64,000 nt of DNA from assembly GCF_014202225.1 (NCBI RefSeq), contig NZ_JACHGE010000001.1, positions 539,320 to 603,319 on the forward strand, given 5' to 3'. Shown one piece after another: positions 1 through 64,000 of this stretch (position 1 is its first letter; every line of letters begins with the position of its first letter). Under the pieces are notes generated by a model, which saw only the letters and a list, made by a program, of their open reading frames with translations, was not told the origin of the DNA and ran no database searches. Made by a program: the position numbers and the translations under genes. Source of the DNA: Algibacter amylolyticus (GTDB taxonomy: Bacteria; Bacteroidota; Bacteroidia; Flavobacteriales; Flavobacteriaceae).

Positions 1-2611
1 TATCTCTAAACGTTATTTTCTGGTTAAAAATAGCACTTGTATTGTATCTGTTCTCTTCATTAAAACGAACATAAATATCGTAATCTTCTCCATCTTCTTT
101 GTAAACACCTGCTTTAGCTCCAAAAATAGAATTACGAAGTTGCTGTCCAACTTGTCCGGCGCTAACACCTAACTCACCAGCTTTTTTTCTATCAACCAAA
201 ACTTGCATTGATGGTTTCGATTTATTAACGTCAATTTTTAGTTCATCAATACCTTGTATGTTTTTAGTATTAATAAAATCGCGCATGTTTTCGGCAGTAG
301 CAATTAATTCGCTGTAATCATCACCTTCTAACTCTACGTTAATGGGGTATCCTGCCGGTGGTCCCGCAGCATCCTTTTCAACAGAAATAGCAACTCCTGG
401 ATAAATGTCTTTTAAATCTTCTTGAACTTTTTTAAGAAGTTCTTGACTATCCGTACCTCGCCTAAATTTGTATTCGCGCATGGTGGCTGTAATTTTTCCA
501 CGATGCGGCATTTCGGCAGCAGAACCACCATCGGTTTGAGGGTTGCCAGCACCTTCACCAACTTGCGATACAGCGCTTTCGGTTAAGAAATTAAAATCAC
601 CGTCCATATAAGCTTCATCATTAATGATTTTATATACACGTTGTTCTATATCTTTTGTAATGGCATTAGTTTTTTTAATATCTGTACCTTCAGGGTATTC
701 TATATAAACTATAATTTGATTTGGTGTGTTATCTGGAAAGAATTCTACTTTTGTACGTTGGCTTCCAACCGATGCACCAAAGCCCATAAAGGCTACTATA
801 AGCAGTGCAAAAGTGCTAATGGTAATCGCAATAGGTTTTCTTCCGCTTAAAGCAAATCGTAATGATTTCTCGTAAATACGCTCCCATGTTGGCAATATTT
901 TATTTTGAAACCCGTTGGACCAACTTCTTAAAAATAAGCGGTAAATCCAAAGTAAAATCACCGTTACAATCATTAAAGTTCCTAAACCACGATAAGCGCC
1001 TCCAGTAATTAAAATTAATAACCCAAGACCTCCAACAATAGCTGAAATTTTTATGATGTTTTTTAGCGGCATGTCTTTATCTTCAATGGTCATAAATTGA
1101 GATACCATAACCGAGTTAAAGAAAATGGCAACAAATAATGAAGACCCTAAAACTACTGATAAGGTTATGGGGAAATACTTCATAAACTGCCCCATTACAC
1201 CTGGCCATAAACCAAGCGGTACAAAAGCTGCAACTGTTGTTAAAGTTGAAATGATAATAGGGTATGCAATTTCGCCAATACCTTTTTTTGCGGCTTCAAT
1301 TCTGCTCATGCCTTCTTCGCTCATTAAACGGTACACGTTTTCTACCACAACAATACCATTATCTACAAGCATACCAAGCCCCATAATTAATCCGAAAAGA
1401 ATCATGGTGTTCATGGTGTAGCCTAAAAGGTCTAATATCATTAACGACATAAACATAGACATAGGAATGGCAAACCCAACAAATAAGGCATTTTTAAATC
1501 CTAAAAAGAACATTAAAACGGTTACAACCAATATAATACCGAATATGATATTGTTTACTAAATCGTCTACCTGACCAATGGTTTTTGAAGATTGATCGTT
1601 GGCAATTGTAACGGTTAAATCTGGAGGAAAGGTGTTTGCAATAGCGTCTTTAACTATGGCTTGAATTTGTTCGGCGGCAGCAACCATGTTTTTTCCAGCT
1701 CGTTTTTTAACATCCAGCATTACTACTGGATGACCAAATTCGCGGGCGTAGGTAGTTTTGTCTTCATCCTTAAAACTAACAACAGCGACATCTTTTAAAT
1801 AAATAGGGTTGTTGTTTTCTGCCTTTACTACAAAGTTTTCAAGTTCTTTGGGCTCGTCAATTTCCCCTATAATTCTTATAGTTCGGCGTTGTCCGCTAGT
1901 AATTAAATTACCCGCAGACATGGTAACATTTTCTCTACTTATAGTGTTTATAATATCGTCGAAACTTACTTGAGCTGCCATCATTTTGTAAATGTCCACG
2001 GCAACTTCTACTTCTTTTTCTTGTGCACCACGAATATCTACTTGTTTAATTTCTTGCAGACTTTCAATTTCATCTTCAAGAAATTCGCCATATTCTTTCA
2101 GCTTATCAATAGGGTAATCTCCAGAAATATTAATGTTAAGAATTGGAATTTCTTCAGACATACTTAAATCGAACACATTAGGTTCCACTTTAGCGCCATT
2201 AAATGTTGGCCAATCTTCGCCAGCAGTTTCCGAGTCTACTTCGTCTTTAATTTTCTGTTTTGCAGCGTCAACCGATATGTTTTCGTCAAATTCTACAATT
2301 ACAATCGAGTAATCCTCTTGCGATGTTGAGGTAATTTCAACAACATTACTTACCGTTTTAAGTTTGTCCTCAATAGGGTCGGTAATTAGTTTTTCGATAT
2401 CCTCGGCTGTGTTACCAGGATAAATGGAGCTTATATAAATTTTGGTTTCCTTAATTTCTGGGAAATTCTCTCTAGGCATGCTAAAATAAGAACCTGCGCC
2501 AAGGAACAATATAAGTGCAATTAAAACATACATGGTTGTTTTGTTATTAATTGCCCAAGAAGAAAAACCAAATTCTTTATCTACTTGCTTGTTTTTTTTA
2601 TTTTTAGTCAT
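1..2611 (-). CDS. RND efflux pump inner-membrane permease (AcrB/MexB type), C-terminus outside window
   Basis: About 870 codons are visible from the ATG at 2611 and the frame stays open to the window edge; family members are usually over 1000 residues, so the C-terminal part is missing. The N-terminus has a short basic stretch, then a first membrane helix starting near SSWAINNKTTMYVLIALI. A large periplasmic porter region follows, then a helix cluster with the conserved loop LGMLVDNGIVVVENVYR, typical of RND transmembrane helix 4. The protein should use the proton gradient to export drugs or other toxic compounds together with the adaptor and TolC encoded upstream. It starts 18 bp after the adaptor stop codon, in the same operon. 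The substrate cannot be read from the sequence. Confidence 0.93.
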   Translation of the reverse strand, partial: MTKNKKNKQVDKEFGFSSWAINNKTTMYVLIALILFLGAGSYFSMPRENFPEIKETKIYISSIYPGNTAEDIEKLITDPIEDKLKTVSNVVEITSTSQEDYSIVIVEFDENISVDAAKQKIKDEVDSETAGEDWPTFNGAKVEPNVFDLSMSEEIPILNINISGDYPIDKLKEYGEFLEDEIESLQEIKQVDIRGAQEKEVEVAVDIYKMMAAQVSFDDIINTISRENVTMSAGNLITSGQRRTIRIIGEIDEPKELENFVVKAENNNPIYLKDVAVVSFKDEDKTTYAREFGHPVVMLDVKKRAGKNMVAAAEQIQAIVKDAIANTFPPDLTVTIANDQSSKTIGQVDDLVNNIIFGIILVVTVLMFFLGFKNALFVGFAIPMSMFMSLMILDLLGYTMNTMILFGLIMGLGMLVDNGIVVVENVYRLMSEEGMSRIEAAKKGIGEIAYPIIISTLTTVAAFVPLGLWPGVMGQFMKYFPITLSVVLGSSLFVAIFFNSVMVSQFMTIEDKDMPLKNIIKISAIVGGLGLLILITGGAYRGLGTLMIVTVILLWIYRLFLRSWSNGFQNKILPTWERIYEKSLRFALSGRKPIAITISTFALLIVAFMGFGASVGSQRTKVEFFPDNTPNQIIVYIEYPEGTDIKKTNAITKDIEQRVYKIINDEAYMDGDFNFLTESAVSQVGEGAGNPQTDGGSAAEMPHRGKITATMREYKFRRGTDSQELLKKVQEDLKDIYPGVAISVEKDAAGPPAGYPINVELEGDDYSELIATAENMRDFINTKNIQGIDELKIDVNKSKPSMQVLVDRKKAGELGVSAGQVGQQLRNSIFGAKAGVYKEDGEDYDIYVRFNEENRYNTSAIFNQKITFRD

Positions 2612-2629
2612 TGATTTTGGTCTTTAATT

Positions 2630-3808
2630 TTAGTTTTCCTCTTCAATATCAAGAACTTTTACATCTTGACCATCTTTTACACTTCTAGCACCTTCAACAA
2701 TAAGTTCTTCATTGTTCTCTATACCAGATAATACCTCAATATAATCACCTTGAGTTCTTCCGGTTTCAATAAACTCACGTTTTACTTTGGCTTTATTTTC
2801 AACTTTATTGGTAATGGTGTACACGTATTGCTGACCTTCTGCATTTTCTGATATAATACTTTGCGGTATTAGTATGGCCTTTTGGTTGGTGTAATCGTTA
2901 ATTTTAAGCTTTGCTGTAAGGTTTGGTTTAATGTCTTTATCTTTATTAGCAATAGCAACTTCTACCTTAAACGTACGGTTAGAAGGGTTTATAAAGTTTC
3001 CGGCTTGACGAACTTTAGCATCTATGCTTTTTCCAAGCACAGGGAACTCTACTTTAACTTCTTTACCATTTACAATATCTGAAACATAGCGCTCTGGCAC
3101 TTCTGTTTCAATGTACATATCGTCTAGGTTTACAATTCGAAATAACATAGTTTGACCCGGACCTACAACACTACCTTGATCTGTAATAACATCGTCGATA
3201 GTACCCGAAAATGGAGCGCGAACAACGGTTTTTGCGACTTGTTGTTCTAGTTGTTTTGTAGCTTCTAGCTGTCCCTCATAAGATGCTTTGGCTTGTAAAA
3301 ATTGTATTTCACTACCTATATTTTGCTTCCATAAACGTTCTTGACGCTCATAAGTTGTTTTAGCTAATTCGGTTTGAATTTTTAACTGTGCTAATTGCTG
3401 GCCTAATCCGCCATCATCAATTTTAGCTAAAATTTGTCCTTTCTTAACGTTTTGTCCTTCTTTAACATAAACTTGAGTTAATACACCTGAGAATTCCGGA
3501 TAGATTAGTAAGTTTTGTTTTGTGTTTACGTTACCTTGTAATTCTACAAAGTGATTAAAAACAGCCTCTTTAGCATGAAAGGTTGTTATTAAAGGAATCT
3601 TTTCTTGAGGATCTAAACTTTTAATAGATTGTTCTAATTGTTTTAGTTTTTCTGAAATTTCTTGAGCAGAAACTTCAAGTTCGCTTTTTTTAGTTCTAAT
3701 AAGTTCTAAATCGTTTGTAGCAATAATGTCTTCAACAGATTTTTTTCCTTCACCTCCACAAGAGGTTAGAATAAAAGCACTTAAAAATGTTAGATATATG
3801 TATTTCAT
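2630..3808 (-). CDS. RND efflux periplasmic adaptor (membrane fusion) lipoprotein
   Basis: An HlyD/AcrA-type adaptor that links the inner-membrane pump to TolC. The preferred start is the ATG at 3808, which gives MKYIYLTFLSAFILTSC with a lipobox (LTSC) and hence a lipid-anchored periplasmic protein. An upstream ATG at 3832 would add eight residues before the signal peptide. A coiled coil (about residues 25-65) comes first, then a biotinyl-lipoyl-like half (VYVKEGQNVKKGQILAKID), a helical hairpin, the second lipoyl half (VVRAPFSGTIDDV) and beta-barrel and membrane-proximal domains. It lies between tolC and the pump gene in one operon, which supports the assignment. Confidence 0.93.
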   Translation of the reverse strand: MKYIYLTFLSAFILTSCGGEGKKSVEDIIATNDLELIRTKKSELEVSAQEISEKLKQLEQSIKSLDPQEKIPLITTFHAKEAVFNHFVELQGNVNTKQNLLIYPEFSGVLTQVYVKEGQNVKKGQILAKIDDGGLGQQLAQLKIQTELAKTTYERQERLWKQNIGSEIQFLQAKASYEGQLEATKQLEQQVAKTVVRAPFSGTIDDVITDQGSVVGPGQTMLFRIVNLDDMYIETEVPERYVSDIVNGKEVKVEFPVLGKSIDAKVRQAGNFINPSNRTFKVEVAIANKDKDIKPNLTAKLKINDYTNQKAILIPQSIISENAEGQQYVYTITNKVENKAKVKREFIETGRTQGDYIEVLSGIENNEELIVEGARSVKDGQDVKVLDIEEEN

Positions 3809-3848
3809 GGTTGTTACGTTTATTAAATTCACTTAATTTTGGTTGGGT

Positions 3849-5189
3849 TTATAGCTCTTGGTTTGTAATGGTTTCTAGCGCCACTTTGTTGTTTATAACA
3901 TTTAGCATGGCTTGTAAAAATTCTTGTTGTGCGGTGTAGAGTTGCGTTTGTGCTTGTCTTAACTCGAAGCTAGATGCAATACCTTCAAAAAATTTAGTTT
4001 GATTTTTTTTCTCGATACGTTCGGCCAGATTTAAATTCTCTTTCTTAATGCTATATTCTTCAATAGCAAATTGATAATCACTTTTTGCCGATGCAATTTG
4101 TAATTTTAATTGTTGTTCGGTTTCCGTTAGGTCGTCTTCGGCTTTTTCTAAATTAATTTTAGCACGTTGTATTTTAGAATTGGATGCTCCAGAGGTAAAA
4201 ATTGGAATACTTAATTTGGCTCCAAAAATACCGAAGCCATAATATTTTTGGTCGCTATCTAGAAAGGTAAACTCTGGGCTATAAGAGGCATATCCTCCTG
4301 ATAAAAAAGCGCTAAGTGTTGGTAAGTTTTTGTATTTCTCTAATTTTAGCAATAGCTCCTTAGAGGTTTTATCGTTTTCGGCAATTTTATAATCTATTGT
4401 GTTTTCTATTGAAAACGGATCATTTGTAAATGCTAAATCGATGTTTTGGGCTGTTAATGTTTCTAGATTATCTGTTAGTACCGTTTCGTTTTCAATATCT
4501 AGGCCTAATGTAATATTAAGCATCTGGTAGGCTACTTTTTTTAACCTAATACTGTTGTTTAAGGTGCTGTTAATGGTAGATAATGTTATTTTTAGCTGTT
4601 CTACACTTTCTTCTTCCTCTAAACCGTTTTCATAAATTTTAGTGGTTTCGTCAAGATTTTTTTGCAATGCCAATTTGTTGCGCTCTAAAATAGTTACGCT
4701 TTCTTCGGTTAGTAAAACATTACCATAAGCGTTAACTACAGCTTTTCTAACTTCTAAATCTGTTTTGGTTTTGGCGTTTTTAGATATTTCTAAATATACT
4801 TTTGCAGATTGTAAGCCTACTATATAAGAACCATCAAAAAGTAATTGGCTTAAAGTTGCAGAACCTATTAAGCTTTGTTCTAGTCCTAAAGCTATTGCCG
4901 TATATTCACCTTGTGGACCGCCAAAAGCAGAAGCCTCAACAACTTGAAGTTGCTGTTTTATGCTGTTTTGATAATCTACTGCGGCATTAAGTTGAGGTAA
5001 ACCAGCAGCTGTTGTTTCCCATTTTTGTTGCTTTGCAGCTTCAATATCTCTGCTAGCGTTTTTAGCTGTTCTATTATTTTCTAAGGCAAAAGAAATAGCT
5101 TCTTCTAACGAAAAACGCTGTTTGGTTTCTTGTGCGATAGCGGTTATAGAAACTAATAAGCTAAAAATTAATATTAGTTTGTTCTTCAT
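3849..5189 (-). CDS. TolC family outer-membrane efflux protein
   Basis: 446 residues with a signal peptide (MKNKLILIFSLLVSITAIAQ) followed by the two long alpha-helical repeats of outer membrane efflux proteins. The repeats are rich in coiled-coil sequence such as SLEEAISFALENNRTAKNA near the start and EGIASSFELRQAQTQLY near the end. It should form the outer-membrane channel of the tripartite pump encoded by the next two genes. It begins one base after the stop of the TetR regulator, so the two are probably translationally coupled. Confidence 0.93.
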   Translation of the reverse strand: MKNKLILIFSLLVSITAIAQETKQRFSLEEAISFALENNRTAKNASRDIEAAKQQKWETTAAGLPQLNAAVDYQNSIKQQLQVVEASAFGGPQGEYTAIALGLEQSLIGSATLSQLLFDGSYIVGLQSAKVYLEISKNAKTKTDLEVRKAVVNAYGNVLLTEESVTILERNKLALQKNLDETTKIYENGLEEEESVEQLKITLSTINSTLNNSIRLKKVAYQMLNITLGLDIENETVLTDNLETLTAQNIDLAFTNDPFSIENTIDYKIAENDKTSKELLLKLEKYKNLPTLSAFLSGGYASYSPEFTFLDSDQKYYGFGIFGAKLSIPIFTSGASNSKIQRAKINLEKAEDDLTETEQQLKLQIASAKSDYQFAIEEYSIKKENLNLAERIEKKNQTKFFEGIASSFELRQAQTQLYTAQQEFLQAMLNVINNKVALETITNQEL

Positions 5190-5190
5190 T

Positions 5191-5796
5191 TTATGATTGA
5201 TTTGATGTTATAAATTTATTTAAAGTTTTGAAGCCTTTTTCGGTAACAATGGCTCTTAAGTGGTATTCCAAATAACTTTCCATTAAGTAATCCATAGAGA
5301 ACAACTCTGGTGGAAAAATAGTGCCATCTTTAATACCTGTCATGCCATTAAAATACATTCTAGATATAAATGCTATGTCAATATTAGCACGAAATAAACC
5401 CGTATCCACACCTCTTTGTAGGCTTTCGCTAACAGAGTCATGCATTTTTTCAAATTGTTTTAAATGAAGTGTTGCATATATTTGTGGATAATATTTTTTT
5501 AATTGAAATTGGGGCGACGATTTTTCGCTTTCTAAATGATGCATTACAAACATCTTTATATCGTATAATTCCTCTATTGGGTTTGCGGAGTTGCAACATA
5601 TATTATCAATACCGTTACAAATTAAATCGAAAACAGAAAATGAAACAGCTTCAACTAATTTTGTTTTATTAGCAAAATGGACATAAATCGTTTTTTTCGA
5701 TATACCCATTTCATGAGCAATATCATCCATCGTGACACTTTTAAACCCTAGGTTTAAAAACAAGTCGGTTGCTTTTTTTACTATTTTTTCTCTCAT
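5191..5796 (-). CDS. TetR/AcrR family transcriptional regulator of the efflux operon
   Basis: About 201 residues from the preferred ATG at 5796 (MREKIVKKATDLFLNLGFKS). The open frame extends upstream to 5835, but that extension would cover the promoter described here. The N-terminus is a standard TetR helix-turn-helix: TMDDIAHEMGISKKTIYVHF with the usual KT-Y-HF ending. The rest is the ligand-binding and dimer domain, which has no recognisable ligand signature. As the first gene of the efflux operon it should repress its own promoter and be released by a pump substrate. The inverted repeat at 5819-5846 is its likely operator. Confidence 0.92.
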   Translation of the reverse strand: MREKIVKKATDLFLNLGFKSVTMDDIAHEMGISKKTIYVHFANKTKLVEAVSFSVFDLICNGIDNICCNSANPIEELYDIKMFVMHHLESEKSSPQFQLKKYYPQIYATLHLKQFEKMHDSVSESLQRGVDTGLFRANIDIAFISRMYFNGMTGIKDGTIFPPELFSMDYLMESYLEYHLRAIVTEKGFKTLNKFITSNQS

Positions 5797-5805
5797 AATT
5801 AGGTG

Positions 5806-5846
5806 CAAATGTACAACAGGAAACTTTAAAAACAAATAAAGTTTCC
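5806..5846 (-). promoter_or_regulatory. Efflux operon promoter with overlapping TetR operator
   Basis: On the minus strand there is TTG at 5835-5833, a 19-bp spacer, and TACATTTG at 5813-5806, which matches the Bacteroidota consensus TTG-N19-TAnnTTTG. A perfect 10-bp inverted repeat, GGAAACTTTA (5819-5828) and TAAAGTTTCC (5837-5846) with an 8-bp centre, covers the TTG and part of the spacer. Binding there would block the sigma factor. The predicted transcript starts only a few bases before the ATG at 5796. Confidence 0.85.
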
Positions 5847-5922
5847 GGAGTTTTAATGATTTTTTAACATATCCTTTTGTGTTGAAGTTTTTAATTATGA
5901 TGATTTACCCTATTTTTGTTTG

Positions 5923-6897
5923 ATGCTTTCAATAGAAAAATACCAAGAAGAGTTTATCACATATTTAGAAAACTTTTCCACCTTCAAAGAGCCTAAAAAC
6001 CTTTACGATCCTATAAATTATATTTTGGGTTTAGGAGGAAAGAGGCTTCGTCCTGTTTTAACTTTAATGACTGCCGATATTTTTACTGGTAATTATAAAA
6101 GTGCCTTAAATGCTGCTTTAAGTATAGAGGTGTTTCATAACTTTTCGTTAGTTCATGATGATATTATGGATGATGCGCCTTTGCGCAGAGGCCAGAGTAC
6201 GGTGCATGAAAAATGGGATATAAACACTGGGATTCTTTCTGGGGATGCTATGTTAATTATGGCATATCAATTATTTGAAAATTACGAACCTATTATTTTT
6301 CAGGCATTAGCAAAGTTGTTTAGTAAAACGGCTTTGGAAGTATGTGAAGGTCAGCAATACGATGTCGATTTTGAAATTAGAAATGATGTTACTATTCCTG
6401 AATATTTAAAAATGATAGAGTATAAAACAGCAGTTTTAGTTGGAGCAGCCATGAAAATGGGAGCTATTGTGGCCAAAGCATCTGTTGAAGATCAAAATAA
6501 TATATATGAATTTGGACGTTTTCTAGGTATTGCGTTTCAATTGCAAGACGATTATTTAGATGCTTTTGGCGATCCTAAAACTTTTGGAAAGCAAGTTGGA
6601 GGTGATATTATTGAAAATAAAAAGACGTATTTGTATTTAAAAGCTTCAGAATTTTCTAATGAAAGTGATCGTAAAGAGTTAAGCCAGTTATTTGCATCTA
6701 ATCCAGAGGATGTTAATACTAAAATTGAAGTTGCAAAACAGTTTTTTGTTTCAACAGGGTCTGCCGAAGCTACAAAAAACGCAATACAAGAGTACACAAA
6801 AAAGGCATTTACGGTTTTAGAATCTTTAAATATTGCTGAAGATAAAAAGCAGTTACTTAAATCCTTTGGAAATAATTTAATGAACAGAACCGTTTAA
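5923..6897 (+). CDS. Polyprenyl (isoprenyl) diphosphate synthase
   Basis: 324 residues from the ATG at 5923; a TTG just before it is less likely to be the start. Both aspartate-rich motifs of trans-prenyltransferases are present: HDDIMDDAPLRRG near residue 85 and FQLQDDYLDAFGD near residue 208, along with GGKRLRP and the KTA motif. It should join isopentenyl diphosphate units onto an allylic primer in the cytoplasm, for quinone side chains or a similar polyprenyl. Chain length cannot be told from sequence alone. A possible -7 box TATTTTTG lies at 5911-5918, almost touching the start codon, but no good -33 element goes with it. Confidence 0.93.
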   Translation: MLSIEKYQEEFITYLENFSTFKEPKNLYDPINYILGLGGKRLRPVLTLMTADIFTGNYKSALNAALSIEVFHNFSLVHDDIMDDAPLRRGQSTVHEKWDINTGILSGDAMLIMAYQLFENYEPIIFQALAKLFSKTALEVCEGQQYDVDFEIRNDVTIPEYLKMIEYKTAVLVGAAMKMGAIVAKASVEDQNNIYEFGRFLGIAFQLQDDYLDAFGDPKTFGKQVGGDIIENKKTYLYLKASEFSNESDRKELSQLFASNPEDVNTKIEVAKQFFVSTGSAEATKNAIQEYTKKAFTVLESLNIAEDKKQLLKSFGNNLMNRTV

Positions 6898-6936
6898 TAA
6901 TCAAATTTTGTTTCCTGTTAATTAGGAATCTTGTTT

Positions 6937-7284
6937 ATGAAATTACCAGATACTTTCGAAAATTTAATTGAACAAGCCAATCAGTTAGAGTTATATAAAA
7001 AATTAATTCTGCAGTTAAATAAAGACTTCCTTTTAGCTAATATAGATTTGGATTTTCATGAAGAAATTTTACCATCAAGTTTAAAATTGATGCTTCACGA
7101 AACGGTTTATAAACTAATTCACGAAAAATTTACCGACTACTTAAGCTTGCTTTACATTATAGATGTTTCAGAAAAACAGGTAAAAGCACTAAATGGAGAT
7201 GATATTTTAAAACTCTCTGAAGAGGTCTCCTTTTTAATATTAAAACGCGAATGGCAGAAAGTTTGGTTTAGAAATAATTATTAA
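6937..7284 (+). CDS. Conserved hypothetical small protein (115 aa)
   Basis: I do not recognise a family. The start is the ATG at 6937 (MKLPDTFENLIEQANQLELY); a TTG two codons upstream is also possible. An AGGA sequence at about 6924 could be its ribosome-binding site. The protein looks fully helical and soluble, with no signal peptide or membrane segment, and ends in an aromatic, basic tail (KREWQKVWFRNNY). It follows the polyprenyl synthase by 39 bp on the same strand, so the two may share a transcript. No function is proposed. Confidence 0.7.
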   Translation: MKLPDTFENLIEQANQLELYKKLILQLNKDFLLANIDLDFHEEILPSSLKLMLHETVYKLIHEKFTDYLSLLYIIDVSEKQVKALNGDDILKLSEEVSFLILKREWQKVWFRNNY

Positions 7285-7286
7285 TT

Positions 7287-7325
7287 AAGATAATTTTGTC
7301 CTAATTGGTTTTTGGTTTATATTTG
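7287..7325 (+). promoter_or_regulatory. Rrf2 gene promoter overlapped by candidate NO-response operator
   Basis: TTG at 7296-7298, a 19-bp spacer and TATATTTG at 7318-7325 give a full Bacteroidota promoter about 20 bp before the Rrf2 ATG. The 18-mer AAGATAATTTTGTCCTAA at 7287-7304 lies across the TTG. It matches the reverse complement of a site upstream of the nos operon (16213-16230) at 16 of 18 positions. This suggests autoregulation by the Rrf2 protein or control by a common regulator. Confidence 0.75.
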
Positions 7326-7346
7326 TAGTAAAATATTATTAGCCTT

Positions 7347-7781
7347 ATGTTTTCAAAAGCTTGCGAATACGGAATAAAAGCAGCAATTTTTATAGCTACA
7401 AAATCTTATGAAGGTATACGCGTTAGCCCAAAAGAAATAGCTATGGAGATAAGTTCTCCTCAAGCCTTTACTGCAAAAATATTACAGGCATTAGTAAAAC
7501 ATGATGTTGTTAAATCTGTAAAAGGCGCTTACGGGGGGTTCGAGATTAACAAAGGTGATATAAGTACTATTAAATTATCGCAAATTGTAAAAGCTATTGA
7601 TGGAGATACCATTTATAGTGCCTGTGGATTAGGTTTAGATAAATGTGATGAAAACCATCCATGTCCCGTACACGATAAATTTAAAGGCGTTCGCGACGAG
7701 CTTAAGTTTATGCTTGAAAATACAAATTTGGAAGAATTGGCTCTTAATATAAAATCGGGTGCTTCATTTTTAAAAGTATAG
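7347..7781 (+). CDS. Rrf2 family iron-sulfur transcriptional regulator (NsrR/IscR-like)
   Basis: 144 residues, the usual length for Rrf2 regulators. The N-terminal winged helix includes SPKEIAMEISSPQAFTAKIL and the wing VKSVKGAYGGFEINK. Three cysteines at residues 93, 100 and 106 (C-X6-C-X5-C) match the cluster-binding loop of IscR/NsrR proteins, so it probably holds an iron-sulfur cluster. It stands directly before the RIC repair protein, and its promoter shares an operator-like sequence with ric and the nos operon. A role in sensing nitric oxide or cluster damage is the best inference. Whether it is closer to NsrR or IscR is not certain. Confidence 0.9.
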   Translation: MFSKACEYGIKAAIFIATKSYEGIRVSPKEIAMEISSPQAFTAKILQALVKHDVVKSVKGAYGGFEINKGDISTIKLSQIVKAIDGDTIYSACGLGLDKCDENHPCPVHDKFKGVRDELKFMLENTNLEELALNIKSGASFLKV

Positions 7782-7821
7782 CGAAAATAAGGGCTTAAAG
7801 GACTAAAAAAATTTAAATATA

Positions 7822-7841
7822 AATAGGATAAATTTATCCGA
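7822..7841 (+). promoter_or_regulatory. Candidate operator upstream of ric (perfect palindrome)
   Basis: GGATAAATTTATCC at 7826-7839 is a perfect 14-bp palindrome ending 16 bp before the ric ATG. It resembles the sites at 7287-7304 and 16213-16230. No full TTG/TAnnTTTG promoter is visible here, but TAAATTTA at 7829-7836 could be a degenerate -7 box lying inside the palindrome, in which case a bound repressor would cover it. Confidence 0.6.
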
Positions 7842-7855
7842 AATAAAATAATGCT

Positions 7856-8587
7856 ATGGAAACATTAAATAAAGATGCACAAAAAGAAATAGGGCAATTT
7901 GTTGCCGATGATTTTAGAACAGCAGCAGTTTTTTCAAAATATAAAATTGACTTTTGTTGTAATGGCAATAGAACAGTAGAAGAGGCTTGCGATAAAAAAG
8001 GAATTGATAGCAATATGCTAGTAGATGAACTTAATGAGGTTTTAAAATCTGGTACAAATGAAAGTATTGATTATAAATCTTGGCCATTGGATTTATTGGC
8101 TGAGTATATAGAAAAGAAGCATCATAGATATGTGGAAGAGAAGATTCCTGTTTTACGTCAGTTTTTAGATAAATTATGTCGTGTACATGGTGAGCGTCAT
8201 CCAGAATTGTTTAAAATAAATGATCTGTTTACGGCTTCCGCAGGCGAATTAGCTTCACATATGAAGAAAGAAGAATTGATACTTTTTCCATTTGTTAAAA
8301 GAATGGTGAATGCTACTATTAAAAATGAAGCGATTCAATCACCTCAATTTGGCACTGTTGAAAACCCAATTGCTATGATGAAGCACGAACATGATACGGA
8401 AGGCGAACGCTATAGAGAAATAGCGGAATTGACAAATAATTACAACCCACCGGCAGACGCATGTAATACTTACAAAGTAACTTACGCCATGTTAGACGAG
8501 TTTGAAAAAGATTTGCATTTACATATTCATTTAGAGAATAACATATTGTTCCCTAAAGCCGTAAAATTAGAACAACAGTTTGTGTAG
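7856..8587 (+). CDS. ric: Iron-sulfur cluster repair di-iron protein RIC (ScdA/YtfE family)
   Basis: 243 residues with the full RIC layout. An N-terminal ScdA domain carries the adjacent cysteines C34-C35 (KIDFCCNGNRT). It is followed by a hemerythrin-like four-helix bundle with the expected metal-ligand histidines and glutamates (KKHHRYVEE, VHGERHPEL, ASHMKKEELILFPF, MKHEHDTEGERY, HLHIHLENNILFP). The family repairs iron-sulfur clusters damaged by nitric oxide or peroxide in the cytoplasm. It is placed 74 bp after the Rrf2 regulator. The window's nos cluster converges on it, ending on the opposite strand just beyond the shared terminator. Confidence 0.95.
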   Translation: METLNKDAQKEIGQFVADDFRTAAVFSKYKIDFCCNGNRTVEEACDKKGIDSNMLVDELNEVLKSGTNESIDYKSWPLDLLAEYIEKKHHRYVEEKIPVLRQFLDKLCRVHGERHPELFKINDLFTASAGELASHMKKEELILFPFVKRMVNATIKNEAIQSPQFGTVENPIAMMKHEHDTEGERYREIAELTNNYNPPADACNTYKVTYAMLDEFEKDLHLHIHLENNILFPKAVKLEQQFV

Positions 8588-8605
8588 TTAAGCTTTTTTA
8601 CGTTT

Positions 8606-8647
8606 AAAACCCCAGGGTCTTATTGTTAAGACTGTCTGGGGTTTTTT
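8606..8647. terminator. Bidirectional intrinsic terminator between ric and the nos operon
   Basis: AAAACCCCAG (8606-8615) pairs with CTGGGGTTTT (8636-8645), and an inner GTCTT/AAGAC pair extends the stem. T runs follow on the plus strand and A runs precede it, so it can end both the ric transcript and the converging nos transcript. Confidence 0.85.
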
Positions 8648-8658
8648 CTTCAAATTAA

Positions 8659-9081
8659 TTAAAGTTTAAAATATTCAAAGTAAGTGTCTGTTAAACTTTT
8701 TAAATGATTGATTTTTTGTTCAAGTTTTAATCTGTTATGTTCATCTTTAATATTTGTAATTTCTTCTAACATTGGAACAAGCACCACATGAAGTTGGTCA
8801 TGCGCTTCACCTTCCATATCACAGCTTTTAATGATATAACTTGTTTGTTTTGAAAGTATATCGCCTAATACAATTCCGTTTGTTGCCGTATTATTTGTTA
8901 AAATAGAATCAATACGTTTCATGCCAATATGGGTTTCTTCATTGGCAATCCACTTTTTGCTATTGTTAAGTTTTAAACCTTCTAGCTTAATGGCTTTAGG
9001 TTCGGTGTTATTGCTTTTACATGAATGAAAACTTAATATAATCATTATAAGTAGGACCGAATTTGATAGTAATCGTTTCAT
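8659..9081 (-). CDS. Small lipoprotein at the end of the nos operon
   Basis: 140 residues with a lipoprotein signal peptide (MKRLLSNSVLLIMIILSFHSC). I do not recognise a family. The mature part has possible metal ligands: ETHIGMKRID near residue 50, then SCDMEGEAHDQLHVVLVPM near residue 88, with one cysteine, two histidines and two methionines in 19 residues. It begins two bases after the nosY stop codon, so it is almost certainly co-transcribed with the NosDFY assembly proteins. A copper-handling role is plausible but is inferred only from this context and the residues. Confidence 0.75.
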   Translation of the reverse strand: MKRLLSNSVLLIMIILSFHSCKSNNTEPKAIKLEGLKLNNSKKWIANEETHIGMKRIDSILTNNTATNGIVLGDILSKQTSYIIKSCDMEGEAHDQLHVVLVPMLEEITNIKDEHNRLKLEQKINHLKSLTDTYFEYFKL

Positions 9082-9083
9082 AA

Positions 9084-9866
9084 TTAAAAATCTTTTTTCT
9101 TTGATTTAAATACAATGCGTAAAACAGGCATAACAACCCAAATGGTAAGCATAACAAAAGATACAAGTAACCCGAAGCTTGTTCCGAAAAATTGTTTAAA
9201 AACAGCACCAGTATAGCCTAATAACGCAGAAATATCTAATTTTAAAAGGATGAGTGTTCTCGATAAATCTATTGGGTTTAACATGGTGCCAATTAATGAG
9301 ACCTTATCTAATGGATAATCTTCAAACAAAATAAGGGTCATTAAAAACAAGCCATCGTAGATTACAGCAAGAAATAGCCAAAGTAAAATAGCATAACCAA
9401 AACCTTTAATTTTATTCTCGTTGGATAGTGCAATATTAAAAGCTAAAGCAGTAAAAATTAAGGTTAAAATTGTACCTGTAATTAGTAACAGTGAAAAGTC
9501 CCAAATGGCACTACTTTCAAACAAACCATAAAACACAAATGGAATACCTAAACCTAAAATTAAACTCATAGATAAGGATAAGGCAACACCTAAATATTGC
9601 CCTAAAAATATAGAGGATCGTTTTAAAGGTTGTGCCAATAGTAGCTCTGTAAATTCTTTGGAATTGTAATAATACATGACACCAAAAATAGTTCCTATAA
9701 GCGGCACTAAAACAATAATAACGTTCATTAGGGTAATTACTGCTTTTGATAAATCGTTATTTAAAAATAACAAGACAATGCCCAGCAATAAATAGAAAGC
9801 AAAATACACGTAACTCCAGCGACTACGCATAAGGTCGTAAAAACTATATTTTAATATCTTAAGCAT
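9084..9866 (-). CDS. nosY: NosY: ABC transporter permease of the nitrous oxide reductase maturation system
   Basis: 260 residues with about six hydrophobic helices, of the ABC-2 permease type; the first helix begins near RSRWSYVYFAFYLLLGIVLL. With NosF it forms the ABC transporter that, with NosD, serves assembly of the copper centres of NosZ in the periplasm. The start overlaps the end of nosF by 8 bases, which points to translational coupling. The order nosD-nosF-nosY is the standard one. Confidence 0.93.
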   Translation of the reverse strand: MLKILKYSFYDLMRSRWSYVYFAFYLLLGIVLLFLNNDLSKAVITLMNVIIVLVPLIGTIFGVMYYYNSKEFTELLLAQPLKRSSIFLGQYLGVALSLSMSLILGLGIPFVFYGLFESSAIWDFSLLLITGTILTLIFTALAFNIALSNENKIKGFGYAILLWLFLAVIYDGLFLMTLILFEDYPLDKVSLIGTMLNPIDLSRTLILLKLDISALLGYTGAVFKQFFGTSFGLLVSFVMLTIWVVMPVLRIVFKSKKKDF

Positions 9867-10566
9867 GGTTATCGGTTAATATAGACGCAATCGCATGTTC
9901 AAAATCTGGCTGATTAGTCTTGGTTTTTAATTTTTGAATGGTGCCTTTAAAGTAAATTTTGCCTTCGAGGATAAATACAATTTCATCTGATATTTCCTCA
10001 ACAAAACTCATAATATGCGATGTTATAAGTATAGTTTTTCCTTTGGCTTTTTCGGCTTTAATTAAATCTTTTAATCTAATTAGTGATATTGGATCTAAAC
10101 CTGTTGTTGGTTCGTCTAGAATAATTAACGGACTATCAAACATAAAGGTTAATACAAGATTTACTTTTTGTTTGGTACCTCCAGAAAGATTACCTAATTT
10201 TTTGTCTAAAAAGGGTTCTAATTTAAACAGCTCAATTAAACGTTCGTCCTCATTGGTTGGTTTGCGTAAATCCTTAATCATTTTAACTAATTCTTTAACA
10301 CGAAGGTTACTAGGAAAGTTGGCTATTTGTGGTAAATAGTCAATTTTATGTCTGTATTCGGAATTTTTTTTAATGTTTTCATTCAGTACAGTAATGTTCC
10401 CTTTATCTGGAATTACCATCCCTAAAACCGATTTTATTAAAGTGGTTTTACCAGAGCCATTAGGACCCAATACAGCAAAAATTCCGCCTTCGCTTATCTC
10501 TAAATCAACACCACTTAGTACTTGATTCTTACCGAATTTTTTATGTAGATTTTCAATGGTTACCAT
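9859..10566 (-). CDS. nosF: NosF: ABC transporter ATP-binding protein
   Basis: 235 residues with all nucleotide-binding motifs: Walker A GPNGSGKTT near residue 34, Q-loop YLPQIANFPS, signature LSGGTKQKV, Walker B LIILDEPTTGLDP, and the switch histidine in ITSHIMSFVEE. It is the cytoplasmic ATPase partner of NosY. It overlaps the end of nosD by 7 bases and nosY by 8 bases, fitting a tightly coupled nosDFY unit. Confidence 0.95.
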   Translation of the reverse strand: MVTIENLHKKFGKNQVLSGVDLEISEGGIFAVLGPNGSGKTTLIKSVLGMVIPDKGNITVLNENIKKNSEYRHKIDYLPQIANFPSNLRVKELVKMIKDLRKPTNEDERLIELFKLEPFLDKKLGNLSGGTKQKVNLVLTFMFDSPLIILDEPTTGLDPISLIRLKDLIKAEKAKGKTILITSHIMSFVEEISDEIVFILEGKIYFKGTIQKLKTKTNQPDFEHAIASILTDNHA

Positions 10567-11795
10567 GTTAATTTTTTTATTTGTGGGTTGTTGTCCAATA
10601 AATCATCTGGAGTAAAAACAGGTGATACTTTTTCAGAAAAATCAATAATATCTATAAACATACTGCGTAATAGAATAATAGTTTCTGGTGTACGGTTTAC
10701 GATATAAGAAAATAGTTTTACGGGTCTATATGGCACATCTCCAATACCGTTTTTATCGAGGTCGTAGCCTGTGTAACTGCTCCAATAATTTTTGTTAAAT
10801 TCATTGTCGTTAACCTTGCTGTTATAGGCGATATCAAAGGAGTTATACAAAAAGTTGTTCTCTGTAAATATGTTAGTATAACAAGCTCCTTTTACTTTAA
10901 TGGCCCAACCATTGTTTTTAAATATATTGTGTTTGTAATTAATACGGTTGGTGCCTTCTACATTAATGCCAATGGTGTTGTCTTCAAATATGTTGCCTTC
11001 AATTTCAGCATCGTTAATTTCTTTTAGTAATAAACCATAGGATGCTGTTCCCCAATTTTCTTTAAAAATATTGTTAAACATTTTTATGCGTTTGGAGAAC
11101 ATTACAGCAACACCAGCACCATTGTTCTCGAAGGTATTGTCTTGGTATACATCGTCGTTTGAGAACATAAAGTGTAACCCGTAGCGCACGTTTAATGCAC
11201 TTACATTATTTTTTATTACACAAGCATTAGAGAATTCTAAATAAATGCCATCTCTAACATGTTGGACAAAATTATGTTCAATTTCAATGTTTTTACTGTA
11301 CCAAAGTTGAATGCCGTTTCCGGAATTATATTCTTCTACAGCTTCTCCAATTATTTTGTTATGGTATACTTTTCCGTCCCTTGATTTTTCAATGTAAATT
11401 CCAAAAAATAGCTTTTCTAAAACTAAATTCTGAATCAAGAAATTTTTACTGTTTTTAACACGAATTGCAGCAAAATCTTCAGTATAGCTATTACCAACGT
11501 TTATCATGAAAAGACCATCTACAGTAACATGATCTGAAATTATAGTTATAATTTCTCCTTTTAATTCACCATCAATAACAGGGTATTTTTCACCTATTAT
11601 AGTTAAAGGTTTATCGACAATAACATTATGTTCTTTGTATGTACCTTTTTTTACTACAATGGTATCAAAATCTTTTGCCTGTGCAATACCATCCGTTAAT
11701 GTGGAAATAGGACATGTTTTACAAACTGTAACCATTTGGGCAATAGATGGTTTGGTTATTAAAACGACCACTAATAGTGTTAGCAAATGCTTCAT
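10560..11795 (-). CDS. nosD: NosD: periplasmic beta-helix copper-maturation protein
   Basis: 411 residues with a Sec signal peptide (MKHLLTLLVVVLITKPSIAQ) and then a right-handed parallel beta-helix of CASH/NosD repeats, visible as recurring units rich in N, G and V (for example KNNVSALNVRYGLHFMFSN, FENNGAGVAVMFSKRIKMF). It also has a CKTC pair just after the signal peptide. NosD works with NosF and NosY in making the CuZ site of NosZ. It lies between nosL and nosF with almost no spacing. Confidence 0.94.
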   Translation of the reverse strand: MKHLLTLLVVVLITKPSIAQMVTVCKTCPISTLTDGIAQAKDFDTIVVKKGTYKEHNVIVDKPLTIIGEKYPVIDGELKGEIITIISDHVTVDGLFMINVGNSYTEDFAAIRVKNSKNFLIQNLVLEKLFFGIYIEKSRDGKVYHNKIIGEAVEEYNSGNGIQLWYSKNIEIEHNFVQHVRDGIYLEFSNACVIKNNVSALNVRYGLHFMFSNDDVYQDNTFENNGAGVAVMFSKRIKMFNNIFKENWGTASYGLLLKEINDAEIEGNIFEDNTIGINVEGTNRINYKHNIFKNNGWAIKVKGACYTNIFTENNFLYNSFDIAYNSKVNDNEFNKNYWSSYTGYDLDKNGIGDVPYRPVKLFSYIVNRTPETIILLRSMFIDIIDFSEKVSPVFTPDDLLDNNPQIKKLTW

Positions 11796-11799
11796 ATTA

Positions 11800-12237
11800 C
11801 TAGTCTTTTAATTTTGCTAGTAAGGTTTCCCAGGAGTAAAGTTCGCCTCCTTTATCGGCTTGCACATTTTTAGCATCGTTTTCGCTTTTAAAAGCGGAAA
11901 GAAAAGCACCCATAGGACTTGGAATATTTTTGCTAATTAAAAAGGTCGCTTTGGTGGCATCAATTAATGCTTCGGGTGTTGTGTAGTTGTTTGATAAATA
12001 CAGTTGAATTTCAGAGGTATCAAAATCTTTAAGGAAATTAATCATACATTCTGTAGCATCAAATTTATATACTTTACCTTTTTTAGTTACAATTTCGGCA
12101 GCATGAATCTTATCTACAATAGTCATTTTGCAGAATTGACATCCGTCGCTTCCATAGTTTATAGGTTCTGGTGATACATTACAACTTAAAATTAATAGTA
12201 GTAATGCAAAAATTGAATAGTGTTTTAGTGTTTGCAT
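11800..12237 (-). CDS. nosL: NosL copper chaperone lipoprotein
   Basis: 145 residues. The signal peptide ends in a lipobox (LLLILSC), and the mature N-terminus carries GCQFCKMTI, the conserved cysteine/methionine copper-binding motif of NosL, followed by DKIHAAEIVTKKGKVYKFD and ECM. NosL supplies Cu(I) to the NosDFY/NosZ maturation route. It lies four bases before nosD, within the nos operon. Confidence 0.93.
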   Translation of the reverse strand: MQTLKHYSIFALLLLILSCNVSPEPINYGSDGCQFCKMTIVDKIHAAEIVTKKGKVYKFDATECMINFLKDFDTSEIQLYLSNNYTTPEALIDATKATFLISKNIPSPMGAFLSAFKSENDAKNVQADKGGELYSWETLLAKLKD

Positions 12238-12276
12238 GTTTTTAGTGTTTTAGTGTTTTGAAGATGGCAGCGTTAC

Positions 12277-12897
12277 TTACTGTGTTGTCTTTTTCAGGCT
12301 TGTTTTTCGTCCTAACCCAAAAGCAACTAGTGTTAAAGACATACCAACAAACATTAAATAACCGCCTATGTGTGGTAACGACGTTACGTCGAAATTTAGT
12401 AGTTTTTGAAAACCTAATAATGGTGGTTTGTAAGACATTGGTGTGCCATCAGGATTGGTTACTTTTATAATAGCATGCGGGTCTAAGTTACTTCCGTAAT
12501 CAATAAGCCAATTATTAAAATCGTACATACCCAATATACCCAATACAGACATAAGCAAGAACCAGCCTAAAAAGTACTTGTAACTTACTTTTTTAAGATA
12601 GCCTAATAGTCCTATAACAACGCCTAAAATTACCATAGCTATAATTACTTTAGGGAAAACTGAGAACTCCCACATATCTTCTGCTTTCGGAATGGTTTTC
12701 ATTCCTATGTAGTGGTTTAAGCCGTCTATGTTTTGTAAATCGAACTCTTGTACGCCTTTAATACCTTCAATGTAGATATTCATTCCTAAGGGTTCAGGAT
12801 ATTGTGGAGCACCTAACATAATGTTCCATAAAGGGAATTTAAAAAGCCCTAGTAATAATAAGGATCCTAATATCATTATAATTCCAGCCTTTTTCAT
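12277..12897 (-). CDS. NosB-like multi-helix membrane protein of the nos cluster
   Basis: 206 residues with about four membrane helices: residues 5-25, 82-105, 109-125 and 173-195. Between them lie non-cytoplasmic stretches with several H and M residues (GLNHYIGMKTIPKAEDMWEF, NLDPHAIIKV, TSLPHIGGYLMFVGM). Clade II nos clusters usually have a conserved membrane protein, NosB, just after nosZ, and this gene sits in that place. The family match is inferred from position and topology, not from a motif I know. Its job in NosZ activity is unknown. Confidence 0.7.
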   Translation of the reverse strand: MKKAGIIMILGSLLLLGLFKFPLWNIMLGAPQYPEPLGMNIYIEGIKGVQEFDLQNIDGLNHYIGMKTIPKAEDMWEFSVFPKVIIAMVILGVVIGLLGYLKKVSYKYFLGWFLLMSVLGILGMYDFNNWLIDYGSNLDPHAIIKVTNPDGTPMSYKPPLLGFQKLLNFDVTSLPHIGGYLMFVGMSLTLVAFGLGRKTSLKKTTQ

Positions 12898-12984
12898 AAT
12901 CTTTTAGTATTAGATAATTAATCATCTAGTGATACCAAATTGGTAATCAAGTATTTTGAAGTTTATTTGGTGTTTTTAGTGATT

Positions 12985-13061
12985 TAAAAAGAAAGGCGAG
13001 AGCGACATGTCAACTCTCGCCTTATGTTAGGGAAATAAACACTAAAACAAAATTTCCCTAA
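12985..13061 (-). terminator. Two consecutive hairpins after nosZ (partial terminator or RNA stabiliser)
   Basis: Reading with nosZ, the first hairpin pairs TTAGGGAAAT with ATTTCCCTAA (13052-13061 and 13027-13036). The second pairs AAGGCGAGAG with CTCTCGCCTT (13014-13023 and 12993-13002), and TCTTTTT follows. The second has the form of an intrinsic terminator placed inside the operon. It would reduce readthrough into nosB-nosLDFY, or protect the 3' end of the nosZ message. Confidence 0.7.
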
Positions 13062-13078
13062 GTTTTATTAGTGCTTAA

Positions 13079-15037
13079 CTATTCTCCTAAAGACCAAGCC
13101 AATTCAATGTTTGAGCTAGCAGGAGACACACGAACATAACCTTGCATTTCTTGGTGTAATGCAGAACAGAAATCTGTACAGTAGAATGGCCATACACCAA
13201 CTCTTTCTGGTTTCCATGTTAATGTTTTTGTTTGTCCAGGTGCAATTAATAACTCGGCATTTCTAGCGCCAATCATTGCGAAACCATGAGGGACATCAAA
13301 ATCTTGCTCTAGGTTAGTAATATGAAAGAATACGTTGTCTCCAACTTTTATACCTTCTATATTATCTGGTGAAAAGTGACTACGAATCATAGTCATATAT
13401 ACATGAACGTTTTTACCATCTCTAACTACTTTAGTATCGGCATCGCTTAACGCTTTGTGAGGGTGTTGATTTTCTGATAACTTAAAGATTTTACGAGAGT
13501 TGTTTTTAATAATTTCTGCTGGAATAGCTGCTGCATAATGAGGTTCTCCGTGTGTTGGGAAATCTAAAAGTAGTTCCATTTTATCACCCGAAATATCATA
13601 TAATTGAGCAGAATGTTCCATTTCTGGACCTGTTGGTAAATAACGGTCTTTTGTTATTTTGTTCATAGCAAACATATATTTTCCAAAAGGTTCGGCAGAG
13701 TTTCCTCCAGGTATTGTTAAGTGGCCTACAGAGTAATATGTTGGTTTTCTGTCAATAACTTCCCAAGTTCCTAATTTCCATTTTACAACTTCAGATGAAA
13801 TGAAGAATGTAGTATATGCGTTTCCTTTACCATCAAATTCAGTATGTAAAGGTCCTAATCCTGGTTGTTCAACAGAGCCCGCTAAAACATCTTCGAAATT
13901 TAATATTGGAATTCCGTAAGCTTCTCCTGCAAATTTTTCGTTTTTAATAGCGTCTAGCATTTTTGTAAATGAATGCACTGTTAAATTAGCAGACAGTTTA
14001 CCGTTACCAACAATGTACTCTCCAGAAGGATCCACATCACATCCATGAGGTGATTTTGGCGTTGGGATTAAGTACACAGCTCCAGGAACATCTGATGGAT
14101 TTACCACACGTACTTCTTTTTTTAATGTGGAGGTTGCTGTATGGGTATCATCGTTATATATGTTATGTGCGTAACTTGCTGGCATCATTTTACCACCACC
14201 ATTATTTACATATTCTTCAATTTTTTTCCAGTTTATAGCTGCAATAAAATCTTTGTCATTTTGAGATGCATTCACTTCTAATAGCGAGTTTGCTTCTTCA
14301 GTATTATATGTTGTAAAGAAGAACCAACCATGAGATTTTCCACGTCCAGGGTGCGATAAATCGTAGTTAAAACCTGGCATTAACACTTGAAATTTAATAT
14401 CCATATGCCCATGTTCAGGATCTACAGAAATAAAGGATAAAGCGCCTTTAAAGTTGCCTTTATAGTCTTTAATAGACATATCTGATTGAGGAATAGGTAC
14501 CGAAAAACGAGTTCCTGCAACTACATACTCTGTGTTTTCCGTTATAAATGAAGAACTGTGGTTACCAGCGCTATTTGGAACTTCAATAATTTCTTCAGTT
14601 TCAAAAGTGGTTAAACTAATTCTGGCAATACGCGGGGTGTTGTTACCATTAATAAACACCCAACGACCATCTAATTTTCCTTTAGTTTGAGAAATGTCTG
14701 GATGATGCGAATCGTCCCAAGGCACAAAGCCAAAAGAAGTTTCTAACATGGGTTTTGTTTCTTCAGAATATCCATATCCATTTGTAGGGAATTGAGAAAA
14801 CACAGGTATTTCCTTAAACATTCTTCCAGATGGTAATCCGTAAACCGTAAGGTTACCACTATAGCCACCAGAGATAAATGCGTAATGCGAATCGTGTTCT
14901 CCTGGTGCTATATATACTTTTTCTGCGTTGTTGCTAGATAGGGCTCCAGAATTACTAGATTTACCCGAATTATTACAACTTGTAAGTGCAGCAAAAAGGG
15001 CTACAATTGCAAATGTTGATTTTAGTATTTTTTTCAT
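13079..15037 (-). CDS. nosZ: NosZ nitrous oxide reductase, Sec-type (clade II)
   Basis: 652 residues, the expected size. The enzyme reduces N2O to N2 in the periplasm. The N-terminal seven-bladed propeller holds the CuZ cluster, with histidine motifs including DSHHPDIS, KSHGWFFFTTYN, SYAHNIYND, SPHGCDV, GPLHTEF and GEPHYAA. The C-terminal cupredoxin domain has the CuA ligands DVPHGFAM and CTDFCSALHQEM (C-X3-C-X3-H-X2-M). The signal peptide has no twin arginine and ends LTSC, so export is by Sec and the protein may be lipid-anchored. Those features, with the neighbouring NosB-like gene, mark clade II. Confidence 0.97.
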   Translation of the reverse strand: MKKILKSTFAIVALFAALTSCNNSGKSSNSGALSSNNAEKVYIAPGEHDSHYAFISGGYSGNLTVYGLPSGRMFKEIPVFSQFPTNGYGYSEETKPMLETSFGFVPWDDSHHPDISQTKGKLDGRWVFINGNNTPRIARISLTTFETEEIIEVPNSAGNHSSSFITENTEYVVAGTRFSVPIPQSDMSIKDYKGNFKGALSFISVDPEHGHMDIKFQVLMPGFNYDLSHPGRGKSHGWFFFTTYNTEEANSLLEVNASQNDKDFIAAINWKKIEEYVNNGGGKMMPASYAHNIYNDDTHTATSTLKKEVRVVNPSDVPGAVYLIPTPKSPHGCDVDPSGEYIVGNGKLSANLTVHSFTKMLDAIKNEKFAGEAYGIPILNFEDVLAGSVEQPGLGPLHTEFDGKGNAYTTFFISSEVVKWKLGTWEVIDRKPTYYSVGHLTIPGGNSAEPFGKYMFAMNKITKDRYLPTGPEMEHSAQLYDISGDKMELLLDFPTHGEPHYAAAIPAEIIKNNSRKIFKLSENQHPHKALSDADTKVVRDGKNVHVYMTMIRSHFSPDNIEGIKVGDNVFFHITNLEQDFDVPHGFAMIGARNAELLIAPGQTKTLTWKPERVGVWPFYCTDFCSALHQEMQGYVRVSPASSNIELAWSLGE

Positions 15038-15064
15038 TGTGTAATAGTTTAATTAGTGTTTATA

Positions 15065-15637
15065 TTATTCAGTTGGAGGTAATAAAACTTTATCTATAAC
15101 GTGAACAATTCCGTTACCGGCCTTAATACTTGCTAGTATTCTTGCTCCGCCAATAATAGGTTCTCCGTCTACTACTTCTACTTTTACATAACCGTTATTA
15201 GCTTGTCCAAGTTTTTTAAATTTCTTTAAAAAGTCTTTAGAATAGTTGCCAGGAGTTACATGATACTTTAAAATATTAGCTAAAGCATCTTTGTTTTCTG
15301 GTTTTAATAAGTTCTCAACCGTACCTTCTGGCAAAGCAGAAAAAGCTTTGTTAGTTGGAGCAAAAACCATTAATGGTCCCGCATTTACTAAAGCATTTTC
15401 TAATTGAGCAGCTTGCACAGCTGCCACTAGTGTGGTGTGATCTTTAGAACCCATGGCAATACTTAAAACGGTTGTTCCTAAATCTCCTTCAATAAAAGCT
15501 TGACCAGTGCGTTCTGTAGACTGTGTTTCAAGTTGTGCTTCTGATGCTGTGGTTGAAACCTCTTTATTAGCCTCTTTACACGAGCAGAAAAGCACTGCAA
15601 CTGCAAAGACCAAAAACAGGTATTTAGTTAGTTTCAT
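15065..15637 (-). CDS. Fasciclin (FAS1) domain lipoprotein in the nos operon
   Basis: 190 residues. A lipoprotein signal peptide (MKLTKYLFLVFAVAVLFCSC) is followed by a short linker and one FAS1 domain from about residue 52. Its hallmarks are visible: TTLVAAVQAAQLENALVNAG, MVFAPTNKAFSALPEGTVE, LKYHVTPG and NGIVHVIDKVLLPP. FAS1 domains are generally adhesion or binding modules. It lies 27 bp upstream of nosZ and 5 bp after the cytochrome gene, so it is probably co-expressed. Its role in N2O reduction is not known; a scaffold between cytochrome and NosZ would be an inference. Confidence 0.9.
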   Translation of the reverse strand: MKLTKYLFLVFAVAVLFCSCKEANKEVSTTASEAQLETQSTERTGQAFIEGDLGTTVLSIAMGSKDHTTLVAAVQAAQLENALVNAGPLMVFAPTNKAFSALPEGTVENLLKPENKDALANILKYHVTPGNYSKDFLKKFKKLGQANNGYVKVEVVDGEPIIGGARILASIKAGNGIVHVIDKVLLPPTE

Positions 15638-15642
15638 TATTT

Positions 15643-16146
15643 TTATTTTAAGGTTCTAAAATATTCTAAAACAGCTCTTGCTTCTTCTTTAGTAAGATGT
15701 TGGTTTGCCATAGGAGCGCCATTAAATTCCATTAATAAATCTTTCGCTAATGGATCTTCTTTTACCATCTGTTCCGGGTTTAGTATCATGTTCATTACCC
15801 ATTCTGGAGATCTTCTTTCTAATATACCTGTTGGTGCAGGACCGATAAACTTCTTGTCGGCTCTGTGGCATGCGGTACACATTTTTTTGTAAACATCGGC
15901 ACCGTGTGTTACCATATTTTGATCAATTTCGGCAGGTAATTCTAATGAAGTTATTGGCCCAACGCCTTTATTACTTAAATCTACCCTTTTTGAGGGAGGC
16001 GTTTTTTCTGCTTTAGGGGCAGCTTTAGTTTCTGTGGTTTCTTTCTTGTCATAAGAAAAACCAGCTTTCTTTTTTTCTTCTTTTCCGCCACAGCTAATAA
16101 GAAGTACTATTAATAAGGTAGTTAAAATTTTTAGTGTTGTTTTCAT
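15643..16146 (-). CDS. Mono-heme cytochrome c lipoprotein, likely electron donor to NosZ
   Basis: 167 residues: a signal peptide with lipobox LLISC (C19), a charged low-complexity linker rich in K, E and A to about residue 65, then a class I cytochrome c domain. The heme motif is C90-T-A-C93-H94, and a methionine in FNGAPMANQHL is the likely sixth ligand. It is the first gene of the nos operon. No nosR, nosG, nosH or nosC genes are in this cluster, so this lipid-anchored cytochrome is the best local candidate to carry electrons to NosZ. Confidence 0.92.
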   Translation of the reverse strand: MKTTLKILTTLLIVLLISCGGKEEKKKAGFSYDKKETTETKAAPKAEKTPPSKRVDLSNKGVGPITSLELPAEIDQNMVTHGADVYKKMCTACHRADKKFIGPAPTGILERRSPEWVMNMILNPEQMVKEDPLAKDLLMEFNGAPMANQHLTKEEARAVLEYFRTLK

Positions 16147-16166
16147 TTTATTTTAATTTTAGTAGT

Positions 16167-16211
16167 CAAATGTATTGTGTTAAAACAACTAATTTTATGA
16201 TATAAATCATA
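16167..16211 (-). promoter_or_regulatory. nos operon promoter with FNR-type palindrome near -41.5
   Basis: On the minus strand the -7 element is TACATTTG at 16174-16167, and no TTG lies 19 bp upstream, as expected for an activator-dependent promoter. The palindrome TATGAT-N4-ATCATA (16196-16211) contains the FNR/DNR-type core TGAT-N4-ATCA. Its centre at 16203.5 is about 41.5 bp from the predicted transcription start near 16162, the usual place for a class II Crp/Fnr activator. Confidence 0.7.
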
Positions 16212-16212
16212 T

Positions 16213-16230
16213 TTAGGATAAAATTGTCTT
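16213..16230 (-). promoter_or_regulatory. Second candidate operator of the nos promoter, shared with rrf2 and ric
   Basis: TTAGGATAAAATTGTCTT (plus-strand reading) matches the reverse complement of the site over the Rrf2 promoter at 16 of 18 positions, and the ric site at about 13 of 18. It lies just upstream of the FNR-type palindrome, about 60 bp before the predicted start of the nos message. Confidence 0.6.
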
Positions 16231-16482
16231 TTTTAAAAATTCACTATAGAAAGTGTGTTCAAATACCTTTAAAGATGTAGTGTTTTAGTTGTTTTAATGC
16301 TTGTGGAGTACAAGGAAATAGCCAATTAAATTAATCTGCTTTTAGATTAATTTATTGTTTGTTTTAGGGTGAAGTGTTTGGTTAAAAGAAGTTACTGTAC
16401 GTGTTTTAATAAAGCTCTTTTGTAAAAGCTCTAATTAAGTACATTTAATAATAGATTGTATTTTTGGGTACTAGTTTTTTAC

Positions 16483-17013
16483 TTAAAAATAAAACCTAAC
16501 AAAAGGCGCCCAAGGGTCTGCATAAATACTTTTTTCGGTGTCGTATAAAACATCGTATCTTATACCTAATGTAACATTACCACTTCTATAACCGGCTCCT
16601 AAATACAACGCCGGAATCCAATAATTATCTGTAGGAAGGTCAATATTAGTATTGTAGCGGCGGTTAACATTAAGTTGCTCAAATTCTGCAGAAAGTTGTA
16701 CTTCTCTTATTACATTATATAGCGCTACTAAACTTCCTCCTAAAATAGTAGATTTATAAGCGTTTTTTTGGTTGTTGAATGTAGCATTTAATCCTAATCC
16801 TAACGAAAAATTATTATCAAATTCATAAATAGCACTCGGGGCTACTGTAGCGCTAAAAAAGCCATCGCCAAAATTTAAACCTAAACCTCCGCCAAATCTC
16901 ACGTGGTCCCAGAAATCCGATGGTGTATCTTGGGCTTTAACATTTAAAGAGCAAAATAAAAGTATGGTGAAAAGAAGAGCGATTTTTTTATTTATTAAAA
17001 GAATTGAATTCAT
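16483..17013 (-). CDS. Outer-membrane beta-barrel protein (small, 8-stranded type)
   Basis: 176 residues with a signal peptide ending near KAQ (residues 1-28). The rest is alternating amphipathic beta strands (RFGGGLGLNFGDGFFSATVA, FSLGLGLNATFN, LSAEFEQLNVNRRY) ending in the aromatic PFVRFYF typical of barrel C-termini. I recall divergent neighbours of sucA like this one sometimes being named alpha-ketoglutarate decarboxylase, but nothing in the sequence supports an enzyme. It is divergent from sucA. Function unknown. Confidence 0.82.
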   Translation of the reverse strand: MNSILLINKKIALLFTILLFCSLNVKAQDTPSDFWDHVRFGGGLGLNFGDGFFSATVAPSAIYEFDNNFSLGLGLNATFNNQKNAYKSTILGGSLVALYNVIREVQLSAEFEQLNVNRRYNTNIDLPTDNYWIPALYLGAGYRSGNVTLGIRYDVLYDTEKSIYADPWAPFVRFYF

Positions 17014-17169
17014 AGCGGCGTGAAATCTTTAAAAAATTAACAAAATTTTAGGCATATTCGTTAATTGAATATTATTTGCCATAAATATAGTTAAAGAATC
17101 ATCTAATTTTAGTAAAAGTTGTATTTTTGGTGAATATTTTGATTAAACTATACGTGATTACAAATAACA

Positions 17170-19920
17170 ATGGATAAATTTTCATTTTTAAACGCAGCAC
17201 ATACAGCATATTTCGCTGATTTATACGAACAGTATCAACAAAGTCCAGATTCAGTCGAGCCAAGTTGGAGAGCCTTTTTTCAAGGGTACGATTTTGGTAG
17301 TGATAATTACGGATTAGAAGGTGAAATTGTTGAAGGTGTTTCTACTCAAATACCAGAACAAGTTCAAAAAGAATTTCAAGTTGTAAGATTAATTGATGGT
17401 TACAGAATGCGTGGGCATTTGTTTACAAAAACAAATCCGGTTCGTGCAAGACGTACTTATCAACCAACTTTAGAAATCGAAAATTTTGGACTTAGCGCAA
17501 ACGATTTAGATACCGTTTTTAATGCCGGAGATATTTTAGGGATTGGTGTTAAAACCCTTCGTGAAATTATTATTCATTTAGAAAAAATATATTGTAGTTC
17601 CATAGGAATTGAGTATATGTACTTGCGTAATCCAGAAGTAATTGCATGGTGGCAAGAACAACTTAATAAAAATGATAATCAGCCAAATTTTTCAGCTGAA
17701 ACAAAAAAATATATTCTTTCGAAATTAAACCAAGCCGTTACTTTCGAAAACTTTTTGCAAACTAAATATGTAGGCCAAAAACGTTTCTCATTGGAAGGTG
17801 GCGAATCCTTAATTCCAGCTATTAGTAACGTGCTTTTTTATGCCGTTGAAAAACATGGTGTTAAGGAGTGTGTACTTGGTATGGCACACCGTGGGCGTTT
17901 AAGTACGCTAATTAATATTTTTAGAAAACCTGTTAACGAGCTGTTTAGTGAGTTTGATGGTAAAGATTTTGAAGATGCAGATATTGATGGTGATGTAAAA
18001 TACCATTTAGGTTTAACACTCGATAAAACGTATCAAAACGGTAAAAATATTAAGATGAATTTGGTGCCTAATCCATCGCATTTAGAAACCGTTGCTCCTG
18101 TTGCCGAAGGTATTACTAGAGCAAAGATTGATAGCGATTATGATGGCGACGATTCTAAAATACTTCCAATAATTGTGCATGGAGATGCTGCAATTGCAGG
18201 ACAAGGTATTGCTTACGAAGTTGCTCAAATGAGTCAGTTGGCTGGTTATAAAACAGGAGGAACTTTACATATAGTTGTAAATAACCAAATTGGATTTACA
18301 ACTAACTATTTAGATGCACGTTCTAGTACCTATTGTACAGATGTTGCAAAGGTTACTTTATCTCCAGTTATGCATGTAAATGCTGATGATGCCGAAGCGG
18401 TAGTTCATGCTGTTGAATTAGCGTTAGAATACAGAATGCGTTATAAAAAAGATGTGTATATCGATTTATTAGGCTATAGGAAATATGGTCATAATGAAGG
18501 TGATGAGCCTCGTTTTACACAACCAAAATTATATAAGGAAATTGCTAAACACGCAAACCCTTTTAAAATTTATGCCGATAAATTGATAGCAGAAAATACT
18601 ATCGATCAGGGGTATGTAGATAATATAATTTCAGATTTTAAAGACACTCTAGAAAGTGAGTACACGAAGTCTAAAAAAGCAAAATCTTCTAAGGTTCGCG
18701 AGTTTATGCAGGAACGTTGGACGGATTTTGAGAGACAAGGTGTAGATGCCATGCTTAAACCGGAAGATACTTCGTATTCAAAAGAAAAATTAGAAAGTAT
18801 CTCAAAAGTAGTTTCAACAGTACCTGAAGGTGTTAAGTTTTTACGAAAAGCAGAACGTATTCTTGCTGGTCGTGAAAAAATGGTTTTTGAAAGTGATACT
18901 TTAGATTGGGGAATGGCCGAAACTTTAGCATACGGAAGTTTACTAGAAGAAGGTTTCGATGTTCGTATATCGGGTCAAGATGTGGAACGTGGTACTTTTA
19001 GCCACCGTCATGCTATTTTACGCGATGAAATTTCAGAAGAACGTATTAATCTGTTAAATACAAATCCAGAGAGTAAAGGGGAAATGTATATTTATAATTC
19101 CTTTTTATCAGAATACGGTGTATTAGGTTTCGATTATGGATATGCCATGGCAAACCCAAATACATTAACCATTTGGGAAGCACAGTTTGGTGATTTTAGT
19201 AATGGAGCTCAAATTATATTCGATCAATATCTAGCGGCTGCCGAAGATAAATGGAAAGCTCAAAACGGTATTGTGGTTCTTTTACCTCACGGTTATGAAG
19301 GTCAAGGATCCGAGCACTCATCTGCAAGAATAGAACGTTACCTGCAATTATGTGGTGATGATAATATGATTGTAGCAGATTGTACAACACCCGCAAACAT
19401 GTTCCATTTACTGCGTCGTCAAATGAAACGCAGTTACAGAAAACCATTAATCGTTTTTACTCCTAAAAGTTTATTACGTCATCCAAAAGCTGTTTCTAGT
19501 ATAAAAGAATTGGCTTCTGGTAAGTTTGAAGAAGTTATAGACGATACTATTAACCCTAAAAACGTTAAAAAATTAGTGTTCTGTACGGGTAAATTCTACT
19601 ACGATTTGTTAGCTGAAAGAGAAGAATTAAATAGAGAGGATGTTGCACTTGTTAGAATAGAGCAATTATTCCCGCTGCATTTAGAGAAAATCCAAAGCGT
19701 TATTGATAAATATCCTAATGTAGAAAATTATGTGTGGGCACAAGAAGAACCTAAAAACATGGGCGCATGGAGCCATATGTTACAACGTATGGATTTGGTT
19801 AAGCTAGAAGTAGCTTCTAGACCTTACAGTTCTGTACCAGCACCGGGTTCTAGTACTAGGGATAAACGTAGACAACGCCGTGTAATTGATGCGGTTTTTG
19901 GAAACTTAGTTAAAAAATAA
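17170..19920 (+). CDS. sucA: 2-oxoglutarate dehydrogenase E1 component
   Basis: 916 residues, matching the family. It is the thiamine diphosphate-dependent decarboxylase of the 2-oxoglutarate dehydrogenase complex in the citric acid cycle. Visible signs are the N-terminal E2-binding segment (FLNAAHTAYFADLYEQYQQS), VLGMAHRGRLSTL near residue 236, the TPP/Mg region HGDAAIAGQGIAYE and VNNQIGFTT near residues 337-378, GHNEGDEP, and the C-terminal transketolase-like half with LPHGYEGQGSEHSSARIER. It is followed at 28 bp by the E2 gene. A possible -7 box TATTTTTG lies at 17122-17129. Confidence 0.97.
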   Translation: MDKFSFLNAAHTAYFADLYEQYQQSPDSVEPSWRAFFQGYDFGSDNYGLEGEIVEGVSTQIPEQVQKEFQVVRLIDGYRMRGHLFTKTNPVRARRTYQPTLEIENFGLSANDLDTVFNAGDILGIGVKTLREIIIHLEKIYCSSIGIEYMYLRNPEVIAWWQEQLNKNDNQPNFSAETKKYILSKLNQAVTFENFLQTKYVGQKRFSLEGGESLIPAISNVLFYAVEKHGVKECVLGMAHRGRLSTLINIFRKPVNELFSEFDGKDFEDADIDGDVKYHLGLTLDKTYQNGKNIKMNLVPNPSHLETVAPVAEGITRAKIDSDYDGDDSKILPIIVHGDAAIAGQGIAYEVAQMSQLAGYKTGGTLHIVVNNQIGFTTNYLDARSSTYCTDVAKVTLSPVMHVNADDAEAVVHAVELALEYRMRYKKDVYIDLLGYRKYGHNEGDEPRFTQPKLYKEIAKHANPFKIYADKLIAENTIDQGYVDNIISDFKDTLESEYTKSKKAKSSKVREFMQERWTDFERQGVDAMLKPEDTSYSKEKLESISKVVSTVPEGVKFLRKAERILAGREKMVFESDTLDWGMAETLAYGSLLEEGFDVRISGQDVERGTFSHRHAILRDEISEERINLLNTNPESKGEMYIYNSFLSEYGVLGFDYGYAMANPNTLTIWEAQFGDFSNGAQIIFDQYLAAAEDKWKAQNGIVVLLPHGYEGQGSEHSSARIERYLQLCGDDNMIVADCTTPANMFHLLRRQMKRSYRKPLIVFTPKSLLRHPKAVSSIKELASGKFEEVIDDTINPKNVKKLVFCTGKFYYDLLAEREELNREDVALVRIEQLFPLHLEKIQSVIDKYPNVENYVWAQEEPKNMGAWSHMLQRMDLVKLEVASRPYSSVPAPGSSTRDKRRQRRVIDAVFGNLVKK

Positions 19921-19948
19921 AATTCAGATACAATTAAAATTATAAAAA

Positions 19949-21154
19949 ATGATTTTAGAAATGAAAGTGCCTTCTCCAGGCGAATCTATTACAGAAGTAG
20001 AAATAGCAACTTGGTTAGTAGAAGATGGTGATTATGTTGAAAAGGATCAAGCTATTGCTGAAGTAGATAGCGACAAAGCAACACTTGAATTACCAGCTGA
20101 AGCTAGCGGAATTATTACGCTTAAAGCGGAAGAAGGTGATGCTGTTGAGGTTGGAGCTGTAGTTTGTTTAATTGATACAAGTGCAGAAAAACCAGCAGGA
20201 GGTGAGGCTCCAAAAGCTGAAGCTAAAGTTGAAGCACCAAAAGCTGAGGCGCCTAAAGCAGCCGAAACTAAAACTTACGCTACAGGTACTGCAAGTCCTG
20301 CCGCTAAAAAAGTTTTAGCTGAAAAAGGTATAGATGCAGCAACAATTACTGGAACAGGTAAAGCGGGACGCGTAACTAAAGAAGATGCTGTAAATGCAGT
20401 ACCTTCAATGGGAACTCCAACAGGAGGTAGTCGTGGTACGTCTAGAAGTAAAATGTCTATGTTACGTCGTAAAGTGGCAGAGCGTTTAGTAGAAGTTAAA
20501 AATACAACGGCTATGTTAACTACGTTTAACGAAGTTGATATGTCGCCTATTTTTGCTTTACGTAAAGAATATAAAGAAACCTTTAAATCTAAACATGGAG
20601 TTGGATTAGGGTTTATGAGTTTCTTTACTCTAGCTGTAGTGAGAGCATTAGAAATGTATCCAGCAGTTAATTCAATGATGGATGGTAAAGAAATGTTATC
20701 ATATGATTTTTGCGATATTAGTATTGCTGTTTCAGGTCCAAAAGGATTAATGGTGCCCGTAATTCGTAATGCCGAAAACTTAAGCTTTAGAGGCGTTGAG
20801 TCTGAAGTAAAACGTTTAGCGCTTAGAGCAAGAGATGGTCAAATTACTGTTGATGAAATGACAGGTGGTACATTTACTATTACAAATGGTGGTGTATTTG
20901 GAAGTATGTTATCTACTCCAATTATTAACCCTCCACAAAGTGGAATTTTAGGAATGCACAATATTGTTGAGCGCCCTGTTGCTATTGATGGTCAGGTTGT
21001 AATTCGTCCAATTATGTACGTTGCTCTATCTTACGATCATAGAATTATTGATGGTAAAGAAAGTGTAGGCTTTTTAGTTGCAGTTAAAGAGGCACTAGAA
21101 AACCCAATAGAATTATTAATGAATAACGATGTTAAAAAAGCATTAGAGTTATAG
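19949..21154 (+). CDS. sucB: 2-oxoglutarate dehydrogenase E2 (dihydrolipoyl succinyltransferase)
   Basis: 401 residues. The N-terminal lipoyl domain has its lipoylated lysine K43 ([13 protein letters not shown]). An alanine/proline-rich linker with KAEAPKA repeats follows, then the E3-binding domain ([20 protein letters not shown]) and the catalytic domain with the active-site motif [15 protein letters not shown] (H364). It transfers the succinyl group to CoA. It is in an operon with sucA, and a strong terminator follows. Confidence 0.97.
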
Positions 21155-21171
21155 TATTAAATAAACTAAAT

Positions 21172-21213
21172 AAAAAAAAGGTGTTACAATACTATTGTAA
21201 CACCTTTTTTTTT
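21172..21213. terminator. Bidirectional intrinsic terminator after sucB
   Basis: GGTGTTACAATA (21180-21191) and TATTGTAACACC (21193-21204) form a perfect stem flanked by A8 and T9 runs. It ends the sucAB transcript and, on the other strand, anything coming through the small membrane protein gene at 21245-21346. Confidence 0.9.
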
Positions 21214-21244
21214 GGTCGAATGTTTTGGGACAAATTTGACGACA

Positions 21245-21346
21245 CTAACTAAAACAGACAATAAGATTTATTGCGACTACAATAACGGCTAAAATGCTTA
21301 ACCCTATTATAATACATTTGTTAAGTGTGTTGTTTTCTTTTTCCAT
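21245..21346 (-). CDS. Possible 33-residue single-helix membrane peptide
   Basis: A short frame starting MEKENNTLNKC with one hydrophobic helix (IIIGLSILAVIVVAINLIV) and ending CFS. An in-frame ATG at 21361 would add five residues. The charged N-terminus and clean helix look like a real small membrane peptide, not a chance frame. It follows the proximal of the two candidate small RNAs and is closed by the bidirectional terminator at 21172-21213. No family is known to me. Confidence 0.45.
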   Translation of the reverse strand: MEKENNTLNKCIIIGLSILAVIVVAINLIVCFS

Positions 21347-21385
21347 CTGGGAATCGAACATGTTCTTTAGGTTTTAAATTTATTT

Positions 21386-21452
21386 TAAAACTCTGCACCG
21401 CTACAGTGCAGAGTATCTAAAAAATTCTCTCTCAAAAGAATTAATTAATAGC
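21386..21452 (-). ncRNA. Candidate small RNA, copy A of a tandem pair
   Basis: About 65 nt from the predicted start near 21451. The 5' part GTGCTATTAATTA is shared with copy B. A small hairpin AATTCT/AGAATT follows, then a strong terminator hairpin ACTCTGCAC/GTGCAGAGT (21414-21406 and 21398-21390) with TTTT after it. No start codon with a useful frame is inside. Its existence is inferred from the promoter and terminator pattern and its duplication. Confidence 0.5.
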
Positions 21453-21456
21453 ACTG

Positions 21457-21503
21457 TAAAAGTAAAAGGAATGGCGGTGAAAAAAAATACGCACTTATAC
21501 GTA
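21457..21503 (-). promoter_or_regulatory. Promoter A with response-regulator-type direct repeat
   Basis: On the minus strand TACGTA-N4-TGCGTA (21503-21488) has its two hexamers one helical turn apart. It is followed after exactly 23 bp by the box TACTTTTA (21464-21457), a TAnnTTTA variant of the -7 element. The same arrangement occurs at 21609-21655. Confidence 0.55.
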
Positions 21504-21537
21504 TTTTAAAATGAGTAGTTTAAAAAAAGTCTATAAA

Positions 21538-21604
21538 ATGCAAAAGCTCTAGACCATTACAATCTAGAGCTTTCTTTAATTCTCCCTAAGAACTAATTAA
21601 TAGC
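21538..21604 (-). ncRNA. Candidate small RNA, copy B of a tandem pair
   Basis: About 65 nt from a predicted start near 21603. It shares the segment GTGCTATTAATTA with copy A. It has a short 5' hairpin TTCT/AGAA and then a terminator hairpin AAAGCTCTAGA/TCTAGAGCTTT (21573-21563 and 21553-21543). No usable open frame is inside. It lies directly after the regulator gene. Confidence 0.5.
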
Positions 21605-21608
21605 ACTG

Positions 21609-21655
21609 TAAAGATAAGGGATATAAGTCTTACAAAAAATACGCACTTCTACGTA
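21609..21655 (-). promoter_or_regulatory. Promoter B with response-regulator-type direct repeat
   Basis: On the minus strand TACGTA-N4-TGCGTA (21655-21640), then 23 bp, then TATCTTTA (21616-21609). Sequence and spacing match promoter A. The repeat starts two bases after the stop codon of the NarL-type regulator. Confidence 0.55.
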
Positions 21656-21657
21656 TA

Positions 21658-22290
21658 TTATAAAAAATCTTTATTTAAGGTTGCCCAAATGGATAATGAT
21701 GTGGGCCTGTTATCTAATTTTAGTTTATGTACAACATTGCTTCGGTGTTTATCCACAGTTCTAATAGAAATAGATAGCTCGTCGGCAATATCTTGGCTTG
21801 TTTTATTTTCAGAAATAAGTTTTACTATTCTTAATTCAGATTTTGTAAGTAAATCTAAGGTTTCAGGTTTGTTTTCTAAGGTGCTAGCATTTAAATAGGA
21901 GGCTATTTCTTCGCTAAAATAAGGCTTGCCTATAACAACTTGACTAATACAAGTTTCAATTTCTTCAATAGCAAACTCCTTTAAAATATAACCGTAAACA
22001 CCGCATTCTATGGCTTTATCATAAACTTCTTCCTCCTTATCAAAGGTTATTAGAATGACTTTGGTATCTAATTCATTTCTTTTGCAATCTTCAGCAATTT
22101 CTAAACCCGTTTTATATGGCATTCTAATATCTAGAATAGCAATAGTTGGTTTTAGTTTAACTATAAGGTTGTATGCAGCTTTCCCATCTTCTGCACTACC
22201 AATTATATTAAACCCTTTAGAGGTTAAAAAATCGGTTAAGCCTCTAAGCATTAACGGGTGATCATCAGCTATAACAATTGTAGTGTTCAT
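21658..22290 (-). CDS. NarL/FixJ family response regulator
   Basis: 210 residues. The receiver domain has the acidic pair in IADDHP, the phosphorylated D54 (AILDIRMP) and the conserved lysine in YILKEF. A LuxR-type helix-turn-helix follows at about residues 148-205 (LTKSELRIVKLISENKTSQ, ELSISIRTVDKHRSNVVHKL). It should activate transcription when phosphorylated; no histidine kinase gene is adjacent. The gene stands 33 bp after the retropepsin-like gene on the same strand, and two sites suited to a dimeric regulator of this class lie just past its stop codon. Confidence 0.94.
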   Translation of the reverse strand: MNTTIVIADDHPLMLRGLTDFLTSKGFNIIGSAEDGKAAYNLIVKLKPTIAILDIRMPYKTGLEIAEDCKRNELDTKVILITFDKEEEVYDKAIECGVYGYILKEFAIEEIETCISQVVIGKPYFSEEIASYLNASTLENKPETLDLLTKSELRIVKLISENKTSQDIADELSISIRTVDKHRSNVVHKLKLDNRPTSLSIWATLNKDFL

Positions 22291-22323
22291 TTAGTTTAGA
22301 GAGAGAATTGGATTGCTATTAAT

Positions 22324-22764
22324 TTATAACTTTAAATATAGATATTTCTTTTCGTAATCTATGACTGCTTTGCCTTTTTTTAAAATATCGGCACCTATAA
22401 TGCCATCTACAGGTTTCGAGTTGTGGTTTGTAAGTGCCATATTAACATGGCTAAGGTTAAATAAAACTAAAACAACCTTATTGTTATACCACTTCCCAAT
22501 TTTAAGCTTGTTTTTTTTTGATGTTTTGGTCTCCATATCTATGGCACCAGCACCGGCGGCTTTAATTAACGAATCTTCGGCCTTAAGTTTAAAGGTGTCT
22601 ATACCTTCAAAACCTACGCAAGAATTGGATGCTCCGGTATCTAGTATAAATAATCCTTTTTTACCATTTATTGTTGCCTTAATCTCAAAATGATTGGTTT
22701 TAGTAAAGTGTAATTTCACTTTAGTATACCCTTTTTTCTCAAGAAATTCCTTCAACAATTCCAT
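22324..22764 (-). CDS. Retropepsin-like aspartic protease domain protein
   Basis: 146 residues from the preferred ATG at 22764 (MELLKEFLEKKGYTKVKLHF). The frame is open to 22854, but that region would overlap the divergent tatD gene. The single-domain retropepsin fold is marked by the catalytic triplet in GLFILDTGASNSC (D42) and the later hydrophobic-glycine segment DGIIGADILKKGKAVIDY. No signal peptide is seen, so it is probably cytoplasmic. Proteins of this kind may act as dimers; the substrate is unknown. Confidence 0.85.
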   Translation of the reverse strand: MELLKEFLEKKGYTKVKLHFTKTNHFEIKATINGKKGLFILDTGASNSCVGFEGIDTFKLKAEDSLIKAAGAGAIDMETKTSKKNKLKIGKWYNNKVVLVLFNLSHVNMALTNHNSKPVDGIIGADILKKGKAVIDYEKKYLYLKL

Positions 22765-22825
22765 CTTATTAGTTTTAAACAAATATAATCCTATAAAAAC
22801 AATTATTTTTACATTAAATAAATTA

Positions 22826-23599
22826 ATGACTTTGATAATTACAGACACACACACCCATTTATACAGTGAAGCTTTCGATGAGGATAGAGACGATATTATT
22901 AAGCGGGCTATAGAGCAAGGCGTTTCTAGATTTTTTATTCCTGCTATCGATTCAACCTATACAAAATCTATGCTTCAGCTTGAAAAAGATTACCCTAACC
23001 ATGTATATTTAATGATGGGACTACACCCAACACATGTTAAGGACAATTTTGAGGAAGAACTTAATCATGTTGAAGAGATGCTAGCATCGCGAAAGTTTTA
23101 TGCCGTTGGCGAAATAGGTATCGATTTATATTGGGATAAGTCGACTTTGGATATTCAAAAGAAAGCATTCAAACATCAAATACAACTTGCAAAAAAGTAT
23201 AAACTGCCAATAGTAATTCATTGTAGAGAGGCTTTTAATGAGATTTTTGAAGTTTTAGAAAGTGAAAAGGGAGACGATTTGTTTGGGATTTTTCATTGTT
23301 TTACGGGCACACTAGAACAAGCACACCAAGCCATATCATATAATATGAAATTAGGTATTGGTGGAGTAGCTACGTTTAAAAATGGAAAAATAGATCAGTT
23401 TTTAAATGACATTCCCTTAAAACATATTGTGTTAGAAACGGATTCACCTTATTTATCACCGGTGCCTTATAGGGGAAAACGGAACGAAAGTGGATATATA
23501 GTAAAGGTTTTAGAGAAGCTATCAGATATATATAACGTATCTTTAGATGAGATAGCTCAAGTTACAACCGAAAACTCTAAAGATATTTTTAAAATTTAA
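22826..23599 (+). CDS. tatD: TatD family metal-dependent hydrolase (DNase)
   Basis: 257 residues from the ATG at 22826 (MTLIITDTHTHLYSEAFDED). Earlier in-frame starts are rejected because homologs begin near the metal-binding THTH motif. Metal ligands are visible in TDTHTHLY, VGEIGIDLYW, IVIHCREAF, GIFHCFTG and LETDSPYLSP. The family are TIM-barrel nucleases that act on DNA ends. It is followed after two bases by the asparaginase gene. Confidence 0.94.
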   Translation: MTLIITDTHTHLYSEAFDEDRDDIIKRAIEQGVSRFFIPAIDSTYTKSMLQLEKDYPNHVYLMMGLHPTHVKDNFEEELNHVEEMLASRKFYAVGEIGIDLYWDKSTLDIQKKAFKHQIQLAKKYKLPIVIHCREAFNEIFEVLESEKGDDLFGIFHCFTGTLEQAHQAISYNMKLGIGGVATFKNGKIDQFLNDIPLKHIVLETDSPYLSPVPYRGKRNESGYIVKVLEKLSDIYNVSLDEIAQVTTENSKDIFKI

Positions 23600-23601
23600 G
23601 A

Positions 23602-24633
23602 ATGATAAAATCTAAGGTAAAAATTCTTCTTATATATACAGGAGGTACAATAGGGATGGTTAAGGATTTTAAAACTGGATCTTTAAAAGCTTTCAATTTT
23701 AAAAATTTATTAGATAGAATCCCCGAATTACAATTGTTAGATTGCGATATTGATACAGTGTCTTTTAAAATCCCCATTGATTCAAGCGACATGCAACCTA
23801 AATATTGGGTTCAAATAGCCGAAATTATAGAAACCAATTATCAAGATTTTGATGGTTTTGTTATCCTTCACGGAAGCGATACCATGAGTTATTCGGCTTC
23901 AGCATTAAGTTTTATGCTCGAAAACTTAGCGAAACCAGTTGTGTTTACTGGGTCTCAGTTGCCAATAGGGGATTTAAGAACCGATGCTAAAGAGAATTTA
24001 ATAACGTCTATTCAGGTGGCTTCATTACAAAGCGAAGCAAAGCCCGTAGTTAAAGAGGTGTGTTTGTATTTTGAGTATAAACTATATCGAGGTAATAGAA
24101 CTACAAAATTAAATGCTGAACATTTTCAGGCATTTGTATCCTCTAATTATCCCGATTTAGCTGAATCAGGTGTGCATTTAAAAATTAATAAAGAGCATTT
24201 ATTAAAACCAAATGAAGCAAAACAACTTAAGGTTAATAAAAAATTAGATGAAAATATTGCAGTTGTAAGGCTGTATCCCGGTATATCAAAAGTCGTTTTA
24301 GAAACTATTTTTAATGTTTCGGGCTTAAAAGCAGTTATTATTGAAACTTTTGGGGCTGGTAATTGTACCACAGAACCATGGTTTATTAATTTGTTAAACG
24401 ACGCCATATTAAAAGGTATATATATTGTAAATGTAACACAATGTGCGGGCGGAAGTGTGCTTATGGGGCATTATGAAACAAGTAGTGCATTAAAAAAAAT
24501 AGGAGTGATATCCGGAAAAGACATGACTACAGAGGCGGCCATAGCTAAATTGATGTATTTATTGAGTAAAAATATTTCGGCTAACACATTCAAAACCAAA
24601 TATGAAACAGCATTACGTGGTGAGATGAGTTAA
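23602..24633 (+). CDS. ansA: Type I L-asparaginase
   Basis: 343 residues, cytoplasmic (no signal peptide). The two active-site threonine motifs are present: LLIYTGGTIGMVKD near the N-terminus and GFVILHGSDTMSYSASALSF near residue 90, plus the following KPVVFTGSQLP. It hydrolyses asparagine to aspartate and ammonia. It is in a two-gene operon with tatD. Confidence 0.94.
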   Translation: MIKSKVKILLIYTGGTIGMVKDFKTGSLKAFNFKNLLDRIPELQLLDCDIDTVSFKIPIDSSDMQPKYWVQIAEIIETNYQDFDGFVILHGSDTMSYSASALSFMLENLAKPVVFTGSQLPIGDLRTDAKENLITSIQVASLQSEAKPVVKEVCLYFEYKLYRGNRTTKLNAEHFQAFVSSNYPDLAESGVHLKINKEHLLKPNEAKQLKVNKKLDENIAVVRLYPGISKVVLETIFNVSGLKAVIIETFGAGNCTTEPWFINLLNDAILKGIYIVNVTQCAGGSVLMGHYETSSALKKIGVISGKDMTTEAAIAKLMYLLSKNISANTFKTKYETALRGEMS

Positions 24634-24704
24634 AAATAACAGTAAATATTTTATCCTTTAAAGTTTTTTTTGTTATTTGAGCCCCGTAATTAGAGATTGA
24701 TTAT

Positions 24705-24792
24705 AGAGAGGTGGCCGAGTGGCTTAAGGCGCACGCTTGGAAAGCGTGTATGCGTTAATAGCGTATCGAGGGTTCGAATCCCTTCCTCTCTG
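24705..24792 (+). tRNA. tRNA-Ser (anticodon GGA)
   Basis: 88 nt. The acceptor stem AGAGAGG/CCTCTCT closes the cloverleaf, with a D arm starting TGGCCGAGTGGC, an anticodon loop CTTGGAAAG (GGA), the long variable arm of class II tRNAs (TATGCG...CGTA) and a T arm GGGTTCGAATCCC. The discriminator base is G and no CCA is encoded. Confidence 0.96.
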
Positions 24793-24867
24793 CTCATATT
24801 TTTTATTTTTAATTGCTTTTTTTTTATATCTTTAACACTTTAACTAATAAAATTAAGATCGTACAAC

Positions 24868-25635
24868 ATGAAAAGATTATTTTCTATCCTAGCCATAACT
24901 TTAATGGTGGCATTCGGAACTGCTAATGCAACTACAATTGCAAACACTAGTACAGCTGTAACTACGGTTACAACAATGACACAAGATGAGACGCCAGCTG
25001 CAGAGCTTTCGTTCCATCAAAATTTAAAGAAGCGTTTTATTGAAGGAGGTGCCGGATTTATGGGTATTGTACTTTTATGTTTAATTCTAGGTTTGGCAAT
25101 TGCTATTGAAAGAATTATCTTTTTAAACCTTTCTACAACAAATACAAAAAAATTAGCTCAATCTGTTGAAGATGCTTTAGCTTCTGGAGGTATTGAAGCA
25201 GCAAAGGAAGTTTGTAGAAATACAAAAGGACCTATTGCTTCTATTTACTACCAAGGTTTAGACAGAACTGATGAAGGTATTGAAGCTGCTGAAAAAGCTG
25301 TTGTAGCTTACGGTGGAGTTCAAATGGGACAATTAGAGAAAAACGTATCTTGGATTTCTTTATTTATCGCTTTAGCACCAATGCTTGGTTTCATGGGAAC
25401 GGTAATTGGTATGATTCAAGCATTCGATAAAATTGAAGCTGCAGGAGATATGCAACCATCACTTGTTGCAGGTGGTATTAAAGTAGCACTTTTAACAACT
25501 GTATTTGGTTTAGTAGTAGCTATTATACTTCAAATTTTTTACAATTATATTATTGCTAAAATTGATAGTATTGTTAACGATATGGAAGATGCTTCTATTA
25601 CGTTAATGGATCTATTAATCAGACACAAAAAGTAA
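24868..25635 (+). CDS. exbB: ExbB/TolQ/MotA-type proton channel protein
   Basis: 255 residues. The N-terminus has a signal-like hydrophobic stretch (residues 1-22), then a T-rich linker, then three membrane helices (about 63-83, 165-185 and 205-230). The conserved region LAPMLGFMGTVIGMIQAFDKI followed by GGIKVALLTTVFGLVVAI is the ExbB/TolQ signature. With the two ExbD proteins downstream it should form an inner-membrane motor driven by the proton gradient, energising TonB-dependent transport or a similar process. Confidence 0.93.
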   Translation: MKRLFSILAITLMVAFGTANATTIANTSTAVTTVTTMTQDETPAAELSFHQNLKKRFIEGGAGFMGIVLLCLILGLAIAIERIIFLNLSTTNTKKLAQSVEDALASGGIEAAKEVCRNTKGPIASIYYQGLDRTDEGIEAAEKAVVAYGGVQMGQLEKNVSWISLFIALAPMLGFMGTVIGMIQAFDKIEAAGDMQPSLVAGGIKVALLTTVFGLVVAIILQIFYNYIIAKIDSIVNDMEDASITLMDLLIRHKK

Positions 25636-25654
25636 TAATTTAAAAAAACAAAAA

Positions 25655-26086
25655 ATGGGTTTACATAAAATTTTAAAAATAGTGGCTTTCGCCTTAGCTA
25701 TTATTGGAGCAATTATTGTTCTTTTAATAATAGCTGGAGATGAGGAATCTGCTTTAGGTATGAGTGGAAACTTACTCTACGTTGCTTATGCAGTACTAGG
25801 AATAGTATTAGCATTGGTAGTAATATTTGTTATTAAAGGTTTGTTTGCTGGCGATATTAAAAAGACATTAATTACTGTTGGTGCATTTGCCGCAGTTATA
25901 TTTGTGTCTTACGCAATATCTTCTGGTACAGATTTAGATTTAAAACCTTTTACAGATAAAGGTTTAGATGTAGATGAAGGAACTTCTAAAACAGTAGGAG
26001 CTGGATTGTATGCATTTTACGCATTAGCTGTTGTAGCTATCGGATCTATGTTACTAGGAGGAGTAAAAAAAATCTTAAATAAATAA
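25655..26086 (+). CDS. Four-helix membrane protein of the ExbB/ExbD cluster
   Basis: 143 residues with four hydrophobic helices, about residues 7-27, 40-60, 71-90 and 115-136, and an acidic loop between the third and fourth (SGTDLDLKPFTDKGLDVDEG). I do not recognise a named family. It lies between exbB and the first exbD with gaps of 19 and 3 bp, so it is part of the same unit and may belong to the motor complex. Confidence 0.8.
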   Translation: MGLHKILKIVAFALAIIGAIIVLLIIAGDEESALGMSGNLLYVAYAVLGIVLALVVIFVIKGLFAGDIKKTLITVGAFAAVIFVSYAISSGTDLDLKPFTDKGLDVDEGTSKTVGAGLYAFYALAVVAIGSMLLGGVKKILNK

Positions 26087-26089
26087 GTT

Positions 26090-26680
26090 ATGGCAAAAAG
26101 AGCAGCACCAGAAGTAAATGCAGGCTCAATGGCCGACATTGCTTTCTTATTACTTATATTTTTCTTGGTAACAACAACCATTGAAACGGATTCGGGTATT
26201 AACCGTAAACTTCCTCCGATGGAAGAGTCTGAAGAAGATGTTGTCATCAAACAAAAAAACATTTTTACCGTGTTATTAAATGGTAAAGATCAGTTACTTG
26301 TTGAAGATGAAATCATGGAACTTAAAGATTTAAGATTAGCAGCTAAAGAATTTTTAGATAATGGAGGAGATAAGTCTTGTTCTTATTGTAAAGGGGCTAA
26401 AGATCCCGCATCATCTGATAATCCTGATAAAGCCATTATTTCCTTAGCAAATAATAGAGAAACAACTTACAAAACTTACATATCTGTTCAAAACGAATTG
26501 GTTGCGGCTTATAATGAGTTGAGAGATGCAAGAGCCCAGGCTTTATATAATATGCCGTTTACACAAATGGAAGCGGATTATAAAGATGTAAATTGGCCTG
26601 GAAATAAAGAGAAGCTTAAAGAAAAGATAGACAAGATTAAAGCTGACTATCCTCAAAAGCTTTCAGAAGTACAAGAATAA
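26090..26680 (+). CDS. exbD: ExbD/TolR-type protein, long form
   Basis: 196 residues. A single N-terminal membrane helix contains the proton-carrying aspartate (SMADIAFLLLIFFLVTTTIE), followed by a periplasmic domain longer than usual. An insert holds the pair CSYC near residue 100 and a charged coiled-coil-like tail (residues 140-196). It is the first of two adjacent exbD genes. The CXXC-like pair in the insert is unusual for this family. Confidence 0.92.
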   Translation: MAKRAAPEVNAGSMADIAFLLLIFFLVTTTIETDSGINRKLPPMEESEEDVVIKQKNIFTVLLNGKDQLLVEDEIMELKDLRLAAKEFLDNGGDKSCSYCKGAKDPASSDNPDKAIISLANNRETTYKTYISVQNELVAAYNELRDARAQALYNMPFTQMEADYKDVNWPGNKEKLKEKIDKIKADYPQKLSEVQE

Positions 26681-26697
26681 TTTAACATTTATAAAAC

Positions 26698-27174
26698 ATG
26701 TCTAAATTTAATAAGAAAAAAAGTGGCGAGATGCCGGCGGTTAATACAGCATCACTTCCTGATATTGTATTTATGTTATTATTCTTCTTTATGGTGGCCA
26801 CAGTTATGAGGCAAAACACTCTAATGATTGAAAATAATTTACCGTTTGCCGATCAAGTTGAAAAGCTAGATAAAAAAGATTTGGTAATGTATATTTATGC
26901 AGGTAAACCAAGTGAAAACTATAAGCAATACGGAAGTTCGGCAAAAATTCAATTAAATGATAAATTTGCTGATGTTAAAGAGATTGCATCGTTTATTGCT
27001 GCCGAACGCGCTTCGAAACGTGAAGAATTAGTACCATATTTAACTACAGCTTTAAAAGTTGATAGTGATGCTAATATGGGATTAATTGGCGATATTAAAC
27101 AAGAGTTACGTAAAGTTAATGCACTTAAAATAAACTATACCACTAAAAAGGGTAGTGTATTGGGTAACAATTAA
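26698..27174 (+). CDS. exbD: ExbD/TolR-type protein, second copy
   Basis: 158 residues with the membrane helix and conserved aspartate (ASLPDIVFMLLFFFMVATVM) and a periplasmic domain (about residues 45-150). It differs clearly from the preceding ExbD, so the motor may contain a hetero-pair. It is the last gene before a strong terminator. Confidence 0.92.
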   Translation: MSKFNKKKSGEMPAVNTASLPDIVFMLLFFFMVATVMRQNTLMIENNLPFADQVEKLDKKDLVMYIYAGKPSENYKQYGSSAKIQLNDKFADVKEIASFIAAERASKREELVPYLTTALKVDSDANMGLIGDIKQELRKVNALKINYTTKKGSVLGNN

Positions 27175-27194
27175 ATTTACATTCTTAATTTTAT

Positions 27195-27230
27195 AAAAAA
27201 GGCGTTTTGATATATCAAAACGCCTTTTTA
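27195..27230. terminator. Intrinsic terminator after the ExbB/ExbD cluster
   Basis: GGCGTTTTGATA (27201-27212) and TATCAAAACGCC (27213-27224) form a perfect palindromic stem with A6 before and T5 after. Confidence 0.88.
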
Positions 27231-27266
27231 TTTTCATTACTTTTACTACTAAATTAATAAACGTTA

Positions 27267-27959
27267 ATGAAGTATTTTGTTGCTATTTTGCTTTTTATAT
27301 GCACTGTCACCTTTAGTTTTGCTCAAGAGAGTACCGAAAAGGAGGTGGATTCGCTTTATAAGGAAGACCAGTTTTATGCCGGAGTTACTTATAACTTATT
27401 AGGCCAAATACCAGATGGTCTTAGTCAAAGTGGATTTTCGTTAGGTTTCCATTTAGGTTTTATTAAAGATATGCCTATTAATGCTAAAAGAAATGTAGCT
27501 ATTGGAATAGGTTTAGGATATTCTGCGAACTCCTTTAATCAAAACTTATTAATCGCCAATGATGGTTTGGGTGGTTTTGAATACAGCATATTAGAAGATA
27601 GTGATACTTACACTAAAAATAAATTCTCTACACATTTAATAGAAATGCCTATAGAGTTTAGGTGGCGCACATCTACACCAACCGAATATAACTTCTGGCG
27701 TATTTACACAGGTTTTAAGGTGGGTTATGTGTTTAGTAATACCACCAAGCATTTAGGTGATACGGATGATTTTAAATATAACAATATTGATGATTTTAAT
27801 TCCTTACAATATGGGTTTACTTTGAGTGCGGGATATAGCACTTGGAATTTTTATTTGTATTATGCTTTAAACCCTATTTTTACCAATGAAGCTAAAATTG
27901 GTGGGGAGGCTATAGATACCAACGCTATTAAAATTGGTTTAATGTTTTATATTCTTTAA
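27267..27959 (+). CDS. PorT-like outer-membrane beta-barrel protein
   Basis: 230 residues with a signal peptide ending at FAQ (about residue 19) and then alternating beta strands (GVTYNLLGQIPDG, VAIGIGLGYSANS, LIEMPIEFRWRT, FWRIYTGFKVGYVF) ending KIGLMFYIL. This pattern resembles the PorT family of barrel proteins, some of which take part in type IX secretion. It lies just after the exb cluster, separated by a terminator. The PorT assignment rests on general resemblance. Confidence 0.75.
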   Translation: MKYFVAILLFICTVTFSFAQESTEKEVDSLYKEDQFYAGVTYNLLGQIPDGLSQSGFSLGFHLGFIKDMPINAKRNVAIGIGLGYSANSFNQNLLIANDGLGGFEYSILEDSDTYTKNKFSTHLIEMPIEFRWRTSTPTEYNFWRIYTGFKVGYVFSNTTKHLGDTDDFKYNNIDDFNSLQYGFTLSAGYSTWNFYLYYALNPIFTNEAKIGGEAIDTNAIKIGLMFYIL

Positions 27960-27973
27960 ATATAAATAGGCTT

Positions 27974-28417
27974 ATGAAAAATCTGATTTTTATTGGTTTA
28001 CTTATAATTTCATTATTAACAAGCTGTCAAAACAAAACTAAAGCACAAGAAGAAGTATCAGTTTCTGCTTCTGAGGAGCAAGTTGATTATGTTGAAAATC
28101 TATCAGATAGAATCCTTAAAGCTCAAAAAGCTGGTGGTTTTTATAAGTTGACTGAAAGCGAAGCAAGTATAAGAATGGTTACAGGGTTAAATGAAACACT
28201 ACAAAAATCTACTTATGCTAAAATTAAAGGACTTTTGGGAGATTATAAGGATTTAGAGTTTTATTCTTTAGAGGAAATTAAAAAGGATCAAGTTATCAAA
28301 TATATAGGTTTAGAGGTTATTTTGAATTGGGTTCTGATGTTGAAATACGTTCGGTTTTTGGATTCTGAAGGTAAATTAGCAGGCTTTTTTGTTAAACCTT
28401 GGAAAGATAAACTGTAA
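27974..28417 (+). CDS. Small lipoprotein with an internal out-of-frame segment
   Basis: 147 residues as read, with a lipoprotein signal (LIISLLTSC). Between 28303 and 28357 the reading appears displaced. The other frame there encodes YRFRGYFELGSDVEIRSV, which joins naturally to the downstream LDSEGKLAGFFVKPW, while the annotated frame gives the unlikely string YIGLEVILNWVLMLKYVRF. Two extra bases in a TATATA run and one extra T in a T5 run would explain it, a net of three bases, so the frame is restored. The protein may still be made with an altered strand. Function unknown. Confidence 0.7.
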   Translation: MKNLIFIGLLIISLLTSCQNKTKAQEEVSVSASEEQVDYVENLSDRILKAQKAGGFYKLTESEASIRMVTGLNETLQKSTYAKIKGLLGDYKDLEFYSLEEIKKDQVIKYIGLEVILNWVLMLKYVRFLDSEGKLAGFFVKPWKDKL

Positions 28418-28423
28418 ACCTAA

Positions 28424-29029
28424 TTATAACCAATACGTAACTAAAATTAACTGCGGAATAAGGCCAATAAACGATCCAATTATTAATTCTATATAAGAAT
28501 GTGCTTTTAGATGAAGTCGAGAAGTAGCAACTGCACCTGTACTTACAGCCATAAAAATTAGTGTATCGTTTAAATTAATGCTAAAATGAATGCTAAGGGC
28601 TATAAAAAACATAAATACTCCGGTAATAGCAATCATATGAATACTTGCCTTAAACTTCATTACAGCAAGTAATAAACAGGCTATATTAGATATAAGTATA
28701 CCCACAAAGAAAAAGTAGAGTTCTGGAGATTGTGAAGGTGTGAGTATTTTTTTTAATACGATTATAACAACAACACTATTTAGTAGTAATGGGTATATAC
28801 GTTCCTTGGTAGTTTCAAGGTTAACGGTATTTACTATACCTATTAATTTAAGTATTAAATACAGTAAAAGGGGCAATATTATTGTAAGTATAAAAAGCGC
28901 TACGAATTTTGCTTGTATAATTTCTTCAGGAAAATATCTTGGAGAGATTGAAAAATAATAAACTACCCCGAATAGCGGCATTACTAAAGGATGAAAAATA
29001 TATGATATACTCTTTAGTAGTCTATCCAT
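28424..29029 (-). CDS. PAP2-like integral membrane protein
   Basis: 201 residues with about six membrane helices. The end carries SRLHLKAHSYIELIIGSFIG, which resembles the third PAP2 phosphatase motif (S-R-x5-H-x3-D) but has glutamate where aspartate is usual. KASIHMIAITG could be the remnant of the second motif. Activity on lipid phosphates is therefore uncertain. Its ATG overlaps the rpoN stop codon by one base (TAATG), so it is translationally coupled to rpoN. Confidence 0.6.
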   Translation of the reverse strand: MDRLLKSISYIFHPLVMPLFGVVYYFSISPRYFPEEIIQAKFVALFILTIILPLLLYLILKLIGIVNTVNLETTKERIYPLLLNSVVVIIVLKKILTPSQSPELYFFFVGILISNIACLLLAVMKFKASIHMIAITGVFMFFIALSIHFSINLNDTLIFMAVSTGAVATSRLHLKAHSYIELIIGSFIGLIPQLILVTYWL

Positions 29030-30489
29030 TATATTTTTTTACGTAAACGCGCTACAGGTATATCTAGTTGTTCTCTATATTTTGCAACCGTTCTTCTAGC
29101 AATTGGATAACCTTTATCTTTTAAAATTCCAGCTAAATTCTCATCAGTTAAGGGCTTTTTCTTGTTTTCTTCTTCAACAACCGTCTCAAGGATTTTCTTT
29201 ATTTCTCTTGTAGAAACGTCTTCACCCTGATCGTTTTTCATAGATTCAGAAAAGAACTCTTTTATTAATTTAGTACCATAAGGTGTATCAACATATTTAC
29301 TATTTGCTACTCTTGATACGGTAGATACATCCATATGAATTTCATCTGCAATATCTTTAAGTATCATGGGTTTTAAGTTACGTTCATCGCCAGTAAGAAA
29401 GTACTCTTTTTGGTAGTGCATAATAGCACTCATAGTTACAAATAAGGTCTGTTGGCGTTGTTTTATAGCTTCAATAAACCACTTGGCAGCATCTAACTTT
29501 TGTTTAATGAATATAACGGCATCTTTTTGAGATTTAGACTTGTCCTTAGCATCTTTATAGCCTTTAAGCATGTTGTTGTACTCTCTTGATACATGAAGCT
29601 CTGGAGCATTACGTCCGTTAAGTGTTAACTCTAATTCGCCATCCACAATTTTAATAGCAAAATCTGGAACAACGTGTTCTACAATTCTATTGTTTCCAGC
29701 GTAAGATCCTCCTGGTTTTGGGTTTAAATGCTCAATTTCATTAATGGCATCTTTTAACTGGGTTTCGGTAATATTGAATTTATTAAGTAACTTTTTGTAA
29801 TGCTTTTTGGTAAACTGATCGAAGGCATTATCGATAATATTAATAGCTAATTCGGTATCTGCCGTTTTTTCTTTTCTATGTAATTGAATACTTAAGCATT
29901 CTTGTAAGTTTCTAGCGCCAACACCAGCTGGATCTAATTGATGCACAATTTTTAACACTTTCGCCACTTGCTCTTCTGTGGTGTAAACACTTTGTGTAAA
30001 TGCTAAATCGTCTACAATATCACTTATTTCTCGTCTTATGTATCCGCTTTCGCCAACACTTCCTACTAAGAATTCGGCAATATCACGCTCTTCGTCAGAT
30101 AGTCTATAGGTATTTAATTGGCTAACTAAATGTTGAGTAAATGATGTTCCCGCGGCATACGGCATTGTTTTTTCTTCATCGTCGCTACTGTAGTTGTTTA
30201 CTTGAGTTCTGTAATCTGGAATTTCATCGTCACTCAAATATTCGTCAACATTAATGTCCTCTGCATTTATAGAGTCATTGTCCTCGTAATCGTCTGTTGT
30301 GTTATCAAAATCAGAATCTAGTTCGTCGTTACTTTCCTCTTTTCCGCCTTCTAAAGCAGGGTTTTCTTCTAATTCTTGCTTTAAACGTTGCTCAAAAGCT
30401 TGCGTAGGTAGCTGTATCAATTTCATTAACTGAATTTGCTGTGGCGACAGTTTTTGAGATAATTTAAATTGTAAAAATTGTTTAAGCAT
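29029..30489 (-). CDS. rpoN: RNA polymerase sigma-54 factor
   Basis: 486 residues with the three usual regions: the glutamine/leucine-rich activator region at the N-terminus (LSPQQIQLMKLIQLPTQAFE), an acidic region II (residues 50-110, many D and E), and the core and DNA-binding region. The latter has the helix-turn-helix LKDIADEIHMDVSTVSRVA and the RpoN box ARRTVAKYRE near the C-terminus. It directs RNA polymerase to -24/-12 promoters with enhancer-binding activators. Confidence 0.97.
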   Translation of the reverse strand: MLKQFLQFKLSQKLSPQQIQLMKLIQLPTQAFEQRLKQELEENPALEGGKEESNDELDSDFDNTTDDYEDNDSINAEDINVDEYLSDDEIPDYRTQVNNYSSDDEEKTMPYAAGTSFTQHLVSQLNTYRLSDEERDIAEFLVGSVGESGYIRREISDIVDDLAFTQSVYTTEEQVAKVLKIVHQLDPAGVGARNLQECLSIQLHRKEKTADTELAINIIDNAFDQFTKKHYKKLLNKFNITETQLKDAINEIEHLNPKPGGSYAGNNRIVEHVVPDFAIKIVDGELELTLNGRNAPELHVSREYNNMLKGYKDAKDKSKSQKDAVIFIKQKLDAAKWFIEAIKQRQQTLFVTMSAIMHYQKEYFLTGDERNLKPMILKDIADEIHMDVSTVSRVANSKYVDTPYGTKLIKEFFSESMKNDQGEDVSTREIKKILETVVEEENKKKPLTDENLAGILKDKGYPIARRTVAKYREQLDIPVARLRKKI

Positions 30490-30576
30490 ATTCTGATTTA
30501 AGGTTGTTACTCAAATATATAAAAAGGGATTAGTATACCCAAAGTATTATAAGTTTGACTTTTACAAAGATACTTT

Positions 30577-32010
30577 TTAAAATTCGGCATTTTGCGGGGT
30601 TCTAGGGAAAGGAATAACATCTCTAATGTTACTCATGCCTGTTGCAAACATTACCAAACGCTCAAAACCTAGTCCGAATCCAGAATGCACTGCCGTACCA
30701 AATTTACGTAAATCGAGGTACCACCAAAGTTCTTCTTCTGGAATGTTTATAGCTGCCATACGTTCTTTTAAAACATCCAAACGTTCTTCACGTTGCGCTC
30801 CTCCAACTATTTCTCCAATTCCAGGGAAAAGGATGTCCATAGCACGAACCGTTTTTCCATCGTCATTTAAACGCATGTAAAACGCTTTTATGTTTGCTGG
30901 GTAATCAAACAAAATAACAGGACATTTAAAGTGTTTTTCAACTAAAAAACGTTCATGCTCACTTTGTAAATCTGTTCCCCATTCATCAATAAGATATTTA
31001 AATTTCTTTTTCTTATTTGGTTTCGAATTTCTAAGGATATCAATAGCTTCTGTGTAGCTAACGCGTTTAAAATTGTTATCGGTAACGAAATTTAATTTTT
31101 CAATTAAAGACATTTCGCTACGTTCGGCTTGCGGTTTTGTTTTTTCTTCATCTTGAAGACGTTTATCTAAAAACTCTAAATCTTCACGATTGTTATCTAA
31201 AACATAAGTTATAACCGATTTCATAAAGTCTTCAGCTAAATCCATATTGCCTGCAAGGTCCATAAAAGCAACTTCTGGTTCAATCATCCAGAATTCTGCT
31301 AAATGGCGTGATGTATTGGAGTTTTCAGCTCTAAATGTAGGTCCAAAAGTATAGACCTTACCTAAAGACATGGCGTAAGTTTCAGCCTCTAATTGACCAG
31401 AAACCGTTAAGTTGGTTTCTTTACCAAAAAAATCTTTGGAGTAATCGATGTTACCTTCATCATTTAAAGGTGGGTTTTTGGCATCTAGGTTTGTAACTTT
31501 AAACATTTCGCCGGCACCTTCGGCATCACTTCCTGTAATAATAGGGGCGTGCATATAGTAAAATCCGTTGTCATTAAAATATTTATGAATAGCAAATGAT
31601 AAGGCAGAACGTAAACGCATTACCGCACTAAAAGTATTTGTTCTAGTACGTAAATGTGCGTTTTCACGTAAAAACTCGAACGAGTGTTTTTTAGGTTGAA
31701 TAGGGTAGGTTTCCGGATCGGAATCACCTAAAACAGTTAAAGCACTAACTTTTATTTCAACATTTTGGCCTTTACCTTGGCTTTCAACCAATTCACCTTT
31801 TACATGAATGGCTGCGCCAGTTGTTACTCTTTTTAATAGTGCTTCATCAAAATTTTCGAAATCAACTACACATTGTATATTGTTAATAGTGGATCCATCG
31901 TTTAAAGCTATAAAGCGATTGGCTCTAAAGGTTCTTACCCAACCTTTAATTTCTACTTCTGGGATTATTATATCTTGTGTTAGTAATTCTGAAACAGTTC
32001 TTAATTGCAT
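30577..32010 (-). CDS. asnS: Asparaginyl-tRNA synthetase
   Basis: 477 residues from the ATG at 32010 ([20 protein letters not shown]); a start 12 codons upstream is less likely. The N-terminal OB-fold anticodon domain ([20 protein letters not shown]) is followed by the class II catalytic core. Motif 2 is visible in [27 protein letters not shown] and motif 3 in [27 protein letters not shown]; the asparagine-type rather than aspartate-type reading follows from the overall sequence. It lies 87 bp upstream of rpoN on the same strand. Confidence 0.96.
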
Positions 32011-32099
32011 ATTGAAAAATTTATAATGTAAATATAAAATTTTCAAATATTATTACTGTTAGCTATTAGGCTAAATTGTAAAATATTACTGTTAAAATT

Positions 32100-34490
32100 T
32101 TATGCTTCAGATTCGTCCTCTTCAGGAATAATATTTATTGTAGGTTCCCTAAGCACCTCCTTATTAGCTATACTGCGCTCTAGCGACAATAACAGAGAAG
32201 GTAGTAGTAGTAAATTTGATAACATAGCAAATAGCAATGTTGCAGAAACTAAAGCACCTAGAGCTACCGTACCACCAAAACTAGAAATGGTAAATACCGA
32301 GAAACCAAAAAACAATACAATGGAAGTATAAAACATACTTACACCAGTTTCGCGTAAAGCGCCATAAACAGAAACTTTAATTTTCCAGTTATTAGCTTGA
32401 AGCTCTTGTCTGTATTTAGCCAAAAAGTGAATGGTATCATCTACCGAAATACCAAAAGCAATACTAAATACAAGTATGGTTGAAGGTTTTATTGGAACGC
32501 CTAAATAGCCCATTAAACCGGCTGTTATTAATAGGGGTAATAAATTTGGTATTAACGATACAATAATCATCCTGCCAGAACGGAACATATAAGCCATAAA
32601 TATGGCAATTAATACAATGGCTAGGGTTAAGGATATTACTAAGTTTTTTACCAGGTATTTTGTGCCTTTTTGGAATAATAATGCTTTTCCGGTCATGATA
32701 ACATCATAACGTTCTTTTGGGAAAACTTTATCTATTTTAGTTTGAAGGTTTTCTTCAATACGTTCCATTTTATCGGTACCAATATCTTTCATAAAGGTTG
32801 TAATACGGCCGTATTGCCCAGTACTATCTACAAAGTTTTTAAGTAAATCGACATTGGATGTTGAGTTTTTGGCATACGATAAAATAAAACTGTTTTCTTG
32901 CGAAGTTGGGAGTTGATAGTACTTTGTATTGCCATTATAATAGGCTTGCTTAGAATATTTTACTAAACCAACTACCGAGATTGGTTTTGATAACTCTGGA
33001 GTTTCGTAAATTAATTCTTCAAGTTCCTCCATGCGTTTTAAGGTAGACAGTTTCATAACACCCTTTTTGCGCTTGGTATCTATCATGATTTCCAACGGCA
33101 TAATACCATTAAATTCATTCTCAAAAAACCTGATGTCATTTACAAACTCCGACTCCTGTGGCATATCTTCAATTAAACTCCCAGATGTTTTAATTTGGTA
33201 AATACCAATAATACTGACCACTAGTAATACAACAGATATTATATAAATAGCAATTCGTTTTTTTCTCACCATGAGCTCCATCCAGTCTACAAAACCACCA
33301 ATCCAACGTTTATTAAGATGCTCTAAGTGACGATCTTTTGGATAAGGTAAAAAGCTATATATAATTGGGATTATTAGTAAGCACAGAATAAAAATGGCTA
33401 ATATGCTTAACGAAGCAACAACACCAAACTCCTTTAAAAGTTTACTCTCGGTTAATATAAAGGTTGCAAAACCAGATGCAGTAGTAACATTGGTCATTAA
33501 CGTAGCATTACCAATTTTGGTAATAACACGCTGTAACGATTTTATTTTATTACCATGCAGCTTTACTTCATGCTGGTATTTATTAATTAAGAAAATACAA
33601 TTAGGAATACCAATTACAATAATTAACGGCGGAATTAAGGCTGTTAAAACCGATACTTCGTAATTTAAAAAGCCAATAATTCCTAAAGTCCACATAACAC
33701 CAATGCAAACCACAATCATAGAAATTAACGTAGCCCTAAACGATCTAAAAAAGAAAAAGAAAATTAACGAAGTCACTAATAAAGCAGCTAAAATGAAAGT
33801 GCTAATTTCATCTACTATATTTTGAGAGTTTAGTGTTCTGATATACGGCATACCAGACATTCTAACATCTACGTTATATTGCTCTTCAAAACCTTTAATT
33901 TTAGGAATTAAGACATCAACTATAAAATCTTTTCTTGCAGATGTATTTACAATGGCTTTATCCATGTAAATAGCCGTACGTATGGTTTTAGTGTCTTTAT
34001 TAAATAAAAAATTATCGTAAAAAGGATATTTTTCAAACAGCTCGGTTTGTAAGGTCTCAATTTGAGCTATGCTGGTTATAGAATCTTTAATAAAAGGCTC
34101 TAATAGGAATTTTTCATTTTCAGTATCTTTTATAAGCTTTTGAAGATCTTTTATAGAAATGACAGTTTCTACTGCGTCACTTTTCTTAAAATATTCCGAA
34201 AGGTTATTCCAAGCATTTAGCTTTTCAACAGTAAAAAGAGTGGTGTCTTTTACACCAAGAACAATAAGATTACCCTCTTCACCAAAAGTTTCAAGAAACT
34301 TATTGTAAGTAATGTTTACCTCATGGTGGTCTGGTAACATATTAGCTTCGCTATAGGCTAAACGCATGTTGTCCCATTTCTGAGCTAACAATACGGTAGT
34401 GATAACAATACCTATTAAAATACCAATTTTGTTACGTAAAATTAAATTTGCCGTAACGTCCCAAAAATTCTTTGTAAAAAGTTTAAACAT
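32100..34490 (-). CDS. MMPL/RND superfamily exporter (patched-like)
   Basis: 796 residues with twelve predicted membrane helices in two blocks of one plus five, each preceded by a periplasmic domain. The RND-type motifs GIPNCIFLINKYQHE (first half) and FGISVDDTIHFLAKYRQEL (second half) are seen. It belongs to the hydrophobe/amphiphile exporter branch that moves lipids or hopanoid-like compounds. No adaptor or TolC gene is beside it. The substrate is unknown. Confidence 0.9.
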   Translation of the reverse strand: MFKLFTKNFWDVTANLILRNKIGILIGIVITTVLLAQKWDNMRLAYSEANMLPDHHEVNITYNKFLETFGEEGNLIVLGVKDTTLFTVEKLNAWNNLSEYFKKSDAVETVISIKDLQKLIKDTENEKFLLEPFIKDSITSIAQIETLQTELFEKYPFYDNFLFNKDTKTIRTAIYMDKAIVNTSARKDFIVDVLIPKIKGFEEQYNVDVRMSGMPYIRTLNSQNIVDEISTFILAALLVTSLIFFFFFRSFRATLISMIVVCIGVMWTLGIIGFLNYEVSVLTALIPPLIIVIGIPNCIFLINKYQHEVKLHGNKIKSLQRVITKIGNATLMTNVTTASGFATFILTESKLLKEFGVVASLSILAIFILCLLIIPIIYSFLPYPKDRHLEHLNKRWIGGFVDWMELMVRKKRIAIYIISVVLLVVSIIGIYQIKTSGSLIEDMPQESEFVNDIRFFENEFNGIMPLEIMIDTKRKKGVMKLSTLKRMEELEELIYETPELSKPISVVGLVKYSKQAYYNGNTKYYQLPTSQENSFILSYAKNSTSNVDLLKNFVDSTGQYGRITTFMKDIGTDKMERIEENLQTKIDKVFPKERYDVIMTGKALLFQKGTKYLVKNLVISLTLAIVLIAIFMAYMFRSGRMIIVSLIPNLLPLLITAGLMGYLGVPIKPSTILVFSIAFGISVDDTIHFLAKYRQELQANNWKIKVSVYGALRETGVSMFYTSIVLFFGFSVFTISSFGGTVALGALVSATLLFAMLSNLLLLPSLLLSLERSIANKEVLREPTINIIPEEDESEA

Positions 34491-34647
34491 GCCTTAGTAA
34501 AAAAGATTCGCAAAGGTAGAAAAAACAAGGGTAATACCTGTTAACAATTAAAATAAACCTATTAATTTGATACAGTTATGTCTGTATTCAAAATTAAATA
34601 GTTGCTTAGCTATTGCTATGCTTTTAATTGCCATGTATTGGGCTTAT

Positions 34648-35919
34648 TTATAAAGAAATGTTAAATGTAAATTTAAATGCAACATTATCGTCAATACTTG
34701 GTAAATGATAAGCGCCATATCTATAAGTAAAGCTTAAACCAAAGCCAAAAAGTAATTTATTAAGCTCAAAACCAGATTCGGTATAGCCTTTTTCTAAGGA
34801 ATCGAAAGTTATATTTTCATGTCTTTCTGGAAATTTCATGTCGCCAATTGCATAGCGTGTTATCAATACCAATTGCGGTTGGTAACTTTTAGAAATATTA
34901 AAAGGTTTCAAGAAATGTTTAAATTGAAAAGTAGTAAATCTATCAGAAAAGAACTCGTTAAAAAACATAGTTTCAAAACTGTTTAATCCAGCTACCGAGA
35001 AGCGTTGGAGAATTTTCTCTTTTGTAATGTTGTTAGGGTAGGCGTGGTAAAGGTGTGTTAGCGGAATTTCTCCAAAGGCTAATCCAGATACGATTGTTAA
35101 TTCTGAAAAAGCATTCTTTTTATCGCCAATGTAACATAGGGTCCTAAAATCTAGTTTAGAAAAATTAAAATCGCCTCCCAAAACATTTTTTAAACTTTTG
35201 GTGTATTGAAAAGAGAATTTTGGATAGCCTTCGTGGGTAATCTGTTTTTTGTTTTCTGCAGTTTTTAAGGTGTTAAAAGGGCTCCATTGTAATGCTATTT
35301 TAGCTGAAGTAATATCGAAATTTTGATAAGAATTGCCGTTAACATTGAAACCATAGGCGTAAGTAGGATCTATTTTACTTGTAGTTAACTCTGTTTCTGC
35401 AAGCCATTTATGACTTATTTCGTGCTCTAGGGCTATAGATTTTGTAATATGTTTATGGAATAGACTGATGTTTAAAAGACGAGGTTCGAAAAATTGAAAA
35501 AAGCGTTTGTCCGTTAAAAACTTTGTGCTTCCTGTTTCCTGTAAGTCGTCTGTGTAGGCTAGATTTAACCAAGTATTTGTTTGTTCGGCAAGTCTAATGC
35601 CACCACCTAAGCTATATTTAAAACGATGGTCTCTAAAACCATAAACCGCATAAGAGTTTAATCTGTATCTTTCAGAAAATGCATTGTTCGTAACAACACC
35701 TAAACCCGTTCTTACGCCTTCGTATTGGTTGTATTTTATTAAATATCTTAAATCGGCATCAAAGTATTTTGATGGTAAATAACCGTTCCCAAGGCTTTTT
35801 AACAACTTTCTCTTGTTAAGGGAATCTTGTTTTGGCTCTACAGGTTCTTCATTAAAAGATTGCGCTTGCACTAATGTTGTGCCTATTAAGAATAAGAAAA
35901 TCGAAAAATACTTAAACAT
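34648..35919 (-). CDS. DUF5686-type outer-membrane barrel without N-terminal carboxypeptidase-like domain
   Basis: 423 residues with signal peptide (MFKYFSIFLFLIGTTLVQAQ). The body resembles the C-terminal barrel of DUF5686 proteins: LPSKYFDADLRYLIKYNQYEG, GVRTGLGV, YAVYGFRDHRFKYSLGGG, and an ending of alternating strands KFTFNISL. Full DUF5686 proteins are about twice as long and have an N-terminal carboxypeptidase regulatory-like domain, which is missing here. The reading frame is intact, so this may be a short family member. Confidence 0.75.
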   Translation of the reverse strand: MFKYFSIFLFLIGTTLVQAQSFNEEPVEPKQDSLNKRKLLKSLGNGYLPSKYFDADLRYLIKYNQYEGVRTGLGVVTNNAFSERYRLNSYAVYGFRDHRFKYSLGGGIRLAEQTNTWLNLAYTDDLQETGSTKFLTDKRFFQFFEPRLLNISLFHKHITKSIALEHEISHKWLAETELTTSKIDPTYAYGFNVNGNSYQNFDITSAKIALQWSPFNTLKTAENKKQITHEGYPKFSFQYTKSLKNVLGGDFNFSKLDFRTLCYIGDKKNAFSELTIVSGLAFGEIPLTHLYHAYPNNITKEKILQRFSVAGLNSFETMFFNEFFSDRFTTFQFKHFLKPFNISKSYQPQLVLITRYAIGDMKFPERHENITFDSLEKGYTESGFELNKLLFGFGLSFTYRYGAYHLPSIDDNVAFKFTFNISL

Positions 35920-35999
35920 TGGTTATAACGCTAAAAGCTAAATAATTTATAAAAAAAAGCGACCTAATGCCGCCTTTAAAATTGAAATGAAGTTTTTTA

Positions 36000-36557
36000 T
36001 TAAACAGTCATTATTTCTTTTTCCTTAACATCGAAAAGCTCATCGACTTTTTTAACGTGGATATCTGTTATTTGTTGTATATCTATTTCGGCGTTCTTTT
36101 TTAAATCTTCCGATACGTCATCATTCTTCTTAACATCATTCATAGCATCTTTTCTAGCAGTTCTAATACTTACTTTAGCATCTTCAGCTTCAGATTTTGC
36201 TTGTTTAGCTAAGTCTCTACGACGCTCTTCAGTTAATGGTGGTACATTAATTATAATGGTATCGCCATTGTTCATTGGGTTAAAACCAAGGTTTGCATAA
36301 GCAATACCACGCTCAATTTCTTGAAGCATATTTTTTTCCCAAGGCTGTACAGTTATCGTTCTACCATCTGGTGTGTTTACATTTGCAACTTGACTAAGTG
36401 GTGTTTGAGAACCATAATAATCAACCATAACACTTCCTAACATGGCAGGACTAGCTTTACCTGCTCTAATGTTTAAAAACTGTTTTTTTAGATGCGCTAA
36501 GGCATTATCCATAGACTCCTTAGTACTGTCTAATATAAATTGTATTTCTTCGTTCAT
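36000..36557 (-). CDS. frr: Ribosome recycling factor
   Basis: 185 residues, the usual length. Conserved segments are visible: NIRAGKASPAMLGSVMVDYYG, TPLSQVANVNTPDGRTITVQPW, NNGDTIIINVPPLTEERRRDL and VKKVDELFDVKEKEI. It splits the post-termination ribosome together with EF-G. It follows pyrH by 53 bp on the same strand, a common arrangement. Confidence 0.97.
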   Translation of the reverse strand: MNEEIQFILDSTKESMDNALAHLKKQFLNIRAGKASPAMLGSVMVDYYGSQTPLSQVANVNTPDGRTITVQPWEKNMLQEIERGIAYANLGFNPMNNGDTIIINVPPLTEERRRDLAKQAKSEAEDAKVSIRTARKDAMNDVKKNDDVSEDLKKNAEIDIQQITDIHVKKVDELFDVKEKEIMTV

Positions 36558-36610
36558 TGTATTAAACTTTTTTCAAATTATATAAAATGGTTCAAAAATT
36601 ACGCCAAAAG

Positions 36611-37318
36611 CTATACGTTTACAACTGTACCTATATTTTCTCCAGAAACTACTTTAAGTAAATTTCCTTTTTTATTCATATCAAAAACAATAATAGGCAA
36701 TTTGTTTTCTTGACTTAAAGTAAATGCTGTGGTATCCATAACCTTTAAACCTTTTCTTAAAACATCATCAAAAGAAATAGAGTTGAATTTTACGGCGGTA
36801 TTATCCTTTTCAGGATCGGCGTTATAAATACCATCAACACGTGTGCCTTTTAAAATAACGTCGGCTTCGATTTCTATAGCTCTTAAAACGGCTGCAGAAT
36901 CTGTAGTAAAATAAGGATTTCCTGTTCCACCTCCAAAAATAACTACACGACCTTTTTCTAGGTGGCGCATGGCTTTTCTTCTAATAAATGGTTCGGCAAC
37001 TTCGTTAATTTTAATAGCGGTTTGCAACCTTGTAGGTATATCGGCATCTTCCAATGCGCCTTGTAATGCTAATCCATTAATAACGGTAGCTAGCATGCCC
37101 ATATGGTCGCCTTGTACACGATCCATACCTTTACTTGCTCCAGCAACACCTCTAAAAATATTACCACCTCCAATAACTATGGCAACTTCAATGCCTTTAT
37201 CGGTAATGGTTTTTATGTCTTGAGCATATTCTGCCAAACGATCTGGGTCTATACCGTATTGGCGCTCTCCCATTAAAGCTTCGCCAGATAATTTTAGAAG
37301 TATTCTGTTGTATTTCAT
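36611..37318 (-). CDS. pyrH: UMP kinase
   Basis: 235 residues of the amino-acid-kinase fold: [13 protein letters not shown] at the N-terminus, [46 protein letters not shown] and [18 protein letters not shown]. It phosphorylates UMP to UDP in pyrimidine synthesis. It is the first gene of the pyrH-frr pair. Confidence 0.97.
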
Positions 37319-37702
37319 CGGTTATTTATATTTCGATTTAGAACTTTGGCAAAGCTACACATTTTTTTTATTTTTTGAATTTATATAAAACGCGTTTTTT
37401 GGACGGGTTTTAAGTTTATAAGCTAAGAGAAAAACAGCCTAGGGCTGACAAGTGTTTAAGTAATATCTTAAAACCGCGCTATCCACTATATCTTTTTAAA
37501 ACGTTATTGGTATGCAGGAATGACTTTGGTAACCTGTTAAATTTTAGTTCTACATAATATTAAGTGTTTATATTTTTTAAAAAGGATGCCGTTTCTATCG
37601 CTCCCGCATGTGTCTGCTAAATACAGTCATCATTCAAAAGGAATAAGTCTATTTGTTTAAATCATGGTCTTATTGTAGTATATTGCTTTCTTTTGTGATT
37701 TT
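37319..37702. other. Intergenic region between pyrH and the membrane protease-like gene
   Basis: 384 bp between two divergent genes. I see no open frame, RNA gene, clear promoter or repeat in it. Confidence 0.5.
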
Positions 37703-39202
37703 ATGAATAAATTTTTGAAGGTATCACTTAGTTTTTTCGGAGCCTTTATAACTTTAATTTTAGTCTCCTTATTTTGTGTTTGGATTTTTATACTAGCATT
37801 AAAGCTAGAGCATGGTCTAGATGTAATGGTGACTTGTGTTTCAACATTATTATTAAGTTTAATAATAAGTTTTATTTTTAGAAAGACTAAAATTTACAGT
37901 AGGTCGATTCTAGTGCTATCAATTATTGCTTGCTCCTTTGGGATAATTGGAGCTTTTAAAAAAAATAAATTGGTTAATGATGTTAAGCCAATTATTGAAT
38001 GGACTAATACCAATCACAAACAAACACTACCTTTTTTTGTTGCAGAGACAGGACACCTATATTTAAAAACGATATTTAATTCTGAAGAAAAATATTTGCT
38101 TTTTGATACAGGAATGGATATAACAAGCTTACACGAAAAATATAATAATTCTGAAGCTATTGATAGTCTTAATGTGAAATCTTCTCAAGCAATAAAACAA
38201 GATGTAGCAATACATAAATTATATAGCCTTTCTTTTGGAGATCTTAATTTAAAAAATATAGGCTATGGAGCTATGTCAAAAGAAACCTGGAGTGATTGCG
38301 GTATCTTTCCTAATCAAGATTCTATTGCAGGTATTTTGGGTAACAATGTTATCAATAATTTTGTCTGGGATTTAGATATGGTTAATCGAGAAGTGACTAT
38401 TCAAGACAAATCATTTATAGACAACTCTATTTCTAATAAAAAAATTATTCCTTTAATTAGAAGTAACATGGGCTGGAAAGTTAATATACAGCTTAACGGA
38501 AAAAAGAAGAAAGTAAAATTTGATTCTGGTAATGCTTCTATACTTAATATAACGGATGGTATTCAATTAGCTAAAACTTATACATATCCTATTACTAATG
38601 CAGGTCGCTCAAAAGGTGTATTTTCATATTTAAATTGTGAAGGTAAAGAAGTTAAAATAGATTCTAGTGATATTAAATATCAACAAAAGCGTAGCGTTTT
38701 TGTTAATTTGAAAGTAGGAGATACTGCTTATAAAGATGCTTATGTAATCGATAAATCTGCCTCTAATTTATTAGGTATTCCTTTATTTTGGGAATATGAA
38801 CGAGTTGTTTTAGATTTTCTTTCTAAGAAGATATATTTGATTAATCCTGTTAATAAGATTAACGATTACCAAATTTCAACTAAGAGTAAAAATACACTAA
38901 TGTCAGTCAAGGTTGAAGCTATTTCTAAAACAGGGTATTATGATGTATATAAAAAAGAAGAAATCAAATTGATTACCAAAAATAAAACGACGTTAAATGA
39001 CACGATAGAGTATTATTTTAAGGGTAAAATGAGAATATATGCATCACTTAATTTAATAGAAAAGCGTATAAATATTGATAGCATTATAGGTAAAGGTTAT
39101 ACTTTAAACTTAAAAACGGACGAGTCTATAAATCATGAACGTTTAATATTACATAAAGAAAGCAAAGTATTAAATTTGAGTGATTTAGAAAAACACTTGT
39201 AA
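37703..39202 (+). CDS. Membrane protein with two retropepsin-like aspartyl protease lobes
   Basis: 499 residues. Three membrane helices come first (about residues 8-34, 40-60 and 66-86), then a non-membrane part with two related lobes, each with an aspartyl-protease triplet: YLLFDTGMDITS (D135) and KVKFDSGNASIL (D274), about 140 residues apart. Each lobe also has the later glycine-hydrophobic segment (AGILGNNVINNFVWDLD; NLLGIPLFWEYERVVLDF). A two-lobe arrangement would allow catalysis in one chain. The remaining 110 residues are a beta-rich tail. It stands alone on the plus strand, flanked by minus-strand housekeeping genes. Confidence 0.75.
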   Translation: MNKFLKVSLSFFGAFITLILVSLFCVWIFILALKLEHGLDVMVTCVSTLLLSLIISFIFRKTKIYSRSILVLSIIACSFGIIGAFKKNKLVNDVKPIIEWTNTNHKQTLPFFVAETGHLYLKTIFNSEEKYLLFDTGMDITSLHEKYNNSEAIDSLNVKSSQAIKQDVAIHKLYSLSFGDLNLKNIGYGAMSKETWSDCGIFPNQDSIAGILGNNVINNFVWDLDMVNREVTIQDKSFIDNSISNKKIIPLIRSNMGWKVNIQLNGKKKKVKFDSGNASILNITDGIQLAKTYTYPITNAGRSKGVFSYLNCEGKEVKIDSSDIKYQQKRSVFVNLKVGDTAYKDAYVIDKSASNLLGIPLFWEYERVVLDFLSKKIYLINPVNKINDYQISTKSKNTLMSVKVEAISKTGYYDVYKKEEIKLITKNKTTLNDTIEYYFKGKMRIYASLNLIEKRINIDSIIGKGYTLNLKTDESINHERLILHKESKVLNLSDLEKHL

Positions 39203-39250
39203 ATTATCTTTGGTTATAATTACTTTCTAAAGTATTAAATATTTGTCATA

Positions 39251-39291
39251 AAAAAAAAACCACTACTCTTATTAAAGAATAGTGGTTTTTA
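39251..39291. terminator. Bidirectional terminator between the protease-like gene and tsf
   Basis: AACCACTACTCTT (39258-39270) pairs with AAGAATAGTGGTT (39275-39287) with one mismatch. It has an A9 run before it and T5 after, and so serves both converging genes. Confidence 0.85.
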
Positions 39292-39322
39292 TTTTTATAG
39301 TATTGCGCTTTCGCGGAATAGT

Positions 39323-40297
39323 TTATCCTACAGAAGCACGTTTGAAACCTGAAATTTCAACATCTCCATAAGAAGATACGTAATCTGCAACAGTTTTCTT
39401 TTCATCTTTGATAAACTTTTGATCTAAAAGACATTGCTCTTGATCTAAAGTAGTATTATCAGAAATAAAACGCTCCATTTTTCCTGGTAAAATTCTATCC
39501 CAGATTTGTTCTGGTTTACCTTCAGCTTTTAATTCTGCTTTTGCAGCTTCTTCAGCTTCAGCAATAACTTCAGGAGTTAATTGAGCCATAGAAATATAAG
39601 AAGGTACATTTTTAAGTGTTTTACCTAAACGTCCTAATTCAATATTATCTTTTTCAATAACTGCAATTCTAGCTTCAGTTTCCGATGCTACAAATGCAGG
39701 ATCAAAATCTTTGTAAGATAATGAAGATGCACCCATTGAAGCAACTTGCATTGCTACATCTTTAACTAAAACCTCAGCGTTATCAACTTTAGCAGTTAAT
39801 CCAACTAAAGCAGCAATTTTGTTAATGTGAACGTAAGTACCAACATAAGCAGCTTCTAATTTCTCAAAAGCGTTGATTTCTAATTTTTCACCAACAACAC
39901 CAGTTTGTTCAACTAGTTTTTCTGCAACAGTCATACCTCCAAAATCGGCAGCTAAAAACTCATCTTTAGAGCTTGTGTTTAAAGCAATATCAGCTAATTG
40001 GTTTGCTAGTGCTAAAAAGTTTTCGTTTTTACCAACAAAATCAGTTTCACATCCTAAAACAATAGCAACACCTTCAGTTTGGTCTGCATTAATTTTAGAA
40101 ACAGCTGCACCTTCAGATGAATCTCTATCGGCTCTTTTTTCAGCTACTTTTTGTCCTTTTTTACGAAGCACTTCAATGGCTTTATCAAAATTACCTTCAG
40201 CTTCTACTAAAGCTTTTTTGCAATCCATCATACCTGCACCAGTTGCTTGTCTTAATTTATTAACCTCTTGGGCTGTAACTTTTACTGTAGTACTCAT
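39323..40297 (-). CDS. tsf: Translation elongation factor Ts
   Basis: 324 residues. The N-terminal UBA-like part with VNKLRQATGAGMMDCKKALVEA and the core motif VLGCETDFVGKNENF mark EF-Ts, which recharges EF-Tu with GTP. It follows rpsB by 87 bp, the usual order. It is longer than the roughly 280-residue enterobacterial form, with a longer middle part. Confidence 0.97.
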   Translation of the reverse strand: MSTTVKVTAQEVNKLRQATGAGMMDCKKALVEAEGNFDKAIEVLRKKGQKVAEKRADRDSSEGAAVSKINADQTEGVAIVLGCETDFVGKNENFLALANQLADIALNTSSKDEFLAADFGGMTVAEKLVEQTGVVGEKLEINAFEKLEAAYVGTYVHINKIAALVGLTAKVDNAEVLVKDVAMQVASMGASSLSYKDFDPAFVASETEARIAVIEKDNIELGRLGKTLKNVPSYISMAQLTPEVIAEAEEAAKAELKAEGKPEQIWDRILPGKMERFISDNTTLDQEQCLLDQKFIKDEKKTVADYVSSYGDVEISGFKRASVG

Positions 40298-40384
40298 AGT
40301 AGTTATAATTTAAAAAAGTCGTTCAATATAATTTTCTATAAAGAAAAGAATTAAACGACTTAATTATTGTTGTATTAATGTTAT

Positions 40385-41158
40385 TTATTCTTCTTCTTCA
40401 GCTACTGCTTTTTTAGCTGGAGCTGCTTTAGCTTTAGGAGCTTCTTTGGCTGATGCCGAAGCGTCTTTTTCTGCTTTGCGTTCTGCTAATCCACCAGATA
40501 CTGCAGATGCTACATGCGTTAAGATTTTATCAATCGATTTAGAAGCATCGTCATTTGCAGGAATTACATAATCAACTTGACGTGGGTCAGAGTTGGTATC
40601 AACCATTGCAAAAATAGGAATGTTTAATTTTTGAGCTTCTTTAATCGCGATATGCTCACGCTTAATATCTACAACAAATAAAGCACCTGGTAAACGCGTC
40701 ATATCTGTAATAGAACCTAAGTTTTTCTCTAACTTAGCTCTTAAACGATCAACTTGTAAACGCTCTTTTTTAGACAATGTCATGAATGTACCGTCTTTCT
40801 TCATTCTATCAATAGAAGCCATTTTTTTTACCGCTTTTCTAATAGTAACAAAGTTAGTTAACATTCCACCTGGCCATCTTTCTGTGATGTAAGGCATGTT
40901 AATTTCGCCAGCTTTTTCAGCAACAATATCTTTTGCTTGTTTTTTTGTTGCAACGAACAAAATTTTACGTCCTGAAGCTGCAATTTTTGCAAGTGCTGCT
41001 CCAGCTTCTTCAATTTTAGCCGCTGTTTTGTAAAGGTTTATAATATGGATACCGTTACGCTCCATATAAACGTAAGGTGCCATATTAGGGTCCCATTTAC
41101 GTGTAAGGTGTCCAAAGTGTACACCTGCTTCAAGTAATTCTTTTACTTCTACTGCCAT
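40385..41158 (-). CDS. rpsB: 30S ribosomal protein S2
   Basis: 257 residues with the S2 motifs ELLEAGVHFGHLTRKWDPNM, ILFVATKKQAKDIV, ERWPGGMLTNFVTIR and PIFAMVDTNSDPRQVDYVIPAND. The C-terminus is an alanine/lysine-rich low-complexity tail ending in four glutamates. It is preceded by a 190-bp gap after rpsI, so it probably has its own promoter or leader. Confidence 0.97.
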   Translation of the reverse strand: MAVEVKELLEAGVHFGHLTRKWDPNMAPYVYMERNGIHIINLYKTAAKIEEAGAALAKIAASGRKILFVATKKQAKDIVAEKAGEINMPYITERWPGGMLTNFVTIRKAVKKMASIDRMKKDGTFMTLSKKERLQVDRLRAKLEKNLGSITDMTRLPGALFVVDIKREHIAIKEAQKLNIPIFAMVDTNSDPRQVDYVIPANDDASKSIDKILTHVASAVSGGLAERKAEKDASASAKEAPKAKAAPAKKAVAEEEE

Positions 41159-41303
41159 TTTGTAATAGTTTACGTTCTGTTGAATAGCAATGATTAAGTG
41201 GTCATTTTATAAATCGCCTTAACCATTTAGATGCTAAACTAAATCCTGCCTTTTCAGACTCGGACAACAATAACTGTTTTAATTTATTTTTATAGTTTGA
41301 AAA

Positions 41304-41347
41304 TGATAAAAAAATCTGTAATACAGATCCTGAACCATGTCCAGGAT
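41304..41347 (-). terminator. Hairpins after rpsI
   Basis: Right after the rpsI stop codon on the minus strand come a stem ATCCTG/CAGGAT (41347-41342 and 41332-41327), then ATCTGTA/TACAGAT (41328-41322 and 41320-41314), then a T7 run. The second is an intrinsic terminator. The two share two bases and so cannot both be fully formed. Confidence 0.7.
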
Positions 41348-41348
41348 A

Positions 41349-41735
41349 TTAACGTTTTGAGAATTGAAACTTCTTACGAGCTTTCTTCTGACCGAATTTC
41401 TTACGTTCAACCATTCTTGGATCTCTTGTTAATAAACCTTCTGGCTTTAAGATAAGTCTGTTTTCAGCATCTATCTCACACATAACGCGTGAAAGAGCTA
41501 AACGAACAGCTTCTGCTTGTCCAGTAATACCACCTCCATATACATTAACTGTAATATCAAAGTTGGCGTCATTGTTAGTCAAAACTAAAGGTTGTTTTAC
41601 TTTGTACTGTAAAGTAGCAGTAGTAAAATAATTAGCTAAGTCTTTTTTATTGATTGTAATGTTACCTTTTCCTGGGGCAACATAAGCGCGCGCAACAGCC
41701 GTTTTTCTACGGCCAATTTTGTGAATTACTTCCAT
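41349..41735 (-). CDS. rpsI: 30S ribosomal protein S9
   Basis: 128 residues. GRRKTAVARAYVAPGKGNITIN at the N-terminus, VNVYGGGITGQAEAVRLALSR and the basic C-terminal tail KKFGQKKARKKFQFSKR are diagnostic of S9. It is one base after the rplM stop codon. Confidence 0.97.
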   Translation of the reverse strand: MEVIHKIGRRKTAVARAYVAPGKGNITINKKDLANYFTTATLQYKVKQPLVLTNNDANFDITVNVYGGGITGQAEAVRLALSRVMCEIDAENRLILKPEGLLTRDPRMVERKKFGQKKARKKFQFSKR

Positions 41736-41736
41736 G

Positions 41737-42192
41737 TTATTTAAATTCTTCTAGATTTATTGCTTTCGGCTTTTGAGCTGCATGTGCATGCTCTGTTCCA
41801 ACAACAACTGTTAAATTGCGAAATAAAGCTGCTCCTAATTTGTTTTTAGGTAACATGCCTTTAACCGCTTTTTCTACTACTCTTGCAGGATCTTTTCCGT
41901 ACAATTCTGTAGCAGTTAAACTTTTTTGACCTCCTGGGTATCCGGTGTGACGAATGTATGACTTCTCAGTCCATTTGTTTCCAGATAATGTGATTTTGTC
42001 TGCGTTAATAACAATTACGTTATCTCCACAATCAACATGAGGTGTGAAATTTGGCTTGTGTTTTCCTCTAATTAGTTTTGCAACTTTAGAAGCTAAACGA
42101 CCAAGCGCTTGACCTTCAGCATCAACTAAAACCCACTCTTTATTAACAGTAGCTTTGTTTGCTGAAATCGTTTTGTAGCTTAATGTGTCCAC
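41737..42192 (-). CDS. rplM: 50S ribosomal protein L13
   Basis: 151 residues with WVLVDAEGQALGRLASKVAKL, HVDCGDNVIVINADKITLSG, RHTGYPGG and VEKAVKGMLPKNKLGAALF, as in all bacterial L13. It begins the rplM-rpsI operon. Confidence 0.97.
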   Translation of the reverse strand: MDTLSYKTISANKATVNKEWVLVDAEGQALGRLASKVAKLIRGKHKPNFTPHVDCGDNVIVINADKITLSGNKWTEKSYIRHTGYPGGQKSLTATELYGKDPARVVEKAVKGMLPKNKLGAALFRNLTVVVGTEHAHAAQKPKAINLEEFK

Positions 42193-42590
42193 ACTATTGA
42201 TTTTTTAATTATTAAACATTCCTCTTTCAAAAAGAGTTTGCAAATTTACGATTAAATATTTGATTACCAAATAGTGTGCTGTATTCTTTTTTGAAAATTA
42301 AAAGTATTGATATTTAAGGTTTTAACAGGCTTTTATAAACATGAGTAAAAAAACCGGAGTAAATTTATTTCTCTCCGCATTTTTATTATGCATTTTTAGT
42401 TCCCTTTAAAGTTGTAAAATGAAAAATTATAGCTTCTATTGTTTAGTGTTTTATTAGTGGTAGGCTTTTATATATTTAATATGGAGTGCTATGTTTACAA
42501 AGGCCTACTAAGGCATTATATATTTTTTGAAATTATTATGTTTTCTAATGATTCTGTTTTGTTAGTTTTGCGCTTTCTTATACATATAAT
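42193..42590. other. Intergenic region between rplM and the ABC-F gene
   Basis: 398 bp between divergent genes. It contains the rplM promoter (listed) and a possible -7 box TAGTTTTG at 42563-42570 for the ABC-F gene, without a clear -33 element. Nothing else is seen. Confidence 0.5.
42241..42270 (-). promoter_or_regulatory. rplM-rpsI promoter
   Basis: On the minus strand TTG (42270-42268), a 19-bp spacer and TAAATTTG (42248-42241) give a full Bacteroidota housekeeping promoter. The predicted 5' leader is about 45 nt. Confidence 0.75.
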
Positions 42591-44222
42591 ATGATTTCAG
42601 TAGATAATTTAGCAGTAGAGTTTAGTGGGCATACCTTGTTTAGCGATGTGTCGTTTACTATTAATGAAAATGATAAAATAGCCCTAATGGGGAAAAATGG
42701 AGCTGGAAAATCTACCATGATGAAAATTATTGCAGGTGTGCAAAATGCAACTCGCGGTAATGTTAGGTGCCCTAAAGATGCCGTAATTGCTTATTTACCA
42801 CAGCATTTATTAACAGAAGATGATACCACTGTTTTTGATGAAGCTTCAAAGGCTTTTAGTCATGTGTTTACTTTGCGCGACGAAATGGAAGACTTGAATA
42901 AGCAGTTAGAAATACGAACTGATTATGAGTCTGATGAATACATGAAAATTATTGAGCGTGTTTCAGATTTAGGAGAGAAATATTATGCCCTTGAAGATGT
43001 AAACTACGATGCCGAAGTAGAAAAGGCGTTAAAAGGCTTAGGGTTTAAGCAAGAAGATTTTACTAGACAAACTAACGAGTTTAGTGGTGGTTGGCGTATG
43101 CGTATCGAGTTGGTTAAAATTTTGCTTCAAAAGCCAGATTTAATATTATTAGATGAGCCTACAAACCATATAGATATAGAATCGGTTATTTGGTTAGAAG
43201 ATTTTTTACTTAATAAAGCGAATGCTGTAGTGGTTATTTCGCATGATAGAGCGTTTATTGATAATATTACTAATAGGACTATCGAGGTTACTATGGGTAA
43301 GATTTACGATTACAAGGCAAATTATTCGCATTACTTACAATTGCGAGAAGAGCGTCGCGCACATCAAATTAAGGCTTTCGAAGAACAAAAGAAGTTTATT
43401 GCCGACAATCAAGCCTTTATAGATCGCTTTAAAGGAACCTTTTCTAAAACCAACCAAGTAAACTCACGAGAGCGTATGCTCGAAAAATTGGAAATTATTG
43501 AAATTGATGATATAGATACGTCTGCTTTAAAATTACGATTCCCTAAAACGCAACGTTCTGGCGATTATCCAATTATTGTAAAGGAAATATCTAAGTCTTA
43601 CGATAATCATGTGGTGTTTAAAGATGCTAGTATGTCTATTTCTAGAGGTGAAAAAGTTTGTTTTGTTGGAAGAAATGGCGAAGGGAAATCTACGATGATT
43701 AAAGCTATTTTAAACGAAATAGAAGTAGAAGGCGAATGTGCTTTAGGGCATAATGTTAAGGTTGGTTATTTTGCACAAAACCAAGCCGCATTATTGGATG
43801 AAAGTTTAACTATTTTTCAAACGGTTGATGAAATTGCGCAAGGTGATGTTAGAAAGCAATTAAAAAACATTTTAGGTCGCTTTATGTTTAAAGGCGATGC
43901 TATCGATAAAAAAGTAAGTGTACTTTCTGGAGGAGAAAAAACCAGATTAGCTATGGTGAAGTTATTACTAGAGCCCGTTAACTTACTTATTTTAGATGAG
44001 CCTACTAACCATTTAGATTTAAAATCTAAAGATGTATTAAAAGAAGCCTTAACAGATTTTGATGGTACTTTGGTTTTGGTATCTCACGATCGCGATTTTC
44101 TACAAGGCCTATCCAATAAAGTATTTGAATTTAAAGACCAACGAGTAATTGAGCATTTCGAAACTATTGATGCATTTCTTGAAAGAAATAGGATAGAAAG
44201 TATAAAAGCTATGGATCTTTAG
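42591..44222 (+). CDS. ABC-F family ATPase (ribosome-associated)
   Basis: 543 residues with two ATP-binding cassettes in one chain. Walker A motifs are GKNGAGKS (near residue 36) and GRNGEGKS (near residue 362). Signatures are FSGGWRMRIEL and LSGGEKTRLAM, and Walker B motifs are LILLDEPTNHID and LLILDEPTNHLD. The linker between the cassettes is charged (about residues 240-310). There are no membrane segments. Such proteins act on the ribosome as translation factors or, in some members, protect it from antibiotics. Which applies here cannot be told. Confidence 0.93.
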   Translation: MISVDNLAVEFSGHTLFSDVSFTINENDKIALMGKNGAGKSTMMKIIAGVQNATRGNVRCPKDAVIAYLPQHLLTEDDTTVFDEASKAFSHVFTLRDEMEDLNKQLEIRTDYESDEYMKIIERVSDLGEKYYALEDVNYDAEVEKALKGLGFKQEDFTRQTNEFSGGWRMRIELVKILLQKPDLILLDEPTNHIDIESVIWLEDFLLNKANAVVVISHDRAFIDNITNRTIEVTMGKIYDYKANYSHYLQLREERRAHQIKAFEEQKKFIADNQAFIDRFKGTFSKTNQVNSRERMLEKLEIIEIDDIDTSALKLRFPKTQRSGDYPIIVKEISKSYDNHVVFKDASMSISRGEKVCFVGRNGEGKSTMIKAILNEIEVEGECALGHNVKVGYFAQNQAALLDESLTIFQTVDEIAQGDVRKQLKNILGRFMFKGDAIDKKVSVLSGGEKTRLAMVKLLLEPVNLLILDEPTNHLDLKSKDVLKEALTDFDGTLVLVSHDRDFLQGLSNKVFEFKDQRVIEHFETIDAFLERNRIESIKAMDL

Positions 44223-44560
44223 GTCTTTTAATCTTGATTAATAGCCTTTTATCTAAAAATAAATTTTAAACACACTTGGCATTTTCTTCTAAAACGGATA
44301 ATATTTATATTTGAGGTATATTTATTACAAATAAGCGCGTCTAATTCTGATGTTTTTATTGTGATAGATTAAATATAGTTTTTATCGTGTGTTACCCCAA
44401 TTTTAAAATGACTAACAAAACAACATGGTTTTTAGTTAAATATAGCTTTAGTTTTAAAACGAAGTTCTAATTATAAAAACTGTTTCATTAAAAGCGAACC
44501 TACGGCATTCTCATTAAAGGCCTTAACGTTAAAAAGAATTTTATCTTAAATTTTTATGTT
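44223..44560. other. Intergenic region before the secreted unknown
   Basis: 338 bp, AT-rich. I see no gene, repeat or clear promoter. Confidence 0.5.
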
Positions 44561-45187
44561 ATGAAAAAGGTATTAATTGTTATTCTCCTTAGCACTTTAA
44601 CCATAAAAGCGCAAAGTAAATTGTTTCCTAATATTGGAAGTGATTTTCATTTGGAGCAAGCTGTTGTGGATAATAATTTAAACATTTCGCATCCAAAGCA
44701 TATTATAACTAAAGTGTTTCTTTATAATAAAGCGACTTTCGAGCGCACAACATTCGAGAATCATTCCAATGCTATTTCAGTCGATTTAAATCAAGTAGAA
44801 CCAGGGATGTATACAGCCATGGTGTATACAAATGGCGATATAATAGTATTAAGGTTAAAAGTAGTAAACGATTATTTAAAAAGAAGTATTGAGCCTACTG
44901 AAGCAGTGGCAGAAGTTGAAGAAAAAACGCTTAAGTTTTACCGCGTTGTAGCCTCTGTAAATGGTACTAGTGTAACGCGATATAATGTGTTTACTGAAGA
45001 AAGAAAAAATGAATTAATAAAAAAGAATATTTTCGATATTACTACCTATACTGGTCGCAGAAACACGCTTGTACTTTCTGCGTTATATACCGATGGTAGC
45101 GAAGAGGTTGTTTATGAAACCGAAGCTCCAAATAGTTCTAATTTGTTTAAAAAAGATAAAGATTTTGCTAAAACTAGTGATATTTAA
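44561..45187 (+). CDS. Secreted protein of unknown function
   Basis: 208 residues with a signal peptide (MKKVLIVILLSTLTIKAQ). The mature part is beta-rich: residues 40-100 look like a small beta-sandwich (LNQVEPGMYTAMVYTNGDII, similar in style to sorting-domain folds but without the typical ending), and residues 120-190 form a second part (FYRVVASVNGTSVTRYNVF, TYTGRRNTLVLSALYTDGSE). I do not recognise a family. Confidence 0.75.
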   Translation: MKKVLIVILLSTLTIKAQSKLFPNIGSDFHLEQAVVDNNLNISHPKHIITKVFLYNKATFERTTFENHSNAISVDLNQVEPGMYTAMVYTNGDIIVLRLKVVNDYLKRSIEPTEAVAEVEEKTLKFYRVVASVNGTSVTRYNVFTEERKNELIKKNIFDITTYTGRRNTLVLSALYTDGSEEVVYETEAPNSSNLFKKDKDFAKTSDI

Positions 45188-45338
45188 AAAATAAACTTCG
45201 GTTTTATGCTTGATTTTAATGTTGTAAAGCGCTAGAATTTAAGTGTGTAGTGTCCTGTTTCAGGCAAAAAGCTTATCTTTATAATCAGCGTTTCTCCCCA
45301 AAAATTGATTGATTGTTTTCTAATTTAAAGCAATTAAA

Positions 45339-46625
45339 ATGGAATATTACAGAATTAAATATTTTAAAAAAAAAGAATACATTCCGCGTTGTGTCTTACT
45401 TTTAAAAGAGTTGCGTCGGGGTTTAGACTCTAAAATTCCCGAACGCCGATTAAACGAAACCTTAATTTTTGGCTCTTGGAATATTAGAGAGTTCGATTGT
45501 AATAGCAAAAAATTCGGACCTAGAAAGGAAGATGATTTTGTTTATATAGCCGAAATTATATCCAGGTTTGATGTATTGGCAATTCAAGAAATTAATGATG
45601 ATTTAGCGCCATTACAAAAAGTTATGGGTATGCTTGGAGATGAGTATGAATATATTCTTACCGATGTTGCGGCTTGGAAAAGTGGAGGAAACAACGAGAG
45701 GCTAGGATTTATTTACGATAAACGTACCGTTAAATTTAATGGTGTAGCAGGCGAATTGGTACTGCCGCAAAATATGTTAATTAGAAATAATGATGGCGTT
45801 ATTGAGCGGCAATTTGCTAGAACGCCGTTTAAATGTTCTTTTCAGGCGGGTTGGTTTAAGTTTAAGGTGACTACAGTACATATTTATTATGGTAAAGACA
45901 GCGAGAAATCAAATCATTTTAAAAGACGCGTTGAGGAAATTGATAAAGTAGCTAAGTTAATTAGTGAAAATGCCGAAAAAGAAGGCACTAAAAAAGATCC
46001 TAGTACAAAATGGTTTAATCCTTATAACTACTTTATTGTTGGCGATTTTAATATTGTAAACGAAAATAATGTAACCTATGATGCGCTTGCTAAATATGGT
46101 TTCGAGACTATAAAAAACAGAAAGGGTTCAAATAAGGATCGCACCAAATTTTACGATCAAATTTCATACTATAAAACGTCTAATTTAGATTTTGATTGGA
46201 AAGATTCAAACCGATCAACAGGAAAAGATCATAATAATACAGATAGAATTTTTAATTTCTTTAATTATATCTATACCGAAGATCAGTTTCCGTTGTTTAA
46301 AACAGATATTGTAAATTATATTACACGAAATAAAGCCGCTTTTAAAGACGATATTGAAAAGTTGAAAATTAAAATTGAAGGTATTGAGGCGGAGTTGGCC
46401 TTGGACACTATCTCTAAAACACGACGTAAAACAATAGAACGTCAATTAGAAAAGGCTAAAGAAACACAAAGCTATACCAAAAATTTAGTGGCTTTAAAAA
46501 CCGAAGAGCTTACAGATTTTTATTTGAATTCCCCTTGGAACACCTTTCAAGTAAGCGACCATTTGCCGTTATGGGCCGAAATTAATATTGATAAAAGCGA
46601 CGAATATTTAGATAATTCCTTTTAA
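45339..46625 (+). CDS. Endonuclease/exonuclease/phosphatase (EEP) family protein with coiled-coil insert
   Basis: 428 residues. EEP catalytic motifs are visible in order: FGSWNIREFD, DVLAIQEINDD, VTTVHIYYGK, FIVGDFNIVNE and FQVSDHLPLWAEI (final Asp-His pair). Between the N-D-F and D-H motifs there is a charged helical insert at about residues 330-395 (KDDIEKLKIKIEGIEAELA), a likely coiled coil. There is no signal peptide. It could be a DNase or a phosphoesterase. Confidence 0.85.
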   Translation: MEYYRIKYFKKKEYIPRCVLLLKELRRGLDSKIPERRLNETLIFGSWNIREFDCNSKKFGPRKEDDFVYIAEIISRFDVLAIQEINDDLAPLQKVMGMLGDEYEYILTDVAAWKSGGNNERLGFIYDKRTVKFNGVAGELVLPQNMLIRNNDGVIERQFARTPFKCSFQAGWFKFKVTTVHIYYGKDSEKSNHFKRRVEEIDKVAKLISENAEKEGTKKDPSTKWFNPYNYFIVGDFNIVNENNVTYDALAKYGFETIKNRKGSNKDRTKFYDQISYYKTSNLDFDWKDSNRSTGKDHNNTDRIFNFFNYIYTEDQFPLFKTDIVNYITRNKAAFKDDIEKLKIKIEGIEAELALDTISKTRRKTIERQLEKAKETQSYTKNLVALKTEELTDFYLNSPWNTFQVSDHLPLWAEINIDKSDEYLDNSF

Positions 46626-46630
46626 AATAA

Positions 46631-46659
46631 AAAACCCTTACTTTAACAGTAAGGGTTTT
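46631..46659. terminator. Bidirectional terminator between the EEP gene and tRNA-Gln
   Basis: AAAACCCTTACT (46631-46642) pairs with AGTAAGGGTTTT (46648-46659). Both converging transcripts can use it. Confidence 0.85.
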
Positions 46660-46668
46660 AAATTAATG

Positions 46669-46741
46669 TTGGCCTACTAGGGCTCGAACCTAGACTCTTT
46701 GGTACCAAAAACCAACGTGTTGCCAGTTACACCATAGGCCA
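46669..46741 (-). tRNA. tRNA-Gln (anticodon TTG)
   Basis: 73 nt on the minus strand. The acceptor stem is TGGCCTA/TAGGCCA, the anticodon loop TTTTTGGT contains TTG, and the T arm reads CTAGGTTCGAGCCCTAG. The discriminator base is A and no CCA is encoded. Confidence 0.95.
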
Positions 46742-46932
46742 TTCGTGTAATGAGGGTGCAAATTTAATATAAAAAAATCTTTGCACAAGTTTTTTCTTAA
46801 AAATATTTATCAAAATTTAAATTTTTTTTAAAAGCTTTGAGTATTGGGCTTATATGTTAAGACAAACTAAATAGTTAGCGCTCATTTCATATTTATTGTT
46901 AAATTCGCCAAAGCAAATAAAAACACATACAA

Positions 46933-49900
46933 ATGGCAGATGCAAACTATAAAAAATGGAATACCATTTTAGGTTGGGTTTCTTTTTTAATAGCGCTTAT
47001 AACTTACAGTTTAACCGTTGAACCTACTGTAAGTTTTTGGGATGCTGGCGAATATATATTAACCTCGGCAAAATTACAGGTTGGTCATCCACCTGGAGCA
47101 CCGTTATTTCAAATGCTTGGAGCGTTTTTCTCTATGTTTGCTTTAGAGCCTTCGCAAGTTGGTTTTATGATGAACATGATGAGTGCTATTGCTAGTGCTT
47201 TCACCATTTTATTTATGTTCTGGACCATCACCTTGCTACTTAAACATTTAGTTGCAGGTAAAAACGATATGTCTCAAAGCAAATCTATGGCTATTTTAGG
47301 TAGCGGATTGGTAGGTAGTTTAGCTTTTGCTTTTACAGATTCGTTTTGGTTTAACGCTGCCGAAACCGAAGTTTATGCCATGGCCACATTAATTATGTCG
47401 GTTTTATTCTGGTTAGGTTTGCGTTGGGAACAAGACATGGATAAACCTCGTGGTAACCGCTGGCTTATTTTAATTGCCTTTGTTATCGGACTTTCTTTCG
47501 GGGTGCATTTTATGGGATTATTAACTATTCCAGCCATTGGACTTATCTATTACTTTAAAAATTATAAAACCATAACCATTCAGAATTTTATAATTGCAAA
47601 CGTCGCTTCGGTGGGTGTTTTACTGTTTGTATTTAAATTATTAGCGCCTAATATTCTTAGGATATTTAGTGCCATGGAAGTGTTTTTTGTAAACACCATT
47701 GGTTTGCCTTTTAATTCAGGCTCTATTATTGCCGGAATTGCTTTGGTGGCTATTATTTTTTATGCATTAAAATATACACGTGAAAAAAATTATGTGTACT
47801 TAAATACAGGAGTGCTTTGTTTAACCTTTGTTATTATTGGGTTTTCTACATGGTTAATGTTGCCTATTCGCGCTAATGCTAATGTGGTAATTAACGAGAA
47901 CAATCCATCGAGTGCCAGAGAGTTGTTAGCCTATTATAATTTAGAGCAGTATCCAGAAACACACTTGTTTTATGGACCTCAGTTTACCGATCAATATGCG
48001 TATTTAGATGAAAACAATCCGTATGTAGATGATAAACCTAAATATGAAAAGGACGAAGAAAAAGGAAAATACGTTGTTGTAAATAACTGGAAAAACGCAA
48101 AGCAGAATTACAACTCCAAACATGCCTCTATATTACCACGTATGTGGAGTTCTGAGCATGCCGAAAATTACATGATGTTTTCTGGGTTTTTAGATTTTAA
48201 TTTAAAGCCAGAATACCAAATGGAGAACGAGCTGCGTTCGGCTGTTGCAAAATTTAGAAATGATGTAGCCCAAGGTGCTATTGATTATGAAGATTATAAT
48301 AATTTTTTAAAGCAGTTTAAAGAATATATTGATATTGAAAAACCATCGTTAGCGAGTAATATTGCTTACCTTTTTGAATATCAATTGGGTTATATGTACT
48401 GGCGTTATTTTATGTGGAATTTCTCTGGAAGACAAGATGATATTCAAGGGCGTTACGATAACCACGGAAACTGGATTTCGGGTATAAAACCTATTGACGA
48501 ATGGCATTTAGGCATGTCTCAAGACAATTTACCTAGCGATGTTAAAAATAATAAAGCAAGAAATACCTATTACTTATTGCCTTTAATTTTAGGGCTTATT
48601 GGGTTCTTCTTTTTATTTAATAAAGACAAAAAAATATTTTGGGTTATGCTTGTGTTTTTCCTGTTTACAGGAATTGCTATTCAAGTATATACCAACGTGC
48701 GACCTTTTGAACCTAGAGAGCGTGACTACTCGGTAGTAGGATCGTTTTATGTATTTGCATTGTGGATAGGTTTTGGAGTTTATGCTATTTATGATAGCCT
48801 TAAAAAATATGTACCTAAAACATTAGCGGCGCCAATAATTACAGTAGCTTGTTTAGTTCTAGTACCTGGAATATTAGCAGCAAATAACTGGGACGACCAT
48901 GACAGATCTGATAAATACACTGCCAGAGCTATGGCTAAAATGTATTTAGATTCTTGTGAAGAGAACGGAATACTGTTTACCATTGGCGATAACGATACGT
49001 TCGCACTGTGGTATGCTCAAGAAATTGAAGGTTATAGAACCGATGTGCGTGTGGTTAATACCAGTTTATTTCAAACCGACTGGTACATAGACCAAATGAA
49101 GCGTAAGGCTTACGAGAGCGACCCTATACCTTCGCAATTAACACACGATTTATATAAGTACGGTACTAATGATTATATCATTATTCAGCAGGTTATTAAT
49201 GATACCTTAAATGTTAAGCAGTTTTTAGATTTTGTTGGTAGCGATAACCCAAAAACTAAATACAAGTATGTATTACAGCAGCGTGGTGTCGATTTAGCGA
49301 ATGTAAGAGAGCAAGATGCCAACGCTACATATTTACCAACGCCGTATTTGCGTATTCCTGTAAATAAAGAAAACGCTTTAAAGTCTGGAATAGTAAAACC
49401 CGAAGATGCCGATAAAATTGTATCTGAAATTAATATTAAAGTTTCTGGTGGTGCACTTTATAAAAACCGTTTGTTAATGCTAGATATTGTTGCTAATAAC
49501 GATTGGAAACGCCCTATTTACTTTACTGGTGGTAGTTTTGGAGACGACGATTATATTTGGATGAAAGACTACTTACAACTTGATGGTATGTGCTACAAGT
49601 TAGTACCTATAAAAACGCCTGTAGATAGAGCAAACCCGTTTGATATGGGTCGTGTAGATAGCGATTTAATGTACGAGAAAGTTAAGAATTGGGATTGGGG
49701 TAATAGCGGTAGTCCAGATATTTATCACGATGTTGAAACGCGTAAAAACTCCATTACTTACAGAGGGAATTTAGCCCGTTTATCTGAGCAATTAATTAAC
49801 GAGAAAAAATTAGATAAAGCTGAAGAAATAGCAGATATAGCCATGGAAAACATGCCTGTAGAATACTTTGGTTATTACACGCTTTTAGAACCTTTTATTG

Positions 49901-50244
49901 GAGCGTATTATGAAGTTGGTAATAAAGAAAAGGCACAACGTTTGTTTAAAGAAGTGGCTAATAAATACCAAGAAAACTTATCGTATTACAGCAGTTTGAA
50001 AGTGGATAAACAGGAACGTTTATTTGAGGAAATTTATACCGATATACAGCGTTATAAAGGCTTGGTTGATGTGTTAATTAGATATGATATTGAATTTGCT
50101 GAAACCGAAGGCGATGTTTTTAATAATTATTTAAGGTCTTTTAATCATTTTTATGGCGAAGAAGAACCTGAAGATAGCATTAGGACTGATGTTGATATTC
50201 CTTTGGAAGGCGTTTTACCAGTAGAAAGCGATAGCTTAAATTAA
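46933..50244 (+). CDS. DUF2723 family polytopic membrane protein (GT-C-like glycosyltransferase)
   Basis: 1103 residues. The N-terminal part has about twelve membrane helices and the DUF2723 start TLGWVSFLIALITYSLTVEPTVSFWDAGEY, with the acidic FWDAGEY and later GHPPGAPLF typical of GT-C-like transferases. The second half is soluble (about residues 640-1103) and contains a short TPR-like region (LDKAEEIADIAMENMP, EKAQRLFKEVANKYQ). The family is placed among protein O-glycosylation enzymes of Bacteroidota, which is inference here. The gene is followed 16 bp later by a polysaccharide deacetylase gene. Confidence 0.88.
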   Translation: MADANYKKWNTILGWVSFLIALITYSLTVEPTVSFWDAGEYILTSAKLQVGHPPGAPLFQMLGAFFSMFALEPSQVGFMMNMMSAIASAFTILFMFWTITLLLKHLVAGKNDMSQSKSMAILGSGLVGSLAFAFTDSFWFNAAETEVYAMATLIMSVLFWLGLRWEQDMDKPRGNRWLILIAFVIGLSFGVHFMGLLTIPAIGLIYYFKNYKTITIQNFIIANVASVGVLLFVFKLLAPNILRIFSAMEVFFVNTIGLPFNSGSIIAGIALVAIIFYALKYTREKNYVYLNTGVLCLTFVIIGFSTWLMLPIRANANVVINENNPSSARELLAYYNLEQYPETHLFYGPQFTDQYAYLDENNPYVDDKPKYEKDEEKGKYVVVNNWKNAKQNYNSKHASILPRMWSSEHAENYMMFSGFLDFNLKPEYQMENELRSAVAKFRNDVAQGAIDYEDYNNFLKQFKEYIDIEKPSLASNIAYLFEYQLGYMYWRYFMWNFSGRQDDIQGRYDNHGNWISGIKPIDEWHLGMSQDNLPSDVKNNKARNTYYLLPLILGLIGFFFLFNKDKKIFWVMLVFFLFTGIAIQVYTNVRPFEPRERDYSVVGSFYVFALWIGFGVYAIYDSLKKYVPKTLAAPIITVACLVLVPGILAANNWDDHDRSDKYTARAMAKMYLDSCEENGILFTIGDNDTFALWYAQEIEGYRTDVRVVNTSLFQTDWYIDQMKRKAYESDPIPSQLTHDLYKYGTNDYIIIQQVINDTLNVKQFLDFVGSDNPKTKYKYVLQQRGVDLANVREQDANATYLPTPYLRIPVNKENALKSGIVKPEDADKIVSEINIKVSGGALYKNRLLMLDIVANNDWKRPIYFTGGSFGDDDYIWMKDYLQLDGMCYKLVPIKTPVDRANPFDMGRVDSDLMYEKVKNWDWGNSGSPDIYHDVETRKNSITYRGNLARLSEQLINEKKLDKAEEIADIAMENMPVEYFGYYTLLEPFIGAYYEVGNKEKAQRLFKEVANKYQENLSYYSSLKVDKQERLFEEIYTDIQRYKGLVDVLIRYDIEFAETEGDVFNNYLRSFNHFYGEEEPEDSIRTDVDIPLEGVLPVESDSLN

Positions 50245-50260
50245 TTAACTTTATTTAAGC

Positions 50261-50917
50261 GTGGGCTTAACACCAGTAAAAACACCTGTTGTAGTTAAAA
50301 AGTTATTCCCGAATTATATTTGGGAAGTGCCTACTAACCAAAAGGTTATTTATTTAACTTTTGATGACGGACCAACGCCAGAGATTACCAATTGGACCTT
50401 AATGGCTTTAAAGCAATACAACGCTAAGGCTACCTTTTTTTGTATTGGTAACAACGTTGTAAAGCATCCTGAGATTTTTAATAATGTTTTGAATGATGGG
50501 CACGCTATTGGCAACCATACGCATAACCATGTTAAAGGTTGGAAAACAAAGGCTGTAGACTATTTAGATAATGTATATAAAGCGCAGGAAGCTATTACAT
50601 CTCAAATTGCAGAAGCCAATACCGTTAACCTTTTTAGACCGCCCTACGGACAAATAACACCCAAACAGGGTAAAAAACTCATGGCTTTAGGGTATAGTAT
50701 AATTATGTGGGATGTGTTGTCTTTTGATTGGGATAAAACCATTACTCCAGAAGCTTGTTTACAGAATGTGATTAGCAAAACCACTGCGGGTAGTGTTATT
50801 GTTTTTCATGATAGTGTAAAGGCTAGTAAAAATATGCAATACGCTTTACCTAAAGTATTGGCTTATTTTAGCGATAAAGGATATCGCTTTGAGGCTTTGA
50901 ATACGTCTATCTTTTAA
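50261..50917 (+). CDS. Polysaccharide deacetylase family protein
   Basis: 218 residues. The NodB fold is clear: IYLTFDDGPTPEITNW (metal and catalytic aspartates), AIGNHTHNH (metal histidines), RPPYGQITP and VIVFHDSVKAS. The start is a GTG at 50261, since no ATG precedes the conserved motif. There is no signal peptide, which is unusual for enzymes acting on cell-envelope sugars. Deacetylation of an N-acetylated sugar is the likely reaction. Confidence 0.92.
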   Translation: MGLTPVKTPVVVKKLFPNYIWEVPTNQKVIYLTFDDGPTPEITNWTLMALKQYNAKATFFCIGNNVVKHPEIFNNVLNDGHAIGNHTHNHVKGWKTKAVDYLDNVYKAQEAITSQIAEANTVNLFRPPYGQITPKQGKKLMALGYSIIMWDVLSFDWDKTITPEACLQNVISKTTAGSVIVFHDSVKASKNMQYALPKVLAYFSDKGYRFEALNTSIF

Positions 50918-50989
50918 GTTGTCTTATTTACAGAGCTCACAGACGTGTGTGCTTAATATTTTGTTACCGACTTAGTTGTGTTCTGTATT

Positions 50990-51078
50990 TGCGTTAGGGA
51001 TTGCAGCGGCATCCTTTTTTTGCTGCCGTAAATGGCAAAAAAAGATATAGCAGAAAGCCCGACCCTTTATGGGTAACG
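50990..51078. repeat. Candidate dispersed intergenic repeat element
   Basis: The stretch from GCGTTAGGGATTGCAGCGGC to CAGAAAGCCCGACCC resembles an intergenic repeat I recall from flavobacterial genomes. It has an inner hairpin of T7GC and GCA7 flanks around TGCCGTAAATGGCA (51014-51042). It is higher in G and C than its surroundings. Only this copy is in the window. Confidence 0.4.
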
Positions 51079-51110
51079 CCCAAAATATGCGGATACTACG
51101 TTTTTAAGGG

Positions 51111-51407
51111 TTATTTAAAATCTTGAAGTAAATTTATAAGCGTATTGGCATCTTGATCGCCACTTTGGCGCCATTTCATTTGGCCGTCTTTATAAATTAT
51201 AAGCGTGGGTGAAGACTTGACACGCAAAGCTTCGGCAAGTTCTTGATTTTTATCGACATCAATTTTTATAACTTTAGCTTTATCGCCAAGTGCAGCTGCA
51301 ACATCTCTTAGTACGAGATGCATAGCCTCTGTTTGTTCGTTATTTTCTGTGTAGAAATCTAGTAATACTGGAATTTCGACATCTATAAGTTCCCCAAATT
51401 TTGACAT
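51111..51407 (-). CDS. Thioredoxin-fold protein lacking the CXXC active site
   Basis: 98 residues with a thioredoxin fold: VPVLLDFY-like strand PVLLDFYTENNEQTEAMHLV, KVIKIDVDKNQELAEALRVKS, then the cis-proline loop SSPTLIIYKDGQMKWRQSG. The position of the usual WCGPC is taken by TENNEQTEA, so no cysteine is present at all. It cannot act as a disulfide reductase and may instead bind a partner. It has no signal peptide. Confidence 0.88.
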   Translation of the reverse strand: MSKFGELIDVEIPVLLDFYTENNEQTEAMHLVLRDVAAALGDKAKVIKIDVDKNQELAEALRVKSSPTLIIYKDGQMKWRQSGDQDANTLINLLQDFK

Positions 51408-51550
51408 ACTATGTTTTTTGTTAATCGAGTGTGCTTAATACAAACCTACGTAAATTTTTAGTATTTGCTATTTAAGCGGTACAATATTGCTTAAATAGCG
51501 ATGCTTAACTATAAAAATAAGCAATTTCTTTATAAATACAAGCCTTTGTA

Positions 51551-52780
51551 TTATGAATTTGCTGTGCCTTTTTTAAGTTCTATTACGGTTACTTCTGGCC
51601 ATATACCAACGCGACCCGGATAGCCTAAATAGCCAAAGCCTCGGTTTACATTAATGTATTGCCCCATTTCTTTATAAATGCCTGCCCAATATTTGTAACG
51701 CCATTTTACAGGGCTCCACTTAATCCAGCCTGGTATTTCTATGCCAAATTGCATACCGTGTGTGTGCCCACTTAGGGTTAAATGGTAGTGGTAATCGTCT
51801 TTTATAACTTCTTCTTCCCAGTGTGATGGGTCGTGGCTTAGTAGTACTTTAAAATCGTTTGCGTGAATGTTTTGGGCTGCTTTTTTTAAATCGCCCGCTT
51901 TTTTAAAGCCGCCTTTACCCCAGTTTTCTACACCAACAATGGCAATACGTTGTCCGTTTTTTTCAATAAATCGGCTTTCGTTTAAAAGTAAATTAAAGCC
52001 CATTTCCTTTTGGATTTGCTTTAAATCGTTAAGGTTTTCTTGTTTGGCTTCGGTTGTTGGCCAATCTACATAATCGCCATAATCATGATTTCCTAATACT
52101 GAAAACACACCATCGTTTGCCTTTAGGGTGCCGAAAAGGGATTTCCAATTATGCATTTCGGAGGCTTTATTATTTACCATATCGCCAGTAAAAAAGATAA
52201 TGTCTGATTGTTGCTCGTTAATAAGGTTTATGCCGTATTCTATTTTTTCTTTATTATCGAAACTGCCGGAGTGGATATCGCTAATTTGCGTTATTTTATA
52301 ACCATCGAAAGCGTCTGGTAAGTCTTCAAAATGTAAGGTATAATTTAAAACTCTAAAGCGGTATTTGCCACGATACATACCGTAAAGTAAGGATGTAAAT
52401 GGTATGGCAGCTAGACCAAGCGCTACTTGACTTATAAATTTTCGGCGTGATGGGAGGTAGAAGTTTTCGTTTTTAGTAACTACTTTATCATAAATACCTA
52501 AAATACCTCTAATAATATCTTCGCCCAATAAAATAGGAACCAAAACTAAGTTAAAGGATATAAATGCCAGTAGAAAACCAAAGGCATAACTTTTGGCAGG
52601 GTTTAATACACGACCCTCTGAGTAAATGGTAAACTGGATTATAAAATTGGCCGCAACAAGTAATGTTAAGGCAATATATAAATAATGAATGTACGTGTTT
52701 TTAGTGACTGTTTTTATGGCTTGAAAACCGTAAAAAGCCAAAATAACATATATAAGAATGAATATTATCCAACGTGTCAT
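51551..52780 (-). CDS. Membrane-anchored metallophosphoesterase (calcineurin-like)
   Basis: 409 residues. Three or four membrane helices come first (about residues 3-22, 30-50, 66-90 and 115-135). The catalytic domain then has all metal motifs: QISDIHSGSF, FFTGDMVNN, VLGNHDYGDY, VLLSHDPSHW and TLSGHTHGMQFG. It probably hydrolyses a phosphate ester (for instance in lipids or UDP-sugars) at the outer face of the inner membrane. The substrate is unknown. Confidence 0.9.
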   Translation of the reverse strand: MTRWIIFILIYVILAFYGFQAIKTVTKNTYIHYLYIALTLLVAANFIIQFTIYSEGRVLNPAKSYAFGFLLAFISFNLVLVPILLGEDIIRGILGIYDKVVTKNENFYLPSRRKFISQVALGLAAIPFTSLLYGMYRGKYRFRVLNYTLHFEDLPDAFDGYKITQISDIHSGSFDNKEKIEYGINLINEQQSDIIFFTGDMVNNKASEMHNWKSLFGTLKANDGVFSVLGNHDYGDYVDWPTTEAKQENLNDLKQIQKEMGFNLLLNESRFIEKNGQRIAIVGVENWGKGGFKKAGDLKKAAQNIHANDFKVLLSHDPSHWEEEVIKDDYHYHLTLSGHTHGMQFGIEIPGWIKWSPVKWRYKYWAGIYKEMGQYINVNRGFGYLGYPGRVGIWPEVTVIELKKGTANS

Positions 52781-52954
52781 AGCGAAAATTTAAACAAAAC
52801 TATCAAGTACTTAGTTGTTAAACCAATATTTAAGGTAAGATTAACATAGCGCTAAATTATGGCTTTATGCGTAATTCGATTTTGTAATTGAAAATTATCA
52901 CTATTTTTAAAGAAAAAACGAGTCAAATATCTGATATTTAGACAAATCAATTTA

Positions 52955-55900
52955 ATGAAATATAAATTATTTTTCTTTTTTCTTTTTTTTGTCTGTTCTA
53001 GCCACAGTCAGGATAGAACGTTTTATCATTATGGATTAATAGATGGTCTTTCTCAACAATCAATAATAAGTATTATTAATGACTCAAATGGCTTTTTATG
53101 GATAGGTACTCAAGATGGTTTAAACAGGTTTGATGGCAACACGTTTAAAATTTATAAACATCGTTTAAATGATTCTTTATCCATTTCTGGGAATTTTATT
53201 AATAAATTAATTGAAAACATAGATGGAACCATTTGGATTGCTACAGCCAACAATGGTGTTTGTTATTATAATCCTAAAACGGATTCTTTTGTAAATACAA
53301 AATTCAATTCTGGAAATTTTACTGCACTAGCTCATGATAAGGACGGCAATATTTATGCGACTTTATCAAATCAAGGATTTATTAAATTCAAGAAAAAAAA
53401 TGACATTTATGTTGCCAATAAGGTTAGTTTAAGTAATTACGATATTACTAACGTTACTATTCAAGATTCCAAAATGTATTTGGGCACCAAAGTAGGTGAG
53501 CTTTATACGAGTAAAGTGTTGGATACATTAAATTTAGAGAAACTTAATGTTTCTATTCCTAAAAGTAGTATTGAGGAAATTGCAATTTTTAAAAACAACA
53601 TTTTTTTAGGAACCTCTTTGGGGTTATTTGTTTATAACGGTCAAACAAGAAAAACAAACGCTGTTAATCTTCAGGGGAATAACAATCTGTTTAGCAAAGA
53701 ATTGTTTATTGAATCGATAAAAATACATGACAATGTTTTCTATATTGGTACAGATAATGGCCTCTTCATCTGTGAGAGTTTTGATGAATCTTCATTTACA
53801 TTCAATAACATAAACAGTTTTAAAGGAGATAGAGAGTATGATAATAGTATAACTTCTAATAGAGTTTACGATATTCTGTTATATAAAGATTTACTTTGGA
53901 TTGGTACCAATAATTTAGATGTTCTGTCTTTAAAACCAGAAGTTTTTAAAACCATTAATACTAAATCTGAATTGGCTTTAAATAACAACTATGTGTTTTC
54001 GATTCTTAAATGGCATAACTATACATTTATTGGGACTAGAAATGGATTGCATTGTATTGATAAGCATGGAAACATATTCTTAATTACCAAAGAAAACACC
54101 AATGAGAAATTAGCTTACAATGTTATACGCGGCATGACCGTTGATGGAGAAAATAATTTATGGTTAGCTACAACCAAAGGGGTTTCGGTTTTAAATTTAG
54201 ATGATTTTAATCCAGATAAACCTGAAATAATATCGATGTATTTTAATGAAAATGATCCTTTTTCCTTAAGTAATAATAAAACTAGAAGTGTTTTTAAAGA
54301 CCATAATAATACCATGTGGGTTACAACTTATGGCGGAGGGTTAAATCGTTTTACAGGCAATCTAAAGGAAAAAAAATACAGTTTTGAATTGTACAAACAT
54401 GATAATAGCGAAAACTCAATTAGCTCTTATAATGTGTTTAGTATTGAGCAAGATAAGGAGCGTAATTATTGGGTTACCTCTGAGGATGGACTTAATAAAC
54501 TATCCTTTACAGATGATGATTACCAAAACCCAGTTTTTAAGGTTTATAGGCACGAAAAAAATAATCCTAACGGTTTAAAAAACAATACCACTTTACATAC
54601 GCATATTGATAAGCAAGGTGTTATTTGGGTGGCAACACAAGGTGGTTTGCATAGGTTTGATAAGGCTAATGAAGTCTTTAAACACTATGGAGCAGCAGAA
54701 GGTTTAAGTAATGATTATGTATACAGTATCTTAGAAGATGCCGATAATTATTTGTGGTTAGCAACCAATGAAGGCTTATTTAAATTTGATAAAGCCACCG
54801 AAAAATTTGAGCATTTTACTACCAAAGATGGTTTGCAAAGCTCAGAATTTAATCTTGGTGCGCATTTTAATGATAAGGCAAATAACCTTCTGTATTTTGG
54901 TGGGGTTAACGGGTTTAACGAATTTAACCCTAAACAGGTTTCGCAACTAGATAGGTCTGGCACCTTATCTTTTACTTCATTAAAAATTAAAGATGCAGAG
55001 GTCTATCCATTAACAAACCCAAAAGTCCTGCAGCAAAGTTTTAGTAAAACCGAAAAAATAACATTGAATTTTAATGATTTCCCGTGTTATATTGCGTTTT
55101 CAGATCTAGATTTACGCCCTACAAACAGTAATCAGTTTTTGTATTCTTTAAATGATGGCGCATGGAATAATTTGGGGGATTTAAGAGAAATACAAATTCT
55201 AGATTTACCAAAAGGTAATCACAATTTAAAAATTCAAGGTCAATCTCGAAATAAAATTTGGACAGGAGCACCTTTACAGCTAAATATAAAAGTTACACCA
55301 CCTTGGTACAAAAGCAATGTTGCTTATTTTGTTTATTTAACGGGGTTTTTATCCTTGATATTTTTCGTTTACAAGCTAAATTTAAAGCACCAATTAGCAG
55401 GGCAGGAAGCCAAACGATTAAAAGAATTAGATGCTTTAAAATCGCAGTTCATTACTAATATTACCCACGAATTTAGAACACCATTAACCATTATTTTAGG
55501 TTATGTAAGTAGCTTAAAAGAGAAATTTATAAATGATAGTACAGTAAGCAAACCTATTAAATCTATAGAGCGAAGTAGTAACAATTTGCTGCATTTAGTT
55601 AACGAAATGCTGGATTTAGCTAAATTAGAACAAGGCAAACTTAAACTTAATAATAGCAGTACGAATTTAGTAGCCTTTACAAGCTATATTATTACCAGTT
55701 TTTCAAGTTTAGCAGAGTCGAATCAGGTTGCTTTAAATTTTTTCTCATCTAAAGATTCTATTATAATGGATTTTGATGTTGAAAAAATGCGTCAAATAAT
55801 AAGTAATCTAATAACTAATGCCATTAAGTTTTCCAAACCAAATACTACGGTCACTGTTATGTTAGATGCTATTGACGAGCATGCTATTATAAAGATAACA

Positions 55901-56953
55901 GACCAAGGTATTGGAATACCAAAAGATGAAATTTTATTTGTTTTCGACCGTTTTTATAGGTCATCTAAAATAACTGGTAAAATTTCTGGTACTGGAATTG
56001 GACTAGCGTTAACAAAAGAATTAGTAAACCTTATGAATGGGAGCATTTCCGTAAATTCAGAGGAAAGTATTAGTACAACCTTTACTATTCGTATTCCAAT
56101 AATTCATGAAGCTTTAGTAACGACTGCCGAGTTTAATTCAGGTGTTATTAATCCAGAAAGAGTATATCAGAATAACATACAAACTAAACATTTATCTCGC
56201 GATTTTAATAGTATACTTATTGTGGAAGATAACCCGGAAATAGCCAATTATATAGCATCTATTTTGGAAAGTAAATACAGCTTACTATTTGCTATTAATG
56301 GTTATGAAGGATTTAAATTGGCAGAAAAAAACATTCCAGATATTGTAATTACAGATGTAATGATGCCCAAAATGAACGGTTATGAGTTAACCGAGCAATT
56401 GCAATCCACAAAAACAACCAATCATATTCCAGTTATAATGCTTACAGCAAAAGCGTTACAAGAAGATAAGCTTACAGGAATAAAAAGTGGAGCCGATGTT
56501 TATCTTACAAAACCGTTTCAAAAAGAAGAATTATTACTGCGTATTGAAATGCTCATTACTAAGCGAAAACAGCTGCAAGATGCATATGCGATAAAAAAGA
56601 TAATTGCTTTTGATAAACCTCAATTAAAGAAAGACAAAAATATTGAATTTTTAGAAGGGGTTGTGTATCATATTCATAACCATATTGAAGATTCAGATTA
56701 TAATGCTGCTAAGCTTTCGGAAGCATTAAACATGAGCGAATCGCAACTTTACAGAAAACTTAAAGCTATAACCAATAAAAGTACAGCTATTTTTATCCGT
56801 TCTGTACGATTAGAAAAGGGCATGGAACTTTTAGAATCTACAAATTTAACGGTTTCAGAAATTGCATATGCTACAGGATTCAGTAATCCTAATTGGTTTG
56901 GAAAAGCCTTTAAGGAAGAATTCAGGAAAAGTCCGTCGGAAATGAGGAATTAA
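52955..56953 (+). CDS. Hybrid two-component system regulator (Reg_prop / HisKA / receiver / AraC)
   Basis: 1332 residues. A signal peptide (about 1-19) is followed by a large sensor of two-component propeller repeats (SNGFLWIGTQDGLNRFDG, NTMWVTTYGGGLNRFTG, YLWLATNEGLFKFDK) and a Y_Y_Y domain ending about residue 780. After one membrane helix (about 788-808) come the kinase dimer domain with H838 (NITHEFRTPLT), an ATPase domain (DQGIGIPKD, GTGIGLAL), a receiver with D1134 (VITDVMMPKMNG) and a C-terminal AraC helix-turn-helix (about 1235-1332). Such regulators sense a molecule outside the cell, often a glycan, and control nearby transport or hydrolase genes; here no susCD-like pair is adjacent. 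Confidence 0.95.
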   Translation: MKYKLFFFFLFFVCSSHSQDRTFYHYGLIDGLSQQSIISIINDSNGFLWIGTQDGLNRFDGNTFKIYKHRLNDSLSISGNFINKLIENIDGTIWIATANNGVCYYNPKTDSFVNTKFNSGNFTALAHDKDGNIYATLSNQGFIKFKKKNDIYVANKVSLSNYDITNVTIQDSKMYLGTKVGELYTSKVLDTLNLEKLNVSIPKSSIEEIAIFKNNIFLGTSLGLFVYNGQTRKTNAVNLQGNNNLFSKELFIESIKIHDNVFYIGTDNGLFICESFDESSFTFNNINSFKGDREYDNSITSNRVYDILLYKDLLWIGTNNLDVLSLKPEVFKTINTKSELALNNNYVFSILKWHNYTFIGTRNGLHCIDKHGNIFLITKENTNEKLAYNVIRGMTVDGENNLWLATTKGVSVLNLDDFNPDKPEIISMYFNENDPFSLSNNKTRSVFKDHNNTMWVTTYGGGLNRFTGNLKEKKYSFELYKHDNSENSISSYNVFSIEQDKERNYWVTSEDGLNKLSFTDDDYQNPVFKVYRHEKNNPNGLKNNTTLHTHIDKQGVIWVATQGGLHRFDKANEVFKHYGAAEGLSNDYVYSILEDADNYLWLATNEGLFKFDKATEKFEHFTTKDGLQSSEFNLGAHFNDKANNLLYFGGVNGFNEFNPKQVSQLDRSGTLSFTSLKIKDAEVYPLTNPKVLQQSFSKTEKITLNFNDFPCYIAFSDLDLRPTNSNQFLYSLNDGAWNNLGDLREIQILDLPKGNHNLKIQGQSRNKIWTGAPLQLNIKVTPPWYKSNVAYFVYLTGFLSLIFFVYKLNLKHQLAGQEAKRLKELDALKSQFITNITHEFRTPLTIILGYVSSLKEKFINDSTVSKPIKSIERSSNNLLHLVNEMLDLAKLEQGKLKLNNSSTNLVAFTSYIITSFSSLAESNQVALNFFSSKDSIIMDFDVEKMRQIISNLITNAIKFSKPNTTVTVMLDAIDEHAIIKITDQGIGIPKDEILFVFDRFYRSSKITGKISGTGIGLALTKELVNLMNGSISVNSEESISTTFTIRIPIIHEALVTTAEFNSGVINPERVYQNNIQTKHLSRDFNSILIVEDNPEIANYIASILESKYSLLFAINGYEGFKLAEKNIPDIVITDVMMPKMNGYELTEQLQSTKTTNHIPVIMLTAKALQEDKLTGIKSGADVYLTKPFQKEELLLRIEMLITKRKQLQDAYAIKKIIAFDKPQLKKDKNIEFLEGVVYHIHNHIEDSDYNAAKLSEALNMSESQLYRKLKAITNKSTAIFIRSVRLEKGMELLESTNLTVSEIAYATGFSNPNWFGKAFKEEFRKSPSEMRN

Positions 56954-57077
56954 TGGTCTTCCATTTCTTTTTAGGGTATGTGACTAAATAGCGCCAATAT
57001 TTGCACAAATATGGAACATGCGTGAAATACTACCTGATTACGACAAAATAACACCTATTACATTCGTTTCTTTTATT

Positions 57078-57183
57078 TAGTTTTGGATTGCTATTAATCA
57101 ATTATTGTTGGGATTAAAGTGGTTCTAAACGTGAATTAGGTTTAGAATCACTTTTAACCAATTCACTTCAAAAAATTAGTCCA
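57078..57183 (+). promoter_or_regulatory. Leader with alternative hairpins before the small protein and T9SS gene
   Basis: A possible -7 box TAGTTTTG lies at 57078-57085, with no good -33 element. The leader then contains AAAGTGGTTCTAAAC (57116-57130) pairing with GTTTAGAATCACTTT (57140-57154) at 14 of 15 positions. The loop sequence GTGAATT (57131-57137) can instead pair with AATTCAC (57160-57166). Two exclusive folds are therefore possible just before the start codon. Confidence 0.4.
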
Positions 57184-57381
57184 ATGAAAACTTCAACATT
57201 AATCCTCACCCTTCTGTTTTTTAACTCAAGCTTAATTCTTGCTCAATTTATGTCTTGGCTTTTTATATATATTAATCCATTTGCAATGGTTGGTGGAGAA
57301 TTATTTTTATTTTTAAGTTACCATGTATTTAAAATAATTAAAGAGGTAAGAGATGTGTTTAATGTAGATTTTAAACTTTAA
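57184..57381 (+). CDS. Small membrane or secreted protein, 65 residues
   Basis: An open frame with a signal peptide-like N-terminus (MKTSTLILTLLFFNSSLILAQ) followed by a second hydrophobic helix (about residues 24-52) and a charged end (KEVRDVFNVDFKL). It ends 11 bp before the large T9SS protein, so the two may be co-transcribed. I do not know a family; the clean signal peptide and the placement argue for a real gene. Confidence 0.6.
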   Translation: MKTSTLILTLLFFNSSLILAQFMSWLFIYINPFAMVGGELFLFLSYHVFKIIKEVRDVFNVDFKL

Positions 57382-57392
57382 AATTATTTATT

Positions 57393-59561
57393 ATGAAAAA
57401 AACTATACTTTTTATTATTGTCGTATTAACGACTCAGATAACATTTGCTCAACCTGCAAATGAAGATTGCGCTAACGCGGAATTAATAACCGTTTCTAAT
57501 ACCATTTCCAATATTAATTTCGATATTAATAATGCTGTAATAAATAATGAAACCATTTGCACCGTTACAGATGATTATGCCGATGTCTGGTATCAATTTA
57601 CAATGCCAGTTGATGGAAACGTTTTTGTTGATGGGGGTTTAGGTTGGAATTATTTTGCGCTTTACACATCTTGTGGTACTGCGGCCATTAATTGCGATAA
57701 CGGAAAAGGGCTATTTACTGCACTGTCATCCGGAAATACTTATTTTCTGCGTATTTACCGAAAATCTGCAACTGCGGCAAATACAGGTTATCAAAGTTTT
57801 GGTATACGGGCAATTGCAGCGGCTACAAACGACGATTGTAATACTTCGGAGAATATTTCTATTTCAACAACTACATCTACAGTAAATTTTGAAATTGCTG
57901 GATCAAGTATAACAAATAGCATAGGGTGTAATGGCACTGCAGCAGAAGATTATGTAGACGTTTGGTATGATTTTACAATGCCGTTTAGCGGAAATATTTT
58001 TGTAGATGCCAAAATAATTTGGAACAATGTAGCACTTTATGATGCCTGTGGTGGCGTGCAAATTGCGTGCGGAAGTTCTAGTAATTTTTTTACTGGATTA
58101 TCGGCAGGTTCAAATTATAAATTACGCGTTTTTAGGGCCGTTTCAGAGGCCAATAATAGCTATTTAAATTTTAGCATAAAGGCTTTTGAAAATGCTTTAA
58201 ATGATAGTTGTAGTGCTTCTCAAAACATTACGGTTTCCGAAGCGGTTTCAACGGTAGATTTTGAAATCGGCGGATCGACAATAATAAATAATGTGGGGTG
58301 CGATGGAACTTCGGCAGCAGATTACGTAGATATTTGGTACGATTTTAATATGCCATTTAACGGTAATGTTTTTGTTGATGCCAAAATAGGCTGGAACGAT
58401 ATTGCGCTTTACGATGCTTGCGGTGGAGCGCAAATTGAATGCGGAAGCGGTAGTAAGTTTTTTACTGAATTATCGGGAGGTACCAATTATAAATTACGAA
58501 TTTTTAGACCAGTGTCAGATGTAAATAATAGTTATTTAGATTTTACTATAAAAGGATTTGAGGAGGCGATAAATGATGAATGTAACACCTCTGAAAACAT
58601 TGCTGTATCCACCGACGAAACGGAGGTTGAATTTATTATTGGTGGAGCATCAATTAATACTGAAGAGGGTTGCGAGGGAACAGCTTTAGTAGATTATGTA
58701 GATCTTTGGTACGATTTTACCATGCCTGTAAATGGTAATATTTTTGTAGATGCCGCCATAGGCTGGAACAACATTGCATTGTATGATGCTTGTGGTGGTC
58801 AACAATTGCAATGCGGTAGTGCAAACGAACTTATTTCGGGTTTAACCACAGGTACAGATTATAAATTAAGAATTTACAGAACATTATCTAATGTGAATAA
58901 TGCTTATACAGGCTTTTCTATTCGAGCCTACGAAATAATTAATAATGATGATTGTGCATCTGCAGAAAGCATTACAATTACAGATACAGCTACAACAGTG
59001 CACTTTGGTATTACTGGTGCCGATAGAAATAACGAAGTAGGTTGCTCCGGAACTACCATGGAAGATTATGCTGATGTTTGGTACGAATTTACCATGCCTA
59101 GTGATGGAGATATTACTATGGATGGTGGTATAGCTTGGAATAATTTTGCGGTTTATAGTACCTGCGATGGAGTAGAGTTGGGGTGTTTTGAAGGTCAAGG
59201 AGGTGTTAGCAATTTAACTACCGGAACAACTTACAAGCTTAGAGTCTTTAGAACTTCGGCGCTTGCCAATAACGATGGGTATAAAAGCTTCACTATCCAA
59301 AGGACTTCCGTTCCATTACATGTAAAAGAATTAGAGCTTGAAAAATCAATTTCTATATATCCCAATCCAACATCTAGTATGCTATTGTTGTCGAGTACAT
59401 ATGCAATTAAAAATATTAAGATGTTTAACCTTTTAGGGAAGCAAGTTCTAGATAATAAAAAAGACACCCAAATTAATTTATCGACGTTTAATTCAGGTAT
59501 GTATCTGTTAAAAATTAAAACAGATAAAGGTGAAAGTACTAAAAAAGTAATTAAAATATAA
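57393..59561 (+). CDS. Secreted five-repeat protein with T9SS type A sorting domain
   Basis: 722 residues. After a signal peptide (MKKTILFIIVVLTTQITFAQ) come five tandem repeats of about 124 residues starting near residues 24, 146, 270, 393 and 518. Each is of the type NDDC-ENI-STVNFEIGG, GC-GT, DYVDVWYDFTMP, ALYDACGG, GLSAGTNYKLRVFR, with four conserved cysteines that could make disulfides. The fold resembles pre-peptidase C-terminal (PPC-like) domains. The C-terminus (ISIYPNPTSSMLLLSS, KVIKI at the end) is a type A sorting domain, so the protein is exported by the type IX system and anchored or released. The binding partner is unknown. Confidence 0.92.
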   Translation: MKKTILFIIVVLTTQITFAQPANEDCANAELITVSNTISNINFDINNAVINNETICTVTDDYADVWYQFTMPVDGNVFVDGGLGWNYFALYTSCGTAAINCDNGKGLFTALSSGNTYFLRIYRKSATAANTGYQSFGIRAIAAATNDDCNTSENISISTTTSTVNFEIAGSSITNSIGCNGTAAEDYVDVWYDFTMPFSGNIFVDAKIIWNNVALYDACGGVQIACGSSSNFFTGLSAGSNYKLRVFRAVSEANNSYLNFSIKAFENALNDSCSASQNITVSEAVSTVDFEIGGSTIINNVGCDGTSAADYVDIWYDFNMPFNGNVFVDAKIGWNDIALYDACGGAQIECGSGSKFFTELSGGTNYKLRIFRPVSDVNNSYLDFTIKGFEEAINDECNTSENIAVSTDETEVEFIIGGASINTEEGCEGTALVDYVDLWYDFTMPVNGNIFVDAAIGWNNIALYDACGGQQLQCGSANELISGLTTGTDYKLRIYRTLSNVNNAYTGFSIRAYEIINNDDCASAESITITDTATTVHFGITGADRNNEVGCSGTTMEDYADVWYEFTMPSDGDITMDGGIAWNNFAVYSTCDGVELGCFEGQGGVSNLTTGTTYKLRVFRTSALANNDGYKSFTIQRTSVPLHVKELELEKSISIYPNPTSSMLLLSSTYAIKNIKMFNLLGKQVLDNKKDTQINLSTFNSGMYLLKIKTDKGESTKKVIKI

Positions 59562-59578
59562 AGGTAACTTTTCATGAT

Positions 59579-59640
59579 GGTTTAGGTTACCAAATAAGAG
59601 ATAACCAACTATTAAACTCTCTTATTTGGTAACCTAAATC
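59579..59640. repeat. Long perfect inverted repeat after the T9SS gene
   Basis: The 21-bp arms at 59581-59601 and 59618-59638 are exact reverse complements, beginning TTTAGGTTACCAAATAAG, around a 16-nt loop. No T run follows, so it is not a standard terminator, though it may still end or protect the transcript. Confidence 0.75.
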
Positions 59641-60116
59641 TTTGTGAGAATGGAATAGAGTCTTATATAATTTAAAACATGCTATTTCTCTTATTTTTAG
59701 AAATATAAAGCCATCTAATAAAGGTTTTTGTTGTATTTTTTTTATGAAGTTTAACACCCTCTGTCATGTATATAAATGTTACGCTATTCTAGTAAAATTT
59801 AATTCTGAGAGAACCTTCTTAATAAACATGTAGTAAGTTATTATTACACTTAGGGTAACTCACTTTAATCTCTTAAATTTAGTGGTTAGAATCAAACTGA
59901 TGTTTTTTTTGAGTTAAAAGTATTTATTCTAATATTATTATTATCAATACTTCCAAAACTCTTTCGTAATTTGCGTTTAAAGTGTTTGTTTTTAGTGTTT
60001 TAAATGAGTTGTTGATTATCTTTAGTGTGGATACCTTTTTTCTTTTAAATTATAATGCACAACGGTTTCTTAATCTTTATTTCAATATCTTCATTAGTAC
60101 AATTGGTACATCATTT
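59641..60116. other. Intergenic region before the TPR histidine kinase
   Basis: 476 bp, AT-rich. The open frame reaches back to a GTG at 59982, but the signal peptide starts at 60117, so the upstream part is taken as noncoding. No clear promoter is seen. Confidence 0.5.
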
Positions 60117-62054
60117 ATGAAAAAAAGCGCCATCTTATTAATTATTGTTTCTTTAATAATTCAACTTGGATATAGCCAAAATATTCGAAAAAATGACAGT
60201 TTAAAAGAATTGTTGGTTACTATTAACCCAGATTCAGTTGTTTTAAAGTCAAAAGTGTATGGAGAGTTAATTTGGAGTTATGCATCCACAAGAATTAAGC
60301 TAGATTCTGCTCGTATGTATACCGATGCATATAAGGAATTTGCTACTAAAAATAATTTTGAAAAAGGTATTGCATTAACTAATTTTTATTATGGAGTCAT
60401 TAATAGATTTGAAGGAAATTATAAAGAAGGTATAGAGCATTTAGATCAATTTGTGGACTATGCTAGAAAAAATAAAGATAGCAGTCAAATCTGTAATGGT
60501 CTGTTTCAGATCTCAACCATCCAAAGTAATATGGGTAATTATTCGGAGAGTTTAGCTACTAATTATCAATTACTCAAAATATATCAATCAAAAAAAGATA
60601 AATCTAGCGTAGCAACGCATTTACAAATGATTGGTAACTTGTTAAGAAAGATCGGGAAAACTAATGAAGCAATTGCAGTTTATCATGAAGCCATTGAGAT
60701 AGAAAAAGAATTGGATGATAAAATGGGGCTTGCCTTGAATTATGCAAGTCTCGGAAACACATATGGAGAACGCAAAGAATATGATCAATCAGAAAAATAT
60801 TATTCCAAAGCCTTAGACTTTGCAAAAGAGAGTAATAATTTAAGTGGTATTACTTATATTAATGAAAATTTAGGAAATTTATTTTTTGAAAAAGGAGAAT
60901 TTAAAAAGGCTTTACCCTATTATTTAGAAGTTTTGAATGTTAGAGAGAGCAGGCCTTCCAAAGGTGAGTTGGCGACAAGCTTATATACCGTTGGAAAAAC
61001 CAATGTAAGTTTAGGGCAATATGAAAAAGCAGAAGAGTATCTCTTAAAGAGTCTTGCGATTGCCAAGGAAATTGACTCGAAACCCATTCTACTAGGAGTT
61101 TATGACCACTTGGTGAAATTAAATCATAAAAGAAACAACTTTAAAGAAGCTTTTAACTATCAAAGTGCTCATATGGTTATCATAGATTCTATTAAGGGGA
61201 AGGATAGAATTAATCAAATGTTAGAGTTAAATACCAAATACGAAACCGAAAAAAAAGATTCCGAATTAAAATTATTAAAAATTGAAGGTGAAAAAATAGC
61301 ACAGCGAAATCAGCTATATCTTCTTTTAGCTTTATCGGGTTTAATTATTGCTGCATTGGTAGGTTTTTTTGGATATAAAAATCGCCAACAAACGATAAAA
61401 CTAGCCAAACAAAAAAAGATTCTTGAACTAACTTTAGATGATAAAAATACGTTGTTAAAGGAAGTACATCATCGTGTAAAAAATAGTTTTCAGATTGTAT
61501 CTTCTTTACTTTATTTGCAGTCTGAAAATATGGTAGATAAGGAGGCTAAAATAGCTATTAAAGAAGCGGAAAATAGAGTGCGATCTATGGTTCTTGTGCA
61601 TCAAAAACTTTATAATAAAGAAGAAATAGTAGGTATAGACACCAAAGAATATATTACCGATTTGGTTAAAGATATTTTTGATAGCCATCAAATTCAAAAT
61701 AAATCCATTTCTTACGAATTAGATATTGAGCCTCTAATTTTAGATGTAGAAACAACTACGCCTATGGGACTTATTTTAAATGAGCTTATTATCAATATTT
61801 TAAAGCACGCTTTTAAAGAAGTTACGGATGCAAGTAAACTTAATATTCATTTTTCTAAAGTAAAAGACGAACTTATTTTAAAAGTTATGGATAATGGAAA
61901 AGGGTTTGAAGGCGAAATAGAAAATACTTCTTTCGGTATTACATTAATGAAGGCGCTTTCAAAAAAATTAAAGGCAACTTTAAGTTACACTTCTAATTAC
62001 GGCCAAGGCACCGTGGTTATTTTAAATATTAAAAAATTTCATTTAATGTCTTAA
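60117..62054 (+). CDS. TPR-containing sensor histidine kinase (HisKA_2 type)
   Basis: 645 residues from the ATG at 60117 (MKKSAILLIIVSLIIQLGYSQ, a signal peptide). About six or seven tetratricopeptide repeats follow (residues 70-370; for example NEAIAVYHEAIEIEKELDD, DQSEKYYSKALDFAKESN). One membrane helix (about 400-418) comes next, then a kinase of the HisKA_2 class with EVHHRVKNSFQIVSSLLY (phosphorylated histidine at 451 or 452) and an ATPase domain (NELIINILKHAF, VMDNGKGFEG). The partner is most likely the LytTR regulator 108 bp downstream. Confidence 0.93.
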   Translation: MKKSAILLIIVSLIIQLGYSQNIRKNDSLKELLVTINPDSVVLKSKVYGELIWSYASTRIKLDSARMYTDAYKEFATKNNFEKGIALTNFYYGVINRFEGNYKEGIEHLDQFVDYARKNKDSSQICNGLFQISTIQSNMGNYSESLATNYQLLKIYQSKKDKSSVATHLQMIGNLLRKIGKTNEAIAVYHEAIEIEKELDDKMGLALNYASLGNTYGERKEYDQSEKYYSKALDFAKESNNLSGITYINENLGNLFFEKGEFKKALPYYLEVLNVRESRPSKGELATSLYTVGKTNVSLGQYEKAEEYLLKSLAIAKEIDSKPILLGVYDHLVKLNHKRNNFKEAFNYQSAHMVIIDSIKGKDRINQMLELNTKYETEKKDSELKLLKIEGEKIAQRNQLYLLLALSGLIIAALVGFFGYKNRQQTIKLAKQKKILELTLDDKNTLLKEVHHRVKNSFQIVSSLLYLQSENMVDKEAKIAIKEAENRVRSMVLVHQKLYNKEEIVGIDTKEYITDLVKDIFDSHQIQNKSISYELDIEPLILDVETTTPMGLILNELIINILKHAFKEVTDASKLNIHFSKVKDELILKVMDNGKGFEGEIENTSFGITLMKALSKKLKATLSYTSNYGQGTVVILNIKKFHLMS

Positions 62055-62162
62055 ATTTTTAGGATGATTAAGCTAGTCGCTAAAAAAAGTTGCTTTTTCG
62101 CTTAAGTTTTAAAAGATATTGAATAGATTTAGAGAGGAATCCATCAATCTGATAGACGCATT

Positions 62163-62852
62163 TTGAAATTTATAAATATATATATAGTTGAGGATGAGCC
62201 GTTAATTGCAGCTACTATTGAAACTGCCTTATTAAAGCAAGGCTATACGGTTGTGGGTGACGCAGAGGATGTAATTACCGCACTTAAAGATATTGCAATT
62301 CTTCAGCCCGATTTAGTGCTTATTGATATACAATTGGATGGTGAAAAAGATGGGGTAGATTTAGCGATTGAGCTTGATAAGCAACAAATTCCGTATTTAT
62401 ATCTTACTTCACAAACCGATCTTGGAACTATCGAGCGGGTTAAGGCTACCCAACCTTTGGGTTATATTGTAAAACCATTTACTGAAAATGGTTTACGAAC
62501 CAATATTGATCTAGCATGGCATAACTACGAAATTCAAAATGCCGGTTTTCTTATTCTAAAATCCGACGGTCGTACGCATAAAATTAATCAAAATAGTATT
62601 TTGTATTTAAAGGCGTTTGATAATTATTGTTATGTATATACAGCCACAAGATCTTATTTGGTGCCACACACTTTAAAATATATGTCAGAACAATTAAATG
62701 ATGCTATATTTGTTCAAACCCATCGTTCGTATTGGGTTAATATCAATCATATTGATAGTATAGAGAGCAACAAGCTTTTTTTAAAAACAGAACCTATTCC
62801 TATAAGTGCTTCGCAAAAGCATTTGGTTATGAGCAAGCTAAAAGGCTCGTAA
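62163..62852 (+). CDS. LytTR family response regulator
   Basis: 229 residues starting at a TTG codon (62163); no ATG or GTG is available before the receiver begins (KFINIYIVEDEPLIAA). The receiver has D55 (LVLIDIQLDGEKDG) and the conserved lysine in GYIVKPF. A LytTR DNA-binding domain fills about residues 128-229 (GRTHKINQNSILYLKAFDNY, TLKYMSEQL, HRSYWVNINHI). The partner kinase is the gene before it. The rare TTG start may keep its level low. Confidence 0.92.
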   Translation: MKFINIYIVEDEPLIAATIETALLKQGYTVVGDAEDVITALKDIAILQPDLVLIDIQLDGEKDGVDLAIELDKQQIPYLYLTSQTDLGTIERVKATQPLGYIVKPFTENGLRTNIDLAWHNYEIQNAGFLILKSDGRTHKINQNSILYLKAFDNYCYVYTATRSYLVPHTLKYMSEQLNDAIFVQTHRSYWVNINHIDSIESNKLFLKTEPIPISASQKHLVMSKLKGS

Positions 62853-62993
62853 TTCTGTTTACCCGCATTCACTAAAAAAAACAAGCCGTTTACTAAAAAT
62901 AATCTTCAAAGCTTCAAGTTGGGGCTAATTTTATCATGCTATTAATTAGGGGTGTTTTCAAGCTTGTTAAAACATTCTACAAAAATTTAAATC

Positions 62994-64000
62994 ATGAAAA
63001 CAAAATTATTTTTTTTAGTATATCTATTTATAAGCAGCGTCTGTTTCGCTCAAACCACTTTAATTCCAGATCCAAATTTCGAACAAGCCTTAATAGATTT
63101 AGGCTATGATGAATCACCTATTAATGGATCTGTACCAACCGAGTACATCGATTTTATTAGCTCCTTAGATTTAACTGATAAAAATATCACGAATCTAACA
63201 GGTATCGAAGATTTCAATTCGCTTACAAGTTTAGAATGTAGTGGTAATCAAATAATGGACTTAGACCTTAGTAATAACAACATACTTTCGGTATTAAATT
63301 GTTCAGGTAACAATCTATCTTACCTTAATGTGAAAAATGGAAATAATACTAATTTTACCAATTTTAAGGTTTATGGCAATACCAATTTAACCTGTATTGA
63401 AGTTGATAATGTTGCGTATAGTGAAGCTAATTGGAGTTCTGGAATTGATGCACTTGTTAATTTTAGTGAAGACTGCAGTGCTGCAGCGTTAACTTACGTG
63501 CCAGACGATAATTTTGAGCAAGCATTGATAGATTCAGGTCATGATTCTGGTCCTTTGGATGATTATGTACTTACCGAAAATATTAAGAACAGAACCCATT
63601 TGAATGTAAGCGACAAGAATATTGCAGACTTAACAGGAATTGAAGATTTTATAGCTTTAACAAGTTTAACTTGTCCTCAAAACCAACTTACAAGTCTGGA
63701 TTTAAGTTACAATAAATCCTTAACGCGTTTATATTGTTACTCGAATAGGATTACTAGTTTAAATATCACCCAAAATAATGACTTAACCCATATTCGGGCT
63801 CATGACAATCAATTAACAAGTGTCGATGTAAGGAATAATATCGATTTAATTGAATTTTATTGTGGTATAAACCAACTTACAAGTTTGGATGTAAGTCAGA
63901 ATACAGCTTTAACTTCACTTGTTGTTTACGAAAATCAGCTTTCGAGCTTGGATGTTTCTTTTAATACAGCTTTAACCGAATTGGCATGTTATAACAACCA
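62994..64000 (+). CDS. Secreted leucine-rich-repeat protein, C-terminus outside window
   Basis: About 335 codons are visible from the ATG at 62994 and the frame stays open to the edge. After a signal peptide (MKTKLFFLVYLFISSVCFAQ) there are two headed blocks, each opening with PDxNFEQALID (near residues 24 and 170), followed by leucine-rich repeats of about 21 residues (NQLTSLDLSYNKSLTRLYCY type). This bacterial LRR style is common in secreted Bacteroidota proteins, and a T9SS sorting domain at the missing end is likely. It lies 141 bp after the LytTR gene and may be regulated by it. Confidence 0.88.
   Translation, partial: MKTKLFFLVYLFISSVCFAQTTLIPDPNFEQALIDLGYDESPINGSVPTEYIDFISSLDLTDKNITNLTGIEDFNSLTSLECSGNQIMDLDLSNNNILSVLNCSGNNLSYLNVKNGNNTNFTNFKVYGNTNLTCIEVDNVAYSEANWSSGIDALVNFSEDCSAAALTYVPDDNFEQALIDSGHDSGPLDDYVLTENIKNRTHLNVSDKNIADLTGIEDFIALTSLTCPQNQLTSLDLSYNKSLTRLYCYSNRITSLNITQNNDLTHIRAHDNQLTSVDVRNNIDLIEFYCGINQLTSLDVSQNTALTSLVVYENQLSSLDVSFNTALTELACYNN

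Follow-up and report, generated by a model that had tools for sequence, protein, structure and literature searches.

Response regulator-linked tandem units encoding candidate small RNAs in Flavobacteriaceae, with predicted feedback on the regulator leader

Results

Two tandem units adjoin a response regulator gene

The window, by which we mean the whole stretch of 64,000 nucleotides of Algibacter amylolyticus DNA analysed here, contains on its minus strand a response regulator gene followed by two units of similar design and by a small open reading frame. The features, in the order in which the minus strand is read, are the following.

22291..22323, minus strand: regulator leader, between the aspartyl-protease-like gene (the upstream neighbour) and the regulator ATG, holding ATTAATAGC and AATTCTCTCTC
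21658..22290, minus strand: NarL/FixJ-type response regulator, 210 aa, recognised by its Pfam domains and by orthologues adjoining the same element
21640..21655, minus strand: proximal operator, palindromic, TACGTAGAAGTGCGTA, from direct reading and comparative scans
21609..21616, minus strand: proximal promoter box TATCTTTA, of the -7 type, 23 bp from the operator, with conserved spacing
21538..21604, minus strand: proposed small RNA of class B, about 66 nt, predicted start and end
21488..21503, minus strand: distal operator, palindromic, TACGTATAAGTGCGTA, from direct reading and comparative scans
21457..21464, minus strand: distal promoter box TACTTTTA, of the -7 type, 23 bp from the operator
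21387..21452, minus strand: RNA or leader of the distal unit, class A, predicted start and end
21245..21361, minus strand: membrane micropeptide ORF, 38 aa, after the distal unit, with one transmembrane-like stretch
19949-21154, plus strand: convergent odhB-like gene, read from the sequence, which closes the region

The names odhB, murA and murF, here and below, are what we take these genes to be from our own reading of their sequences, without database support. The regulator carries both a receiver domain (PF00072, Response_reg, E 2.5e-24) and a LuxR-type helix-turn-helix (PF00196, GerE, E 2.2e-12), both above the Pfam cut-offs, and this combination places it in the NarL/FixJ family.

An initial annotation of this DNA had described the 16-bp element twice on the minus strand. 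Direct reading confirmed both copies (21655-21640 and 21503-21488), as well as the exact 23 bp that separate each from its TAnnTTTA box, the common start region CAGTGCTATTAATTA, the short 5′ hairpin and the terminator-like hairpin in either unit, and the two bases between the regulator gene (21658-22290) and the first element (from 21655). The class B RNA of the proximal unit consists of the 5′ module GCUAUUAAUUAGUUCUUAGGGAGAAUUA and a terminator hairpin, and the distal class A unit of GCUAUUAAUUAAUUCUUUUGAGAGAGAAUU and then the hairpin CUCUGCAC..GUGCAGAG; the T-run behind the window terminator is short. The two halves of the element, taken in that annotation for direct hexamers, had to be reinterpreted as an imperfect inverted repeat, which is a perfect palindrome in many relatives. 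Since distant genera often carry the perfect form (for example TACGTAACGTTACGTATTG), we read the TACGTA-N4-TGCGTA of the window as a decayed inverted repeat.

Operator and spacing recur beside the regulator in Flavobacteriaceae

On its own the 16-bp element is unremarkable, with 6 matches in the window for 4.18 expected (two mismatches; 25 of 100 shuffles reach 6). The exact element combined with CAGTGCTATTAATTA has two occurrences in the 4.35-Mb genome, both at this site, and the reversed control has none. The arrangement in the window is real, and not a product of chance. Element, spacing (20-27), box and CAG together were found in 20 of 299 genomes of the family (reversed control 0/299), and a looser composite in 98 of 397 family genomes, belonging to 66 of 237 genera (reversed control 3/397). 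In a draw from the phylum the composite was present in 4 of 345 genomes, three of which belong to the same family as the window, the window's genome being one of the three. A scan of named genomes returned 72 stretches, mainly from Algibacter, Flavivirga, Hyunsoonleella, Mariniflexile, Seonamhaeicola, Tamlana and their relatives; its matches in other phyla look like chance, and 13 loci judged to be chance (L059, L060, L067, L068, L089, L091, L098, L110, L114, L119, L124, L126 and L128) were removed before units were counted.

A match to this NarL-type regulator accompanied the pattern at 63 of 67 loci selected on the pattern. The initial annotation had staked its reading on the element and its spacing standing beside orthologous regulators, and it came through the reciprocal comparison: when loci were picked solely by their regulator protein (the best 30 of 49 matches in 99 genomes, 46-100% identity), an element agreeing with TACGTA-N4-TACGTA at 10 or more of the 12 positions lay downstream in 27 of 30, and no such element was found downstream in the other three, L018 (263 bases covered), L025 and L032. 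The distance to the box was exactly 23 bp in 117 of 119 units possessing a TAnnTT box and an RNA start, a count in which many loci had been preselected for a spacing of 20-27 or 22-24, and which omits distant genera whose box begins with other letters. The number of units per locus varies from 1 to 9, with four in L102.

Several loci show how the arrangement varies. Nine tandem units stand behind one regulator in L207 (G392 contig 1, 1238880-1240047). In Bizionia argentinensis (L123, 785-1082) there are three, and beyond GCTATTA their RNAs no longer follow the common 5′ module. In some other genera TPR-HisKA_3-type kinases are encoded directly before the regulator or a relative, in L025 (2102-3529), L027 (2-1492) and L032 (2122-3573), with domains assigned by Pfam in L025 only. 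The window's genome has the aspartyl-protease-like gene at that place instead, and a search of it for a close relative of the TPR histidine kinase gave 30% identity at best and no clear orthologue. Such a kinase is a possible clue to the regulator's ancestral partner.

The same palindrome and promoter are also found elsewhere in the window's genome (L129, 3108-3411; G000 contig 6, about 60608), before a gene for a 75-aa protein (MIRLNLKPS..). This gene adjoins a murA-like gene, and its product has a weak KTSC match, below the cut-off. A regulon site before a gene that starts alike is also present in L076, L090, L101, L132 and L134.

These comparisons strongly support the central proposal of the initial annotation, namely that a NarL-type regulator drives the adjacent RNAs through the shared element. 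The proposal of two paralogous RNAs needs amending on two points: the distal copy precedes the micropeptide gene, and the RNA module occurs more widely than this regulator.

Terminators covary, and the 5′ module is conserved as sequence

The RNAs fall into two main classes, with 25 units outside both. Class B comprises 62 distinct RNAs, whose 5′ module resembles GCUAUUAAUUAGUUCUUAGGGAGAAUUA and whose terminator hairpin is long; double changes were seen at 13 of its 14 pairs (783 paired cells, for a shuffle mean of 701 and a maximum of 712). Class A comprises 33 RNAs with ..AAUUCUUUUGAGAGAGAAUU.. and a hairpin, in which 9 of 11 pairs show double changes (350 paired cells; shuffle mean 319, maximum 328). 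Covariation, which had been suggested as a check on both hairpins, was found in the terminator of class B and in this hairpin of class A but not in the 5′ hairpin, since the 5′ module is conserved as sequence and is almost invariant. Conserved operator, spacing and covarying terminator make these units, at the sequence level, candidate sibling short RNAs.

The 27-nt core of the module (up to 3 mismatches) was detected in 86 of 397 family genomes, from 60 of 237 genera, with no match for the reversed control. In a draw from the order it was present in 7 of 381 genomes, all among the 72 of the window's own family, and in 0 of the 309 others.

Rfam 15 gave no match at the tandem units at the gathering threshold; at the RNAs of L245, L308, L318, L207 and L022 it gave only a tRNA, and its weak matches to the RNAs fall far below thresholds. 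Membership in a known Rfam family, or in Flavo-1, was rejected since there is no Rfam match at the RNAs. Flavo-1, which is listed in a table of PMC2864571, does have two matches in the window, at 50986-51068 (plus strand, 59.5 bits) and 37468-37622 (minus strand, 43.8 bits; gathering threshold 42), at positions unrelated to the tandem units.

The RNA module is found behind other regulators

A search with the loop complement brought to light another copy of the RNA in the window's genome (L245). There (683-1590), a gene for a 256-aa PAS_3-GerE regulator, the palindrome ACTCAAnTTGAGT (ACTCAAATTGAGT) and the RNA copy follow one another, facing a murF-like gene. Seventy-two places with the core, being those that lie within the examined loci and a part of the core matches of the 397-genome scan, were sorted by palindrome: 33 fall into the TACGTA class, 28 into the second class, that of L245, 4 into a third (TACCY-N6-RGGTA) and 3 into a fourth (TTACGG-N4-CCGTAA), and 4 are unclear. 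A different response regulator (Response_reg and GerE) adjoins one of the four third-class loci, L308. The fourth class is accompanied by a 221-aa protein with a receiver match that is sub-threshold only, and with no LuxR-type helix-turn-helix match in Pfam. The four regulator types are in this way three proteins with a LuxR-type helix-turn-helix and one receiver-like protein. Class 1 and class 2 have dissimilar terminator stems. When 26 class 2 RNAs were aligned and folded as a consensus, the 5′ hairpin alone was retained, with no terminator and no double change. Copies of the core near L306 1751 and L270 1500 have no recognisable palindrome or regulator.

A palindrome was identified in 68 loci; in 64 of them, and across the four palindrome classes, 43-43.5 bp separate the palindrome centre from the 5′ G of the RNA. 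No recognised regulator was found upstream in 5 of the 68, and palindrome class agrees with regulator type in all 63 assigned loci, a count for which the class 2, 3 and 4 reference regulators were drawn from the same loci, so that L245, L308 and L318 were each matched with themselves. This agreement supports the view that a regulator recognises the palindrome of its own class, and it shows that the RNA has come under different inputs. As the module sits behind three palindrome and regulator types besides that of the window, one RNA output is probably shared by several signals.

The palindrome might also be bound by some other regulator, the adjacent response regulator being there by coincidence. 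The five loci devoid of a recognised upstream regulator would fit such a reading, and binding by the neighbour is itself deduced from sequence, but the 63 concordant loci speak against it, and we consider it very unlikely.

Many regulator leaders are complementary to the RNAs

In the regulator leader of the window, ATTAATAGC and AATTCTCTCTC show complementarity to the 5′ end of the RNA and to the distal unit's 5′ hairpin. Leaders of the regulator genes often hold ATTAATAGC and a CTCTC, CTCC or TCCCT stretch near the ATG; in reverse complement, the former corresponds to the 5′ end of the RNA and the latter to the loop of its first hairpin. Pairing was examined in two sets of leaders, for which a regulator start and one or more units were required, with an identity of 45% or more as a further condition in the RNAduplex analysis described below. 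The first set (63 leaders) is the one where the TTAATAGC motif was first noticed; the second (48 leaders not used before) leaves out L161, L185, L188 and L197, which have no regulator, and 15 leaders already in the first. Both sets draw on related species, and their leaders are not independent observations. Results were as follows.

TTAATAGC: 31/63 leaders of the first set (shuffle mean 0.3, maximum 2), 11/48 of the second (shuffle mean 0.3, maximum 1); other leaders 0/47 and 0/312 (0/359 together)
CTCTC, CTCC[TC] or TCCCT: 48/63 leaders of the first set (shuffle mean 10.3, maximum 14), 26/48 of the second (shuffle mean 7.2, maximum 11); other leaders 3/47 and 6/312
Best contiguous pairing reached in no more than 5 of 100 shuffles: 34/63 leaders of the first set, 15/48 of the second

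The 312 control leaders precede ORFs of at least 150 aa in L057-L128 and may include spurious ORFs. RNAduplex gave a weaker signal (23 of 63 leaders, mean z -1.46), and contiguous pairing was used as well because RNAduplex allowed many loops. Significant contiguous pairing was absent from 29 of the 63 leaders of the first set and from 33 of the 48 of the second, among them that of L207 with its nine units.

Among the 48 CDS leaders of the window, that of the regulator ranks first (score 26, the next being 19). When RNAs were swapped between leaders the mean score was 19.84, for 20.43 with their own RNAs, a small gain reached by 34 of 5000 permutations. Covarying RNA/leader pairs were observed in L013 (GCTATTAATAATT/AATTATTAATAGC), in L020 and L066 (GCTATTAATC/GATTAATAGC), in L014 (GCTATTAGT/ACTAATAGC) and in L116 (GAGATAGAAT/ATTCTATCTC). 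The order of the sites in the leaders varies, ATTAATAGC being placed directly before the ATG in L154 and L193 for example, and the two complementary stretches of the window leader cannot both pair colinearly with one RNA. In the leaders of class 2 regulators TTAATAGC was present in 0 of 27, so that no feedback is claimed for this class, and the CTC motif in 8 of 27.

Two strict words were used to look for other targets. Before an ATG, the 12-mer TTAATTAATAGC (11 genomes) and the loop complement TTCTCCCTAA (10 genomes) recurred at the regulator gene only; other hits of the target scan were the units themselves, single genes, or places inside or without genes. For a module used by several regulators, this lack of a second recurrent target in 10-11 genomes with two strict words is odd.

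It may be that the RNAs act in trans mainly on other mRNAs, the leader complementarity being a side effect or a minor loop. Such a reading accommodates the conservation of the module behind a PAS-LuxR and two other regulator types, the class 2 leaders devoid of TTAATAGC, and the regulator leaders that lack significant pairing. The regulator leader is nevertheless the only recurrent target found, with covarying pairs, and neither of the two scans brought up another repeated gene. We regard this alternative as possible, if somewhat doubtful, and consider that the RNAs probably exert a negative feedback on the regulator mRNA, as predicted from these complementarities and as in OmrA/B-ompR.

A membrane micropeptide follows the last unit

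The micropeptide of the window has a conserved core of 33 aa from its second Met, at 21346, and no Pfam match. Of 167 regulator loci, a set that contains duplicates, 132 have a small transmembrane ORF behind the units; 88 distinct peptides were counted, a few of which, such as those of L051, L168 and L172, look like false ORFs. The convergent odhB-like gene is present in 136 of the same 167. The core reads like MEK..NK.IIGL..LVVIVISINI..FF. In L017, L027, L102 and L121 the promoter runs straight into the peptide ORF, with no hairpins. Because it precedes the peptide gene, and is hairpin-free in some relatives, the distal copy is best taken for a promoter and leader, perhaps also an RNA.

Should all units be cis-acting leaders or attenuators of the peptide gene, tandem copies would simply be successive promoters. 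The position of the last unit before the peptide ORF in most loci, and the four hairpin-free promoters, agree with this. Proximal units, however, close with a terminator-like hairpin that covaries, and further operators lie between them and the peptide; class 2 copies adjoin another regulator, with a convergent gene following at once in L245. We consider a purely cis role unlikely.

Discussion

A single explanation, which we consider probable, would link the regulator, the RNAs, the peptide and a distant gene. We infer that the phosphorylated response regulator binds the 16-bp palindrome, which extends to where the -33 region begins, and that it activates, rather than represses, transcription of one or more tandem trans-acting RNAs of about 66 nt, of a membrane peptide of about 33-38 aa from the last unit, and of at least one distant gene, that of the 75-aa protein. 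With GCUAUUAAU.. at the 5′ end and with the first hairpin loop (UUAGGGAG or GAGAGAG), the RNAs would pair in the cell with the leader of the regulator mRNA just before the start codon; this pairing would block translation of the regulator and close a negative feedback loop. It is comparison between genomes that brings out the operator and its fixed spacing, the RNA module, the terminator covariation, the linkage to the regulator and the leader complementarity seen in many genomes.

A broader proposal, for which we find the case evenly balanced, is that the 27-nt module is a shared output of signalling in the Flavobacteriaceae: the four regulator types would have copies of their own, set behind the palindrome of each type at nearly one fixed distance, all of which could also silence the NarL regulator of the window type, and through RNA their signals would converge and cross-inhibit.

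That the RNAs are protein decoys of the CsrB/RsmY type exposing GGA motifs is the least credible reading: GacA, of the NarL family, does drive RNAs of this type from a palindromic upstream site, and the class B loop contains AGGGAG, but the class A loops (GAGAGAG) have no GGA, and the CsrA form of the model was rejected because PF02599 was found in 0 of 21 genomes including the window's own, with a control detected in 3 of 14 named genomes.

In Bacteroidota few trans-acting RNAs are understood, and promoters are unusual. The family described here supplies a promoter geometry for NarL/LuxR-type control at such promoters, and it should be directly testable, as operator, regulator, RNA, micropeptide and predicted target together span about 1.1 kb. 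If our reading is true, an RNA gene has been put under new regulators by operator swap, with the distance kept.

A literature search, with subscription papers and preprints outside its scope, found no paper describing the units reported here. In the same bacterial family, Rfp18 of Flavobacterium psychrophilum is outlined in a transcriptome paper, PMC9723704, as an sRNA whose third stem-loop is predicted to pair with protease mRNAs; we set it apart by this description, and not by sequence. The Brt RNAs of Bartonella form a lineage-specific family of nine copies, each adjoining a gene for a DNA-binding Trp regulator, and are presented in PMC5387305 with one regulator type, downstream of each RNA, and a length of 194-203 nt. 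The flavobacterial RNAs, likened to them by description and not by sequence, have four regulator types, placed upstream, and about 66 nt. In Vibrio, duplicated CsrB siblings are summarised in PMC6262261 as being under different control to integrate signals, a private regulator beside each copy not being stated in the abstract. The flavobacterial RNA copies resemble them in their predicted placement under different control.

CsrB acts via CsrA binding. The system of RsmX/Y/Z and GacA combines, like the flavobacterial units, a NarL-type regulator and a palindrome upstream of small RNA genes. RsmX/Y/Z RNAs titrate CsrA/RsmA, whereas CsrA is absent in 21 of 21 genomes examined here.

The Qrr RNAs of vibrios are multiple siblings activated by the response regulator LuxO and pairing with luxO mRNA, as outlined in PMC4211561, and in that outline they correspond to our units by number, by the proposed response-regulator control and by the predicted pairing with the regulator mRNA, that is by design and not by sequence. 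Unlike the flavobacterial units, Qrr genes are dispersed, and they belong to another phylum. LuxO is sigma-54-dependent. Another close parallel in design is OmrA/OmrB and OmpR of enterobacteria, where the same source outlines tandem sibling RNAs under a response regulator, with conserved 5′ ends, that repress the regulator's gene (PMC4211561); tandem siblings, conserved 5′ ends and a predicted repression of the own regulator gene are likewise the traits of the candidate flavobacterial RNAs. The latter differ by their 1 to 9 copies, by the inclusion of a membrane peptide gene and by the presence of the same RNA behind other regulators. OmpR, moreover, is not of the NarL type, and omrA/B are not adjacent to ompR. 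If the mechanism proposed here is true, the feedback design of the OmrA/Qrr type arose separately in another phylum.
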